NCBI RefSeq assembly: GCF_020991375.1
Contig: NZ_JAJLQZ010000003.1
Coordinates: forward strand, 248,001-312,000
Direction of reading: 5' to 3'
DNA length: 64,000 nt
Source: Glycomyces amatae
GTDB taxonomy: Bacteria > Actinomycetota > Actinomycetes > Mycobacteriales > Micromonosporaceae
The notes beneath the pieces were generated by a model. It was not told the DNA's origin, did no database searches, and saw nothing but the letters and a program-made list of their open reading frames with translations. Each line of letters begins with the position of its first letter. Positions within the stretch are counted from its first letter, which is position 1. Below, piece after piece: positions 1 to 64,000 of this stretch. The position numbers were made by a program, and so were the translations under genes.

Positions 1-2391
1 GAGGACGGCGCCACCCTGTACGTCGTCACCGTGGACGGCCGCCAGGCCGCCAGCGGCGGGTACAGCCTCGACGAGCTCGCCGAGCAGCTGCTGGCGATGG
101 GCGCCCACGACGCGCTCAACCTCGACGGCGGCGGCTCCTCCACGCTGCTCGCCCGCGCCCCGGGCACCGACGACCTGGTCGCGGTCAACAGCCCCTCGGA
201 CGGCACCGAGCGGGCCGTGGGCAACGGCCTGGCCCTGACCGTCCCGGCCGGGGACGGCGACGCGGACGGGTTCGCGGTCGCACCGCAGGCCCCGTTCGCG
301 CCCGGCGCGATCGAGGGCGCCGACTACGACCGGGTCTTCCCCGGGCTGACGCGCCCGCTCTCGTGGGCGGCGCACGACGACACGCTCGCCCCGGCCGAGG
401 CGACGCCGCGCTGGCGGACCTCGCCCTCCTGGTCGGGCCATGTGGACGGTGACGCGGTCTTCCACGCCGGGTACCTGCCGGGCACCGCGACCGTCACCGC
501 CCGGTCCGGGAGCGCCGCCGGCGCGACGGAGCTGACGGTGCTCGGGCCGCTCGCCGCGATCGCGCCCTCGCAGCGACTGCTCTCGCTGCCCGAGGCCGGG
601 GCCGAGGCCCCGTTCCAGCTCATCGGGACCGACGCGGACGGCTTCACCGCGCCGATCGACCCGGCGGACGTCGCGCTCGAGTACGACGAGGACCTGTTCG
701 CGATCGAACCCGACGGCCTCGGCGGCTTCACCCTCACGGCGGAGGCCGCGAGCGGATCGGGCACCGTGGCGTTCACCGTCAAGGGCCGGACGACGGCGCT
801 CGCCGTCACGGTCGGGCTCACCGAGCGGACCGTCGCCGACTTCAGTGACGCATCGCAGTGGACGTTCACGGCGGCGCGGGCGACCGGGTCGGTGACGCCC
901 GGGGCGGGGCACGACGGCGAGGGGCTCACGCTCGCCTACGACTTCGCGCAGTCCACCGCCACCCGCGCCGCCTACGCGTGGCCGCCGGCGGGCATCGCCG
1001 TCGAGGGCCAGCCGCAGCGCTTCGGGATGTGGATCGAGTCGCAGGGGAACGGCGAGTGGCCGTCCCTGCACCTCAAGGACGCGGCGGGCACCGACGTGGT
1101 GCTGCGCGGCGACCACTTGAACGAGCCGGGCTGGCAGTGGGCCGAGTTCGACGTGCCCGCGGGCGTGGACTACCCGGTCGCCGTCCACCGCTTCTACGTC
1201 GCCGAGACCAGGCCCGACGCGGCCTACCAGGGTGAGATCACCATCAGCGGCCTCACCGCCTACACCGCACCCGATGTCGAGGTGCCGGATGAGGAGGCGC
1301 GGCCCGACCCGCTGGTGGCCGACGGCCTCGACGGGGCCGACTGGACCTTCGCGGTCATGTCGGACGCGCAGTTCACCGCCGAGAACCCCGACGGCCCCAT
1401 CGTCGAGTCGGCCCGCCGCACGCTCCGCGAGATCGCGGCCTCCGACGCGGAACTCCTGATCGTCAACGGCGACCTGGTGGACGAGTGCGAGAGCGACGAC
1501 CTCGCCCTGGCCGAGCGGATTCTGGACGAGGAGCTCGGCGACGGACCCGACTGGGTCTACGTGCCGGGCAACCACGAGGCCATGGGCTGCGACGTCGAGG
1601 ACTGGTCGGCGGTGTTCGGCCCCGCCCACCAGGTCTTCGACCGCGGCGGGACCCGGTTCGTCACGCTCGACACCTCGGGGCTGACCATCGCCGACGGCGG
1701 CTGGGACCAGGTCGCGATGCTCCGCGAGGCGCTCGACGAGGCCGCCGCCGACCCCGCGGTCGACTCGGTCGCCGTGGTCGCCCACGTGCCGACGAACGAC
1801 AAGAGCCCGCAGGCCGCGAGCCAGCTCGGCGACCGGCTCGAGGCCGAGGTGGTGGAGCGCTGGCTCACCGGGTTCGAGGCCGACAGCGGCAAGGAGGCGC
1901 TCTACATCGGCGCGCACGCCGGCTACTTCGACGCCTCCCGCGTGGACGGCGTGTCCTACTGGGTGAACGGCAACTCCGGGAAGGCCCCGTCGAGCACGCC
2001 GGAGGAGGGCGGGTTCGTCGGCTGGACCGAGTTCGGCGTCGGCGCCGACACCGGCTGGTGGGACGAGGAGCCGTTCACCGCCGTGGTCCGGCCGCAGGTG
2101 GACGAGCTGGCCGTGGACGTCCCGGACCTCGCGCCCGGCCAGACCGTGGTGGTCGAAGCCGAACTGGCGCAAGGCGGTTCGACGATGCCGGTCGCGTATC
2201 CGATGGGCGTCACCTGGTCCGGTTCGAACGTCCACATCGGCGAGCACCCGCCCGGGCCGCTCTCCTGGTGGTTCTACGACGCGTGGTTCGACCCCGAGAC
2301 GCGGGAGCTCTGCGCCTGGCGCGGCGGCGCGGTCGAGCTGACCGCCACCGTCAACGGCGTCGAGGCGAGCGACACGGTCACGATCGGATGA
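1..2391 (+). CDS. Phosphodiester glycosidase / metallophosphoesterase fusion (5' truncated)
   Basis: The reading frame is open from base 1, so the N-terminus lies outside the window; 796 residues are visible. The first ~85 are the C-terminal part of a NAGPA-type phosphodiester glycosidase domain, with the family's LNLDGGGSSTLL segment. Residues ~90-415 look like Ig-like and jelly-roll carbohydrate-binding modules. Residues ~440-680 form a calcineurin-like metallophosphoesterase domain with SDAQF, GDLVDE, GNHE and AHVPT metal motifs; the usual GHxH motif reads GAHAG. A final Ig-like module follows. The protein is probably exported and acts on phosphodiester-linked sugars or cell-surface phosphates; this is inferred from domains, and the signal peptide is not visible. 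It is followed by the esterase after 81 bp. Confidence 0.8.
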   Translation, partial: EDGATLYVVTVDGRQAASGGYSLDELAEQLLAMGAHDALNLDGGGSSTLLARAPGTDDLVAVNSPSDGTERAVGNGLALTVPAGDGDADGFAVAPQAPFAPGAIEGADYDRVFPGLTRPLSWAAHDDTLAPAEATPRWRTSPSWSGHVDGDAVFHAGYLPGTATVTARSGSAAGATELTVLGPLAAIAPSQRLLSLPEAGAEAPFQLIGTDADGFTAPIDPADVALEYDEDLFAIEPDGLGGFTLTAEAASGSGTVAFTVKGRTTALAVTVGLTERTVADFSDASQWTFTAARATGSVTPGAGHDGEGLTLAYDFAQSTATRAAYAWPPAGIAVEGQPQRFGMWIESQGNGEWPSLHLKDAAGTDVVLRGDHLNEPGWQWAEFDVPAGVDYPVAVHRFYVAETRPDAAYQGEITISGLTAYTAPDVEVPDEEARPDPLVADGLDGADWTFAVMSDAQFTAENPDGPIVESARRTLREIAASDAELLIVNGDLVDECESDDLALAERILDEELGDGPDWVYVPGNHEAMGCDVEDWSAVFGPAHQVFDRGGTRFVTLDTSGLTIADGGWDQVAMLREALDEAAADPAVDSVAVVAHVPTNDKSPQAASQLGDRLEAEVVERWLTGFEADSGKEALYIGAHAGYFDASRVDGVSYWVNGNSGKAPSSTPEEGGFVGWTEFGVGADTGWWDEEPFTAVVRPQVDELAVDVPDLAPGQTVVVEAELAQGGSTMPVAYPMGVTWSGSNVHIGEHPPGPLSWWFYDAWFDPETRELCAWRGGAVELTATVNGVEASDTVTIG

Positions 2392-2472
2392 GCCGGGTAC
2401 GCGCCTCGGCGTAGCCGCGAATACGCGGCCGCGCCGACGCGCGGCCCGGGCGCCGCGAAGCAGTGTGGACCC

Positions 2473-4020
2473 ATGAACGCACTGCTTCTCAGAACCCTCG
2501 CCGCGGCGGCGGCCGGTCTGCTCGCGCTGACCGCGTCCGCCGCCGCGCACGCCGACGCTGCGCACATTGACGACACCGGCCTGGTCCGGACCGGCGGCGG
2601 TCTGCTGCGCGGCACCGTCACCGCGGAGACCCGCTCCTTCCAGGGCATCCCGTACGCCGCGCCGCCGGTCGGCGACCTGCGCTGGCGCGCACCGGAGCCC
2701 GCCGCACCGTGGGACGGCGTCCGCGACGCCGCCGCACCCGGCGCCCCCTGCCTGCAACCGAGCCGGGACCCCGGCGCGCCGACGGGCAGCGAGGACTGCC
2801 TGTACCTCGACGTCCACACCCCGAACAGGGCCGCCGGGCCGCTGCCGGTCCTCGTGTTCCTCCACGGCGGCGGCCTCCGCTCCGGCTCGGGCGACATGTA
2901 CGACCCGGTCCGTATCGTCGAACGCGGCGAGGCGGTCGTGGTCACCCTCAACTACCGGCTCGGCGCCCTCGGCTGGCTCGCCCACCCCGACCTGGACGAC
3001 CCGGACGCGGGCAACTTCGGCCTCGCCGACCAGCAGGCCGCGCTCGCCTGGGTGCGGGAGGAGATCGCCGCGTTCGGCGGCGACCCCGGCAACGTCACCC
3101 TCTGGGGCCAGTCCGCGGGCGGGCGGAGCGTGTGCGCGCAGCTCGCCGCGCCCGGCGCGGCGGGCCTGTTCGACAAGGCGATCGTGCAGAGCGCCCCGTG
3201 CGGCAACGCCGTCGTCGCGGTGGAGGAGGCCGAACGGCGCGGCCTGGCGCACGCGGCGGCGCTCGGCTGCGACGGCGCCGACGCCGAGTCCTGCCTGCGC
3301 GAGGCGGACCCGGCCGACCTCGTCGCCCTCGCGCCCGACGACGGGCTCCACCGCCGGGCCGCCGACCTGCCGTGGTCGCCGGTCGCGGGGACCGAGGCGC
3401 TGCCGCTCCAGCCGCTCGCGGCCATGCGGCGCGGCCTCGCGGCCGACGTGCCGCTCCTGCACGGCGGGACCAGCGACGAGATGCGGTCCATAGTGTACGG
3501 CGCCTTCGACGGCTTGGACGGGCCGGTCACCGAGGCCGAGTACCCGCGGGTCGTCGAGGACCTCTACGGCGGGCGCACCGCCCGCGCGATCCTCGCGAAG
3601 TACCCGGCGGGCGACTACGGGTCGCCGAGCATCGCACTCGCGACCCTGCTCACCGACGACGGCGGCCAACTGGGGATCTGCTCGCAGCTGCCCGCGCTGG
3701 AGGCCGCCGCCCAGTACGCGCCGGCCTACGCCTACGAGTTCGCCGAGCCGACTGAGCCGTACAACGGCTTTCCCTTCGGCGCCAACCACAGCAGCGATCT
3801 CGGCTACTTCTTCGACACGCCTTTCGGACCGCGTCCCGAGGGCGACCGGTCAGTGCTGTCGGAGGCCATGATCGACCACTGGACGGCGTTCGCCGTCGAC
3901 GGCGACCCCGGCTGGCCGGAGTACGAGCGCCGCGGCGCCTACACGTTCGCGGCCGCCGGGAGCGGCATGGCCGACATGGCGGCGGGGCACCACTGCGGCT
4001 TCTGGAACCGTCTCAGCTGA
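2473..4020 (+). CDS. Secreted type-B carboxylesterase
   Basis: A 515-residue alpha/beta-hydrolase of the carboxylesterase type B family. It begins with a classic signal peptide (hydrophobic stretch to about residue 25, ending AHA) and so is exported. The oxyanion-hole HGGG lies near residue 131, the nucleophile elbow GQSAGG places the catalytic Ser near 214, TSDE gives the acidic residue near 336 and GANHSSD the His near 437, so the triad is complete. It should hydrolyse carboxylic esters; the substrate is unknown. No ribosome-binding site is evident before the ATG, so the mRNA may be leaderless. The stop lies 11 bp before the inverted-repeat end of the element at 4032. Confidence 0.88.
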   Translation: MNALLLRTLAAAAAGLLALTASAAAHADAAHIDDTGLVRTGGGLLRGTVTAETRSFQGIPYAAPPVGDLRWRAPEPAAPWDGVRDAAAPGAPCLQPSRDPGAPTGSEDCLYLDVHTPNRAAGPLPVLVFLHGGGLRSGSGDMYDPVRIVERGEAVVVTLNYRLGALGWLAHPDLDDPDAGNFGLADQQAALAWVREEIAAFGGDPGNVTLWGQSAGGRSVCAQLAAPGAAGLFDKAIVQSAPCGNAVVAVEEAERRGLAHAAALGCDGADAESCLREADPADLVALAPDDGLHRRAADLPWSPVAGTEALPLQPLAAMRRGLAADVPLLHGGTSDEMRSIVYGAFDGLDGPVTEAEYPRVVEDLYGGRTARAILAKYPAGDYGSPSIALATLLTDDGGQLGICSQLPALEAAAQYAPAYAYEFAEPTEPYNGFPFGANHSSDLGYFFDTPFGPRPEGDRSVLSEAMIDHWTAFAVDGDPGWPEYERRGAYTFAAAGSGMADMAAGHHCGFWNRLS

Positions 4021-4699
4021 GGGCCTGGGGGCAATGCCGTTCAGTTAGGGGTGTCGGTCTTAGTCCGGTGTTCGGGCGGTCGGCGAACCAGTGTCGGGAA
4101 ATCGGGTGAAGGCGCCTCGCCAGGGCCGGGGTGGTGCTGGGGTGGGGTTCGAGTGGTCGGCGACGGAGGCGTGGAGGCCGGGGCCGGGGTGGGTTGCCGG
4201 GGTCGGGTCGGTACTCGGGCGGGGTGCAGGCGGCGGCGACGGTGTGGCGGAGGGGTCGGTCCTGCAGTTGTCGCCGGGGCCGGGGTGGTGGGGTGGCGCC
4301 GGGATCGAACGGCGAGGCGGCGGAGCGGGTTTGGAGGTGTTGCCAGGGCAGGGGCGGTTCGTGTCCGGTGTTCGGGCGGGCAGCGACGGTGTGCGGGAGT
4401 GGCCGGTTCGGGGGGCGGGTTGCCAGGGCCGGGGTGGTGTGGGTGGCGCCGGGAACGAGCGACGGTGTTCCGGCGGTGGTGGCGGGGCCGGTGGTCGCCG
4501 GTGCGGTGGCGGCTCGGCCGGGCCTCGCTGCGGCGGCTCGGCCGGTCGCCGCTGCGGTGGGGCCGGTGCCGGTCGTCGCCGCGGCGGCGGGGTCGGTGGC
4601 GGCCGGGTTCGTCGCAGCGGCCTGCCGCCAGGCGGCCTGGTGCGCGGCGGGTGCCGCAGGAGTCGCAGTGCAGGGCATCGTCGTGGTCGTGGTGGTCAT
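4013..4699 (-). CDS. Hypothetical Thr/Ala/Pro/Arg-rich protein inside the IS4-like element
   Basis: A 228-residue frame that I do not recognise. The ATG is preceded by an excellent ribosome-binding site (GGGAGGAGGTGA, eight bases upstream), unusual strength for this window and the main reason to take it seriously. The protein starts MTTTTTTMPCTATPAAPAA, continues Ala/Thr-rich to about residue 90, then becomes Pro/Arg-rich with two degenerate RPL-HTVAA repeats; there is no signal peptide, membrane segment or known motif. The start overlaps the stop of the 42-residue frame at 4696-4824 by ATGA, suggesting coupled translation. It reads through the left inverted repeat and ends 8 bp inside the convergent esterase gene, which may mean the true 3' end was lost. 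It could be non-coding low-complexity DNA. Confidence 0.35.
   Translation of the reverse strand: MTTTTTTMPCTATPAAPAAHQAAWRQAAATNPAATDPAAAATTGTGPTAAATGRAAAARPGRAATAPATTGPATTAGTPSLVPGATHTTPALATRPPNRPLPHTVAARPNTGHEPPLPWQHLQTRSAASPFDPGATPPPRPRRQLQDRPLRHTVAAACTPPEYRPDPGNPPRPRPPRLRRRPLEPHPSTTPALARRLHPISRHWFADRPNTGLRPTPLTERHCPQALS
4032..4045 (+). repeat. Left terminal inverted repeat
   Basis: CAATGCCGTTCAGT, followed by TAGGGGTGTCGGT. It is the exact reverse complement of 5567-5580. It starts 11 bp after the carboxylesterase stop codon. Confidence 0.8.
4064..4480 (+). repeat. Imperfect direct repeats, G-rich
   Basis: Degenerate units recur at roughly 140-165 bp. Each carries a variant of CCGGTGTTCGGGCGG (near 4065, 4207 and 4373) and, between these, GCCAGGGCCGGGGTGGT-like blocks (near 4117, 4180, 4274, 4340 and 4429). 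On the minus strand the units encode Pro/Arg/Thr-rich peptide with recurring RPNTG and RPL-HTVAA strings. The right arm (about 5380-5550) has related motifs on the opposite strand. Confidence 0.6.
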
Positions 4700-4824
4700 G
4701 GTGGGTTCACCTCCTCCCGGTGGGTGTGGTCGCGTCCGGGCGGATACGCGGTCGTGAGCGCGATGGTGATCGCCTCGCCTGACGGCACCGTCTCGCAGCG
4801 GGCTCTCGCGGCCGGGTCTCGCAT
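4696..4824 (-). CDS. Small hypothetical ORF coupled to the Thr-rich protein
   Basis: A 42-residue frame starting MRDPAARARCETVPSGEAI and ending REEVNPP. Its TGA overlaps the next ATG (ATGA), the usual sign of translational coupling, and its last codons contain the strong ribosome-binding site of that next gene. Its own start has only a weak GGCGGCGA upstream. Composition is more balanced than in the flanking arms. I recognise no family. It may simply be a leader frame. Confidence 0.25.
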   Translation of the reverse strand: MRDPAARARCETVPSGEAITIALTTAYPPGRDHTHREEVNPP

Positions 4825-5566
4825 CGCCGTCGAGTAGTCGCCGCCGTGGCCTGCCTGTCCTGCCTGGCGTGCCGGACGATCTATCGTCCTGCCGGGCCTG
4901 TCGGGCCTGGCGGTCTTGTTCCTCCGGCTCGTCCTGTCCTTCCTGCCGGTGGTGGTGGTCGGGTGGGTGTGCTGGATACGCCCGGGGGTGTGTGCGGGAC
5001 TCCGACTGTGCTGGCCGGCGGTACCTCCTCAAGGAGGCCGCACTCCCGTCACATGCCCGTAGACCGCGGTGACGGTGGTACCAGCGCAGGACCGAAACGC
5101 GGGACAAACAATCCCCGTCCTAGCTGCGAGGGCGGCCCCGACACCAGTGGGCGGTACGAGCGGCCAGAGGCTGTCGTAGTCTGCATTAATTGAACACATC
5201 TCGTTCGCTTGCACTGATTCCGTAACCCTGTACGTACCACCAATCATCCCCCCGATAGCCCCACCCCGGCAACACCCACACGGGTAGAGAACCCTCACGT
5301 TTCCACCGGTGTTCCTGTCTCGCAACGACACCGACCACCAGATCCACAATGGCGCCCCGCCCGACCCACACCGGCCCCCGAACCCGCCAACCAACACCAG
5401 CCCCGCGCACACCCCACCGTCGCCGCCGCAGTAAGTCCGAGCCCCGCCGACCCGGGCCCCGCACACCCACACCGGTCCTCCACACACCGCTTCGTCGCCG
5501 CCGCCCTGACCGCCACCCCGGCGCCACCGGCAACCGAGCCACCCACCCCGGCGCACCGACGCCCTG

Positions 5567-5580
5567 ACTGAACGGCATTG
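5567..5580 (-). repeat. Right terminal inverted repeat
   Basis: ACTGAACGGCATTG, the exact reverse complement of 4032-4045. Read inward it continues CAGGGCGTCGGTG, close to the left end's continuation. It lies 3 bp from the stop codon of the DNA glycosylase gene. Confidence 0.8.
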
Positions 5581-5583
5581 GAC

Positions 5584-6168
5584 CTAAGGGAGTTCGGCGA
5601 CGTGGCAGTCGGCGAGGTGGTCGTCGACCATGCCGATCGCCTGCATCATCGCGTAGGCCGTGGTGGGGCCGACGAACCGGAAGCCGCGCTTCTTGAGGGC
5701 CTTGGACAGCGCGGTGGACTCCGGGGTCACCGCGGCGATGTCGGCCAGCCGCTTCGGGCGCTCGCGCCGCTCGGGCGCGAAGGACCACACGAGGTCGCTG
5801 AGGCCGGTGCCCGAGGCGGCGACCAGTTCGGCGGCGGCCTTGGCGTTCGCGATCGTCGCGGCGATCTTGGCGCGGTTGCGCACGATCCCGGGGTCCTGGA
5901 GCAGCCGTTCGGCGTCGGCGTCGGTGAACGCGGCGACCTTCGCGATCGAGAAGCCCGCGAAGGCCTTGCGGAAGGCCTCGCGTTTGCGCAGGATCACCAG
6001 CCAGGACAGGCCCGACTGGAAGGCCTCCAGGCTGACGCGTTCGAACAGGGCGTCGTCGCCGCGGATCGGGCGGCCCCACTCGCCGTCGTGGTACTCCCGG
6101 TAGATCTGCGGGTCGGCGCCCCACGGGCACCTCGCCAGACCGTCGTCGGACTTCACGGCATCGCTCAC
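5584..6168 (-). CDS. tag: DNA-3-methyladenine glycosylase I
   Basis: A 194-residue Tag-family base-excision repair enzyme that removes 3-methyladenine from DNA. The zinc-site residues known in E. coli Tag are all present: Cys in RCPWG and His in EYHDGEWG near the N-terminus, His and Cys in DDHLADCH at the C-terminus. The GTG at 6168 is chosen because AGGGGAG lies six bases upstream and the protein then has the normal family length; an ATG 54 bp further up lacks a site. Transcribed divergently from the GNAT gene, with a palindrome in the gap. Confidence 0.92.
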   Translation of the reverse strand: MSDAVKSDDGLARCPWGADPQIYREYHDGEWGRPIRGDDALFERVSLEAFQSGLSWLVILRKREAFRKAFAGFSIAKVAAFTDADAERLLQDPGIVRNRAKIAATIANAKAAAELVAASGTGLSDLVWSFAPERRERPKRLADIAAVTPESTALSKALKKRGFRFVGPTTAYAMMQAIGMVDDHLADCHVAELP

Positions 6169-6244
6169 CGCGGCTCCCCTCACCTCGCACGTCGCGCCGA
6201 GCCTACGCGAGGCCACCGACAATCCAGTCCCGACGCCGTTCGAC

Positions 6245-6265
6245 TATTGCAAGATGCTTGCAATA
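6245..6265. promoter_or_regulatory. 21-bp perfect palindrome, probable operator
   Basis: Arms TATTGCAAG and CTTGCAATA separated by ATG. It lies between the divergent tag and GNAT genes, 35 bp before the GNAT start. A possible -10 (TAAGAT, 6264-6269) overlaps its right edge. TTGCAA half-sites are typical of MarR-type operators; no such regulator gene is adjacent. Confidence 0.6.
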
Positions 6266-6299
6266 AGATGGCGGAGACCCGATCCGCTAAGGAGTCCCC

Positions 6300-6938
6300 G
6301 TGCCCCACTCGATCCCCGACCTCGTCATGGCCTGGGGCCGCGGCCGGGCCGTCTCGCGCGTCACGCCGCAGCCGGTCCCGGTGCCCGGCGGCTTCGAGGT
6401 CCCGGTCGGCCCGCCCAGCGCCGAGATCCGCCGGGTCTTCCACACCTGCACGGCCGCGTCCCTCGCCGAGGCGGCTGAGCGGTTGTCGGCGCCGGGCCGC
6501 CAGATCATGATCGCGGGCCCCACCGGGCTGCTGCGCGAATCACTGCCCTCGACGTGGACGATGGACCCCGCCGGGCACCTCATGACCACGGCCTTCGCGC
6601 CGACCGCCTACGCCGTCCCCGATGACTACCGGCTGACGGTGGAGACCGAGGGCGCGCTCACCGTGGCCCGGGCCTTCCACCGCAACGGCGACCTGGCCGC
6701 CTCGGCGCGGCTGGGCCGGTCGGGCGGGTTCGGCGTCTTCGACAAGGTCGTCACCGCCCCGGCCCACCAGCGCCGCGGCCTGGGGTCGACGCTGATGCGG
6801 GCCCTGTCCGGGAACGCGCGCGCCCTCGGCATGGAGTGGGGCCTCCTGGTGGGCAGCGACGAGGGCCGCGCCCTGTACGAGCACCTCGGCTGGACCTACG
6901 TGTCCGACTTCCCCGGAGCCCGCAGCAAGAGCGACTAA
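6300..6938 (+). CDS. GNAT family N-acetyltransferase
   Basis: A 212-residue protein with a C-terminal GNAT fold. The acetyl-CoA pyrophosphate-binding motif (Q/R-x-x-G-x-G) appears as QRRGLGST near residue 160, followed by the YEHLGW segment common near the end of these domains. The N-terminal 100 residues resemble the extended N-half of actinobacterial GNAT proteins. The GTG start has AAGGAG eight bases upstream. Substrate unknown. The palindrome at 6245-6265 probably controls it. Confidence 0.82.
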   Translation: MPHSIPDLVMAWGRGRAVSRVTPQPVPVPGGFEVPVGPPSAEIRRVFHTCTAASLAEAAERLSAPGRQIMIAGPTGLLRESLPSTWTMDPAGHLMTTAFAPTAYAVPDDYRLTVETEGALTVARAFHRNGDLAASARLGRSGGFGVFDKVVTAPAHQRRGLGSTLMRALSGNARALGMEWGLLVGSDEGRALYEHLGWTYVSDFPGARSKSD

Positions 6939-6979
6939 AACGGTTGCCTCCGGAGGGGCCCGCTGCAAGGGTGGAGCCC

Positions 6980-7774
6980 ATGCGCTCTCTCCCCTCCTGG
7001 CACGTGTTCGAACGCGTCGCGGGCGCCTACGACGAGGTCCTGCCGTTCTTCGCCGCGATCGGGGAGCGGCTCGTCGCGGCGGTCGGGCCCGGGCCGGGCA
7101 CCCGCCACCTCGACATCGGGGCCGGGCGCGGAGCCCTGGTGGGTCCCTCCCTCGACCGCGGCTGCGCGGTGACCGCGGTCGACGCCGCCCCGGCGATGGT
7201 CGCGCGCCTCGCCGCCGACTTCCCGCAGGCCCGGACCCTGGTCATGGACGCGGAGCACCTGGTGTTCCCCGATGCGAGCTTCGACCTGGCCACGGCCGCG
7301 TTCGTGGTCCACCTCCTCGACCGTCCGGCGCGAGGCGTCGAGGAGGCGTTCAGGGTCCTCGCCCCCGGCGGGCGCTTCGCCGTGCCCGTCGGCGCCGCGG
7401 TCCGCGCCCCCGAACCGGCCGCGATCCAGGACGACATGGACGCGCTGTTCGCCGAGTTCGCCCCGCACCTGCCGCCCGGCGGCGGCATGGGGGCCGCGAT
7501 CGACATGCGCCGGGCGATGAGCGCGGCGGGCTTCGTCGACCTGGAGGAGCGGCACATCGAGGTCGTCGTGCCCGTCCCGGACGGCGACGCCCTCTGGGAC
7601 TGGTGCCGCTCGCACGGCTACCTGGCCTTCATCGAGGACCTGCCGGACGACCGCCGCGAGGAGTTCCGCCTGCGCATGCGCGCCCTCGCCCGGGCCGGGG
7701 GCGTCCTGCAACGCGCGCACGCGGTCCTCATCGGCCGCAGACCCCGACCGACCCGACGAGAGGAATCGACATGA
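6980..7774 (+). CDS. Class I SAM-dependent methyltransferase
   Basis: 264 residues, Methyltransf_11 type. The SAM-binding motif I reads LDIGAGRGALVG (about residues 39-50), the acidic end of strand 2 is VDAAPAM, and motif IV/post-motif FRVLAPGGRFAVPVG is present. The ATG at 6980 follows GTGGAG; a GTG at 6971 in the same frame is an alternative. Its TGA overlaps the start of the next methyltransferase (ATGA), so the two are one operon with coupled translation. Substrate not predictable. Confidence 0.85.
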   Translation: MRSLPSWHVFERVAGAYDEVLPFFAAIGERLVAAVGPGPGTRHLDIGAGRGALVGPSLDRGCAVTAVDAAPAMVARLAADFPQARTLVMDAEHLVFPDASFDLATAAFVVHLLDRPARGVEEAFRVLAPGGRFAVPVGAAVRAPEPAAIQDDMDALFAEFAPHLPPGGGMGAAIDMRRAMSAAGFVDLEERHIEVVVPVPDGDALWDWCRSHGYLAFIEDLPDDRREEFRLRMRALARAGGVLQRAHAVLIGRRPRPTRREEST

Positions 7775-8595
7775 CCACCGCATCCGAACCGGACTGGCGC
7801 GAGGCCAACCGGGCCATGTGGGACGAGCGCGTCCCGATCCACGCCGCCAGCGCCTTCTACGACCACGAGGCGTTCCTCGCCGGCAAGGACACCGTCGCCG
7901 GCTTCCAGGCCGATGAAGTGGGCGACGTCACCGGCAAGAGCCTGGTCCACCTCCAGTGCCACATGGGCCAGGACACGCTCTCGTGGGCGCGGCGCGGGGC
8001 CGCGCGCGTCGTCGGGCTGGACTTCTCCGAACCGGCGGTCGAGGTCGCCCGCGGCCTGGCGGCGGGGCTCGGATTCGCCCCCGAGCGGGCCGCGTTCACC
8101 GCCGCCGACGTCTACGACGCCCGCGAAGCCCTCGGCGGCGAGGTCTTCGACGTCGTCTACACCGGCATCGGCGCCCTGTGCTGGCTGCCGGACATCGAGC
8201 GCTGGGCCGAGGTCGCGTCCTCGCTGGTCGCCCCCGGCGGGTTCCTGTACCTGGCCGAGTTCCACCCGCTCTCCAACGTCCTGGACTGGAACACCGGCAC
8301 CCGCTTCGAGCGCGACTACCTCGGCCGCGAGCCGGTCGTCCTCGACGAGCCGGGCACCTACGTCGACTTCCGGGCCGAGACCGAGCGCAACCTCAGCTAC
8401 GAGTGGAACCACGCGATCGGCGCGGTCGTGTCGGCGCTGGCCGCGCACGGCCTGCGCCTGGAGTTCCTGCACGAGTTCGACTGGACGCTCTTCCAGCAGT
8501 TCGGCACGCTCGAGCGCGACGGCGAGGCGTACCGGCAGCCCGAGGGCACGCCGAAGGCCCCGCTGATGTACACGCTGAAGGCGAGCAGGACCTAG
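7771..8595 (+). CDS. Class I SAM-dependent methyltransferase
   Basis: 274 residues. Motif I is degenerate (HLQCHMGQDTLSWARRGA), a form seen in a subgroup often annotated as SAM methyltransferases acting on small molecules; VGLDFSEPAVEVAR follows as the ribose-binding strand and LVAPGGFLYLAEFHP as the later motif. The start overlaps the upstream stop by ATGA, with GAGGAATCG as ribosome-binding site. The substrate is unknown. The two methyltransferases are not close paralogues. Confidence 0.85.
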   Translation: MTTASEPDWREANRAMWDERVPIHAASAFYDHEAFLAGKDTVAGFQADEVGDVTGKSLVHLQCHMGQDTLSWARRGAARVVGLDFSEPAVEVARGLAAGLGFAPERAAFTAADVYDAREALGGEVFDVVYTGIGALCWLPDIERWAEVASSLVAPGGFLYLAEFHPLSNVLDWNTGTRFERDYLGREPVVLDEPGTYVDFRAETERNLSYEWNHAIGAVVSALAAHGLRLEFLHEFDWTLFQQFGTLERDGEAYRQPEGTPKAPLMYTLKASRT

Positions 8596-8683
8596 GTTTC
8601 CGAGGCGACTCTGATCCGCCTCCCAGCCGTTCGGGGAGGTTCCGCCCGGACCATGGCGGCACACGAGCGGAGAGGAGCGGGCA

Positions 8684-9619
8684 GTGGCCGCCGAGACAGA
8701 GGGAACACCGGCCTACCAGGGCCGTCCGTACGCCAGACCGGACGAGGAGCTGGTCGACCAGGGCCTCCGATTCGACATCGGGACGCTGCTGAGCCGCCGC
8801 GGCGTGCTCTTCGCGGGCGCGGGCCTGGCGGTCGCGGGCCTCGCGGCGTGCACCGCGGCTGACGCCGGCGCGGCCGCGTCAGGGGACCTGACCGAGATCC
8901 CGGAGGAGACCGCGGGCCCGTATCCGGGCGACGGCTCCAACGGCGCCGACGTCCTGGAGCAGAGCGGGGTCGTGCGCAGCGACATCCGCTCGAGCTTCGG
9001 CACCGGCGGCGCCACGGCCGAGGGCGTGCCGATGACCCTGGAGCTGACGGTCTACGACATGGCGAACGGGAACGCCCGCTTCGCGGGCGCGGCCGTGTAC
9101 GTGTGGCACTGCGACCGCGACGGCGCGTACTCGATGTACGCCGAGGGCCTGGAGGACGAGAACTACCTGCGGGGCGTGCAGGTCGCCGACGAGGACGGGG
9201 TCGTGGCGTTCACGAGCGTCTTCCCGGCCTGCTATTCGGGCCGCTGGCCGCACGTCCACTTCGAGGTCTACCCGGACGTGGACGCGATCGCCGACAGCGC
9301 CGAGGCGATCGCCACCTCCCAGGTCGCTCTGCCCGAGGACGTCTGCGACACGGTCTACGGCGAGAGCGGCTACGAGCAGTCGGTCGCGAACCTCGGGCAG
9401 GTCGCCCTCGACACCGACAACGTCTTCGGCGACGACGGCGGGGAGTCCCAGCTGGCGACCGTGACCGGCGACGTCGCCGCCGGGTTCACCGTGTCGCTGG
9501 CGGTGGGCGTGGACACGGGCACCGAGGCGGGCGGCGGCGGTGCGGCGCCGGGCGGCGGGGGCGGTCCCGGCGGCGAGCCGCCGACGGGCACGGGCGCCCC
9601 GGGCGGGTCCGCAGGCTAG
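8684..9619 (+). CDS. Intradiol dioxygenase-like lipoprotein, Tat-type signal
   Basis: 311 residues. The N-terminal ~35 are cytoplasmic, then SRRGVLFAGAGLAVAGLAAC gives a twin-arginine signal with a lipobox Cys, so the protein is probably a Tat-exported lipoprotein. The following domain belongs to the intradiol ring-cleavage dioxygenase fold (protocatechuate 3,4-dioxygenase type): the YSMYAEG Tyr and the CYSGRWPHVHFEV Tyr/His/His cluster supply the expected non-haem iron ligands. The C-terminal ~40 residues are Gly/Pro-rich. GTG start with AGAGGAG nine bases upstream. Secreted members of this family have no settled substrate. Confidence 0.8.
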   Translation: MAAETEGTPAYQGRPYARPDEELVDQGLRFDIGTLLSRRGVLFAGAGLAVAGLAACTAADAGAAASGDLTEIPEETAGPYPGDGSNGADVLEQSGVVRSDIRSSFGTGGATAEGVPMTLELTVYDMANGNARFAGAAVYVWHCDRDGAYSMYAEGLEDENYLRGVQVADEDGVVAFTSVFPACYSGRWPHVHFEVYPDVDAIADSAEAIATSQVALPEDVCDTVYGESGYEQSVANLGQVALDTDNVFGDDGGESQLATVTGDVAAGFTVSLAVGVDTGTEAGGGGAAPGGGGGPGGEPPTGTGAPGGSAG

Positions 9620-9636
9620 CGGCCCGCCGCGCCGGC

Positions 9637-10257
9637 TCAGTGCAGGACGACCAGGCCGGTCTCGCCGAAGAGCGTGGCCGCCAGGGAGATCCGGTTGCCG
9701 GCCTTGACCGGGAGCTTCACGTCGAGCGCGGCGATCGGGCCCTCCACCAGGTCGGGCTCGGGGTGGACCGCTTCGAGGCCGACGAGCGGCACGAGCGGCA
9801 GGCCCGCGGACGGGTGCGGGGTCCGGCCCCAGTCGATGAGGAAGGGCACGGGCCCCGAGTGGCCCCGTTCGCGGTCGAGCGTGAGCCGCCACTCGATGTG
9901 GTCGCCCTCAGGGGTCCGCCGCGACATCTCCCAGGGCTCGCCGGGGTCGTACCCGGCCTCGCGGGCGCCCGCGACCGCGGCGTCGAGGTCGTCGACGCGC
10001 AGCGCCCAGGTGACCATGCGGGCCTCGGTGAGGTCGTCGACGCCGAAGGGCCGCGGGCCCTTCGGGGCCTTCTGCTCGGGGTCGGGCCCGATGATCTCGA
10101 GGTAGCCGCCGTCGCCGAGGCCGAGCAGGAAGTTGCCGGTGCCCCGGCCCGGGTGGATGCCGCCGGGAACGGGTCGCGTCCCGGTGAGGCGCTCGATTTC
10201 GGTCACGGTGGCGGCGAGGTCGGGCGTGGCGAGGACGAGATGGTCGAGTGAGGACAT
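9637..10257 (-). CDS. VOC family (glyoxalase-like) protein
   Basis: 206 residues, starting MSSLDHLVLATPDLAATVTE, the standard opening of a vicinal-oxygen-chelate half-module. The middle (GDGGYLEIIGPDP, then WALRVDDLDAAVA) fits the Glyoxalase_3-like group; function is unassigned in most members. No ribosome-binding site precedes the ATG; a TAGACT box eight bases upstream suggests a leaderless mRNA. It stands alone between the convergent dioxygenase-like gene and the TetR gene. Confidence 0.75.
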   Translation of the reverse strand: MSSLDHLVLATPDLAATVTEIERLTGTRPVPGGIHPGRGTGNFLLGLGDGGYLEIIGPDPEQKAPKGPRPFGVDDLTEARMVTWALRVDDLDAAVAGAREAGYDPGEPWEMSRRTPEGDHIEWRLTLDRERGHSGPVPFLIDWGRTPHPSAGLPLVPLVGLEAVHPEPDLVEGPIAALDVKLPVKAGNRISLAATLFGETGLVVLH

Positions 10258-10337
10258 AGGGGGCAGTCTAGTCACGCTGGGCCACCGGCGTGACCGCGAT
10301 TCGTGTTCTCGCGTGTCGCGGGTCCGCCGGGCGCGGC

Positions 10338-11129
10338 TCAGCGCCGCGGGTCGGTGAGGGCCTGGAGCAGCTCGTCCCCGGTGTCGGCGAGGACCCGCTC
10401 GGCGGCGTCGCGCGCCTCGCTCTCGCAGGGCTCGTAGCCGGTGGGGCAGTCGTCGCGGTTGAAGGCGGCGTCCGGGGCGGCGGGCGGCTCGGTGTCGCGG
10501 CGCATCAGGTCGCCGATGCCGGTCTCGAGCAGCCCGAAGGCGTGCTGGGCGGCGCCGACGGCCTGCGCGCGGATCTCCTCGACCGGGTCGCCGTGGAGCA
10601 TCCGCCTGATGTTGAGCTCGGCGAGGATGTGCTGGGTGTGGAGGAGCTGGGAGGCGACCAGGCTCGAGGTCAGCCGGGAGTGGCCCTCGGCCATGAGGAC
10701 CTCGCCCAGTTCGACCGCGGAGCGGCGGCGGTAGGCCATGGCGCTGACCATGAGCACGGGCGTGGCGATGAGCAGGCGCTGGACCTGGAGGAACATCGGT
10801 TCGTCGCTGAGGCCGACCTGCGGGGCGTGGTGCTCGACCAGGTGGAGGCAGTGCTCGCGCATGGCGGCGTGGGGGGTCTGGCCGCGGCGGCGCTCGCGCA
10901 CGACCCGGGCGGCGTCGCCGGTGTGGTGCCGCATGCCGCCGATGACGAGGTCCTCTTTGCTGGGGAAGTAGTTGAAGACCGTGGCCTTGGAGACCTCGGC
11001 GGCGGCGGCGATCTCGGCGACGGACACGTTCTCGTAGCCGCGCTCCTCGAACATGGTGAGCGCGGTCGACTTCAGCAGTCCCCAGGTCGCGTTCTTCTTG
11101 CGGGCGCGCAGGCCGGTGTGTTGCTCCAC
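10338..11129 (-). CDS. TetR/AcrR family transcriptional regulator
   Basis: 263 residues. The N-terminal helix-turn-helix is typical (ALTMFEERGYENVSVAEIA, then VSKATVFNYFPSKEDLV, residues ~25-65). The ligand-binding half ends in an unusual Asp/Glu-rich tail of about 50 residues. Divergent from the ABC exporter genes with 79 bp between starts, so it very likely represses them, as TetR regulators of exporters commonly do. GTG start; no strong ribosome-binding site. Confidence 0.9.
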   Translation of the reverse strand: MEQHTGLRARKKNATWGLLKSTALTMFEERGYENVSVAEIAAAAEVSKATVFNYFPSKEDLVIGGMRHHTGDAARVVRERRRGQTPHAAMREHCLHLVEHHAPQVGLSDEPMFLQVQRLLIATPVLMVSAMAYRRRSAVELGEVLMAEGHSRLTSSLVASQLLHTQHILAELNIRRMLHGDPVEEIRAQAVGAAQHAFGLLETGIGDLMRRDTEPPAAPDAAFNRDDCPTGYEPCESEARDAAERVLADTGDELLQALTDPRR

Positions 11130-11143
11130 ACCCGTAACTGTAC

Positions 11144-11181
11144 CAGATCAAAATCTGAACCGGGAAAAAATTTGTACCGGG
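11144..11181. promoter_or_regulatory. Probable TetR operator region
   Basis: The TetR/ABC intergenic region holds an inverted repeat (CAGAT-CAAA-ATCTG, 11144-11157) and a direct repeat (GAACCGGG at 11157, GTACCGGG at 11174). They overlap the predicted promoter of the ABC genes, the expected place for repression. Confidence 0.5.
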
Positions 11182-11201
11182 TCCAAGAGTACTGCTATGC
11201 T
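11172..11201 (+). promoter_or_regulatory. Promoter of the ABC exporter operon
   Basis: TTGTAC (11172-11177), an 18-bp spacer, then TATGCT (11196-11201). Transcription would begin at about 11208-11209, the first base of the ATG, so the operon would be leaderless. Confidence 0.5.
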
Positions 11202-11208
11202 CGTCCGC

Positions 11209-13017
11209 ATGACAGGAACACCAGCCGCATCCCTCACCCGAAGGGGCGCCGACCCGCACGGCGGGGAACCCTCGCCGGAGGGCCGGGTCTTCCGGCTCCT
11301 CGCCGAATACCTGCGCCCGCACCGCCGCCCCCTGGTCCTCACCGTCGTCTTCCAGATCGTCCAGACGATGGCCACCCTCTACGTCCCCACGCTCAACGCG
11401 GACGTCATCAACCACGGCGTCGCCCAGGGCGACACCGGCTACGTACTGCGCCACGGCGGGTTCATGCTCGCCGTCACCCTCGTCCAGATCACCGCCGCGG
11501 CCCTCGCCGTCTACTTCGGCGCCAGAGCCGCCATGGGCGTCGGGCGCGACCTCAGGGCCGACCTCTTCAGGCAGGTGCAGCGCTTCTCGGCCGCCGAGAT
11601 GGACCGCTTCGGCGCGCCCTCGCTCATCACCCGCACCACCAACGACGTCACGCAGATCGTCACGATGCTGGTCATGGGCCTGACCATGCTCCTGACGGCG
11701 CCGATCGCCGCGATCGGCGGCCTCGCGCTCGCCCTGAGCCTCGACGTGCCCATGGCCGGGGTGCTCCTGGCCGCCATCCCCGTCGTCGCCGCCGTCATCT
11801 TCTGCATCGTCCACGCGATGATCCCGGCCAGCCGCCTCATGCAGCGCTGCATCGACGGGATCAACCGGGTCATGCGCGAGCACATCACCGGCATCCGCGT
11901 CATCCGCGCCTTCGTGCGCGACGACCACGAGCAGCGCCGCTTCTCCGAGGCCAACACCGCGCTCACCGACGCCTCGCTGCGCGTCGGCCGCGTCCAGGCC
12001 TTCTTCGGCGCCACCGCGATGGTCTTCGGCAACCTCACCTCGATCGCCATCGTGTGGATCGGCGCGGGCCGCATCGCCGAGGGCACCATGCAGATCGGCG
12101 ACCTCATCGCGTTCCTCACCTACGCCGGGCAGATCCTCGGCGCGGTCATGATGTCCATGGGCGTGTTCATGATGCTGCCGCGCGCGAAGGTCGCGGCCGG
12201 CCGCCTCCGCGAGGTCCTCGACACCGAGCCGACCATCGCGAACCCGGCCGAGCCGGTCACCGAGATCGCCGGGCTCGGCGAGCTCGAGGTCGCGGGCGTC
12301 TCCTTCCGCTACGACGGCGCCGAGGAGGCCGTCCTGCGCGAGGTCGACCTGGTGGCCCGGCCCGGGCAGACCACCGCGGTCATCGGCTCCACCGGCGCGG
12401 GCAAGACCACCCTGCTCCACCTCATCCCCCGCCTGTTCGACGTGGACGCGGGGGCGGTGCGGGTCGACGGCGTCGACGTCCGCGAGATGGACCGGGCGCT
12501 CATCGCCCGCACCATCGGGCTCGTCCCCCAGCGGGCCTACCTGTTCTCGGGCACCGTCGGCTCGAACCTGCGCTACGGCGACCCGGACGCGAGCGACGAG
12601 GACCTGTGGCGCGCGCTCGAGGTCGCGCAGGCGGCCGAGTTCGTCCGCGCCATGCCCGACGGGCTCGACACGGTCATCGGCCAGGGCGGCACCACCGTCT
12701 CCGGCGGCCAGCGCCAGCGCCTGGCCATCGCCCGGACCCTGGTGGCGCGCCCCCGGGTCTACCTGTTCGACGACTCCTTCTCCGCCCTGGACACCGCCAC
12801 CGACGCGGCCCTGCGGGCCGCGCTCGCCACCGAGATCGCCGACGCCGCCCAGGTCATCGTGGCCCAGCGGGTCTCGACGATCCGCGACGCCGACCGCATC
12901 GTCGTCCTCGAGGCCGGGCGCGTGGTCGGCACCGGCGCCCACGAGGAGCTCCTCGCGGGCAACGCGGTGTACGCCGAGATCGTCAACTCCCAACTCACCC
13001 TCCAGGAGGCGCTGTGA
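11209..13017 (+). CDS. ABC exporter subunit, degenerate nucleotide site
   Basis: 602 residues: a six-helix exporter membrane domain (to ~330), then a nucleotide-binding domain. Walker A is GSTGAGKTT and the signature VSGGQ is intact, but Walker B ends FDD where the catalytic Glu should be, and the switch His is replaced by Gln (VAQRVST). This pattern is known from the degenerate partner of heterodimeric exporters such as TM287/288. It should pair with the next gene product to export drugs or lipids. Start taken at ATG 11209 because the predicted transcription start coincides with it; ATG 11197 lies inside the -10 box. Confidence 0.88.
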   Translation: MTGTPAASLTRRGADPHGGEPSPEGRVFRLLAEYLRPHRRPLVLTVVFQIVQTMATLYVPTLNADVINHGVAQGDTGYVLRHGGFMLAVTLVQITAAALAVYFGARAAMGVGRDLRADLFRQVQRFSAAEMDRFGAPSLITRTTNDVTQIVTMLVMGLTMLLTAPIAAIGGLALALSLDVPMAGVLLAAIPVVAAVIFCIVHAMIPASRLMQRCIDGINRVMREHITGIRVIRAFVRDDHEQRRFSEANTALTDASLRVGRVQAFFGATAMVFGNLTSIAIVWIGAGRIAEGTMQIGDLIAFLTYAGQILGAVMMSMGVFMMLPRAKVAAGRLREVLDTEPTIANPAEPVTEIAGLGELEVAGVSFRYDGAEEAVLREVDLVARPGQTTAVIGSTGAGKTTLLHLIPRLFDVDAGAVRVDGVDVREMDRALIARTIGLVPQRAYLFSGTVGSNLRYGDPDASDEDLWRALEVAQAAEFVRAMPDGLDTVIGQGGTTVSGGQRQRLAIARTLVARPRVYLFDDSFSALDTATDAALRAALATEIADAAQVIVAQRVSTIRDADRIVVLEAGRVVGTGAHEELLAGNAVYAEIVNSQLTLQEAL

Positions 13018-14840
13018 CCATGCGCGGCGGGCCGGGCATGCCGGCCCTGAAGAAGGCGGACGACTTCCGCGGCACCGTCCGGCGCATCCTGGGGCTGCTG
13101 CGGCGCGACCGGCTCCGCCTGGCCTCCGTGGTCGGCTTCGGGGTGCTCATGGTCTGCGGGATGCTCTCGATCCCCACCGTCCTGGGCCGCGCCACCGACC
13201 TGGTGATCGAGGGCGCCGCCGCGGGCGGCCTCGACTTCGGGGCCCTCGCCCGGATGCTCGGGCTCGCCGTCGCGCTGGCGCTGGCCACGTTCGCGATCAC
13301 CGTCTCCAACGGGCGCACCATCGCGAAGCTGGCCCAGCAGATGGCGTTCGAGCTGCGCGCCGAGGCCGACCGGAAGATCTCGGCGCTCCCGCTGCGCTAC
13401 TTCGACTCGCACTCGCGCGGCGAGGTGCTCTCGCGGGTCACCAACGACATCGACAACCTGACGCAGACGGTGGGCCAGGTGACCCAGCGGGTCGTGCAGG
13501 GCCTGCTGTTCCTCGTCGGCGTCCCGATCATGATGCTCACCATCTCGCCGCTGCTCACCCTGGTCGTGGTCCTGACGCTGCCGCTGACGCTCCTGGCCAC
13601 CAGGATGATCGGCAAGCGCAGCCAGCCGCGGTTCGCGAAGCAGTGGGCCACCACGGGGAGGCTCAACGGCCACGTCGAGGAGATGATCACCGGGCACCAG
13701 CTGGTGACCCTGTTCGGCCGCCAGGCCCAGGGCGCCGAGACGTTCGAGCGGCACAACGAGGAGCTGTACGACAACACCGTCCGCGCCCAGTGGGTGGCGG
13801 GGCTGCTCGGCCCGGCGATGGCCTTCCTCGGCTCGGTGACCTATGTGCTCGTGGCCGTGGTCGGCGGGCTCCAGGTGGCCGCCGCGGTGCTCACCTTCGG
13901 GCAGATCCAGGCGTTCATCCAGTACACCGGCCAGTTCTCGAACCCGCTGAACATGCTGGCGGCCATGTTCGGGCAGATCCAGTCCGCGGTCGCCTCGGGC
14001 GAGCGGGTCTTCGAGCTCCTCGACGCCGAGGAGCAGTCGCCGGACCCGCGGGCCGCCGACGCGGCCCTCGCGGCGGTGGACGGCCGGGTCGCCTTCGAGG
14101 ACGTGTCCTTCCGCTACCTGGAGGACGAGCCGCTGATCGAGGACCTGTGGCTGTCGGCGGAGCCGGGCCAGACGGTCGCGATCGTCGGCCCCACCGGCGC
14201 GGGCAAGACGACCCTGGTGAACCTGCTCATGCGCTTCTACGACCTGGACGCGGGCCGCATCACCGTGGACGGCGTCGACGTCGCGACCGTCGAGCGCGAG
14301 CGCCTGCGGCGGCGCATCGGCATGGTCCTCCAGGACACGTGGCTGTTCGACGGCACCATCGCGGAGAACATCGCCTACGGCAGGCCCGAGGCGACCCGCG
14401 AGGAGGTGGCGGCCGCGGCCGCGGCGGCCCACGCCGACCACTTCATCCGCACCCTCCCCGACGGGTACGACACCGTCGTGGGCACCGAGGAGGGCAGCCT
14501 GAGCGCGGGCGAGCGCCAGCTGGTGACGATCGCGCGGGCGTTCCTGATCGACCCGTCGATCCTGATCCTGGACGAGGCGACCAGCTCGGTGGACACCCGC
14601 ACCGAGATGCTGGTCCAGCAGGGCATGATCGCCCTGCGCCAGGGCCGCACGAGCTTCGTGATCGCCCACCGCCTCTCCACGATCCGCGACGCCGACGTGA
14701 TCGTGGTGATGGAGCACGGCAGCGTGGTCGAACAGGGCGACCACGAGTCCCTGCTGGTCAAGGGCGGCGCCTACGCCCGCCTCTACGAGGCCCAGTTCGC
14801 GCGGCCGGCGGTCGAAGAGGAGGAGGCCGTCCACCCCTGA
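13014..14840 (+). CDS. ABC exporter subunit, canonical catalytic site
   Basis: 608 residues: exporter membrane domain followed by a nucleotide-binding domain with Walker A GPTGAGKTT, Walker B ILILDEATSS (catalytic Glu present) and the H-loop IAHRLST. The signature motif is altered to LSAGE. Together with the upstream subunit this gives one complete and one degenerate ATP site, as in known heterodimeric exporters. GTG at 13014 overlaps the upstream stop (GTGA), four bases after AGGAGG; ATG 13020 is an equally possible start with ten-base spacing. The C-terminus is Glu-rich. Confidence 0.88.
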   Translation: MTMRGGPGMPALKKADDFRGTVRRILGLLRRDRLRLASVVGFGVLMVCGMLSIPTVLGRATDLVIEGAAAGGLDFGALARMLGLAVALALATFAITVSNGRTIAKLAQQMAFELRAEADRKISALPLRYFDSHSRGEVLSRVTNDIDNLTQTVGQVTQRVVQGLLFLVGVPIMMLTISPLLTLVVVLTLPLTLLATRMIGKRSQPRFAKQWATTGRLNGHVEEMITGHQLVTLFGRQAQGAETFERHNEELYDNTVRAQWVAGLLGPAMAFLGSVTYVLVAVVGGLQVAAAVLTFGQIQAFIQYTGQFSNPLNMLAAMFGQIQSAVASGERVFELLDAEEQSPDPRAADAALAAVDGRVAFEDVSFRYLEDEPLIEDLWLSAEPGQTVAIVGPTGAGKTTLVNLLMRFYDLDAGRITVDGVDVATVERERLRRRIGMVLQDTWLFDGTIAENIAYGRPEATREEVAAAAAAAHADHFIRTLPDGYDTVVGTEEGSLSAGERQLVTIARAFLIDPSILILDEATSSVDTRTEMLVQQGMIALRQGRTSFVIAHRLSTIRDADVIVVMEHGSVVEQGDHESLLVKGGAYARLYEAQFARPAVEEEEAVHP

Positions 14841-14968
14841 CCGGAAGGCACGAAGGAGACCTGGACCCGCGGCGGCAGGTCCGCCGGGCGAACACCCCCT
14901 GGCGGACCTGCGCCTCCGCCTCCGGGCGCGGCCTCGCGAAAAAATCTGCGAAACAGGTACCGGACGAT

Positions 14969-14995
14969 GTCGAGAACCGGGGCCCGGCTCCGTCA
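14969..14995 (+). promoter_or_regulatory. Probable ECF42-dependent promoter
   Basis: TGTCGA (14969-14974), a 17-bp spacer, then CGTC (14992-14995), 50 bp before the YciI/DGPF gene. From memory, ECF42 sigma factors use a conserved TGTCGA -35 element before DGPF genes, so this is probably the target of the adjacent sigma factor. Confidence 0.55.
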
Positions 14996-15044
14996 CAGGG
15001 GTGTCGGCGGCGAGACGAGCCGCCCGGAGAAGGAGGATGGCACC

Positions 15045-15455
15045 ATGGCCAAGTACCTGTTGCTCAAGCACTACCGCGGCGGACCGAGGCCGCACCCGAA
15101 CGCCGAGGCGTCGATGGACCAGTGGACGCCCGAGGAGATCACGGCGCACATCGAGTTCATGCGCAGGTTCGCCGACGACCTCGCCGAACGGGGCGAGTTC
15201 GTGGACGGGCAGGCGCTCGCCCCCGACGGCGAGTTCGTGCGGTACGACGGCGAAGGCAGGCCGCCGGTCACCGACGGCCCGTTCGCCGAGACGAAGGACC
15301 TCATCGCCGGATGGATGATCATCGACGTCGAGTCCAAGGAGCGCGCCTACGAGGCCGCCGCGGTCCTGTCGTCGGCGCCCGGCAAGGACGGTGAGCCGCT
15401 GCACGAGTGGCTCGAGGTCCGGCCGTTCATGGTCGAGCCGCCGGTGGTGGAGTGA
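15045..15455 (+). CDS. YciI/DGPF family protein
   Basis: 136 residues, beginning MAKYLLLKHYRGG. The DGPF family signature is present as TDGPFAETKD around residue 80. These small ferredoxin-fold proteins are almost always encoded beside ECF42 sigma factors, as here; their biochemical role is not settled. ATG 15045 has AGAAGGAGG eight to nine bases upstream. The sigma gene begins 10 bp downstream, so they form an operon. Confidence 0.88.
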   Translation: MAKYLLLKHYRGGPRPHPNAEASMDQWTPEEITAHIEFMRRFADDLAERGEFVDGQALAPDGEFVRYDGEGRPPVTDGPFAETKDLIAGWMIIDVESKERAYEAAAVLSSAPGKDGEPLHEWLEVRPFMVEPPVVE

Positions 15456-15465
15456 CCTCGGTCCG

Positions 15466-16734
15466 ATGATCGGCGAACACCTGCTGCGGGACCTGACCCC
15501 GCAGGTCCTGGGAGTCCTCGTCCGCCGCGGAGCCGACTTCGCGGCGGCCGAGGACGCCGTCCAGGAGGCCCTCGTGGAGGCCGTGCGGCGCTGGGAGGAC
15601 GAGGTCCCCGACGAACCGAAGGCGTGGCTGGTCACCGTGGCCTGGCGCAAATTCCTGGACACGCGCCGCTCGGCGTCGTCCCGGGTGCTGCGCGAGGTGG
15701 CGGTGGCGCACGAGCCGCCCGCGGGCCCGGCCGAGCAGGCGGACGACACGCTGCTGCTGCTGAGCCGCTGCTGCCACCCCGCGCTCAGCCCGGGGTCGGC
15801 CATCGCGCTGACGCTGCGCGCGGTGGGCGGTCTGACGACCGCGCAGATCGCCCGCGCGTTCCTGGTGCCGGAGGCGACGATGGCGCAGCGCATCTCCCGC
15901 GCCAAGCGGACGCTGGCGGGCGAGCGGTTCGAGCGGCCCGGCGACGTGCGGGCCGTGCTGCGCGTGCTGTACCTGATGTTCGATCACGGCTTCGCCGGAG
16001 GCGAACAGAGGCAAGGCGCCGGAGGCGAACAGAGGCAGGGCGCCGGAGGCGAACAGGGGCAAGGCGTCGGAGGCGCTCGAGGACGGGGCGCCGCTTCGAA
16101 CGGTCAGGACCGCCGCACCGACCTGGCCGCCGAGGCGATCCGCCTGACGCGGCAGTTGGCCGCCTCAGTACCGCGCGACCCGGAGGCGGCGGGCCTGCTC
16201 GCCCTGATGCTGCTGCACCACGCGCGCCGGGCGGCGCGGCTGGACGCGTCGGGCGGCCTGGTGCCTCTGGCGCTCCAGGACCGGTCCCGCTGGGACACCG
16301 CGATGATCGCCGAAGGCGTGGAGCTCCTCCAGGGCGCGCTCGCGCGCGACCGGCTCGGTGAGTACCAGGCCCAGGCGGCCGTCGCCGCGCTGCACGACGA
16401 CGCGGCGACGGCCGAGGAGACCGACTGGCCGCAGATCCTCGAGTGGTACGACGAGCTCGTGCGCCTCGCTCCGGGCAACCCCGTCGTGGCGCTCAACCGC
16501 GCGGTCGCCGTCGGGTACGTCGACGGCCCGCTCGCCGGGCTGCGGCTGGTCGAGGAGCTGGACCCGGGGCTGCCGCGCCGGGACGCCGTGGCCGCCCATC
16601 TCCACGAGCGGGCGGGGAACCGGGCCGAGGCGGCGCGCCTGTACGCGGCCGCGGCCCAGGCCGCCCCGAGCACGGCCGAACTGGCTCACCTGCTCAAGCA
16701 GGCGGCCCGGCTGCGCGGGCCCGATGGGCGCTGA
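15466..16734 (+). CDS. ECF42-type RNA polymerase sigma factor
   Basis: 422 residues. The sigma2 region (GADFAAAEDAVQEALVEAVRRW) and sigma4 region (GGLTTAQIARAFLVPEATMAQRISRAK) are clear, followed by the ~200-residue TPR-like C-terminal extension that defines ECF42 (LLALMLLHHARRAAR, RSRWDTAMIAEG, WYDELVRLAPGNPVVALNRAVA). Between sigma4 and the extension is an insertion of about four 8-residue repeats (AGGEQRQG type) encoded by a 24-bp tandem repeat; the family normally has a short loop there. It probably transcribes the upstream DGPF gene and itself. Confidence 0.88.
   Translation: MIGEHLLRDLTPQVLGVLVRRGADFAAAEDAVQEALVEAVRRWEDEVPDEPKAWLVTVAWRKFLDTRRSASSRVLREVAVAHEPPAGPAEQADDTLLLLSRCCHPALSPGSAIALTLRAVGGLTTAQIARAFLVPEATMAQRISRAKRTLAGERFERPGDVRAVLRVLYLMFDHGFAGGEQRQGAGGEQRQGAGGEQGQGVGGARGRGAASNGQDRRTDLAAEAIRLTRQLAASVPRDPEAAGLLALMLLHHARRAARLDASGGLVPLALQDRSRWDTAMIAEGVELLQGALARDRLGEYQAQAAVAALHDDAATAEETDWPQILEWYDELVRLAPGNPVVALNRAVAVGYVDGPLAGLRLVEELDPGLPRRDAVAAHLHERAGNRAEAARLYAAAAQAAPSTAELAHLLKQAARLRGPDGR
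15994..16077 (+). repeat. 24-bp tandem repeat inside the ECF42 gene
   Basis: Three near-identical 24-bp units (15994-16017, 16018-16041, 16042-16065) plus a degenerate half unit. One unit is GCCGGAGGCGAACAGAGG followed by CAAGGC. A multiple of three, so copy-number change would keep the frame. Confidence 0.92.
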
Positions 16735-16751
16735 TGCCCTGCGCCGCGGGG

Positions 16752-17372
16752 TCAGACGTCCACGGTGCGGCCGTTGTCGAGGCGTTCGTAGCGGTCGCCG
16801 ATGAGGTTGGACAGCATGCGGTCGACGATCGCCGTGCCCGCGTCGCTGAGGACGGCGTCGTGGATGGGGTGGACCACCGGGGCGTCCACGCACCGGATGA
16901 AGTCGACGGCCTCGCCGATCTTCAGCCACGGCGCGGCGATCGGCGCGAGGAGCAGCCGGACGGGCGCGTCGGGGACGGTGAAGGCGTCGCCGGGGTGGAA
17001 GACGCCGTCGACAAGGTAGCCGACGTTCGGGACCACGGGGATGTCGGCGTGGATGAGGGCGTGCTCCTCGCCGAACACCTTGACCTCCGTGCCCGCCGCG
17101 GGGACCGCGTCGCCGGCGCTCACCGTGGTGAACGGCAGGTTCCCGAGCACCTCGGACAGCGAGGACGGGCCGTAGACGCGCACCTCGGGCCGGTCCTCGA
17201 GGAGGCGCCGCAGTTCGGGGTCGTTGCAGTGGTCGGGGTGCTGGTGGGTGATGAAGACGGCGTCGGCGCCGTCGAGGGCCGCGGGGTCGGAGAAGACCCC
17301 GGGGTCCATGACGATGGCGCCCTCGCCGGTGTCGAAGCGGACGCATGAATGCCCGAATTTGGTCAGTCGCAT
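16752..17372 (-). CDS. MBL-fold metal-dependent hydrolase (UlaG-like)
   Basis: 206 residues. The start MRLTKFGHSCVRF and the metal motif THQHPDH (HxHxDH) around residue 58 match the Beta-lactamase_2/UlaG-like group; HPGDAF and HPIHDAVLSDAG supply later metal-site histidines and an Asp. Probably a cytosolic hydrolase of unknown substrate. ATG 17372 is chosen for its GGTGAGA site; a start 36 bp further up is possible. Convergent with the ECF42 sigma gene (17 bp apart). Confidence 0.82.
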   Translation of the reverse strand: MRLTKFGHSCVRFDTGEGAIVMDPGVFSDPAALDGADAVFITHQHPDHCNDPELRRLLEDRPEVRVYGPSSLSEVLGNLPFTTVSAGDAVPAAGTEVKVFGEEHALIHADIPVVPNVGYLVDGVFHPGDAFTVPDAPVRLLLAPIAAPWLKIGEAVDFIRCVDAPVVHPIHDAVLSDAGTAIVDRMLSNLIGDRYERLDNGRTVDV

Positions 17373-17546
17373 GTTCTCACCGTAAGACGCGCAGGCGGTT
17401 CGGTGCACCGCATCCGGGGATTCCCCGCTCCCCCGCGCGGACCCGCGGGCGTCCCTACCGGCGTGCCCCTTGGTGCCCGCCGCTCCCTGCGGGCCGGTGA
17501 GCGCCCGAGCCGTGGTGCCGCTCCCCGCGTGGACCGGCCGCGGGGC

Positions 17547-18110
17547 TCACGCCTGGAGCCGGTCCCTCGCCGCCATGAGCGCGAACCCGAGGAGGTTCAG
17601 GCCCCGCCACGTGCGCGGGGACGCGGCGCGGGGGTCGTCGGCGGCGAGGCCGATGCCCCAGACGCGGTCGCGCGGACTGGCCTCGACCAGGACGCGCCCG
17701 CCGGTGGCGAGCAGGTAGTCGCGCAGGTCCCGGTGCTGCCCGAACTTCAGCTCGTTGCCGCGCACGACGATGTCGAACCGCTCGGCCTCCCAGGTCGCGT
17801 GGTCGAAGCCCCGCACGAGGCGGCCGAGCCGCTGGACCTCGGCCGGGTGCCCGGCGGCCAGGATGCGCTCGGCGGCGTCCGCGTCGCCGAACAGCCGGGC
17901 CTTGCGCGCCATCATGTAGTGCTCGGCGGAGGCGTAGCGGTGCCCGTCCTCGGTGAACTCGACCGGCCACCACTGGCTCAGGCAGCCGCGGCCGACACTG
18001 CCGTCGGGTTCGCGGTCGTGCCGCCAGAAGTGCACGTACTTCCATGAGCGGCCCTCGCCTTCGAGAGCGAGGGCCTCGTCGAGGTCGCGAGGGGGCGGGG
18101 GCGCGGTCAT
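17547..18110 (-). CDS. NADAR family protein (DUF1768)
   Basis: 187 residues. The NADAR core is recognisable: CLSQWWPVEFTEDGHRY, ASAEHYMMARKARLFGD, GRLVRGFDHATWE and GRVLVEASPRDRVWGIGLA. The family hydrolyses N-glycosidic bonds; members are linked to riboflavin biosynthesis damage control and to removal of ADP-ribose from nucleic acids. The gene follows ykoC by 59 bp on the same strand and may be the last gene of that operon. ATG 18110 is preceded by AAGTGAG. Confidence 0.88.
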   Translation of the reverse strand: MTAPPPPRDLDEALALEGEGRSWKYVHFWRHDREPDGSVGRGCLSQWWPVEFTEDGHRYASAEHYMMARKARLFGDADAAERILAAGHPAEVQRLGRLVRGFDHATWEAERFDIVVRGNELKFGQHRDLRDYLLATGGRVLVEASPRDRVWGIGLAADDPRAASPRTWRGLNLLGFALMAARDRLQA

Positions 18111-18169
18111 GGACTCACTTTCGCATGTCATGCCAAGGGCCGCAAGCGGGTTGCCGGCCGTTTCGGGAC

Positions 18170-18967
18170 TCAGGCGAAGGCGGTGAACGTGCCGGAGGCG
18201 ACGCTCGCCGCGACCGCGGCGGCGCTCACGGCCGCGGACGCCGCGATGAGGACCCAGTCGCCGGCCGCCATGCGCTGCTCGCGGGCGTGGGTCCGGGGGG
18301 TCTCGGAGTCGAAACCGCGCGCGTCCATGGCGGCGGCGAGGCGCCCGGCGCGGCGGATCGCGCCGACCAGGAGCGTGAACATGGTCGAGGCGAACAGGCG
18401 CGCGCGCCGCACCGGGTTCCAGCCGCCTTCGAGGCCGCGGGCGCGGCGGGCGGTGGTGATCTGCCGCCACTCGGCGCCCAGGAGCGGCAGCAGCCGCAGA
18501 GCGGCGAGGGCGCCGATGGTGAAGCGGGCGGGGGTCTTCAGCTGCTGTGTGAGGGCGTCGGCGAGGTCGGTCGGGTCCGTGGTGGCGAAACCGAGGACGC
18601 CGGCGGTCGCGGCGACGCAGACGCGCAGGCCGATGGCGGTGCCGTCGAGGAGGGCGCCGGTGCCGATCTCGACGGGGCCGAGGGAGAGGAGGATCCGGCC
18701 GGTCTGCTCGGCGGCGAAGAGCGCGTTGACGATCACGACCGTCCCGGCGGCGACCCACAGCCAGGCGAGGCGGCGCCCGAGCGCCCTGAGGCGGATGCCG
18801 GTGAACGGGACGGTGGCGGCGAGGGCGGCGAGCAGGAGCAGCGGCGTGAGCCAGTCGGCGGCCACGAGCGCGGTGGTCGAGACGACCGCGACGGCCGCGA
18901 GTTTCGCGACGGGGTTGACGCGCGCGATAGGCGCGTCGGCGTCGCAGACGGGCGCGAGCGTCAGCAC
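18170..18967 (-). CDS. ykoC: ECF transporter transmembrane component (EcfT/YkoC)
   Basis: 265 residues with about five or six membrane helices. The two coupling Ala-Arg-Gly motifs of EcfT proteins appear as ARRARGLEGG and AMDARGFD in the C-terminal half, which contact the ATPase. Third gene of the riboswitch-led ykoE-ykoD-ykoC operon, so it should energise uptake of hydroxymethylpyrimidine or thiamin. GTG 18967 has GGAGG seven bases upstream; the gap to the ATPase gene is 46 bp. Confidence 0.88.
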   Translation of the reverse strand: MLTLAPVCDADAPIARVNPVAKLAAVAVVSTTALVAADWLTPLLLLAALAATVPFTGIRLRALGRRLAWLWVAAGTVVIVNALFAAEQTGRILLSLGPVEIGTGALLDGTAIGLRVCVAATAGVLGFATTDPTDLADALTQQLKTPARFTIGALAALRLLPLLGAEWRQITTARRARGLEGGWNPVRRARLFASTMFTLLVGAIRRAGRLAAAMDARGFDSETPRTHAREQRMAAGDWVLIAASAAVSAAAVAASVASGTFTAFA

Positions 18968-19013
18968 GGGCGCCTCCGGGCGGGCGGAGCGGGCGCGGTC
19001 GCCGTGCGCACCG

Positions 19014-20453
19014 TCATCGGCCTTCCTCCTCGGCGAGGCGGCCGCCGCGCAGCACGAGTTCGCGTCCGGCGAGGGCGGCGGCGAAATCCCTGTCGTGGGT
19101 GACCGCCAGCAGCGCGGTGCCCTCGTCGCGGATGTCGGCGGTCAGGTCGACCAGCTCGCCCCACGTGCGGCGGTCCTGGCCGAAGGTGGGCTCGTCGAGG
19201 ATCAGGACCTCGGGAGCGGCCGCGAGCGCTCCGGCGACGGACAGCCGCCGGGCCTCGCCGCCCGAGAGCGTGTGCGGGTTCGCCTCGGCCAGGGGCGCGA
19301 GCCGCAGCCGCTCGAGGAGTTCGGCGACGCGGGCGGCGGTCCGGTCGGCGGGCCAGCCGGCCTGGCGCGGGCCGAAGGCGAGCTCGTCGCGGACCGTGGC
19401 GGTCACGAACTGGTGCTCGGGGTCCTGGAAGACCGAGCCGACGCGGGCGGCCAGGCGCCGCGCCGGGAGCCGGTGCAGCGGCCGTGCCTCGCCGGGGACG
19501 GCGGCCGCGCCGCCCGTGGGCTTGGCGAGCCCGCCCGCCAGGAGCGCGAGCGTGGACTTGCCCGAGCCGTTGGGGCCGGTGACGGCGACGAGTTCGCCTC
19601 GGCGCAGTGCGAACGAGACGTCGTCGAGGGCGGGCCGGTCGGCGCCGGGGTGGGCGAGGGAGAGGTGCTCGCCGCGCAGCGCGACCTCGCCCGCGGGCCC
19701 GGCCGGCCGGACCGGCAGGGGCGCGCCGGGGACCCAGACGCCTTGGGCGGCGAGGGCGTCGCCGTGCGCGGCGAGGACCGCCGCGGCGGGGCCGTCGGCG
19801 AGGAGGGTCCCGCCGGGGCCGAGGGCGATGACGCGGTCGACCAGGTCGAGGACGTCCGCGACGCGGTGCTCGACCACGACCATGGTGGCCCTGGAGTCGG
19901 CCAGGGAGCGGCGCAGCGCTTCGCGGACCTCTTGGGCGCCTTCGGGGTCGAGGTTCGCGGTCGGCTCGTCGAGGAGGATCAGGTCGGGGCGGCGGGCGAG
20001 GACCCCGGCGAGGGCGAGGCGCTGCTGCTCGCCGCCGGAGAGGGCGTGGGTGGGGCGGTCGGGGCCGTAGGGGAAGCCGACCGCTTCGAGGGCGGCGAGG
20101 ACGCGCGAGTGGATCTCGCCGGGGGGCGCGGCCTGGTTCTCGAGGCCGAAGGCGACGTCGTCGCCGCTGCGGGCCATGACGAGCTGCGTCTCGGGGTCCT
20201 GGAAGAGGACGCCGACGCGGGCCCGCTGCTCGGCGGCGGGCTTCCCGTCGAGGAGGACCTCGCCGTCCTGCTCGCCGGAGTCGCCGGTGAGGAGCCCGGC
20301 GAGCGCGGCGAGCAGGGTGGACTTGCCCGACCCCGAAGGGCCGAGCAGGAGCACCCGCTCGCCGGGCTCGACGCGCAGGTCGACGCCCGCGACCGCCCGG
20401 GCGCGGCGCCCGGCGTGGCGCCAGGCGAAGCCGCGGAACTCGACCGCGATCAC
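19014..20453 (-). CDS. ykoD: Fused double ECF transporter ATPase (YkoD-like)
   Basis: 479 residues holding two complete ABC ATPase domains. Domain 1 (~1-235): Walker A GPSGSGKST, Q-loop QDPETQ, signature LSGGEQQR, Walker B ILLDEPTANLD, H-loop VEHR. Domain 2 (~260-479): Walker A GPNGSGKST, QDPEHQ, LSGGEARR, LILDEPTFGQD, VTHD. The QDPE Q-loop is typical of energy-coupling-factor ATPases. It powers the YkoE/YkoC transporter; its stop is 4 bp from the ykoE stop-side neighbour, so the operon is compact. Confidence 0.92.
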   Translation of the reverse strand: MIAVEFRGFAWRHAGRRARAVAGVDLRVEPGERVLLLGPSGSGKSTLLAALAGLLTGDSGEQDGEVLLDGKPAAEQRARVGVLFQDPETQLVMARSGDDVAFGLENQAAPPGEIHSRVLAALEAVGFPYGPDRPTHALSGGEQQRLALAGVLARRPDLILLDEPTANLDPEGAQEVREALRRSLADSRATMVVVEHRVADVLDLVDRVIALGPGGTLLADGPAAAVLAAHGDALAAQGVWVPGAPLPVRPAGPAGEVALRGEHLSLAHPGADRPALDDVSFALRRGELVAVTGPNGSGKSTLALLAGGLAKPTGGAAAVPGEARPLHRLPARRLAARVGSVFQDPEHQFVTATVRDELAFGPRQAGWPADRTAARVAELLERLRLAPLAEANPHTLSGGEARRLSVAGALAAAPEVLILDEPTFGQDRRTWGELVDLTADIRDEGTALLAVTHDRDFAAALAGRELVLRGGRLAEEEGR

Positions 20454-20457
20454 GGGG

Positions 20458-21066
20458 TCAGATCCGGGCCCGTTCGCGGCCGGCGGGGAACCGGTCGAGG
20501 ACGCCGGTGGGAAGCATGGCCTTGACGAGGGCCTTGGAGCCGAGCCCGGCGACGATCGCGCCGGAGAGCATGGCGAAGGCGATGTAGGGGACCTTGTAGG
20601 CCCAGAAGTCGTAGTACGGGTAGTAGGCGATGACGTCGAAGAGCGTGGCGGCGAAGCAGGCGAGGGCGCCCGCGGCGACGGCGGTGGGGGCGCCGTAGCG
20701 GCGGTAGCGTCCGGCCGCGAAGGCGAGCTCGCCGCCGAGGCCCTGCACCAGGCCCTGGTAGACGACGAGGAGGCCCCAGAAGGAGCCGAGGAGGGCGGAG
20801 ACCGCGGCGGCGAGGAACTCGGTGAGGAGACCGGCGCCGACGCGGCGGACGATGAGCGGGGCGAGGACGGCGGGGATGAGCCAGACGCCGTAGACGAGGC
20901 CCTTGAGCGGGGGCAGGAACGCGAGGGCGGGCTCGATGCCGGCCCAGACGAAGTTCCAGGCCCAGAAGACGACGCCGAAGGCGACGGCCAGGACGGCGCA
21001 GGTGAGGATGTCGACGGTGCGCCAGCGGCCGGGGGCGGGGGTGTTGAAGGAGACGCTGTCGGGCAT
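20458..21066 (-). CDS. ykoE: ECF transporter S component for HMP/thiamin (YkoE)
   Basis: 202 residues, five to six membrane helices, YkoE family: VDILTCAVLAVAFGVVFWAWN at the start, FWGLLVVYQGLVQGLGGELAF in the middle, AYYPYYDFWAYK near the end. It is the substrate-binding subunit for the thiamin precursor hydroxymethylpyrimidine. A TPP riboswitch lies 51 bp upstream, supporting the substrate. ATG 21066 follows GAAAGG at workable spacing; ATG 21072, ATG 21090 and GTG 21096 are in-frame alternatives without good sites. Confidence 0.9.
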   Translation of the reverse strand: MPDSVSFNTPAPGRWRTVDILTCAVLAVAFGVVFWAWNFVWAGIEPALAFLPPLKGLVYGVWLIPAVLAPLIVRRVGAGLLTEFLAAAVSALLGSFWGLLVVYQGLVQGLGGELAFAAGRYRRYGAPTAVAAGALACFAATLFDVIAYYPYYDFWAYKVPYIAFAMLSGAIVAGLGSKALVKAMLPTGVLDRFPAGRERARI

Positions 21067-21117
21067 GGGCATGCCTTTCGTGGAATTCATGGACACGACG
21101 CGACAGCGGTCGACGAA

Positions 21118-21201
21118 CGACTTCCTCCGCCGGCATTACCCGGATCAGGTGTGAGGGTCTGCGGTCGGTTCCGCACTCTCAGCCCATCGGCTCCCCTGTC
21201 G
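21118..21201 (-). promoter_or_regulatory. TPP (THI element) riboswitch
   Basis: On the minus strand the conserved pieces occur in order: GGGGAGCC, GCTGAGAGTG, GACCCTCACACCTGATCC, GGGTAATGCCGGCGGAGG AAGTCG. CGAC/GTCG ends close stem P1. It precedes ykoE, so thiamin pyrophosphate should switch off the uptake operon. No U-tract follows, so control is probably at translation. Confidence 0.95.
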
Positions 21202-21322
21202 GCTTCGACGTTAACACCACGTGGTGCGGCGGTAGCGGGTGCGCGGGGCCGGGGTGGCGGGGAGCGCGCGGGGCGGCGGGAGCGGACGCGGGCGCGCCTC
21301 GCGCTGGCCGTAGATTGCCGGG

Positions 21323-21703
21323 ATGACCGCTGAACGGGATTGGGAGCTGGTGCGCCGGGTCGTGGACGCGCTGCCGGAGGGCACCTGGACCTCGTACGGG
21401 GACCTGGCCGAGCTGATCGGGACCGGGCCGCGGCAGGTGGGGGCGTTCATGAGGGACGACGGCGGCGTGCCGAAGGCGTACCGGGTGCTGACGGCGGGCG
21501 GGACGGTCTCGGAGGGGTTCCGCTGGTCCGACGGGCGCAGCGGCCGGGACGTGCCCGACCTGCTGCGCGACGACGGCGTCGAGGTGAGCGCCAAGGGCCG
21601 GGCCGACCGGTCCCAGCGCATGTCGGTCTACGACCTGAAGCTGCTGGCGGCCGAACTCGAGGAGGACGGCCCGGGCCCCGAGGACGATTCCGGCGAGGAC
21701 TGA
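21323..21703 (+). CDS. MGMT-like protein, alkyltransferase-like (ATL)
   Basis: 126 residues with the DNA-binding domain of O6-methylguanine methyltransferases (TWTSYGDLAELIGTGPRQVGAF), but the acceptor PCHR motif is replaced by PKAYRVL, without Cys. Such alkyltransferase-like proteins bind alkylated bases and flag them for nucleotide excision repair. The C-terminal acidic tail is extra. A TAGATT box seven bases before the ATG and no ribosome-binding site suggest a leaderless mRNA. Convergent with the DUF1349 gene. Confidence 0.82.
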   Translation: MTAERDWELVRRVVDALPEGTWTSYGDLAELIGTGPRQVGAFMRDDGGVPKAYRVLTAGGTVSEGFRWSDGRSGRDVPDLLRDDGVEVSAKGRADRSQRMSVYDLKLLAAELEEDGPGPEDDSGED

Positions 21704-21726
21704 GCATCACCAGGCGACAGCGATAA

Positions 21727-21760
21727 CCGGGAATATCCGCAAATATCGTGATATTCCCGG
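21727..21760. repeat. Inverted repeat, 11-bp arms
   Basis: CCGGGAATATC (21727-21737) and GATATTCCCGG (21750-21760) with a 12-nt loop, between convergent genes. Possibly a bidirectional terminator. Its right arm is also the start of the repeated element at 21750. Confidence 0.7.
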
Positions 21761-21798
21761 CCTAAGGGACCCCTGGTGCAAAAGTACACCTGGGGTAC
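21750..21798 (+). repeat. Intergenic repeat element, copy 1
   Basis: A 49-bp block, 39 positions identical to 28682-28730. Shared core TAAGGGACCCCTGGT (21763-21777) and AAAGTAC. The block can fold as ACCCCTGGTG against CACCTGGGGT with one mismatch. It starts 46 bp after the stop of the ATL gene. Confidence 0.75.
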
Positions 21799-21846
21799 AA
21801 CATCCCCGCGAACGCGAGCCTCTCTCGCGCCCGCGGCGGTCGGCGG

Positions 21847-22443
21847 TCAGTGCAGTTCCGCGTCCGGCTCCGTGTGGCGCCAGGCGGTGAACGTGACCGC
21901 CAGGCCCGCCCGGCTCGGGGCGCAGCAGTAGGGGCCGGCCTTGGCGGCGGCGTCCGGGTCGAACGGGGCCAGGCGCACCAGGCGCCACGGCTCGTCCTCC
22001 ACGCGGGCGCGGACGATCACCGCGTCGCGCATGCGGGTGGCCCGGATCGTGACCTCCCGCCCGGCCCACTCGGGCACCGGCGCCGTCGACCAGTCGGACT
22101 TGCCGTCGGTGACCACCGCGCCCAGCTGCATGGCGCCGTCGGCGAACTCGAGGCCGGTCTTGATCCAGCGCTCGGCGTCGGCCCGGATCACCAGCCCCGC
22201 CTGGTCGAACTGGGCGTCGAGGGCGGCCACGAAGCTGACCTCCACGGCCCGCCCCGGATCCCAGGCCTCCAGGAGCGCGTGGGCGTCGTCGTGGACGAAG
22301 CCGTAGCAGGTGTGCCGCCACGCGTCGCTGCCTTCGGCGGCGTGGACGACCAGGCGGCCCTCGGTGTCCTCTTCCGCCGCGGCGGGCAGCGTCGTCCAGG
22401 CGCCCGACTTCCACGGGATGTCGATGGGTGCTTCGTTCTCCAT
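21847..22443 (-). CDS. DUF1349 domain-containing protein
   Basis: 198 residues, a concanavalin-like/jelly-roll fold of the DUF1349 (YesU-like) family: FDQAGLVIRADAERWIKTGLEF and the later GPYCCAPSRAGLAVTF are family hallmarks. Function unknown; relatives are thought to bind carbohydrate. No signal peptide. ATG 22443 follows a TAGGCT box eight bases upstream, so it may be leaderless. Divergent from the helicase gene with only 56 bp between starts. Confidence 0.82.
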   Translation of the reverse strand: MENEAPIDIPWKSGAWTTLPAAAEEDTEGRLVVHAAEGSDAWRHTCYGFVHDDAHALLEAWDPGRAVEVSFVAALDAQFDQAGLVIRADAERWIKTGLEFADGAMQLGAVVTDGKSDWSTAPVPEWAGREVTIRATRMRDAVIVRARVEDEPWRLVRLAPFDPDAAAKAGPYCCAPSRAGLAVTFTAWRHTEPDAELH

Positions 22444-22499
22444 CGCCCCGAGCCTAGTGTCATCGCGTCCTGTCACAGCAGTGAGGTACAACGGTCCCT

Positions 22500-24656
22500 A
22501 TGTCACCGAGCACCGCGCAGACGAGGCCAGAGGAATCCGGGACGCTCCGCGAGGAGGCCGAGGCCCTGCTGAGGGCCCTCGCGGGCGAGCACGCGAAGCT
22601 GCGGGAGGACCAGTGGCGGGCCATCGAGGCCCTGTGCGAGCAGCGCGAGGACGGCGCGGGCCGCCGCGTGCTCCTCGTGCAGCGCACCGGCTTCGGCAAG
22701 TCCGCGGTGTACTTCACCGCCACCGCGCTGCTGCGCCGCCGCGGCGCGGGCCCCACCGTGATCGTCTCCCCGCTGCTGGCGCTCATGCGCAACCAGATCG
22801 ACGCCGCCGAGCGGGCGGGCGTGCGCGCCCGCACCATCAACTCGGCCAACCTCGAGGACTGGGACGCCGTCGCCGAGGCGATCGCCGAGGACGCGGTGGA
22901 CGTGCTGCTCATCAGCCCCGAGCGGCTCAACAACCCGGCGTTCCGCGACCACCAGCTGCCGAAGCTCGCGGCCGGGTGCGGGATGCTCGTGGTCGACGAG
23001 GCGCACTGCATCTCCGACTGGGGGCACGACTTCCGGCCCGACTACCGGCGCATCGCCACGTTCATCGAGGACCTGCCCGAGGCGGTGCCGGTGCTGGCGA
23101 CCACGGCCACCGCGAACGCGCGCGTCTCGGACGACATCGCCGAGCAGCTCGACAGGCCCGGGGCGGACGCCGAATCCCGCGGCGAGCCGACGCTCGTGCT
23201 GCGCGGCAGCCTCGACCGCGAGTCGCTGCGCCTGTCGGTCGCCGAACTGCCCGACAACGCCCACCGGCTCGCCTGGCTCGACGAGCAGTTGCCGCGCTTC
23301 GAGGGGTCGGGCATCGTCTACACGCTGACCGTGGCCGCCGCCGAGGAGGTCAGCGACTACCTGGGCTCGCGAGGCCACGCGGTCGCCTCGTACACGGGCC
23401 GCACCGAGGGCGCCGACCGGCTCGAGCGCGAGGAGGCGCTGCTGGGGAACCGGCTCAAGGCGCTCGTGGCGACCAGCGCCCTGGGCATGGGCTTCGACAA
23501 GCCGGACCTCGGGTTCGTGGTGCACCTGGGCGCGCCGTCGTCGCCGGTGGCGTACTACCAGCAGATCGGCCGGGCCGGGCGCGCCCGCGACCGCGCCGAG
23601 GTGGTGCTGCTGCCGGGCGCCGAGGACCGGGCGATCTGGGACTACTTCGGGTCGCTGTCGTTCCCGGCCGAGGAGGCGGTGCGGCGCACGCTGGACGTGC
23701 TCGCCGCGGAGGGCCGGGCGCTGTCGACGGCGGCGCTGGAGACGCGGGTCGACCTGCGCCGCACCAGGCTCGAGATGATGCTGAAGGTCCTGGACGTGGA
23801 CGGGGCGGTGCGGCGCGTCAAGGGCGGCTGGGAGGCCACGGGGCGGCCGTGGGTCTACGACGCCGAGCGGTACGCGAAGGTGGCCGCGGCCCGGGAGCAC
23901 GAGCAGCGGCGGATGCTCGCGTACGAGGCGACCGACCGGTGCCGCCTGGAGTTCCTGCGCGCCGAGCTCGACGACGCCGAGGCGGCGCCGTGCGGGCGCT
24001 GCGACAACTGCACGGGTTCGCGGGCCGCGGCGGGGGTCTCCGCCGAGGCGGCCGAGGGCGCGGCGGCGGCGCTGTCGAAGCCGGGCGTCGCGGTGGAGGC
24101 GAAGCGCATGTGGCCCACGGGGTTGCAGGCGATCGGGATCGACCTGAAGGGGAAGATCCCGGCGGAGCGGGGCGCCGAGGCGGGCCGGGCGCTGGCGCGG
24201 CTGTCGGACATCGGCTGGGGCGGGCCGCTGCGGGCGCTGCTGTCCGACGGGGCCGACCGGGAGGTGCCCGAGGACGTGTTCGGGGCGGTGGTGAAGGTCC
24301 TGGCGTCCTGGGACTGGGCCGAGCGGCCCTCGGCGGTGGTGTCGATGGGGTCGCTGACGCGGCCGCGCCTGGTGAACGGGCTGGCGGAGCGGATCGCGCG
24401 GTTGGGCCGCATGGAGTACCTGGGGGCGCTGGGGCGGGCTCCGGGCGTGGCGGCGGGGGCGCACCGGGCCAACAGCGCGCAGCGGCTCCAGCAGGTCCTG
24501 GACGCGTTCACCGTGGACTTCCCGGTGCCGGCGGCGAGCGTGCTGCTGGTGGACGACACGCGGGACTCGGGCTGGTCGCTGACGGTGGGCGCGATGCGGT
24601 TGCGGGAGGCGGGGGCGAGGGCGGTGCATCCGCTGGTGCTCGCGTTGCGGTCATGA
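22500..24656 (+). CDS. RecQ-type ATP-dependent DNA helicase with C-terminal PRTase-like domain
   Basis: 718 residues. Superfamily-2 motifs: Walker A QRTGFGKSAV (~65), DEAH box VVDEAHCISDWGHDFRPDYRR (~165), TTATAN (~200), and motifs V/VI ATSALGMGFDKPDLG and QQIGRAGRARD (~325-360). A zinc-type cluster CRLEFLRA...CGRCDNC follows near 480-510, as in RecQ. The last ~110 residues contain VLLVDDTRDSGWSLTVGA, a phosphoribosyltransferase-type motif found fused to RecQ in actinobacteria. A 3'-5' helicase in repair or recombination is likely. No ribosome-binding site; TACAAC seven bases before the ATG suggests a leaderless mRNA. Confidence 0.9.
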   Translation: MSPSTAQTRPEESGTLREEAEALLRALAGEHAKLREDQWRAIEALCEQREDGAGRRVLLVQRTGFGKSAVYFTATALLRRRGAGPTVIVSPLLALMRNQIDAAERAGVRARTINSANLEDWDAVAEAIAEDAVDVLLISPERLNNPAFRDHQLPKLAAGCGMLVVDEAHCISDWGHDFRPDYRRIATFIEDLPEAVPVLATTATANARVSDDIAEQLDRPGADAESRGEPTLVLRGSLDRESLRLSVAELPDNAHRLAWLDEQLPRFEGSGIVYTLTVAAAEEVSDYLGSRGHAVASYTGRTEGADRLEREEALLGNRLKALVATSALGMGFDKPDLGFVVHLGAPSSPVAYYQQIGRAGRARDRAEVVLLPGAEDRAIWDYFGSLSFPAEEAVRRTLDVLAAEGRALSTAALETRVDLRRTRLEMMLKVLDVDGAVRRVKGGWEATGRPWVYDAERYAKVAAAREHEQRRMLAYEATDRCRLEFLRAELDDAEAAPCGRCDNCTGSRAAAGVSAEAAEGAAAALSKPGVAVEAKRMWPTGLQAIGIDLKGKIPAERGAEAGRALARLSDIGWGGPLRALLSDGADREVPEDVFGAVVKVLASWDWAERPSAVVSMGSLTRPRLVNGLAERIARLGRMEYLGALGRAPGVAAGAHRANSAQRLQQVLDAFTVDFPVPAASVLLVDDTRDSGWSLTVGAMRLREAGARAVHPLVLALRS

Positions 24657-24695
24657 GCGCGGCGACGGGCCGCCGGGCCCGGCGCGGTGCGCGCG

Positions 24696-25481
24696 TCAGA
24701 GCGCGTCGAGCAGGGTCGGGAAGTAGCCGTCGCGGTGGCCGGGGGCGTTGGGGTGGTACGGCAGGTCGCGGATGGTGAGGCCGTGCAGCCACGGGGTCCC
24801 GGCGCAGATGCCGTGGTCGTCGAAGGCGCCGCGGGTGTCCACGTAGGTGAAGCGGTGGTCCTCGGCCGCCGCTTCGATGACGGAGGAGAGCAGGTCGGCG
24901 GCGTCGTTCATGCGCCGCTGCTCGGCGACGCTGATCTGCCCGAGGGCGTCGCAGGTGTTCCGCGCGGCGAACAGGCGCGGATAGCCGGTCACGTAGACCT
25001 CGGCGGCGGGGGCGCGGTCGGCGATCTCCTCGTACACGTCGTCGAGCTTCTCGGGCAGCTCCTCGGTGGCCTTGCGCTCGGCCTCCTCGATCTGCGGGGC
25101 GCAGTCCGCGAGCGGGACGATGCATGCGGCGATGGCGTTGAACCAGCCGATGTCGTTGCCTCCGATGCCGATCGTGACCAGGTCGGTGTCGGCGTCGAGG
25201 GCGCCGGCCTGGCCGTTGAGCACGTGTCCGGTGGTCGCGCCGCCGCAGGCGGCGAAGGTGAGGTCGGCGCCGAGCTCCTCGGCCAGCAGCCGGGGGTGGG
25301 CGTTCTCGGAGCGCTGGCACAGCAGGTCGGTGTAGGCACCCGCGCCCGCACCCGACGAGTAGGAGTCGCCGAGGGCGACGTACTCGATCGGGGCCGACTG
25401 GGCCCGAGCCGCCGCGGGGGCGGGCGGGAGCGCCGCGAGGAGGACTGCGGTGAGAACCACTGATCTGCTGATTCGGCGCAT
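24696..25481 (-). CDS. Secreted SGNH/GDSL hydrolase
   Basis: 261 residues with a signal peptide (RRISRSVVLTAVLLAALPP... cleaved near ARA). Block I GDSYSSG carries the nucleophile Ser, GGNDIGW the Asn block and HPNAPGH the catalytic His. Cysteines are spaced as in the secreted Streptomyces-type lipases, which have disulphides. It should hydrolyse lipid or polysaccharide esters outside the cell. ATG 25481 has GGAGGAC eight bases upstream. Paralogue of the next gene. Confidence 0.9.
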   Translation of the reverse strand: MRRISRSVVLTAVLLAALPPAPAAARAQSAPIEYVALGDSYSSGAGAGAYTDLLCQRSENAHPRLLAEELGADLTFAACGGATTGHVLNGQAGALDADTDLVTIGIGGNDIGWFNAIAACIVPLADCAPQIEEAERKATEELPEKLDDVYEEIADRAPAAEVYVTGYPRLFAARNTCDALGQISVAEQRRMNDAADLLSSVIEAAAEDHRFTYVDTRGAFDDHGICAGTPWLHGLTIRDLPYHPNAPGHRDGYFPTLLDAL

Positions 25482-25619
25482 GGGAAGGTCCTCCGCGTGT
25501 CGTCGTCGACGTGCTCCGCATGGTGAGTCCGCCACCGGCCTGCGAGCGGACGCCATACCGGCGTGAACTGGAAACTCGTACATGTCGTTCGCTTCGCGGT
25601 CGTCCGCGAGGCGGCGCCG

Positions 25620-26420
25620 TCAGCTCCGCTGGACCGTCTTCGCGATCGCCGGGAAGTAGCCGCCGGCGTGGCCCAGAGCGTTCGGGTGGTAGGACTCCAC
25701 GATCGGGTGGCGCAGGCCGTGGACGTAGGGGACCTCGTCGCACACCGCGTGCCCGGCGAAGGCCTCGCGCACGTCCACATAGGTGAGTCCGTGGGCGGCG
25801 GCCGCGGCCGCGACGGTCTCGGCGAGCAGGTCGGCGGCCTGGTTCATGCGCTGCTGCTCGGCCACCGTGACCTGGCCGAGGGCGTCGCAGTCGTCGGTCT
25901 CGTTGAACAGCCGCGGGTAGCCGAGCACGTAGACGCGGGCGGCGGGGGCGCGGTCGGTGATGGCGCCGTAGGCGCCGTCGAGCAGGCCGGGCAGTTCGGT
26001 GCGGACGCGCTCCTCGGCGGCCTCGATGTCGTCGGTGCAGTCCGTGAGCGGGGTGATGCAGGCCTTGACGGCCTCGGCCCAGCCGATGTCGTTGCCGCCG
26101 ATGGTGACCGTGACCAGGTCCGTCTCGGCGTCGAGCGGTTCGAGCTGCTGGGCGAGGAGGTCGGCGGTGGTGGCGCCGGAGCAGGCCGCGAAGGTGAGTT
26201 CGGCGCCGGTCGCGGCGGCGAGCAGCTTCGGGTAGGCCAGGTTCGAGCGCAGGCAGTCCCGGTCGAAGTACTCGCCCGCGCCGGTCCCCGACGAGTAGGA
26301 GTCGCCGAGCGCGACGTAGTCGGTCGGCGCCGGCGCGGTCTGGGCGGAGGCGGCGGCGGGGACGAGGACGAGCGCGGCGGACGCGGCGACGGCGGCGGCC
26401 GAGAAGCGGGCGGGGATCAT
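25620..26420 (-). CDS. Secreted SGNH/GDSL hydrolase, paralogue
   Basis: 266 residues, same architecture as the downstream gene: signal peptide ending ASAQ, block I GDSYSSGTG, GGNDIGW and HPNALGHAGGYFP. The two share most motifs and cysteine positions, so they arose by tandem duplication. 138 bp separates them and each has its own ribosome-binding site (CGGAG here), so separate promoters are possible. Confidence 0.9.
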   Translation of the reverse strand: MIPARFSAAAVAASAALVLVPAAASAQTAPAPTDYVALGDSYSSGTGAGEYFDRDCLRSNLAYPKLLAAATGAELTFAACSGATTADLLAQQLEPLDAETDLVTVTIGGNDIGWAEAVKACITPLTDCTDDIEAAEERVRTELPGLLDGAYGAITDRAPAARVYVLGYPRLFNETDDCDALGQVTVAEQQRMNQAADLLAETVAAAAAAHGLTYVDVREAFAGHAVCDEVPYVHGLRHPIVESYHPNALGHAGGYFPAIAKTVQRS

Positions 26421-26600
26421 GCGGGCTCCGTTCCGAATCGGGTTCGTGGGAACTGTATTGCCCGATCAGGCAGGAAGGGGGCGAACGCGCCATAGATGGT
26501 GAGAACTGTCGCGTAAGCGACGAAGGGCGCAGCGCATCGGCACGGGGTGCGGGGCGGCGAACGGGGCCGCGGCGGCGCGGCGGCTTCTAGAGTGAGGGGT

Positions 26601-26843
26601 ATGGCTGAACCGACGGCGCCGCGGGGCGGGGTCCCGTCCGACCAGGCGCTCATCGAGGGGACGGGCGTGAACTGGCGGACCTGGCGGGAGCTGCTCGACG
26701 AGCGGGGCGCGGCCGGGCTCGACCGCGCCGCCGTCGCCCGGATGCTGGTGCGCGAGTTCGAGATCGACGGCTGGTGGGCCGAGTCCGTCGCCGCGGCCTA
26801 CGAGCGGGAGCGGGGCCCGCGGGCGCCGGGCGGCAAGGACTGA
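26601..26843 (+). CDS. Small DUF4287-like protein
   Basis: 80 residues. The pattern GTGVNWRTWRELLDERGA...FEIDGWWAESVAAAYER matches the short domain (DUF4287) often found alone or fused to SRPBCC proteins in actinobacteria; its role is unknown. ATG 26601 is preceded by GAGGGG, and TAGAGT upstream could be a -10 box. Convergent with the EamA transporter gene (21 bp apart). Confidence 0.7.
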   Translation: MAEPTAPRGGVPSDQALIEGTGVNWRTWRELLDERGAAGLDRAAVARMLVREFEIDGWWAESVAAAYERERGPRAPGGKD

Positions 26844-26864
26844 GCCCGGCCGCCCGGCGGTGCC

Positions 26865-27803
26865 TCAGGATTTGGCGGCGGGGGCCGCGGCGTCGGTGGC
26901 CTCGACCGGCGGGACGACCGCGTCCCGGTCGCGCTTCCCGCGCGAGCGGGAGATCGCGACGCCCGCCAGGGCCAGGGCGCCGCCCGCGATGGTCAGCCAG
27001 GTCGGGATCTCGCTGAGGAACAGCCAGGACATGCCGACCACGATCGCCGGGACGACGTAGGTGGTCGCCCCCAGCTTCCCGGCCGAGGTGAACCGCAGGG
27101 CGTAGCCCCAGGTGAGGAAGGCCAGCGCGGTCGGGAACAGGCCGAGGTAGAGCACGTGCAGGGCCGCCGAGGACGGGGCGGCGCCCAGCTGGGAGAACAG
27201 GAGCGGGGCGAAGGGCAGGCACAGGACGGCGGCGATGAGGTTGCCGAAGGCGGTGAACTGGAGCGAGGTGCAGTGCCGCAGGGTGGGCTTCTGGACCACG
27301 ACGCTGATCGCGTAGGTGACGGCCGAGACCAGGCACAGCAGGACGCCGAGGACCGAGGAGGCGCCGCCGCCGGACATGGAGAGGCCGACGACCGCGACGC
27401 CCGCGAAGGAGACGGCGATGCCGAGGAACAGGCGGGGCGGGAAGCCCTCCTTGAGGATCCAGCCGCCGAGGAGGGCGATGAGGATGGGCCCGATGTTGAC
27501 GACGAGCGCGGCGGTGCCGGCGTCGACGAGCTGCTCGCCCCAGTTGAGGGCGACCATGTACACGCCGAACCACAGGACGCCGGCGGTGGCGATGCCGGGC
27601 CAGGCCGCGCGCCGGGGGAGCCCTTCGCGGCGCAGGGCCCACACGGCGAGGAGGACGACGGCGGCGACGCCCGCGCGGCCGAGCGTGAGGGGTCCGGGGT
27701 CGAGGTGCTCCCCCGCGGCGCGGATCGACACGAAGGCCGAGGCCCAGCACAGGACGGTGACGCCGACGGCCGCGGCCGCACGGGGGTTGAATCGCTCGCT
27801 CAT
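26865..27803 (-). CDS. EamA/DMT superfamily transporter
   Basis: 312 residues, ten predicted membrane helices in two EamA repeats (~10-140 and ~150-290). Typical segments are VLCWASAFVSIRAAGEHLDP and the second-repeat LGLFPTALAFLTWGYAL. Probably exports a metabolite; substrate not predictable. The tail is charged (KRDRD) and cytoplasmic. Start has GGAGCG eight bases upstream. Confidence 0.88.
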   Translation of the reverse strand: MSERFNPRAAAAVGVTVLCWASAFVSIRAAGEHLDPGPLTLGRAGVAAVVLLAVWALRREGLPRRAAWPGIATAGVLWFGVYMVALNWGEQLVDAGTAALVVNIGPILIALLGGWILKEGFPPRLFLGIAVSFAGVAVVGLSMSGGGASSVLGVLLCLVSAVTYAISVVVQKPTLRHCTSLQFTAFGNLIAAVLCLPFAPLLFSQLGAAPSSAALHVLYLGLFPTALAFLTWGYALRFTSAGKLGATTYVVPAIVVGMSWLFLSEIPTWLTIAGGALALAGVAISRSRGKRDRDAVVPPVEATDAAAPAAKS

Positions 27804-27995
27804 GGGCGACGCTCCTCGGGATGGGCGGCGTCCTCGTGCGGGCGGGCGCGCCGCGGGCGGGTCGGCGGTCGGCGCCGTCCGGGGGGCGCCGTCGGCGCCC
27901 GGCCCAATCTAGCACTGGTGTCCGATTTCGGTCATCTGTTAAACGACTGGGAACCGGGGGCCGGCGCGCGGCGTCTGAAGGACATGATGGGACAC

Positions 27996-28661
27996 ATGAC
28001 ATGGAAGCGGCTCATCCCGGTCGCGGCGCTGCTCGCGGTGGCGGCGTGCGGTCAGGGGACCGATACGGGCGCCGATTCGGAGGACCCGGCCTCGTCCGCC
28101 GACGGCGCGGTCGCGGACGGGGGCGGGGCCCCGGTCGACGGGCCGGTCTACCGGGGGGCGCTGACGGTGCTCCAGGGGGTCGAGCGCGACGCCGCGGAGC
28201 TGTGCGGGGTGGTGGCGGAGTCGTATCCGCCGCAGTGCGGCGGCCTGCCGGTGACCGGCTGGGACTGGGACGCGGTCGAGCACGAGGAGGCCGAGGGGGT
28301 CCGCTGGGGCTCGTACATCGTGACGGGCGCGTTCGACGGCAAGTCGCTGGTGCTCACCGAGGACCCGGTGCCGACCGAGGAGGTCGACATGGCGGAGCAC
28401 CCGGAGCTCCAGTACAGCGAGCCGGAGATCGGCGATCCGGCCGAGGACCTGGGCGCCGAGGAGCTCCAGGCGATCGCCGACGAGCTGACCGCGGAGTTCC
28501 CGGTGTACGTGTACGGCGGCTGGGCGGACGAGCAGAACGGGGTGGCGCTGGTGGACACGCTGCTGGTGACGCCGGAGCTGGAGGCCTACGCGGCCGAGCA
28601 CTTCCCGGAGGACACGGTGGCGTTCTCGGCGATGCTCAGGCCCGTGGAGACCCAGGAATAA
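27996..28661 (+). CDS. Predicted lipoprotein, unknown function
   Basis: 221 residues. MTWKRLIPVAALLAVAACGQ is a lipoprotein signal with the lipobox Cys at 18, followed by an Asp/Ser/Gly-rich linker. The folded part is very acidic, has two Cys (AELCGVV and PPQCGG) likely to form a disulphide, and matches no family I know. In-frame ATGs at 27984 and 27987 are possible starts, with GAAGGA close to them. Followed at 28682 by the second copy of the intergenic repeat. Confidence 0.7.
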   Translation: MTWKRLIPVAALLAVAACGQGTDTGADSEDPASSADGAVADGGGAPVDGPVYRGALTVLQGVERDAAELCGVVAESYPPQCGGLPVTGWDWDAVEHEEAEGVRWGSYIVTGAFDGKSLVLTEDPVPTEEVDMAEHPELQYSEPEIGDPAEDLGAEELQAIADELTAEFPVYVYGGWADEQNGVALVDTLLVTPELEAYAAEHFPEDTVAFSAMLRPVETQE

Positions 28662-28681
28662 GGTCAATCACGATAAAGGAT

Positions 28682-28730
28682 GATATTTCCCCCTTAAGGG
28701 ACCCCTGGTTCGAAAGTACTCCGGGGATCC
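28682..28730 (+). repeat. Intergenic repeat element, copy 2
   Basis: 39 of 49 positions match 21750-21798, including the core TAAGGGACCCCTGGT (28695-28709) and AAAGTAC. ACCCCTGG can pair with CCGGGGAT. It begins 20 bp after the stop of the lipoprotein gene, the same arrangement as copy 1. Confidence 0.75.
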
Positions 28731-28794
28731 GTCATTCTTCCCCGGGCGGGAACGTGAGCGGTACCCGCATCGTGCGGGCGGTGCCGCGCCCCTA

Positions 28795-31947
<3,153 letters not shown>

Positions 31948-32042
31948 CGACGGTGCGACGGGTTCGCGCACAATGGGATCCACCGCGCGGGTTCCGAGGC
32001 CGCGGACCCGTCGCACGAGCAGAACGTTGAGAGAAGGCGCCA

Positions 32043-33098
32043 GTGCCCAGGAAGTCGAACGCCGAGAACGGCAAGCGCCCGACCATCCGGGACGTGGCCG
32101 CACGGGCCGGGGTGTCGGTGCCGACGGTCTCGCGGGTCCTCGCCGGGAACTACCCGGTCGCGCCCCCGACCCGCTCGAAGGTGCTGCGGGCCATGCGCGA
32201 ACTCGACTACGTGGTCAACGCGCACGCGCGGGCGCTGGCGGGGGCGACGACGAAGACCGTCGCGTTCGTCGTGGACGACGTGACCGGGCCCTTCTACGCC
32301 TACATCGCGCGCGGCGTCGAGCAGCAGGCCGCCTCGGAGGGGCGGCTGTGCCTGCTGTGCACCACGCACGGGGACCCCGAGCGGGAGCTGGCGGTGGTCG
32401 AGCTGATGCGCGAGCAGCACGCCGAGGCCGTGATCGTCGTCGGCGGTTCGTGGGACGACGAGAAGTACCACGAGCGGATGCGGTACTTCGCGGCGGCGCT
32501 GGACCGGTCGGGGTCGCGGCTGGTGCTGTGCGGGCGGCCCTCGCTCGGCGAGGACGTCCCTGCGTCGGTGGTCCACTACGACAACGAGGGCGGGGCCTAC
32601 GCGATGACCTCGCACCTGCTGTCGGCCGGGCACCGCAGGATCGCTTACATGGGCATGGGGATCGGGCTGTCGACCACGAACGAGCGGGTGGCGGGCTACC
32701 GCCGGGCGCACGCCGACTACGGCGTGGAGGTGGACGAGTCGCTGCTCGTCCCCGGCGAGTTCCTCAAGTCGAGCGGGTTCGAGCTGACCCGGAGGCTGAT
32801 CGCCGAGCGCCCCGACGTGACGGCGGTGTTCGCGGCGACCGACATGGTGGCCGCGGGGGTGCTGAAGGCGCTGCGCGAGGCGGGGGTCGCCGTTCCGGAG
32901 GAGATGTCGGTGGTCGGCTTCGACGACATCCCGCTGGCCTCGGACCTGACGCCGGCGTTGACGACGGTGCACGTGCCGCACGAGGAGCTGGGCCGGGAGG
33001 CGGTGCGACTGGGGCTGCGCCGCGAGGCCGAGCAGGTGGTGCTGGGGACCCACATCGTGGTGCGCGAGACGGTGGCGCCGCCGCGGCGGGCCGCGTAG
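32043..33098 (+). CDS. LacI family transcriptional regulator
   Basis: 351 residues. N-terminal helix-turn-helix TIRDVAARAGVSVPTVSRVL (~12-31) and hinge helix NAHARALAG, then a periplasmic-binding-protein-like effector domain (TKTVAFVVDD, FDDIPLASDLTPALTTV). GTG start with GAGAAGG upstream. Located 95 bp after lacZ, so it very probably represses lacZ and perhaps itself, with a galactoside as inducer. Confidence 0.92.
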   Translation: MPRKSNAENGKRPTIRDVAARAGVSVPTVSRVLAGNYPVAPPTRSKVLRAMRELDYVVNAHARALAGATTKTVAFVVDDVTGPFYAYIARGVEQQAASEGRLCLLCTTHGDPERELAVVELMREQHAEAVIVVGGSWDDEKYHERMRYFAAALDRSGSRLVLCGRPSLGEDVPASVVHYDNEGGAYAMTSHLLSAGHRRIAYMGMGIGLSTTNERVAGYRRAHADYGVEVDESLLVPGEFLKSSGFELTRRLIAERPDVTAVFAATDMVAAGVLKALREAGVAVPEEMSVVGFDDIPLASDLTPALTTVHVPHEELGREAVRLGLRREAEQVVLGTHIVVRETVAPPRRAA

Positions 33099-33117
33099 GG
33101 CGCGGGAGGACGGCGTT

Positions 33118-33144
33118 CAGGGCCGGGCCTGCGGCCCGGCCCTG
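33118..33144. terminator. Hairpin after the LacI gene
   Basis: Perfect 12-bp stem (CAGGGCCGGGCC and its complement) with a TGC loop, between the convergent LacI and csbD-like genes. No clear U-tract, as is common in actinomycetes. Confidence 0.7.
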
Positions 33145-33175
33145 TGCGGTTCAGGTGACCGACTCGCGTCGCCGC

Positions 33176-33394
33176 TCAGCGGCGGTCGTCGTCGGTGAAG
33201 CGCTCCTTGGCGTCGTGGAGCTTGTCCTCGCCCTTCTCGCGAAGGTCGTGCCACTCCTCCTTGGTCTTGCCCTTCACCTGCTCGCCGCGGCCCTCGTTCT
33301 CGAGGCTCTCGTTGTCGGTCGCATCGCCGAAGTGCTCCTTGGCCTTGCCCTTGAGCTGTTCGGCCTTGTCCTTCGCTTTGTCGAAAGCGCCCAT
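33176..33394 (-). CDS. CsbD family stress protein
   Basis: 72 residues, highly charged, with the CsbD pattern KAKDKAEQLKGKAKEHFGDA and repeats of GKTKEEW/EKGEDKLHDA. CsbD proteins are small cytosolic stress proteins of unknown biochemistry, typically controlled by general-stress sigma factors; a matching promoter is visible upstream. Start has AAAGGAG seven bases upstream. Confidence 0.9.
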   Translation of the reverse strand: MGAFDKAKDKAEQLKGKAKEHFGDATDNESLENEGRGEQVKGKTKEEWHDLREKGEDKLHDAKERFTDDDRR

Positions 33395-33433
33395 CGGTTC
33401 GCTCCTTTCATGAACGAAGTGATCGCCCTTCGG

Positions 33434-33458
33434 ATACCCGGACGGCGGCGGCTCACAC
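33434..33458 (-). promoter_or_regulatory. SigB-type promoter of the CsbD gene
   Basis: On the minus strand GTGT, 15 bp, GGGTAT. This fits the GNNT-N14-16-GGGTA(C/T) consensus of Streptomyces general-stress sigma factors, 40 bp before the csbD-like start. Confidence 0.6.
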
Positions 33459-33583
33459 CTCCGGCGCCTTTCACCACCGCTGAGCTGGTCTTATGTCCGA
33501 TTCGGGGCGGTGGGCGGCCGGGTCCGGCCCGGCGGTCCGGTGCCGGCCGGCGGGGTGCCGGAGGGGCGCGGCAGAATCGTCGG

Positions 33584-34102
33584 GTGCCCTCAGACGACGC
33601 GTTCCAGATCCGCCCCGTCCTCCCCGCCGAGCACGCCGCGCTCGGGGAGCTGACCGTCCGCTCCTATCACGACGGCGGGTTCCTCATCGGCGGCCTCGAC
33701 GACCCTTACACGCCGCATCTGCGCGACGTCGCGGGCCGGGCCGCCGCCGCCCGCGTGCTCGCCGCCGTCGACGCCGGCGGCGCGCTGCTCGGCGGCGTCA
33801 CGCTCGCCTTCCCCGGCAGTGCGCTCGCCGAGCTCGGCGGGCCCGGCGAGGCCGAGATCCGGATGCTCGCGGTCGACCCGGCCGCGCACGGGCGCGGCGT
33901 CGGGTCGGCGCTGGCCGCCGCGTGCGTCGAGCAGGCCCGGGCCGACCCGGGCATCAAGCGGGTCGTGCTGTGCTCGCAGCAGTCGATGCGCGCCGCGCAC
34001 CGCATCTACGCGCGGCTCGGTTTCGAGCGCGCCCCGGAGCTGGACTGGCGGCCCCTGCCCGACGTCCTCCTGTGGGCGTTCGCCCTGGACCTTCAGAGGT
34101 AG
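33584..34102 (+). CDS. GNAT family N-acetyltransferase
   Basis: 172 residues, a full GNAT domain: IRPVLPAEHAALGELT at the start, EIRMLAVDPAAHGRGVGSAL as motif A and IYARLGFERA at the end. Substrate unknown. GTG start with no ribosome-binding site and CAGAAT six bases upstream, suggesting a leaderless mRNA. Its last 10 bp overlap the convergent sulfotransferase gene. Confidence 0.85.
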   Translation: MPSDDAFQIRPVLPAEHAALGELTVRSYHDGGFLIGGLDDPYTPHLRDVAGRAAAARVLAAVDAGGALLGGVTLAFPGSALAELGGPGEAEIRMLAVDPAAHGRGVGSALAAACVEQARADPGIKRVVLCSQQSMRAAHRIYARLGFERAPELDWRPLPDVLLWAFALDLQR

Positions 34103-35271
34103 TCGGCGAACACGCGCTGGTAGTCGGCGAGGACCTGGTCGACGTCGCCCTGGGTGAGGCCGTACCGGGCCAGGTCGTACTCGCGGGCGGCGGGGCGGTC
34201 GGCCAGGGACGCGTCGAGGGCGCGCTGCTCGGGCTCGCCCCAGGGCGCGCCGAGGCGGTCGAAGAGCGCCGGGACCGCCCGGCGGGCCTGGTCGGTGAGG
34301 TCGCGGTAGGGGACGTCGACGACGGCGTAGGCGGGGAGGCGGCGGCGCGCGGCGCGGGCGCGGTCGAGGCCGGTGGCGATGAGCCCCAGCCACATCCGGC
34401 CGATCTCGGCCGGGTCGACGCGGCCGGTGGTCAGGGCGGTCGCGGTCTCGGTCATGGAGGCCAGCGAGGCGAGGGCGGCGGCGGGGTCGCGGTGGGTCCA
34501 CAGGAGCTGCGCGTCGGGGAAGGCCTTCATCAGGGCGTTGAGGTGCCACAGGTGGGCGGGGGCGCGCAGGACCCAGCGGCGGCGCGGGCGCCCGTGCTGG
34601 AGGACCTGGAGGGTCTGCTTGAGGTAGCGGTAGTCGGCCGCGCCGTCGCGGTCGAGCATCCACTGGATGTACCCGGGCGGCTGGGCGCGCACGAGGTGGC
34701 CGATGCCGTGGGGCAGGACGAACACGCACGAGTCGGGCCGGTCGGCGTCCATGTCGTAGACGGCGCCGAAGTTGGGGACGGCCTTGCCGAGGGCGTCGAC
34801 GAGGCGCTCGGTGCGGTGGCGGTGCCCGGTGCCGGGCAGGTCGGCGTGCATGAGTTCGTGCAGGAGCGGGGCGCGGTGGCCGTCGGGGACGGCCAGGAGC
34901 CGCTGGAGCATGGTGGTGCCGGTGCGGGGCAGGCCGGTGACGACGAGGGGCCGCGAGACCGGTTCGTCGGCGATCTCGGGGTTGAGGGCGTGGAGCTTGC
35001 GGACGCGCAGGCGGTTCTCGAGGCGGTCGGTGACCTCCTGCTGGACGGTGACCCAGCCGGTGGGGGTGAGGTCGTCGATGTCGGCGTAGCCGCGGAGCAG
35101 GACCCGCAGCCCTTCGATGAACGCCTCGTCGCCGCTGGCGGTGGAGCCGGTGCGGTGCTCGGCCTCGCGGACGGCGCGGTCGATGATGCGGTCGACCTTC
35201 TTGCGGCGGCCCGCGATGGCGGGGGTGAGGACCGTGTTGACCGCTTTGAGCCAGGGTGCGACGCGTTCCAT
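34093..35271 (-). CDS. Sulfotransferase family protein
   Basis: 392 residues. The 5'-phosphosulfate-binding loop is GLPRTGTTMLQRLL (~110) and the 3'-phosphate-binding region is around LLWTHRDPAAALAS (~245); both are standard for PAPS-dependent sulfotransferases of the Sulfotransfer_3 type. The acceptor is unknown; in actinobacteria such enzymes sulfate lipids or small molecules. ATG 35271 has GAAGGAG nine bases upstream, favoured over an in-frame start 27 bp further up. Confidence 0.88.
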   Translation of the reverse strand: MERVAPWLKAVNTVLTPAIAGRRKKVDRIIDRAVREAEHRTGSTASGDEAFIEGLRVLLRGYADIDDLTPTGWVTVQQEVTDRLENRLRVRKLHALNPEIADEPVSRPLVVTGLPRTGTTMLQRLLAVPDGHRAPLLHELMHADLPGTGHRHRTERLVDALGKAVPNFGAVYDMDADRPDSCVFVLPHGIGHLVRAQPPGYIQWMLDRDGAADYRYLKQTLQVLQHGRPRRRWVLRAPAHLWHLNALMKAFPDAQLLWTHRDPAAALASLASMTETATALTTGRVDPAEIGRMWLGLIATGLDRARAARRRLPAYAVVDVPYRDLTDQARRAVPALFDRLGAPWGEPEQRALDASLADRPAAREYDLARYGLTQGDVDQVLADYQRVFADYL

Positions 35272-35368
35272 GCAGAGCACTCCTTCGGTCCTGCCCACGC
35301 AAACGAGGTGAGCCTACATTCGGGTGCGAATGCGGGCCCACCTCGGTGCGGCGCAATGTGTTCCGGGA

Positions 35369-37570
35369 CTACCTGGAGTCGGCGGCCCCGTCGTCGCCCC
35401 CGGGTTCGCCGGGGGCGGCGGCCTCGAGCGGGACGGCGGCGGCCAGCTGCGGGGCGAGCTCGGCGACGAAGCGCGCGGCGAGGTGGTTGGAGTCGCGGTA
35501 GACCAGGAGGTTGCCCACGACGACCGGGCAGGTGCCCTGGTCGACGTCGCATACCCACGGGAGGGGGTCGACGACGTGGGCGCCGGCGTCGGCGGCGGCG
35601 GCCATGAGGTCCTCTCGGCGGTCGGGTTCGACCACGGCGGTCTCGAGGTCGGCGACGCAGGAGCTGGCGTCGTCGGGGTTGTCGGCGAGGCAGCTGGGGA
35701 CGTCCTCGCCGATGTCGGCCGAGTCGGCCATGTAGTAGACCTCGTCGGCGACGCCCCGGAGCCGCTCGATGCTGTCGGCCCAGCCGTCGATCCAGGCCTG
35801 GTCGGGGTCGTCGGCGATGACCTCCTTCTTGTCGTAGGAGGCCGCGACGACCGCCTCGGGCTCGATCTCCTCGAGGAGGTCGAACACGCCGTCCTTCCAC
35901 TCGGGGCACTCGGTGTACTCGCGTCCGAGCTTCGAGTCGAGCTCGGCGACGTCGGCGACCGAGCAGTTGGCCTTGGTCAGCGGGAGCAGCCGCCAGCCCG
36001 CGGCCTCGGCCTGCTGGTTGAGCGCGGGGAACCACTGGGCCGCATGGGAGTCGCCGAAGAGGACCACGGTCTTCTCGCCGTCGGGGTCGCCGTACCAGCA
36101 GTCGTCCAGGACCTCGGTGCTGCTGCGCCCGGTCACGCAGTCGTCGGCGTAGACGGCCGGCTCGTCGAGGCGGGCCTCGTCGAGGGCGGGGGTGAGGTTG
36201 GCCGGGACGGTGTCCACGTCGGAGGACTCGCCGAGGAGGTCCCAGACGGTGGTCTCGTCGCCGGTGACCTCGGCGGCCTCCTCGTTGTCGGTGGTGGGCA
36301 TGGGCTGCACCGAGACCAGGAGGGAGACGGCGAGCGCGGCGGTGATGAGGCCGCCGCCCATCGCGAGCGCCCGGGAGGGCACCTGGACGAGGGGCTTGCG
36401 CGTCCGGATCGGGTTCTCGACGAGGTGGAACGTGGCGACGGCGAGCAGGAACGCGATCCCCATGAGCAGCAGGTAGTGGCGCAGGCGCGGCTCCTCGACG
36501 CCGAGCATCCGGGGGCCGATCATGACCAGCGGCCAGTGCCACAGGTACAGGCCGTAGGAGATCTTGCCGATGTACTGGAGCGGCGCCAGGCCCAGGACCG
36601 CGGTGGCGCCGAAGCGGTGGGGGGCGCAGCCGGCGGCGATGACCAGGGCCGTGCCCGCGACGGGGAGGGCGGCGGCGTAGCCGGGGAAGACCGTGTGCTC
36701 GTCGATGGTGAAGACGGCGGCGGCGATGAGGGCGAGCCCGGCCCAGGAGGCCGGGGCCGCCAGGGGCGCGGGGAGGCGCCGGAGCCGGTCGGCGGCGACG
36801 GCGACGAGGGCGCCTGCGGCGAGTTCCCAGGCGCGCGTGTGGATGCCGAAGTAGGACCAGACGGGGTCGGGTCCGGACTGGAGGACGCTGAGGGCGAACG
36901 AGCCGGCGGCGATGAGGGCGAGCGCGAGCGCGACGGTGGCGGTGCGGCGGCGGCGCAGGTGGGCGCGGGGCGCGAAGTCGCCGCCCCAGACGCGCCTGGC
37001 GAGCAGGGCGATGGCCAGGAGCAGGAGCGGCCAGGCGAGGTAGAACTGCTCCTCGACGGCGAGGGACCAGAAGTGCTGGAGCGGGGAGGGCTCGGCGTCG
37101 GCGTTGAGGTAGTCGGTGCCGGCCATGGCGAGGCGGACGTTGACGACGTTGAGCGCGGCGGTGGCGGCGTCCACGGCGATGTCGCCCAGGCGGGTGCGCG
37201 GCAGCCAGATCCAGGCGGCGGCGAGCGTGGCCATGAGGACGACGGCGGCGGCGGGCAGGAGGCGCACGGCGCGGCGGGCGTAGAACCCGGCGATCGAGAC
37301 GCGCCCGGTCCGGTCGATCTCGCGCAGGAGCAGCGAGGTGATGAGGAAGCCGGAGATGACGAAGAAGACGTCGACGCCGATGAAGCCGCCCTCTGAGTGG
37401 AAGAAGCCGATGTGGGCCGCGATCACGGCGCCGACGGCGACGGCGCGGAGCCCTTCGATGTCGGGCCGCCAGTGGCCGGGGCGGGCGGCCTTCGGCGCTT
37501 CGGCGGTCGTGTCGTGCACACGGGCGTCGCTCGGGGGCGTCGCCGTTGTTCCAGCGCTGGTCAGACGCAT
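35369..37570 (-). CDS. Acyltransferase-3 / SGNH membrane protein (OafA type)
   Basis: 733 residues. The first ~400 form a 10-11-helix Acyltransferase_3 domain (RPDIEGLRAVAVGAVIAAHI, GVDVFFVISGFLIT, FWSLAVEEQFYLAWPLLLL); the C-terminal ~270 are an extracytoplasmic SGNH domain with VLFGDSHAAQW and a DSNHLAARF His block. Members O-acetylate or otherwise acylate exported glycans such as peptidoglycan or surface polysaccharide. Three to four Cys pairs in the SGNH part suggest disulphides. GGAG lies nine bases before the ATG. Confidence 0.9.
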   Translation of the reverse strand: MRLTSAGTTATPPSDARVHDTTAEAPKAARPGHWRPDIEGLRAVAVGAVIAAHIGFFHSEGGFIGVDVFFVISGFLITSLLLREIDRTGRVSIAGFYARRAVRLLPAAAVVLMATLAAAWIWLPRTRLGDIAVDAATAALNVVNVRLAMAGTDYLNADAEPSPLQHFWSLAVEEQFYLAWPLLLLAIALLARRVWGGDFAPRAHLRRRRTATVALALALIAAGSFALSVLQSGPDPVWSYFGIHTRAWELAAGALVAVAADRLRRLPAPLAAPASWAGLALIAAAVFTIDEHTVFPGYAAALPVAGTALVIAAGCAPHRFGATAVLGLAPLQYIGKISYGLYLWHWPLVMIGPRMLGVEEPRLRHYLLLMGIAFLLAVATFHLVENPIRTRKPLVQVPSRALAMGGGLITAALAVSLLVSVQPMPTTDNEEAAEVTGDETTVWDLLGESSDVDTVPANLTPALDEARLDEPAVYADDCVTGRSSTEVLDDCWYGDPDGEKTVVLFGDSHAAQWFPALNQQAEAAGWRLLPLTKANCSVADVAELDSKLGREYTECPEWKDGVFDLLEEIEPEAVVAASYDKKEVIADDPDQAWIDGWADSIERLRGVADEVYYMADSADIGEDVPSCLADNPDDASSCVADLETAVVEPDRREDLMAAAADAGAHVVDPLPWVCDVDQGTCPVVVGNLLVYRDSNHLAARFVAELAPQLAAAVPLEAAAPGEPGGDDGAADSR

Positions 37571-37745
37571 AGGTTCGGTCTCCGCAACGGTTCACCGGGC
37601 AGGATTCGGTCCGGCCGTTCGGGCGGCGGCCGGTCGGTCAGGGGGTCGGTATCGGGGACGAATGGTGACCCTAGCATTCCCCGTTTATCCGGACCGACCC
37701 CCTTGAACCGGGTGATATCAGCCTCAATCGCGCGGTGACGGCCCG

Positions 37746-38639
37746 TTACGGGATGCCGGGGGCCTCCGGTGTCTGCCGCAGGAGCCCTTCCTGGGTGGCC
37801 GAGGCGAGGTGGCGTCCCCGGGCGTCGAAGAAGCGCCCTTGGGCCAGGCCCCGCCCGTCCGCGGCGGTCGGCGAGACCGCGTCGTAGAGGGTCCACTCGT
37901 CGAAGCGGAACGGCCGGTGGAACCACAGGGCGTGGTCCAGGCTCGTGCCCAGGTATCCGCCGGGGCCCCAGACCGCGCCGTGGCGGCTGAGCACCGAGTC
38001 GAGCAGGGTCAGGTCCGAGGCGTAGGTGAGCACGCACACGTGGATGAGCGGGTCGTCGGGGAGCTTCCCGTCGGTCTTCATCCACACGCGCTGGTGGTCC
38101 AGCGCGGGGCGCTCGCCCGAGGCCGAGAAGCCCGAGCCGCCGATGTAGCGCACGTCGATCGGGCGCGGCACGCGCGCCCAGATCCCGAGCCGGTCGGGGT
38201 GCGCCTTGAGCTGCTCGGACAGCGGGGGGATCGCCTCGGGGGCCGGGAGGCCCTCGGGGGCGGGGTCGGCGTGCTCCAGGCCGGGCTCGCCGGTGTGGAA
38301 CGAGGCGGACATGAAGAAGATCGTCTGCCCGCCCTGCAACGCCACCGTACGGCGTACGGAGAACGACCGCCCGTCGCGGATGTTCTCCACCTGGTAGAGG
38401 ATCGGCTTGGTCGAGTCGCCCGGGCGCACGAAGTACCCGTGCAGCGAGTGGACCCGCCGGTCGGCCGGGACGGTGCGCCCGGCCGCGACCAGGGCCTGGC
38501 CGGCGACCTGCCCGCCGAAGACCCGCTGGAGGCCGACCTCGGCGCGGGGCCCGCGGAACAGGCCGGTGTCGATCGGCTCCAGGTCGAGGACGCCGAGGAG
38601 CGAGTCCACGGCGTCCTGACCCACGAGGACCTCAGGCAT
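37746..38639 (-). CDS. tesB: Acyl-CoA thioesterase II
   Basis: 297 residues, two hot-dog domains. The TesB landmarks are GLQRVFGGQVAGQALVAA, HSLHGYFVRPGD, RDGRSFSVRRTVALQ and, in the second half, TYASDLTLLDSVL and SLDHALWFHRPF, which hold the catalytic Asp/Thr/Gln set. It hydrolyses acyl-CoA to free acid and CoA in the cytosol. Its ATG overlaps the pyk stop codon by one base (TGATG), so it is translationally coupled to pyk. Confidence 0.93.
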   Translation of the reverse strand: MPEVLVGQDAVDSLLGVLDLEPIDTGLFRGPRAEVGLQRVFGGQVAGQALVAAGRTVPADRRVHSLHGYFVRPGDSTKPILYQVENIRDGRSFSVRRTVALQGGQTIFFMSASFHTGEPGLEHADPAPEGLPAPEAIPPLSEQLKAHPDRLGIWARVPRPIDVRYIGGSGFSASGERPALDHQRVWMKTDGKLPDDPLIHVCVLTYASDLTLLDSVLSRHGAVWGPGGYLGTSLDHALWFHRPFRFDEWTLYDAVSPTAADGRGLAQGRFFDARGRHLASATQEGLLRQTPEAPGIP

Positions 38640-40048
38640 CAGGATCCGATCTTGTGGACCCGGACCGTGTTGGTCGAGCCGGGCGTCCCCGCCGGGGTGC
38701 CGGCCACGATGACCACGAGGTCGCCGGGCGCGGCCAGGTGGTGCTCCTGCACGGTCTTGTCGACCAGCTGGAACATCGCGTCGGTGTGGTCGACGTGGTC
38801 GACCAGGTAGGCGTCGGTGCCCCAGGACAGCGCCATCTGGTTGCGGACGCTCTCGATCGGGGTGAGGCCGATGATCGGGCGGTCCGGCTTGAGGCGGGCC
38901 AGGCGCTTCACGGTGTCGCCGGTCTGGGTGAACGCCACGAGGGCCTTCGCGCCGATCGCGTCGGCGATCTCGGCGGCCGCGTGGGTCACCGCCCCGGACT
39001 TGGTCTTCGGGTCGTGGAGCAGCTCGCGCAGGGCGATCGGGCCGCACTCGGTGGTCTCCACGATCTTCGCCATGGTGCGCACGGTCCCGATCGGGTACTT
39101 GCCGACCGAGGTCTCGCCGGAGAGCATCACGGCGTCGGTGCCGTCGAGGACGGCGTTGGCGACGTCGGAGACCTCGGCGCGGGTCGGCCGGGCGTTCTCG
39201 ATCATCGAGTCGAGCATCTGGGTCGCGACGATGACCGGCTTCGCGTTCTCGCGGCAGAGGCGCACGATCTCCTTCTGCACCATCGGGACCTCGTCGAGGG
39301 GCATCTCGACGCCCAGGTCGCCGCGGGCGACCATGACGCCGTCGAAGGCCCGGACGATCTCCTCGAGGCGCGCGACGGCCTCGGGCTTCTCGACCTTCGC
39401 GATGATCGGGCGGCGCACGCCGACCTCGTCCATCACCTTGTGGCCCAGGCGGACGTCGTCGGGGGTGCGCACGAACGACATCGCGATGAGGTCCACGCCG
39501 AGGTTCAAGGCGAACTTCATGTCCGAGATGTCCTTCTCGGACAGCGCCGGGACGGAGATCGCCACGTTCGGCAGGGACAGGCCCTTGTTGTTCGAGACCG
39601 GGCCGCCCTCGACGACCAGGCACTCGACGTCGGTGTCGTCGGCGCCGAGCACCTCGAGCGCCAGCTTGCCGTCGTCGACCAGGAGGCGGTCGCCCTTGGT
39701 GACCTCGGCGGGCAGCTTCTTGTAGGTGCAGGAGACGCGGTCGTGGGTGCCCTCGACGTCGTCGGAGGTGATCTTGATCCGGTCGCCCGCGTCCCACTGC
39801 TCGTGGCCGTTGGCGAAGGTGCCCAGGCGGATCTTGGGGCCCTGCATGTCGGCCAGGATGGCGACGGGCTTGCCCGCGGCCTCGGCGGCCTCGCGGACCA
39901 TCTGGTAGACGGCTTCGTGGTCGGACTGGGCGCCGTGGCTGAAGTTCATGCGGGCGACGTTCATGCCGGCGTCGATCAGGCCGGCCATGCGCTCGGGCGT
40001 GGCGGTCGCGGGCCCGATGGTGCAGACGATTTTTGCTCTACGAGTCAC
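38639..40048 (-). CDS. pyk: Pyruvate kinase
   Basis: 469 residues, the usual bacterial length. Opening RRAKIVCTIGPAT, MNFSHG, ADMQGPKIRLG, the active-site MVARGDLGVEMP and substrate-helix ATQMLDSMIENARPTRAEVSDVANAVLDG (in parts) are all conserved; the effector domain with SVRNQMALSWG follows. It converts phosphoenolpyruvate and ADP to pyruvate and ATP. GTG start; a TATAAC -10 ends eight bases upstream, so the mRNA is probably leaderless. Co-transcribed with the thioesterase. Confidence 0.96.
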   Translation of the reverse strand: MTRRAKIVCTIGPATATPERMAGLIDAGMNVARMNFSHGAQSDHEAVYQMVREAAEAAGKPVAILADMQGPKIRLGTFANGHEQWDAGDRIKITSDDVEGTHDRVSCTYKKLPAEVTKGDRLLVDDGKLALEVLGADDTDVECLVVEGGPVSNNKGLSLPNVAISVPALSEKDISDMKFALNLGVDLIAMSFVRTPDDVRLGHKVMDEVGVRRPIIAKVEKPEAVARLEEIVRAFDGVMVARGDLGVEMPLDEVPMVQKEIVRLCRENAKPVIVATQMLDSMIENARPTRAEVSDVANAVLDGTDAVMLSGETSVGKYPIGTVRTMAKIVETTECGPIALRELLHDPKTKSGAVTHAAAEIADAIGAKALVAFTQTGDTVKRLARLKPDRPIIGLTPIESVRNQMALSWGTDAYLVDHVDHTDAMFQLVDKTVQEHHLAAPGDLVVIVAGTPAGTPGSTNTVRVHKIGS

Positions 40049-40056
40049 CCTGCGAT

Positions 40057-40062
40057 GTTATA
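40057..40062 (-). promoter_or_regulatory. -10 element of the pyk promoter
   Basis: TATAAC on the minus strand, eight bases before the GTG at 40048. The -35 region is not obvious. The spacing implies a leaderless pyk mRNA. Confidence 0.45.
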
Positions 40063-40142
40063 TCGGACGCTCACTCGCACTCAGGGGGTCACCGCAGTTG
40101 AGAGCTGCGATTCACGCCTGTCCGAATGCGAAGGAAAGGCAT

Positions 40143-40219
40143 GCGGAATTGAGCGCAGCGGCGTCGGCGACGCTTGCGAGCCGCAATGGGCTCGACTTAT
40201 TCACTGCGCTCAATTCCGC
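40143..40219. repeat. Large inverted repeat between gltD and pyk
   Basis: Perfect 16-bp arms GCGGAATTGAGCGCAG (40143-40158) and its complement (40204-40219), 45 bp apart. A second hairpin (CGAGCC/GGCTCG) lies inside. It begins 11 bp downstream of the gltD stop and about 95 bp upstream of pyk. It may terminate the gltBD transcript, but it is longer and less GC-rich than the other terminators here. Confidence 0.75.
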
Positions 40220-40229
40220 TTATTGCACG

Positions 40230-41691
40230 TTATGCGGTGAGCGGTTGCGCGCTCGCGCCGACCGGCGCCGGGAGCTCGGTCCGGCCCCCGAGGTACCGGT
40301 GCGCGGCCGCGGCCGCGGCGCGGCCCTCGGCGATCGCCCACACGATGAGCGAGGCGCCCCGGTGGGCGTCGCCGGCGACGAACACGCCCGGCGCGTCCGT
40401 CTGCCAGTCCTCGCCGCAGTCGATCACGCCGCGCCGGCTCCGCTCGATGCCGAACTGGCGCAGCAGCGGCTGCTCCTCGGTGCCCGCGAAGCCGATCGCC
40501 AGGAGCACCAGGTCGGCCGGGACGACCTGCTCGGTGCCCTCGACCGGCCTCACCACGCGCCGCCCGGTCGACTTGTCGACCACGACCTCGCTGAAGCGCA
40601 TCTGGCGGACGTGCCCGTGCTCGTCGCCGATGAACTCGGCGGCGGCCGAGGCGTAGTTCCGCTCCCCGCCCTCCTCGTGCGCCGGGTAGTTGCGCACGAT
40701 GACCGGCCAGGTCGGCCACGGGTCGCGCCCGACGTCGCGGGCCTCGGGCGGGGTCGGGTACAGGTCGAGCTGGCGGACCGAGGCCGCGCCCTGCCGGTGG
40801 GCCACGCCCAGGCAGTCCGCGCCGGTGTCGCCGCCGCCGATGATGACCACGTGCTTGCCCTTGGCGTCGATCGGCGCGAACGGGGCCTTGCCCGCCGCGA
40901 CCTGGTTGGCGCCCACGAGGTGCTCCATGGCCTGGTGGATCCCGGCGAGCCCGCGGCCGGGCTGGTCGGTCTCGCGGCCCTCGAGGGCGCCCACGGCGAG
41001 GACCACCGCGTCGTGGCGCTCGCGCAGGTCCTCGGCGGTGATGTCGACGCCGACGTTGACGCCGCACGCGAACTCGACGCCCTCGGCCTTCATCTGGGCG
41101 ACGCGCCGGTCGATGTGGTGCTTCTCCAGTTTGAAGTCCGGGATGCCGTAGCGCAGGAGCCCGCCGGGGGCGTCGTCGCGCTCGTAGACCGTGACGGCAT
41201 GGCCCGCGCGGGCCAGCTGCTGGGCCGCGGCCAGGCCGGCCGGGCCCGAGCCGACCACCGCGACGGACTTGCCGCTGGGGGCGGCGGCCGGGCGCGGGGG
41301 CACGTTCGCGTCGTCGAAGGCGCGGTCGATGATCTCGACCTCGATGTTCTTGATGGTCACCGGGTCGTCGCCGATGCCGAGCACGCACGCCGCCTCGCAG
41401 GGCGCCGGGCACAGCCGCCCGGTGAACTCCGGGAAGTTGTTCGTCGCGTGCAGCTGCTCGATCGCCGCGTCCCACCGGCCCGTGCGGGCCAGGTCGTTCC
41501 ACTCCGGGATCCGGTTCCCGAGGGGGCAGCCGTTGTGGCAGAAGGGGATGCCGCAGTCCATGCAGCGCGCGGCCTGCGCCGTCACCAGCTCCTGGGAGGT
41601 GCGGGTGTAGACCTCGCGGTTGTCGAGGATGCGCACCGGCACGGGGCGCTTCTTCGGCACCTCGCGCGAGTGCTCGAGAAATCCGCTCGGG

Positions 41692-41699
<8 letters not shown>
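40230..41699 (-). CDS. gltD: Glutamate synthase, small subunit
   Basis: 489 residues. N-terminal Cys clusters for 4Fe-4S centres (CMDCGIPFCHNGCPLGN and CPAPCEAACVLG), then FAD-binding VAVVGSGPAGLAAAQQL and NADPH-binding VVIIGGGDTGADCLG, and C-terminal VFVAGDAHRGASLIVWAI. It takes electrons from NADPH and passes them to the large subunit for conversion of glutamine and 2-oxoglutarate to two glutamates. The ATG lies inside the end of gltB (8-bp overlap), so the two are coupled. Confidence 0.96.
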
Positions 41700-46170
<4,471 letters not shown>

Positions 46171-46514
46171 CCGTGGCCTCCTTCGTCGTCGAGCGCTCGC
46201 AGCGGACGGGGACGCTGGAGCACAACGGTGTTTGATACGGGACGACGTCGGCCCGAGAGAATGCAAAGTGTCAGACGAGTGTAATGCATCGCTCATCTAG
46301 CGGACACCATCGTCCTACGATCCGAGCAGGTCGCGAGGTTTTTTCGTCCGCGCCTTCGGCCCTGCGGCAACCACTCCGCAACGGGCCTGTAACAGGAGGC
46401 CGGGCCGTGGTCGGCAGTGGCGAGGGGTGGTTAGAGTGATCGCATATCGCACGGCGCCCGTCCCGTGTTCGCGACACCCCTCCCAAGAGTACTTTTCCAA
46501 GGAGCAATGCACCA
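46171..46514. other. Divergent intergenic region gltB / Pro-rich protein
   Basis: 344 bp with no supported gene. On the minus strand TACACT (46278-46283) could be the gltB -10, giving a leader of about 100 nt. On the plus strand TAGAGT near 46432 may serve the Pro-rich protein. I see no convincing GlnR-type site. Confidence 0.4.
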
Positions 46515-47489
46515 ATGACCTATCCCCCGCCCCCGGGCTACGGACAGCAGCCGCAGCAGCCGGGTTACCCGCCGCAGCAGCCGGGCGGGTACTCGCCCCA
46601 GCCGCCCCCCGGCCAGCCGCAGCAGCCGGGCTACCCGCCGCAGCAGGGCGGATACCCGCAGCAGCCCGGCGGGTACCCGCCGCCGCCCCCCGGCGGCGGC
46701 TACGGCGCCCCGCCGCCCATGCCCCCCGGCGGCGGCGGCAACGGCTTCGGGCAGTTCGCCAAGGACACCGGCAAGGGCCTCCTGTGGAAGATCGTGCCCG
46801 TGATCCTGGTCGTCGTCGGCCTGGGCATCTACTTCCTCGTCAAGGTCGCCGGCGGCGACAGCATCAGCGACGCCGCGAGCGACCTCAGCGACTCCGACAC
46901 CTCGGCGAACGTGGCCGCGGGCGACTGCCTGGTCCAGGACCTCGAGTCGCTCACCAGCACCACGGACGACCCGACCGCCGACCTCGTGACCGACTGCGAG
47001 GGCACCGAGGCGTTCTGGAGCATCGACAAGGTCGACGAGGACCCCGACCTGCGCGCCGACTCGCTCGGCGACCTGGAGAGCACCGACGGCGTCAGCGCCG
47101 CCTGCGGCCCCGAGGCCCTCGGCTCGTACTTCGGCCAGGCCTGGACCAGCTACTACTACGTGTACGACTGGGAAGGCGGCAAGGTCGACTACCTGCTGTG
47201 CATCTCGGCGATCGAGAAGGAGGACGCCAACGGGCGCCTTCCGGTGATCCCCGACGCCGGCACCTGCACCGACAGCGACCCGGAGTACTGGTACACCCTC
47301 GACTGCACCGACGCCGGGGCCCTGTACAAGGTGGACGAGGTGGAGACCTACGAGCCGCCGATCGAGGAGTCCGCGTTCGACTCCAGCACCGCGGTGGGCG
47401 GCTGCGTCAACTCGGGCTACTACTCGACGCCGATCTACGGCGGCGACGGCCTGATCTACGGCGCCATGTGCATGAGCGACAACCTGTGA
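46515..47489 (+). CDS. Pro-rich single-pass membrane protein, extracellular domain (LppU-like)
   Basis: 324 residues. The first ~85 are a cytoplasmic low-complexity tract of Pro/Gln/Gly/Tyr repeats (PPQQPGGYPP type). One membrane helix (LLWKIVPVILVVVGLGIYFLV, ~95-115) follows, then an exported, acidic domain of two similar halves, each with Cys in AAGDCLV / DAGTCTD and VTDCEGTEAFW / LDCTDAGALY contexts. This pattern resembles the LppU/SCO3897-type exported proteins; function unknown. AAGGAG precedes the ATG. A strong terminator follows. Confidence 0.75.
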   Translation: MTYPPPPGYGQQPQQPGYPPQQPGGYSPQPPPGQPQQPGYPPQQGGYPQQPGGYPPPPPGGGYGAPPPMPPGGGGNGFGQFAKDTGKGLLWKIVPVILVVVGLGIYFLVKVAGGDSISDAASDLSDSDTSANVAAGDCLVQDLESLTSTTDDPTADLVTDCEGTEAFWSIDKVDEDPDLRADSLGDLESTDGVSAACGPEALGSYFGQAWTSYYYVYDWEGGKVDYLLCISAIEKEDANGRLPVIPDAGTCTDSDPEYWYTLDCTDAGALYKVDEVETYEPPIEESAFDSSTAVGGCVNSGYYSTPIYGGDGLIYGAMCMSDNL

Positions 47490-47510
47490 CCTGATCGACG
47501 ATCGGGCCCG

Positions 47511-47543
47511 AGGGCCGCCCCCGCGCGCGGGGGCGGCCCTTTT
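47511..47543 (+). terminator. Rho-independent terminator
   Basis: AGGGCCGCCCCCGC paired with GCGGGGGCGGCCCT through a GC-rich loop, followed by TTTTCGTT. It is the only classic stem plus T-tract in the window and separates the two Pro-rich protein genes. Confidence 0.9.
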
Positions 47544-47665
47544 CGTTGCCAAGGCGTTGCGGGGTTGCGCGTTCCTGGAGGGGCGGGTGTTCGCAAGCGG
47601 GCAATATGATGGAGGGGATCGGATCGTTCACGCCCCCAGTGCCCGGCCACGCGACGGAGAACCCC

Positions 47666-48475
47666 ATGACCTACCCGCCCCCCAGCAACAACCCGTACGA
47701 CCCCTCCCAGCCGGGATACGGGCAGCCCTCGGCCCCGCAGCACTACACCACCGACGCCGACCCGTACTCCCGCCCCGACCCGTACGGGCCCGGCGCCGGC
47801 TACAGCAACCCACCGCTCAACCCGGCCAGCGGGGCGCCCGGCCAGCCCTACTCCCCCGGGCCCGCCTACCCGCCCGGGCAGCCGGGCGGGTACCAGCCGG
47901 CGCCGCCCCCGCCGCCCGGCCCGCCCGGCGGCGCCTTCCAGCCCGGCCAGGCGGCCCCGCCGCCCCCGCGCGGCAACTCCAGCCTGCCGCTGATCATCAC
48001 CCTCGTGATCGTGGTCCTCGCCGTGGCCGGCGGCGGCATCGTCCTGGCCATGAACCTCGGCGGCGACGACGACCCCGGCACCGAGACCACCACCGAGGCG
48101 GCCCCCACCGAAGAGGTCACCAGCGAGGAGGCCGTGGAGACCTCCGAGGCCCCGACCACGGAGGAGGCGACCACCGAGGAGGGCTCGGTCTACCGCGTCC
48201 CGGTCGAGGGCGAGTGCATCGAGAACGTCACCACCGGGTTCTACGTGGTCGACTGCACCTCGGCCGACGCCTACTGGTACGTCCTGCGCATCGTGGCCAA
48301 CCCCGAGGACGCCGACCCGAGCGACGCGTACCACGGCGTGGCCGCCGCCGACGCCTGCAGCGGCTCGGGCCACACGCAGTACTACTACACGGACACCGCG
48401 ATCGCCGCCGGGCGCGACTGGGACCCCGAGATCGACACCATCACCGCGATCTACTGCGTCCAGGAAGTCGAGTAG
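47666..48475 (+). CDS. Pro-rich single-pass membrane protein, paralogue
   Basis: 269 residues, same plan as the gene upstream: Pro/Tyr/Gly-rich cytoplasmic tail (~1-105), membrane helix LPLIITLVIVVLAVAGGGIVLAM, Thr/Glu-rich spacer (TTTEAAPTEEVTSEE) and one extracellular domain with VEGECIENV, YVVDCTSADAYWYV and ACSGSGHTQYYY. It has a single copy of the Cys-containing module where the neighbour has two. CGGAGA upstream of the ATG. Function unknown. Confidence 0.72.
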   Translation: MTYPPPSNNPYDPSQPGYGQPSAPQHYTTDADPYSRPDPYGPGAGYSNPPLNPASGAPGQPYSPGPAYPPGQPGGYQPAPPPPPGPPGGAFQPGQAAPPPPRGNSSLPLIITLVIVVLAVAGGGIVLAMNLGGDDDPGTETTTEAAPTEEVTSEEAVETSEAPTTEEATTEEGSVYRVPVEGECIENVTTGFYVVDCTSADAYWYVLRIVANPEDADPSDAYHGVAAADACSGSGHTQYYYTDTAIAAGRDWDPEIDTITAIYCVQEVE

Positions 48476-48481
48476 CCGCCG

Positions 48482-48509
48482 GCCGGGGCCCGCTGGGGCG
48501 GGCCCCGGC
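48482..48509 (+). terminator. Hairpin after the second Pro-rich protein
   Basis: GCCGGGGCCCGC and its complement around a short G-rich loop, no T-tract, seven bases after the stop codon. Confidence 0.7.
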
Positions 48510-48536
48510 GCTCGTCCGGCGTTAGTATCGGGCCCA

Positions 48537-49480
48537 TGGCCATCAGCGCGGGCGACGTCGACCTGTTCGAGGCCTCCAGGCACCGCCTGGAGGCCGTCGC
48601 GTACCGGCTGCTCGGCTCGGCGGCCGAGGCCGAGGACGCGGTCCAGGAGGCGTTCCTGCGCTGGCAGGCCGCCGACCGCGACCTGATCGAGGTCCCCCAG
48701 GCGTGGCTGACGAAGGTGCTCGCCAACCACTGCCTCAACCAGCTCGCCTCGGCCCGGGCCCGCCGCGAGACCTACGTGGGCCAGTGGCTCCCCGAGCCGC
48801 TGCTCGCGGGCGACCCGATGCTGGGCCCGGCCGACACCGCCGAGCAGCGCGAGTCGGTCTCCATGGCGGTGCTCCAGCTCATGGAGCGGCTGTCCCCGGT
48901 GGAGCGCGCGGTGTACGTGCTGCGCGAGGCCTTCGGCTACCCGCACCGCGAGATCGCCGAGATCCTCGAGATCACCGAGTCCTCCTGCCAGCAGACCTTC
49001 CACCGCGCCAAGAAGCACCTCGCGGACGGCAGGTCCCGCACCGCGATCGACGAGGCCGCCGCCCGCCGCGTCGTCGAGGAGTTCCTCGCGGCCGCCGCCG
49101 GGGGCGAGACCGAGCCGCTCGTGCGGATGCTCACCGCGGACGCCGTCGCGGTCGGCGACGGCGGCGGGAAGGTCCCCGCCCGCGCCCGGGCCTTCGAGGG
49201 CGCCGTCGCGGTCGCCAAGTTCATGTGGGGCCTGTTCAGGCCCGGCCAGGCCAAGCGGAACATGGTCGGCGGCTCGCCCGACGTGTACGCGACCACCGCC
49301 AACGGCGGCCCCGCCGCCGTCGCGGTGGTCGACGGCAGGGTGGTCGGCGTCATCTGCATCGACGTCACCGACGAGGGCATCGCCGCGTTCCGCAACCAGG
49401 TCAACCCGGACAAGTTGGAGCGAGCCACCAGGCGGTTCGCGGCCTCGGACCACGGCGGTCCGCTGCTCAAGGCCTTCTAG
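48537..49480 (+). CDS. ECF41-type sigma factor, copy 1
   Basis: 314 residues. Sigma2 (HRLEAVAYRLLGSAAEAEDAVQ) and sigma4 (LSPVERAVYVLREAFGYPHREIAEIL) are followed by a SnoaL-like C-terminal domain. That domain keeps the two ECF41 hallmarks, DGGGK and NPDKL, which in characterised members control sigma activity. It should drive the adjacent flavoprotein gene. TAGTAT lies eight bases before the ATG with no ribosome-binding site, so the mRNA is probably leaderless. Confidence 0.9.
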
Positions 49481-49509
49481 CGCACGTGTGGTCCGCTTCA
49501 CAGGCGGGT

Positions 49510-49540
49510 CCTGTCAGCAATCGGCGCCCCGTCTCGTTCA
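49510..49540 (+). promoter_or_regulatory. Probable ECF41 promoter, module 1
   Basis: CCTGTCAG (49510-49517) and CGTTCA (49535-49540), start to start 25 bp. The same two blocks at identical spacing precede the second flavoprotein gene. ECF41 -35 elements are of the TGTCA type. Confidence 0.55.
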
Positions 49541-49569
49541 GAGGGCACCGAACCAGACAGGAGCACGTC

Positions 49570-50757
49570 ATGAAGCACCGCGTCCTCGTCCTCGGCGCCG
49601 GATACGCCGGCGCCTACACCGCCGGGTGCCTGGCCCGCCGCCTCGCGCCCGCCGACGCGTCGATCACCGTCGTCAACGCCGAACCCGACTTCGTCGAGCG
49701 GATGCGCAACCACCAGGTCGCCGCCGGGCAGGACCTCCGGCGCCGCCCGCTCGCCGAGATGTTCGCGGGCACCGGCGTCGACCTGCGCATCGCGCGCGTC
49801 ACCGCGCTCGACCCGGGCGCCCGGACCGTCGCCGTCGCCGGGGACGGCGGCGCCGGGGAGCTCGGGTACGACACGCTCGTCTACGCCCTCGGCAGCGCCG
49901 CGGCCGACGGCGGCGTCCCGGGCGTCGCCGAGCACGCCTTCCACGTCACGTCCCGGCCCGCCGCCCTGCGCCTGCGCGCGCACCTCGACGGGCTCGCCCC
50001 CGGGAGCCGGGTGCTGGTCGTCGGCGAAGGCCTCACCGGCATCGAGACGGCGACCGAGCTCGCCGAGTCCCGGCCGCACCTGGCGGTCGCGATGGCGGCC
50101 CGCGGGGAGCCCGGCGCGTGGCTGTCGGACGGCGCCCGCCGCCACCTGCGCCGCGCCTTCGAACGGCTCGGCGTCGAGGTCCGCACCGGCACCGCGGTCG
50201 AGCGCGTCGAGCCCGGCCGCGCGGTCGCCGCCGGCGGCGTGATCGAGGCCGAAGCGGTCGTGTGGGCCGGCGGGTTCGCCGTCCACCCCGTCGCCGCGGC
50301 GAGCGGCCTGGAGGTGACCGGCACCGGGCAGATCGCCGTCGACGCGACCATGCGCTCGGTCTCGCACCCCGACGTCTACGCGGCGGGCGACAGCGTCCAC
50401 GCGATCGGGGCGAACGGGCGGCCGCTGCCGATGTCGTGCGCCTCGGCCGGGTTCACGTCGATGCAGGCCGTGAACGCGATCGTCGGGCGCCTCACCGGCC
50501 GGCGCGTCGCCGCCACGGCGCTGCTGTACTACGGCAACCACATCAGCCTCGGCCGCAGGGACGCGATCTTCCAGTTCGTCGACCGCGAGGCGAACGCGAA
50601 GTCGTGGTACCTGGGGGGCCAGACCGCCGCCCGGCTGAAGAACGCCGTCCTCAAGGGCTCGGCCTGGAGCGAGGCGCACCCGACGTTCGGGATGCCGAAG
50701 CGCCGCCACCGCCTGGCGGGCGCCGCCGAGCGCGCCGGTGAGGCCCTCGCCGCCTAG
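49570..50757 (+). CDS. NAD(P)/FAD-dependent oxidoreductase, module 1
   Basis: 395 residues, NDH-2/AIF-like pyridine nucleotide-disulphide oxidoreductase fold. FAD site LVLGAGYAGAYTAG at the N-terminus, NAD(P) site VVGEGLTGIETATEL (third Gly of the usual GGG replaced by Glu, ~155) and the FAD-ribityl motif DVYAAGDSVHAI (~275). No redox Cys pair. Substrate unknown. ECF41 sigma factors are typically linked to such oxidoreductases. GACAGGAGCACGTC carries the ribosome-binding site. Confidence 0.87.
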   Translation: MKHRVLVLGAGYAGAYTAGCLARRLAPADASITVVNAEPDFVERMRNHQVAAGQDLRRRPLAEMFAGTGVDLRIARVTALDPGARTVAVAGDGGAGELGYDTLVYALGSAAADGGVPGVAEHAFHVTSRPAALRLRAHLDGLAPGSRVLVVGEGLTGIETATELAESRPHLAVAMAARGEPGAWLSDGARRHLRRAFERLGVEVRTGTAVERVEPGRAVAAGGVIEAEAVVWAGGFAVHPVAAASGLEVTGTGQIAVDATMRSVSHPDVYAAGDSVHAIGANGRPLPMSCASAGFTSMQAVNAIVGRLTGRRVAATALLYYGNHISLGRRDAIFQFVDREANAKSWYLGGQTAARLKNAVLKGSAWSEAHPTFGMPKRRHRLAGAAERAGEALAA

Positions 50758-50767
50758 AGTGGCGCTC

Positions 50768-51703
50768 ATGGACCGCACCGCCGTGGACCGGTTCGAGGCC
50801 AGTCGGCACCGGCTGGCCTCGCTGGCGTACCGCCTGCTCGGCTCGGCCGCCGACGCGGAGGACGCGGTGCAGGACGCGTTCCTGCGCTGGCAGGCCGCCG
50901 ACCGGGACCTGATCGAGGTGCCCGAGGCGTGGTTGACGAAGGTCGTCGCGAACCTGTGCCTCGACCGGCTCCGGTCGGCGCGGGCGAGGCGCGAGCGCGC
51001 CGCGGGCGACTGGATGCCCGAGCCGCTCCTGGCGGGCGACCCGATGCTCGGCCCGGCCGACACCGCCGAGCAGCGCGAATCGGTGTCGCTGGCGATGCTC
51101 ACGCTCATGGAGCGGCTCTCGCCGACCGAGCGGGCCGTCTACGTGCTGCGGGAGGCGTTCGCCCACAGCCACACCGAGATCGCCGCGATCCTCGACCTCA
51201 CCGAGGCGGCGAGCCAGCAGCACCTGCACCGGGCGCGGGTGCGCCTGGCCGCCGGGCGCCGCTTCGGCGCGGTCGACGGCGCCGAGGCGCGCCGGATCGT
51301 CGAGGCCTTCCTCGACGCCGCCGCGTCCGGGCGCACCGAGCGGCTGGTCGCGCTGCTCACCGAGGACGCGACCGGGGTCTCCGACGGCGCCGGGCTGGCC
51401 GCCACGCTCATGGTGCTGCCCACGCCCGAGCGGATCGCGGCCACGCTGCGGGGCGCGTTCCGGCCGACCGACGCCAAGCGGCGGCTGGTCGGCGGCTCCC
51501 CGTCGATCCACGCCGCCGTCGTCAACGGCTCGCCCGCGGTCGTCGCGGTCTTCGAGGGCCGCGTGGTGGGACTGGTCGTGCTCGAGATGGACGGCGGCAG
51601 GATCGCGCTGGTGCGCGGGATGGCCTCGGCGGACCGGCTCCACCGCCTCACGGCCGCCTGGGCCGCCCAGGAGCACGGCGCGCCGCTCATCGCGTCGTGG
51701 TGA
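50768..51703 (+). CDS. ECF41-type sigma factor, copy 2
   Basis: 311 residues, clearly paralogous to the sigma factor at 48537 (RHRLASLAYRLLGSAADAED, FLRWQAADRDLIEVP, LAGDPMLGPADTAEQRESVS shared). The SnoaL-like domain remains, but DGGGK is now DGAGL and NPDKL has become ASADRL, so the motifs that control ECF41 activity are lost. It may be constitutive or respond to another signal. TAGAGT eight bases before the ATG, no ribosome-binding site: leaderless. Ten base pairs separate it from the flavoprotein upstream. Confidence 0.9.
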   Translation: MDRTAVDRFEASRHRLASLAYRLLGSAADAEDAVQDAFLRWQAADRDLIEVPEAWLTKVVANLCLDRLRSARARRERAAGDWMPEPLLAGDPMLGPADTAEQRESVSLAMLTLMERLSPTERAVYVLREAFAHSHTEIAAILDLTEAASQQHLHRARVRLAAGRRFGAVDGAEARRIVEAFLDAAASGRTERLVALLTEDATGVSDGAGLAATLMVLPTPERIAATLRGAFRPTDAKRRLVGGSPSIHAAVVNGSPAVVAVFEGRVVGLVVLEMDGGRIALVRGMASADRLHRLTAAWAAQEHGAPLIASW

Positions 51704-51721
51704 GCGGCATCACGCAGGAGC

Positions 51722-51752
51722 CCTGTCAGGTTTCGCGTCCCCGTCCGGTTCA
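51722..51752 (+). promoter_or_regulatory. Probable ECF41 promoter, module 2
   Basis: CCTGTCAG (51722-51729) and GGTTCA (51747-51752), same 25-bp spacing as the site at 49510. The intervening TCG-C--CCCCGTC bases are also partly conserved. Confidence 0.55.
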
Positions 51753-51784
51753 AGACGTGAACCCATCCAGACGGGAGCACGGAA

Positions 51785-52981
51785 ATGAAGCACCGCATCA
51801 TCGTCCTCGGCGCCGGCTACACCGGGGCCGTCGCCGCCGGGCGCCTCGCCAGGCGGCTCCACGCCGACGACGTCCGCATCACGCTCGTCAACGCCGAACC
51901 CGACTTCGTCGAGCGGGTCCGCCTGCACCAGGTGGCCGCCGGCCAGGACCTCAAGCCCCGCCCGCTCGCCGAGATGTTCGCGGGCACCGGCGTCGAGGTG
52001 CGGCTCGCGAAGGTCACCGCCGTGGACGCCGACCGCAGGAGCGTCGCGGTCGTCGACACCGACGGGAACGCCGAGCTCGAGTACGACACGCTCGTCTACG
52101 CCCTCGGCAGCCGCTCGGACGACCACGGTGTCCCGGGCGTCGCCGAGCACGCCTACGAGGTCGCGAGCCGCCCCGGGGCGCTGCGCCTGCGCGAGCGGCT
52201 GGCGCGCCTGGACGCGGGGAGCGCGGTCGCCGTCGTCGGCGGCGGCCTCACCGGCATCGAGGCGGCCACCGAGTTCGCCGAGGCGCGGCCCGACCTGAAG
52301 ATCGCCCTGGTCGCCCGCGGCGGCCTCGGCGACTGGGTCTCGCCGAAGGGCCGGTCGCACCTGCGGAAGGTCTTCAAAGGACTCGGGATCGCCGTCCACG
52401 AGCACGCCGACGTCGCCGAAGTGGGGGCCGACGCGGTCGCCACGGCCGGCGGCGAGGCGATCCCGGCCCAGGTCACCGTGTGGACCACGGGTTTCACGGT
52501 CCACCCGATCGCGCGGGCGAGCGGTGTGGAGGTCACCGCGAGCGGCCAAATCGTGGTCGACGGGTCCATGGCCTCGGTCTCGCACCCGGACGTGTACGCG
52601 GTCGGCGACGCGGCCTACGCCATGGGCAGCACCGGTGAGCCGCTGCGGATGTCGTGCGCCTCGGGCACGCCCATGGCCTGGCAGGCCGCCGACGCGATCG
52701 CGGCCCGCCTGACCGACGGAAGGCTCCCGCACGCGCCGCTGCGCTATTTCAACCAGTGCATCAGCCTGGGCCGCAAGGAGGGCCTCATCCAGTACGTGAC
52801 CGCCGACGACACGGCCAGGGCCGCCTCGCTGCGGGGCCGCACGGCCGCGGTCTACAAGGAGCTGGTCTGCAAGGGCGCGGCCTGGGGCGTCGCCAACCCG
52901 CTGTTCGGCATGCCGGTGCGGCGCAGGAGCATCCGGGCCGCACGGACGGAGGCGGACTCGACCGTCGAGGCCCACGCCTGA
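51785..52981 (+). CDS. NAD(P)/FAD-dependent oxidoreductase, module 2
   Basis: 398 residues, paralogue of the gene at 49570 over its whole length. FAD site VLGAGYTGAVAAG, canonical NAD(P) site VVGGGLTGIEAATEF and DVYAVGDAAYAMG. Both copies share NAEPDFVERVR-type and LAEMFAGTGVEVR-type segments. No redox Cys pair and no membrane anchor. The substrate is unknown. GACGGGAGCACGGAA lies before the ATG. Confidence 0.87.
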   Translation: MKHRIIVLGAGYTGAVAAGRLARRLHADDVRITLVNAEPDFVERVRLHQVAAGQDLKPRPLAEMFAGTGVEVRLAKVTAVDADRRSVAVVDTDGNAELEYDTLVYALGSRSDDHGVPGVAEHAYEVASRPGALRLRERLARLDAGSAVAVVGGGLTGIEAATEFAEARPDLKIALVARGGLGDWVSPKGRSHLRKVFKGLGIAVHEHADVAEVGADAVATAGGEAIPAQVTVWTTGFTVHPIARASGVEVTASGQIVVDGSMASVSHPDVYAVGDAAYAMGSTGEPLRMSCASGTPMAWQAADAIAARLTDGRLPHAPLRYFNQCISLGRKEGLIQYVTADDTARAASLRGRTAAVYKELVCKGAAWGVANPLFGMPVRRRSIRAARTEADSTVEAHA

Positions 52982-53101
52982 GCGAACCGCGGGCTTCGCA
53001 CCCGCCGCGAATACGGCGGGTGTGAAGTCCATCGCTTACGAGGGTCGACCGATCCCTTACGGGGCCTTGGGTTGTCGCAGGCGATTCGTAGCGTTGCGCG
53101 G

Positions 53102-53968
53102 GTGACCACCAATGTGCACGACACGCCGCTGAAGCTCTGCCGGGCGCGGCCGCGGTTCGCCGTCGAGCTCGCGGAGATGCTCGATCTCGCGCTCCCGGCC
53201 TACAGCGAAGTACTCCCCTACTCCGAATCGGCGACCGATGTCGAAGTACGCGACCTGAACGCCGACAACGTGGTCGTCTGCCGCGAAGGCGACCAGAACC
53301 GGCTCGGCATCATCGTCGAAGTCCAGCGGGGGAAGGACAAGGACAAGCTGTTCTCCTGGCCCGCCTATCAAGCGAACATCCGCCACCGGATCCAAGCGCC
53401 GGTACTGCTGATCGTGATCTGTCCGAGGCCCTCAGTGGCCGCATGGGCGACCGAGCCGATCGAGACCGGGCAGCCCGGGAGCGACTTCCGAGCACTGGTG
53501 CTCGGTTCGGCTAACTATCCGAAGCTCACCGAGCCGTCGGGGACGGGCGAACTCGCCGAACGCATGGTGCTCGGCACCCTGATCCACGAGCACGCGGAGG
53601 AGATCGAGCAACTCCTCACCGCCGTGGAGGAGGAGCTCGCGTCGCGCCCGGAGGAAGTGGCCAAACGATACACTGAGTACATGTTGGGGCAGCTCAGCCA
53701 GCAACCCCGCGCAATCCTGGAGGCCCTGATGCAGCACGAGACGTACCCGTACCAGAGCAAGCTCCTCGCCGACCGCGAGGCCCGGGGCAAAGCCGAGGGC
53801 AGGGTCGAGGAGGCCATTGAGATGCTGCTGGCCATCATCGAGACGCGCGGACTGCGGATCACCGAGAACGAGCGTCGCCGCATTGAAGACTGCGGAGACC
53901 TGGCTCAGCTTCGGGCTTGGGGGAAGCTCTCGATCACCGCTCGTTCCGCGGCCGACATCTTCGGATGA
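53102..53968 (+). CDS. Rpn-like PD-(D/E)XK nuclease family protein
   Basis: 288 residues. The N-terminal ~150 resemble the PD-(D/E)XK nuclease domain of Rpn/YhgA-like proteins: LPYSESATDVEVRDLNADNVVV (in parts), then LGIIVEVQRGKDKDK as the E-x-Q variant of the catalytic E-x-K, and WPAYQANIRHRIQAPVLLIVI. The C-terminal ~80 form a charged helical region (YQSKLLADREARGKAEG) ending in a LAQLRAWGKLSITARSAADIF module common to actinobacterial relatives. Likely a DNA nuclease linked to recombination. GTG start; a TTG at 53072 is possible. Confidence 0.65.
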   Translation: MTTNVHDTPLKLCRARPRFAVELAEMLDLALPAYSEVLPYSESATDVEVRDLNADNVVVCREGDQNRLGIIVEVQRGKDKDKLFSWPAYQANIRHRIQAPVLLIVICPRPSVAAWATEPIETGQPGSDFRALVLGSANYPKLTEPSGTGELAERMVLGTLIHEHAEEIEQLLTAVEEELASRPEEVAKRYTEYMLGQLSQQPRAILEALMQHETYPYQSKLLADREARGKAEGRVEEAIEMLLAIIETRGLRITENERRRIEDCGDLAQLRAWGKLSITARSAADIFG

Positions 53969-53971
53969 GCC

Positions 53972-54298
53972 GTGACCGACACCGACGAACAGATGCTCAT
54001 GGCGTTGATGGAGAGCAAACCTGACCTCTACCAGAGCAAACTCCTGCTCGAACGCGAAGCAAGAGGTTTCGACCTGGGCAGAGTCCGAGGCAGGGCCCAA
54101 GGAACCGCCGAAGCATTGGTCCAGGTGATCCTCACTCGCGGTCGAAAAATCACCGACGAGGAACGAAGCAAGATATACACCTGCGACGATGTCGCCCAAC
54201 TCTTGGAATGGGTCAGGCGCGCCGCCGGACTCCCGTCAATGGCCGACGTCCTGGAATCCGACATCGTGGGTTACAACAACACCGTGCTACGCCGGTAG
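53972..54298 (+). CDS. Short relative of the Rpn-like protein's C-terminus
   Basis: 108 residues starting 3 bp after the upstream stop, hence an operon. It contains YQSKLLLEREARGFDLGRVRG, ITDEERSKIYTCDDVAQLLEW and RRAAGLPSMADV, matching only the C-terminal helical module of the neighbour; the nuclease domain is absent. It could be a regulator or interaction partner produced by duplication, or a decayed second nuclease gene. Lower GC than its surroundings. Confidence 0.6.
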   Translation: MTDTDEQMLMALMESKPDLYQSKLLLEREARGFDLGRVRGRAQGTAEALVQVILTRGRKITDEERSKIYTCDDVAQLLEWVRRAAGLPSMADVLESDIVGYNNTVLRR

Positions 54299-54306
54299 GC
54301 TCCGAT

Positions 54307-54345
54307 ACGCGGGAGCGGGCGCCCTTCGGGCGCCCGCTCCCGCGT
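54307..54345. terminator. Bidirectional terminator hairpin
   Basis: Perfect 18-bp stem (ACGCGGGAGCGGGCGCCC and its complement) with a TTC loop, between two convergent genes. The last base of the stem is also the last base of the hisS stop codon. Confidence 0.88.
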
Positions 54346-55670
54346 CATTCGGCGGTGATGCGCGGGTACAGGTCCTGGACCGGGGGCTCCCAGGTGTCGG
54401 CGTCGACGGTCACCTGGTCGCCGGAGCGGATATCCTTGATCTGGGTGCCCTCCTCGTTCGTGAAGAGGACGAAGGGGATGCCGCGCTTGTCGGCGAACTT
54501 GATCTGCTTGCCGAACTTCGCGGCCGAGGGCGAGACCTGCGTCGGGATCCCGCGGCGGCGCAGCCGCTGGGCCAGCGCGTTCGCCTCGGGGCGCCCGTCC
54601 TCGTCGGCGAGCGCCACGAGCACGCAGGTGGGCACCTCGCGGGTCGCGTCGAGGCTCCCGGCCTGGAGCAGGGGCACCAGGAGGCGCGAGACGCCGATGG
54701 ACAGGCCCACGCCCGGGTAGGTGTTCTTGCCGTCGGAGGCGAGCCTGTCGTAGCGGCCGCCGGAGCAGATCGAGCCGAGGTGCTCCCGGCCCTCGATGAA
54801 GACCTCGTAGACGGTGCCGGTGTAGTAGTCGAGGCCGCGGGCGATCTTCATGTCCGCGACGATGAAGCCCGGCGCCTCCTTCGCCACGGCGTCGACCACC
54901 GCGGCGAGCTCGGTCAGGCCCTCCTCGAGCAGCGGGTCCTCGACGCCGAGCGCGCGGACCTCGTCCGCGAACGAGGTGTCGGCGGCGCTGATCGACGCGA
55001 GCCTGAGGCACGCCTCGGCCTGCTCGGGGGTCGCGTCGACGCCGTCGATGAGGAGCTTCGCGACCGCGTCGGGGCCGATCTTGTCGAGCTTGTCGATGAT
55101 CCGCAGCGCCTCGTCGGTGTCGGCGATGCCGATGCCCCGGTAGAAGCCCTGGGAGAGCTTGCGGTTGTTGACGTGCATCCGCACCTTCGGGATCGGCAGC
55201 CCCCGGAGCGCGTCGGCGATGACGAGGGCGACCTCGACCTCGTAGTGCGCGGGCAGCTCGCCCTGGTCGACGATGTCGACGTCGGCCTGCCAGAACTCGC
55301 GGTAGCGGCCGCCCTGCGGGCGCTCGCCGCGCCAGACCGGCTGGATCTGGTAGCGGCGGAACGGGAAGTTGAGCTTCCCGGCGTTCTCGAGGACGTACCG
55401 GGCGAAGGGCACGGTCAGGTCGAAGTGCAGGCCCAGCTCGGCGTCGCCCGTGTCGTTCGCGTCGGCCTGGAGGCGGCGCAGCACGTAGACCTCCTTGGAG
55501 GTCTCGCCCTTGCGCAGCAGCTGGTCCATCGGCTCGACGGCGCGGGTCTGGAGGTTCCCGAAGCCGTGCAGCTCGAACACGCGGCTCAGATGGTCGACGA
55601 CCTGCTGCTCGACGATCCGCTGCCGGGGCAGCAGTTCGGGGAAGCCCGAGAGCGGCTGAGGTCGTGACAT
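54345..55670 (-). CDS. hisS: Histidyl-tRNA synthetase
   Basis: 441 residues, class II synthetase. Motif 2 is FRRYQIQPVWRGERP, the histidine-binding signatures are ARGLDYYTGTVYE (HisA) and CSGGRYDRL, and motif 3 is GVGLSIGVSRLL; the anticodon-binding domain (~340-441) ends the protein. It charges tRNA-His with histidine and ATP. ATG 55670; a ribosome-binding site is not strong (AGGAGACACCC, close to the ATG). hisS - MBL hydrolase - PPIase - rel is a common actinobacterial neighbourhood. Confidence 0.96.
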   Translation of the reverse strand: MSRPQPLSGFPELLPRQRIVEQQVVDHLSRVFELHGFGNLQTRAVEPMDQLLRKGETSKEVYVLRRLQADANDTGDAELGLHFDLTVPFARYVLENAGKLNFPFRRYQIQPVWRGERPQGGRYREFWQADVDIVDQGELPAHYEVEVALVIADALRGLPIPKVRMHVNNRKLSQGFYRGIGIADTDEALRIIDKLDKIGPDAVAKLLIDGVDATPEQAEACLRLASISAADTSFADEVRALGVEDPLLEEGLTELAAVVDAVAKEAPGFIVADMKIARGLDYYTGTVYEVFIEGREHLGSICSGGRYDRLASDGKNTYPGVGLSIGVSRLLVPLLQAGSLDATREVPTCVLVALADEDGRPEANALAQRLRRRGIPTQVSPSAAKFGKQIKFADKRGIPFVLFTNEEGTQIKDIRSGDQVTVDADTWEPPVQDLYPRITAE

Positions 55671-55724
55671 GGGTGTCTCCTGGATTCGATCGAATATCGG
55701 AAGGAAGAGCGGACGGCCGCGCGG

Positions 55725-56396
55725 CTAATGGCCCGCGGCCGCCCGCTTCAGGTACGGGTTGCGGGCGCGCTCGGCCGCGATGGTGGTGCCGGGCCCGTGG
55801 CCGGGCAGTACGACCGTGGCGTCGTCCAGCGGGAGGACCTTGCGCCGCAGGCTGTCGAACATGGCCGCTTCGCTGCCGCCGGGCAGGTCGGTGCGGCCGA
55901 TCGCGCCGCGGAAGAGCACGTCGCCGGTGAGCGTGTAGGCCGCCTCGCCGTCCGCGGTATGGAACATGGCCGAGCCGGCGGTGTGGCCGGGGGCGTGGTC
56001 GACGGTGAAGCGCAGCCCGGCGAGCTCCATGACGCCGCCGTCGGCGAGGGGCTGCACGTCGTCGGGCTCGGTCCACTCCAGACCGGTGCCCACGAGCGAC
56101 ATCATGTTCGCGCTGAAGCCCTGGGCGGGGTCGGCGAGCAGGTGGGCGTCGTCGGTGTGGATGTACGCGGGCACGTCGTTCGCGCCGCACACGGGCGTGA
56201 CCGAGAAGGTGTGGTCGAGGTGCCCGTGCGTCAGCACGACGGCGACGGGCTTGAGGCCGCGGTCGGCGAGCAGGTCGTCGAGGCGGGGGGCGATGCCGAT
56301 GCCGGGGTCGACGACCACGCACTCGGAGCCGGGGCCGGCGGACAGCACGTAGCAGTTCGTGCCGAACGCGTCAGCCACCAGCGTCTCGATGAGCAC
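55725..56396 (-). CDS. MBL-fold hydrolase (glyoxalase II-like)
   Basis: 223 residues. The metal motif is LTHGHLDHT (HxHxDH, ~53), with HAPGHTAGS and TGDVLFRGAIGRTDL giving the other ligands and LPGHGPGTTI the last His. This is the YcbL/GloB-like group, thioester hydrolases often acting on S-lactoylglutathione or mycothiol analogues. GTG 56396 follows GGGGGAG at five bases; a 12-residue upstream extension is possible. Sits between hisS and the PPIase cluster as in Streptomyces. Confidence 0.85.
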   Translation of the reverse strand: MLIETLVADAFGTNCYVLSAGPGSECVVVDPGIGIAPRLDDLLADRGLKPVAVVLTHGHLDHTFSVTPVCGANDVPAYIHTDDAHLLADPAQGFSANMMSLVGTGLEWTEPDDVQPLADGGVMELAGLRFTVDHAPGHTAGSAMFHTADGEAAYTLTGDVLFRGAIGRTDLPGGSEAAMFDSLRRKVLPLDDATVVLPGHGPGTTIAAERARNPYLKRAAAGH

Positions 56397-56559
56397 CCGC
56401 TCCCCCTTCTCCGTCGCGGGCTCAGGATACACGGGGCATCCTGCGGTGATGCGTCTGACTTCACCCGGTTAGACTGCGGAACTCGTACCCCCCGTATCGA
56501 GTCGCAACCGTGTTACGACTCGCATGCGACGCCGAGACCGGTCATAAGTAGGAGGCCAG

Positions 56560-56901
56560 GTGCCCGCCAAGTCCAAGCACATGGAGCAGCGCAAGCAGCG
56601 CATCGCGAACGCGAAGAAGAACGCGCGACTCGCGGGCAGGCTGCGCCGCCGGCGCCGGCTCCAGGCGCTCGGGGGGCTGCTCGCGATCAGTGCCGTGCTG
56701 ACCCTGGCCTACCTGTGGCAGTCCGGTTTCTTCGAGGACGAGGAGCCCGCCGCCGAGGAGACGCCCACCTCCGAGGTGACCGAGAGCCCCGCCGCCGAAG
56801 TCACCGAGTCGGCCCCGGCCGACTCGACCGAGACCCCCACCGCGGAGTCCGGTGAGACCTCCCCCGAGGCGACCGACGAGACCACTACCGAGACCGAGTA
56901 A
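56560..56901 (+). CDS. Small basic-TM-acidic membrane protein
   Basis: 113 residues. A strongly basic cytoplasmic head (MPAKSKHMEQRKQRIANAKK), one membrane helix (ALGGLLAISAVLTLAYLW) and an extracellular tail of Glu/Thr/Ser/Pro repeats with no folded domain. The plan copies the N-terminus of the adjacent peptidyl-prolyl isomerase, without the catalytic part. GTG start with AGGAGG at seven bases. Function unknown; 32 bp separates it from the isomerase, so they are probably co-transcribed. Confidence 0.72.
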   Translation: MPAKSKHMEQRKQRIANAKKNARLAGRLRRRRRLQALGGLLAISAVLTLAYLWQSGFFEDEEPAAEETPTSEVTESPAAEVTESAPADSTETPTAESGETSPEATDETTTETE

Positions 56902-56933
56902 GCACCCCTTAACCGCGCGAAGGAGATCCGACG

Positions 56934-57830
56934 GTGGCGTCGAAACAAGCCCAGCGCCTGGCCGCCCGGCAGCAGCTGCAACAGCGCATGAGCGCCAAGG
57001 CCCAGGAAGAGAAGCACAAGCGCACCGTCGGCTGGGCCGTCGGCGGCGTCGCCGCCCTGGTCGCCCTCGTGCTCCTCTCCTGGGGCGCGGTCGTCTGGCT
57101 CGGCGGCGACGACGAGGAGGCCGGCGGCCCCGACGGCGACATGGCGGCCCTGGTCGACGCCGCCGAGGAGGCCTCGGCCCGCTGCGACGGCGTCGAGCCC
57201 AGCGGCGAAGGCGAGGTCGGCACCCCCGCCGAGGGCCTGACGGACGGCCGCCCGGCCCAGGACGTCTACCTCGAGTGCGTCCAGATGAGCACCCCGGACG
57301 CCTCGTCCGCCGAGTCGTGCACGTACACCTCCGCCGACGGCGTCAGCGAGACGCCGCAGCCCCGGCAGCCCGCGGCCGGGACGCAGGAGATGACGGTCGT
57401 GACCAACCTGGGCACGATCACCGCCGACATCGACACCGCGGGGGCACCGTGCACCGCCGGCTCCTTCACGTTCCTGGCGATGCAGGGCTACTTCGACGAC
57501 CAGCAGTGCCACCGGCTCACCACCGACGGCATCTGGGTCCTCCAATGCGGTGACCCCGACGCTCGCGCCGCGATCGAGGCCGGCACCCCCGAGATGGCCG
57601 GCGCGGGCTCGCCCGGCTACTCGTTCGCGGAGGAGAACCTGCCGGTCGAGGCCGAGGGCAACTACCCTGCGGGAACCCTCGCGATGGCGAACGCGGGCGC
57701 CGGCACCACCGGCAGCCAGCTCTTCATCGTCTACGAGGACACGACGCTCCCGGCGGACTACACGATCCTGGGGCAGGTCACGTCCGGCCTGGACATCGTC
57801 GAGCAGGTGGCGGCCGCGGGCGCGATGTAG
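56934..57830 (+). CDS. Membrane-anchored cyclophilin-type peptidyl-prolyl isomerase
   Basis: 298 residues. Basic cytoplasmic head, membrane helix at ~37-58, a ~75-residue linker with Cys pairs, then a cyclophilin domain (~135-298): TNLGTITADID, SFTFLAMQGYFDDQQCHRL (FHR form altered to CHR), QCGDP, GTLAMANAG and GSQLFIVYED. It should catalyse proline isomerisation of proteins outside the membrane. GTG start with AAGGAG nine bases upstream. Encoded between rel and hisS as in many actinobacteria. Confidence 0.9.
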   Translation: MASKQAQRLAARQQLQQRMSAKAQEEKHKRTVGWAVGGVAALVALVLLSWGAVVWLGGDDEEAGGPDGDMAALVDAAEEASARCDGVEPSGEGEVGTPAEGLTDGRPAQDVYLECVQMSTPDASSAESCTYTSADGVSETPQPRQPAAGTQEMTVVTNLGTITADIDTAGAPCTAGSFTFLAMQGYFDDQQCHRLTTDGIWVLQCGDPDARAAIEAGTPEMAGAGSPGYSFAEENLPVEAEGNYPAGTLAMANAGAGTTGSQLFIVYEDTTLPADYTILGQVTSGLDIVEQVAAAGAM

Positions 57831-57956
57831 GCGTGGGCGCCGTCGCAGCGATCGGTGGCGAATCCGACAGCGCCGCCCGGCTAGGATTGGGGTCGAAGCT
57901 CTGTTGAGCTTTGCAGCGGCGCTGAACGCCGTGTGGAGACCGAGGAGGCGTGCGTG

Positions 57957-60305
<2,349 letters not shown>

Positions 60306-60386
60306 CCGATCGCCCGGCTTGAGGCGGTGAGCGGGGCTCGCAGTATGGTGTCCCCGTTCCCTACCAGTGCGATGGAAGGCCAGGCC

Positions 60387-60866
60387 TTGACGGATCTCTC
60401 TGCATTCAACGACGACGAGCGCGCCCGGATCATCGAGGCCCCTGGCGTGGTGATGAAGGGGGCGATCGTCGCCGACGGGTCGAAGAACGCGATCGCGTTC
60501 CTCAAGGAGGTCACCGCGGGCGCGAAGGTGTTCCGCGAGGCCCAGCGCCACACGAATCCGCTGGTGAAGGCCGTCGCGCTCGAGCTGAAGGGCCGCGGGG
60601 ACACGGTGGAGAGGGACCGGGAGCTCCCCTTCACCGACGAGGCCATGACCGTCGCCCTCAAGGAGGCGGAGGGGGCCGTGGCCCTGCTCCGGGAGCGGGG
60701 CGACGCGGCGGACGCCGAGGCGTACGCCGACTGGCTCCTGCGCCTCGCCACCGAGATCGCGCGGGCCGTCCGGTCCAAGGAGGCCGGGTTCTTCAGCAGG
60801 AAGGTCGACATCTCCGAAGGAGAGCGGGTCTTCATCGAGCAGCTCAAGGCCGCCGTGGGCCGCTGA
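60387..60866 (+). CDS. Conserved hypothetical protein, TerD-region type helical
   Basis: 159 residues, no recognised domain. It starts MTDLSAFNDDERARIIEAPG if the TTG at 60387 is used, which has GAAGG eight bases upstream; the ATG at 60372 has no site. The protein is mostly helical and soluble, with VVMKGAIVADGSKNAIAFLKEV and a C-terminal AEIARAVRSKEAGFFSRKVDISEGERVFIEQL (in parts). I cannot assign a function. It may have its own promoter (TATGGT near 60343) after rel. Confidence 0.6.
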   Translation: MTDLSAFNDDERARIIEAPGVVMKGAIVADGSKNAIAFLKEVTAGAKVFREAQRHTNPLVKAVALELKGRGDTVERDRELPFTDEAMTVALKEAEGAVALLRERGDAADAEAYADWLLRLATEIARAVRSKEAGFFSRKVDISEGERVFIEQLKAAVGR

Positions 60867-60876
60867 GCGGCCGGAT

Positions 60877-61839
60877 TCAGGCCGTGGGCGCGAACTGCGG
60901 GAGGACGTGTTCGCCGAAGGCCTCGATGAACCGCTCCTGGTCGCGGCCCACCTGGTGGAGGTAGACGCGTTCGAAGCCCAGTTCGGCGTAGGAGGCCAGC
61001 GCCTCGGCGTGCCTGCCGGTGTCGGCCGAGACGAGGACCGCGTCGTTCAGCGCGTCGGCGGGCACGTGCGCGCAGGCGGCGTCGAACTGCTCGGGCAGCT
61101 CCAGTTCCTGGCTCAGTTCGGGCGGCAGCGCGACGAACCGCCACTGCTCGAGCGCCGCGGCCCTGGCGCGCTCCTCGTCGGCGGCCCAGGAGACGTGCGC
61201 CTGGAGGTGGAGCGGCCCTTCGCCGCCGCCGTCGCGGAAGGCGCCGACGATGTCCCGGAGCCGCTCGTGCGGGGCGTTGACGGTGATGAGCCCGTCGGCC
61301 CAGGCGGCGACCTCGCGGGCCGTGCGCGGCGTGAGGGCGGCCGCGAACAGCGGCGGCGGCGCCTCGGGCCTGGTGTAGAGGTGCGCGGTCCGCACGGTGA
61401 CGCGCCCGTCGTGGTCGACGGTCTCGCCGTCCAGGAGGCGGCGCACGATGTCCGCGCATTCGCGCAGGCGCGCGTTGCGCTCGGCCTTGCGGGGCCAGTG
61501 GGCGCCGGTGACGTGCTCGTTGAGGGCCTGGCCGCTGCCGAGCGCGGGCGTCAGGCGCCCGGGGAAGAGCTCTTCGACCGTGGCGATCGCCTGCGCGGTG
61601 ACGGCCGGGTGGTAGCGGTTCCCGGGGGCGGTGACGACGCCGAACGGGACGCTCGTGGCGCTCATCGCGGCGCCCAGCCAGGTCCAGGCGAAGCCCGACT
61701 CGCCCTGGTCGGCGCTCCAGGGCGCGAAGTGGTCGGAGGAGAGGACCGCGTCGAATCCGGCGGTCTCCGCGGCGGCGGCGAGCGCCGCGAGCCGCGAGGG
61801 CGGGAACTGCTCGTGCGAGGCGTGGAATCCGATCTCCAT
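60877..61839 (-). CDS. LLM class F420-dependent oxidoreductase
   Basis: 320 residues, bacterial-luciferase-like TIM barrel. Landmarks: EIGFHASHEQFPPSRL at the start, FDAVLSSDHFAPWS, FGVVTAPGNRYHPAVTAQ and ALGSGQALNEHVTG, a set typical of the F420-dependent glucose-6-phosphate dehydrogenase-like group. Coenzyme F420 use is inferred from the family. The ATG at 61839 has GGAG seven bases upstream; a TTG 12 bp up is less likely. Substrate unknown. Same strand as the GH13 gene behind it, 54 bp apart. Confidence 0.85.
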   Translation of the reverse strand: MEIGFHASHEQFPPSRLAALAAAAETAGFDAVLSSDHFAPWSADQGESGFAWTWLGAAMSATSVPFGVVTAPGNRYHPAVTAQAIATVEELFPGRLTPALGSGQALNEHVTGAHWPRKAERNARLRECADIVRRLLDGETVDHDGRVTVRTAHLYTRPEAPPPLFAAALTPRTAREVAAWADGLITVNAPHERLRDIVGAFRDGGGEGPLHLQAHVSWAADEERARAAALEQWRFVALPPELSQELELPEQFDAACAHVPADALNDAVLVSADTGRHAEALASYAELGFERVYLHQVGRDQERFIEAFGEHVLPQFAPTA

Positions 61840-61893
61840 CGTGTGCTCCAAACGCCGGGCCGGAGGGGGCGGCCCTCCTGCGGCCCGGTCGGG

Positions 61894-63522
61894 TTACTTG
61901 AAGATGTGGTTGCGGGGCCGCAGCCACCGGTATCCGTGGCCGTTGAGCCGCAGTGAGGGCCGGTCGTCCTCCTCGGGCGGGTACTCGGCGTCGGCGAGGA
62001 CGTCGACGAGGTCGTGCAGGTCCTCGTCGGGGATCGCGACCTCGACCTCCTCGCCGCCGAGGTTGACGAGGGTGACGGCGATGCCGTCGCGGTCGTCCTC
62101 GTGGCGGAGCGCGACCACCGAGGGCCGCCCGGTGTCGATGACGCTGTGGCGGCCGAAGCCGATCGCGGTGAGGCCGTGCCTGCTGCGGACCATGTCGCCG
62201 ATCCTGGCGAGGAGGCTGCCTGAGCGCCGCTGCTGGTCGTAGACGTTGACGCGGTCGTAGGCGAAGGGGCCGTCCTTCACGACGCCGGCGACGAGGCGGT
62301 CGGGCGGGGCCGAGGAGAACCCGGCGTTCTCGTCGGAGGACCACTGCATGGGGACGCGCACGGACAGGCGCTCGTTGCGGGACAGGTCGTCGCCCATGCC
62401 GATCTCGTCGCCGTACTGGAGGACGGGCGCGCCCGGTAGGGACAGGAGCAGGGCGTGGGCGGCGGCGATCCGCCGCTCGTCGCCGCCGAGCATCGGCGCG
62501 AGCCGGCGGCGGATGCCGCGGCCGTAGGCGCGCATGGTCTCGTCGGGCGCGAAGGTGTCCATGACCGTCTCCCGGTCGGCCTCGCCGAGCCGCTCGAGGT
62601 CGAGTTCGTCGTGGTTGCGCAGCCAGTTCGCGTACTGGCCGAGGCGGGGCGGCTGGGGCATGTCGCGCAGGGCCTTGTGGATCGGCTCGGCCTCGCCGGT
62701 GGCGAGGGACAGGAACACCTGGTTGTTCATCCAGAAGTTCAGCAGCATGGTCAGGCCGTCGCCGTCGAGGAAGTAGTCGTCGTACTCGTCGAGGGGGACG
62801 TCGACCTCCCCCAGGAGCACGGCCTCGGGCTGGCGCAGCATGACGAACTCGCGCATCTCGCGCAGCAGGTCGGCCCCGCCGCCGGGCTCGGCGGCCTCGG
62901 CGCCGTGCACCATGTAGGGGATCGCGTCGGTCCGGAAGCCGGAGACGCCCAGTCGCAGCCAGAACCGCATGATGTCCCGGATCTCCTCGCGCACGGCGGG
63001 GTTCGCGAAGTTGAGGTCGGGCTCGTGCGCGTAGAAGACGTGCCGGTAGTACTGGCCGGCGGTCTCGTCCCAGGTCCAGATGCCGTCCTCGACCGTGGGG
63101 AAGATCGGCTCCAGCCCGTCGTCGCGGGGCTCGTCGGACCAGATGTAGTAGTCGCGGTAGGGCGAGTCGCGGTCGGCGCGGGCCTCCTGGAACCAGCGGT
63201 GCTGGTCGGAGGTGTGCTGGACGACGAGGTCCAGGACGACGCGGATGCCGTACGCCTCGGCCGCCTCCAGCAGCTCCACGGCGTCGGGGAGGGTTCCCAG
63301 GCGGGGGTCCACTCCGAGGTGGTCGGTGACGTCGTAGCCGCCGTCGCGGAACGGCGAGTGGTAGAACGGCAGGAGCCACAGGCAGGTGACGCCGAGGCCG
63401 CGGAGGTGGTCGAGCCGCTGCGTGACGCCGCGCAGGTCCCCCCATCCGTCGGCGTTGGAGTCGTGGAACATCGCCGGGTCGACGGCGTAGATGACGGCGT
63501 TGCGGTACCACAGTGGTTGCAC
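61894..63522 (-). CDS. GH13 alpha-amylase family protein (trehalose synthase-like)
   Basis: 542 residues. The four GH13 regions are present: DVTDHLGVD (I), GFRTDAIPY with the nucleophile Asp (II), LLGEVD with the acid Glu (III) and LRNHDELD (IV). The start YRNAVIYAVDPAMFHDSNADGWGD resembles trehalose synthase/amylomaltase-like enzymes, but a typical TreS has a longer C-terminus and a maltokinase partner. No signal peptide. It is probably an intracellular glucosyl hydrolase or transferase. GTG start with AGGGGAG at five bases. Confidence 0.85.
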   Translation of the reverse strand: MQPLWYRNAVIYAVDPAMFHDSNADGWGDLRGVTQRLDHLRGLGVTCLWLLPFYHSPFRDGGYDVTDHLGVDPRLGTLPDAVELLEAAEAYGIRVVLDLVVQHTSDQHRWFQEARADRDSPYRDYYIWSDEPRDDGLEPIFPTVEDGIWTWDETAGQYYRHVFYAHEPDLNFANPAVREEIRDIMRFWLRLGVSGFRTDAIPYMVHGAEAAEPGGGADLLREMREFVMLRQPEAVLLGEVDVPLDEYDDYFLDGDGLTMLLNFWMNNQVFLSLATGEAEPIHKALRDMPQPPRLGQYANWLRNHDELDLERLGEADRETVMDTFAPDETMRAYGRGIRRRLAPMLGGDERRIAAAHALLLSLPGAPVLQYGDEIGMGDDLSRNERLSVRVPMQWSSDENAGFSSAPPDRLVAGVVKDGPFAYDRVNVYDQQRRSGSLLARIGDMVRSRHGLTAIGFGRHSVIDTGRPSVVALRHEDDRDGIAVTLVNLGGEEVEVAIPDEDLHDLVDVLADAEYPPEEDDRPSLRLNGHGYRWLRPRNHIFK

Positions 63523-63598
63523 GGCGCTCCCCTCGTCGGTCGCGGCCCCTCGGAGGCCGCGGACGGATGCCCGGAGCGCCGCGCCGTGAAACCTCGTC

Positions 63599-64000
63599 TC
63601 AGGCCGCCGCGTCCCAGTCGATGCGGTACTCGTACTGCCAGGCGGACTTCTCGGGGGTCGCGAAGCGCTCCATGACGAACGGCATGACCGCGTCCCTGAT
63701 GCGCGCGGCGATCGGGCCCGCGGCCTTGGACTGGTTGGTGCGGGCCGCCGCGGCGATGATGCGCTCGACCCGGCCGCGCCGCCGCCGCGTGTAGGCGGCG
63801 AAGGCCTCCTCGACCGGGAGGTCCCGCAGGCACCGGGCCAGTTCGACCGCGGACTCGGCCGCGAGGCTCGCGCCCTGGCCGGAGGAGGGCGAGGTGGCGT
63901 GGGCGGCGTCGCCGATGAGCGCGATGCGGCCCTTCGACCAGACCGGGACGTGCGGGACGTCCTCCAGCGGCGAGGGCGTGGTGAACCCCTCGGGCGTCAC
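63599..64000 (-). CDS. FAD-dependent monooxygenase, C-terminal part
   Basis: Open to the right edge; 133 residues of the C-terminus are visible. The Asp-containing FAD motif IALIGDAAHATSPSSGQGA identifies a class-A flavin hydroxylase of the PHBH/UbiH/TetX fold; the helix ESAVELARCL follows. The substrate cannot be told from this part. Same strand as the GH13 gene, 76 bp upstream of it. Confidence 0.82.
   Translation of the reverse strand: MTPEGFTTPSPLEDVPHVPVWSKGRIALIGDAAHATSPSSGQGASLAAESAVELARCLRDLPVEEAFAAYTRRRRGRVERIIAAAARTNQSKAAGPIAARIRDAVMPFVMERFATPEKSAWQYEYRIDWDAAA

Follow-up and report, generated by a model that had tools for sequence, protein, structure and literature searches.

The repeated block at positions 21750-21798 of the window (the whole 64,000-nucleotide stretch of Glycomyces amatae DNA that was analysed) belongs to a dispersed intergenic repeat of Glycomyces that, with a probability of about 0.68, bears a RecA-NDp/PafBC-like promoter, usually pointing antisense into the preceding gene. 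The repeat forms a family with a preferred placement after genes, was inserted there as a block, and has on its opposite strand a promoter-like anatomy with exact spacing; at loci that have the same motif and lack the repeat, genes start at the same offset.

As originally predicted, the block recurred at 28682-28730 with 39 of 49 positions identical, a longest run of 15 bases (TAAGGGACCCCTGGT) and the same orientation, and the two copies shortly follow the plus-strand stops at 21703 and 28661 of our own gene calls. When the 49-mer was shuffled 40 times and compared with both strands of the whole window, the best match scored 29 and the mean was 27.2; the next match of the real 49-mer after 28682 scored only 28. 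The block was found to be part of a unit of ∼75 bp (Table 1). Copy 1 is flanked by two stop codons, that of an alkyltransferase-like (ATL) gene on the plus strand and that of a DUF1349 gene on the minus strand. Copy 2 is preceded by the stop of a 224-aa gene, for which no family match was found at E 1e-5, and lies 5' of a GH2 beta-galactosidase gene. The inverted repeat in the left half of copy 1 was imperfect or absent in other copies.

Table 1. Features of the two window copies and of loci that have the motif outside the repeat. Unit limits are approximate, and positions refer to the window unless a contig of this genome (G000) is named.
Feature	Position	Strand	Remarks
Repeat unit, copy 1, type A	21729-21802	-	Promoter-like half and AT-rich half
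-26-like box, copy 1	21794-21802	-	TGTTGTACC; family consensus TGTCRNACC, C to T here
-10 hexamer, copy 1	21781-21786	-	TACTTT (TAnnnT), 16 nt 3' of the box's first T
Near-invariant sequence, copy 1	21766-21774	-	AGGGGTCCC; transcript start predicted at 21774
AT-rich left half, copy 1	21727-21760	.	Perfect 11-nt inverted repeat, CCGGGAATATC / GATATTCCCGG
Repeat unit, copy 2, type A	28663-28734	-	
-26-like box, copy 2	28726-28734	-	TGACGGATC; altered at the T of TGTC and within ACC
-10 hexamer, copy 2	28713-28718	-	TACTTT
Near-invariant sequence, copy 2	28698-28706	-	AGGGGTCCC; transcript start predicted at 28706
ATL gene	21323-21703	+	Pfam PF01035 DNA-binding domain
uvrB of this genome (L237)			Frame at the offset
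uvrB of another genus (L224)			Frame at the offset
Helicase (L221)			Frame at the offset
SRPBCC protein (L220)			Frame at the offset
Transporter-like frame, by eye (L223)			Frame at the offset; -10 is CAGCAT
tnpB (L235)	G000:C16:16879		Frame at the offset
tnpB (L236)	G000:C18:58532		Frame at the offset
498-aa frame (L238)	G000:C23:204628		GTG at offset 29; strict motif

The suggestion that the two copies represent a family of repeats was borne out, as far more than two copies exist: nine clear ones in this genome (6.17 Mb, 68 contigs) and at least 114 in the genus. The exact 15-mer with at most 2 mismatches was found at 8 places in this genome, one of which was dropped because, by eye, the remainder of the element was missing. 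In a blastn search of this genome, an 86-base query had 11 matches at E 10. Nine of the places were clear copies, and the remaining two, at E 5.6, proved to be a 19-base match and an inverted self-match. The exact sequence GGGACCCCTGGNNNRAAA was present in 15 of 19 Glycomyces genomes and in none of 12 genomes from elsewhere in the order (control 0), and a sequence model built from the nine copies (R1, E 0.1) found copies in 16 of the 19 and again in 0 of the 12. With a broader model built from 112 matches (R2, E 1), 20 of 22 Glycomyces genomes were positive, two of them (G012 and G015) weakly, and the 58 genomes from other genera of the family yielded a single match (E 0.002) in one genome. 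Of the 55 stretches with AGGGACCCCTGGNNNRAAARTA in a named collection, 53 were from Glycomyces, and the other two came from metagenome-assembled genomes and were without the remainder of the core. The repeat is thus nearly restricted to Glycomyces. A viral occurrence was rejected, as viral contigs gave one short-core match without the rest. Among the titles of the open PMC articles listed none was found on this intergenic repeat family, and the only match on intergenic repeats of Glycomyces concerned the Ms1 RNA.

The 114 or more distinct copies came from 16 of the 19 Glycomyces genomes; their distinctness was judged by a 50-base key, and the loci were taken from among the R1 matches listed. 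Two core-less matches, both in L135, were left out as one copy split by an insert. By the protein encoded upstream, the 114 copies sorted into 30 groups, two of which are the same locus, and in many groups 5-13 genomes have the repeat at a common junction. The tails differed between types A (AT-rich), B, C and E/F (GC-rich).

When the core was read on the opposite strand, it had the form TGTCRNACC-N7-TAnnnT, followed by the near-invariant AGGGGTCCC. The pattern TGTCR-N11-TAnnnT was present in 100 of the 114 copies, TGTCR in 102 and TAnnnT in 110, two copies that could not be placed being counted as misses. In the 112 aligned copies the positions after TGTCR read N-A-C and then C (A 107, C 107, C 108), and the A of AGGGGTCCC followed the -10 hexamer by 6 nt in 80 and by 7 nt in 31. 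Beyond ±100 bp of the elements, about 1.0 Mb of strand from partly overlapping loci contained 28 instances of the two-box pattern. The strict pattern TGTCRNACCN7TAnnnTTG was found 12 times in this genome (seven repeats and five non-repeat places) and 0 times in reverse. Pairwise identity in 12 locus groups was 0.97-1.00 for AGGGGTCCC, 0.88-1.00 for the TA and most GACA/ACC columns, 0.50-0.75 for the left half and 0.33-0.46 for everything beyond, the conservation of the core being inflated in a partly circular way because the copies had been retrieved by these motifs. No start codon was seen where transcription of the repeats is predicted to begin. On the plus strand, a promoter of the sigma-B type with GGGTAC as its -10 was considered and rejected, as the A was variable and no fitting -35 was seen.

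The consensus of the RecA-independent DNA-damage promoter is given as tTGTCRgtg-8nt-TannnT (PMC5656591). This promoter is recognised by PafBC (PMC8223512, PMC6789036), which is activated by single-stranded DNA and enables sigma-A holoenzyme to use promoters with a -26 motif (PMC11804915). The TGTCR box, the 11-nt gap to TAnnnT and the 16-nt pitch of the repeat are the same as in the consensus of PMC5656591, and here too the motif stands before uvrA and uvrB. It differs in that TGTCR is followed by NACC, where the published consensus has a weaker gtg (PMC5656591), and in that it belongs to an interspersed repeat, is followed by a fixed start sequence and mostly has no sense gene. As the gtg after TGTCR was not found, we call the motif RecA-NDp-like and do not class it as a member. 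A repeat-borne PafBC promoter was not evident from the titles of the open PMC articles listed.

The offset of gene starts was analysed at ten repeat-less motif loci, comprising the five strict matches of this genome and five in other genera among the loci inspected. Eight of the ten have a frame of 155 to 501 aa whose start codon, ATG or GTG, lies at offset 28 (7 loci) or, in one locus, 29 relative to the T of TGTC (Table 1; frames cut by the locus end were counted as found), and the chance expectation for ATG or GTG at the frame-start offset was 0.056. The remaining two (L222 and L234) had no long frame at the predicted start; in L222 the start of uvrA lies about 100 nt further downstream. 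In the repeats the A of AGGGGTCCC sits at the same offset, 28 or 29. Such leaderless starts fix the likely transcription start, and exactly that start is retained in the repeats. The uvrB gene of this genome has the NACC variant too, as the repeats do. If the promoter reading holds, TGTCRNACC would be a local PafBC-box variant with leaderless starts, which would help the prediction of damage regulons in this actinobacterial group.

Two of these loci hold IS200/IS605-type tnpB genes (PF01385, PF07282), which begin with GTG at offset 28 of TGTCGTACC-N7-TAGCCTTG, by sequence a putative RecA-NDp-like leaderless promoter; L236 adjoins a UvrA-like frame (by eye). An origin of the repeat from the ends of such tnpB elements was rejected, as the promoter motif alone was in common. 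The 498-aa frame of L238 is a candidate damage-response gene, and its called part of 484 aa had no Pfam or NCBIfam match at 1e-5.

The placement of the repeat 3' of genes, predicted from the two window copies, held for the family: 99 of the 114 copies follow a gene on the same strand in the orientation described, 72 of them between convergent genes and 27 between tandem ones, and the remaining copies lie between minus-minus (9) or divergent (6) pairs. Gene neighbours were taken from our own codon-based gene caller, and flanking genes were named partly by eye. By locus group (hand count, n=30), 18 junctions were convergent, 5 plus-plus, 3 minus-minus and 4 divergent. For comparison, 3 of 30 window gene pairs with gaps of 60-600 bp were convergent, as were 74 of 253 gene pairs in 53 Glycomyces stretches each holding a copy. 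In the stretches of this genome, 28 of 48 promoter-sense matches (some of them weak, and all positioned by our own gene caller) were antisense to the next gene, 18 were sense and upstream, and 2 were intragenic. The predicted RNA of the copy before ilvD (named by eye) would form a leader in sense orientation, about 160-190 nt long.

At the ATL locus the repeat was present in 15 of 22 Glycomyces genomes, in one of them interrupted, and absent in 7. In three of the 7 repeat-less loci the convergent genes abut or overlap (gaps of 1, 0 and -4 bp), and the repeat is therefore an inserted block, which at this locus often provides the stop codon. The empty sites were diverged beyond a comparison of target-site duplications. 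These empty sites also fit a small, self-persisting, non-autonomous mobile or minisatellite-like (MITE- or MIRU-like) repeat, whose promoter-like half serves the element itself or is a by-product. We consider this unlikely, though it is the strongest of the alternatives. In its favour are also two copies of one species (L248 and L135; genome G016, contig C12, ∼7 kb apart) that have an identical insert of about 36 bp inside the repeat, which suggests conversion within the pair, and the abundance of related units. The core pattern CCCNNGNNNCAANNNTRNNNNNNGGGTNYGACA with at most 2 mismatches gave 122 matches in this genome (reversed control 0), and with at most 1 mismatch it gave 76, 92 and 24 in three Glycomyces genomes; of the 58 genomes from the family's other genera, 12 had 1-2 such matches. 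The weaker relatives in this genome have only the 3' core in common, and among the matches listed most copies of this superfamily have CAnnnT, a poor -10. By our own count, at least 11 clusters of two or three units with a spacing of 80-121 bp occur among the matches listed, and in one pair the units are 80% alike over 55 bases at a spacing of 103 bp. Tandem F-type units were seen at three places within 24 kb (L208 and L209, G000:C13:24000-48000). Against a merely mobile repeat stand the absence of terminal inverted repeats, the MITE criterion, from the six stretches searched, the many copies at orthologous junctions and the detailed conservation across species.

Known small repeats resemble the Glycomyces repeat in part. 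Correia elements and other promoter-bearing small repeats or MITEs are small and intergenic, occur in many copies and have a built-in outward promoter. The Glycomyces repeat is likewise small, intergenic and multi-copy with a promoter-like half, and it differs by the lack of terminal inverted repeats in the stretches searched, the DNA-damage type of its predicted promoter and its conserved positions throughout the genus. MIRU elements are actinobacterial, lie at or after stop codons and occur in tandem. By these features the Glycomyces repeat, which is also actinobacterial, overlaps or follows stop codons and in its E/F types is tandem at about 100 bp, can be likened to them, whereas its promoter anatomy and its placement chiefly between convergent genes set it apart. 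With REP and BIME elements it shares the intergenic position 3' of genes and the many copies; it has no palindrome common to the family. The original prediction of a REP-like element thus failed as to form, for two of six stretches had no inverted repeat at all and the alignment had no conserved pairs.

The preference for 3' ends, with only 6 of the 114 copies between divergent genes, could also be expected of sites that are bound by a chromosome-organising or regulatory protein and are not promoters, a reading which we regard as improbable. CCCnnnGGG-like dyads, seen by eye between the boxes of many copies, and C-type copies within the parS cluster beside dnaA would suit such sites. The box spacing, the invariant TAnnnT, the fixed distance to the start and the matching offset of gene starts at repeat-less motif loci argue for a promoter instead, and parS itself is canonical and separate from the repeats. 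Identity with parS was rejected: the 7 sites of GTTTCACGTGAAAC in this genome all lie on contig C1, and none falls within the listed repeat copies. Six of these seven canonical sites lie in what is likely the oriC region (L193, G000:C1:70001-90000; dnaA, rpmH, parA, parB and trxA by eye), where C-type repeats were found at C1:80047, about 50 bp from a parS site, and at C1:83431.

The original prediction had also offered a conserved RNA. A conserved structured RNA or a terminator where the plus-strand gene ends is largely refuted and very improbable: although the repeat directly follows stop codons and two of the nine copies of this genome fold well (z -2.8 and -4.2), the other seven were near z 0 against shuffles, and RNAalifold on 112 aligned matches gave -1.67 kcal/mol with 3 pairs, 0 compensatory changes and no common fold. 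Of the joint finding named beforehand as speaking against that prediction, two copies only and no conserved structure, just the second half came true, for a common plus-strand fold was absent and copies were many. At Rfam gathering cut-offs the window gave only a TPP riboswitch and nothing for the repeat, and eight loci searched at E 1 gave three TPP matches and three weak sub-cut-off matches, none for the repeat. On the promoter strand, a stem of at least 10 within 200 nt occurred in 16 of the 114 copies, compared to 3 after one mononucleotide shuffle each, and a short CCCUUAAGGG-like hairpin lies directly 3' of the predicted start. Mainly through this hairpin, 5 of 12 locus groups were more than 2 sd below column-shuffled alignments, as likewise were the C set (one length) and the pooled A set (30 column shuffles). 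There were 0-5 covarying pairs per locus group; some RNA structure on the promoter strand may exist, although the case for it is not convincing.

For the RecA-NDp/PafBC-like promoter, the following course can be proposed. Upon DNA damage an activator such as PafBC would be loaded with single-stranded DNA and would link sigma-A to the -26 box, and RNA polymerase would initiate at the A of AGGGGTCCC. The resulting short noncoding RNA would in most copies (72 convergent, 27 tandem) be antisense to the adjacent gene at its 3' end. The driver would be PafBC or another WYL activator; the repeats presumably respond to DNA damage, transcription probably begins at that A, and the product may be a short RNA with a role. 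AGGGGTCCC and the left half are more strongly conserved than a promoter requires, which speaks against the promoter reading. A genus-wide damage regulon of more than 100 repeat-borne damage-inducible promoters, giving short noncoding RNAs with the shared 5' end (A)GGGGNCCC, mostly antisense at convergent genes, is conceivable but rather doubtful. If the promoter reading is true, a bacterial repeat family would be tied to the PafBC DNA-damage response, the family's retention at identical gene junctions throughout Glycomyces would be explained, and the effect of damage-induced noncoding transcription at convergent genes could be tested directly.

In both window copies the TGTCR box is broken, to TGTTG in copy 1 and to TGACG with further changes in copy 2, and because of this changed box they may have little or no promoter activity. 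Transcription from copy 1 would enter the ATL gene from its 3' end in the antisense direction. Further on, it would head towards the TPP riboswitch (RF00059, window 21105-21207, minus strand, 62.3 bits), which lies upstream of minus-strand genes that by eye resemble thiamine-precursor transporters.
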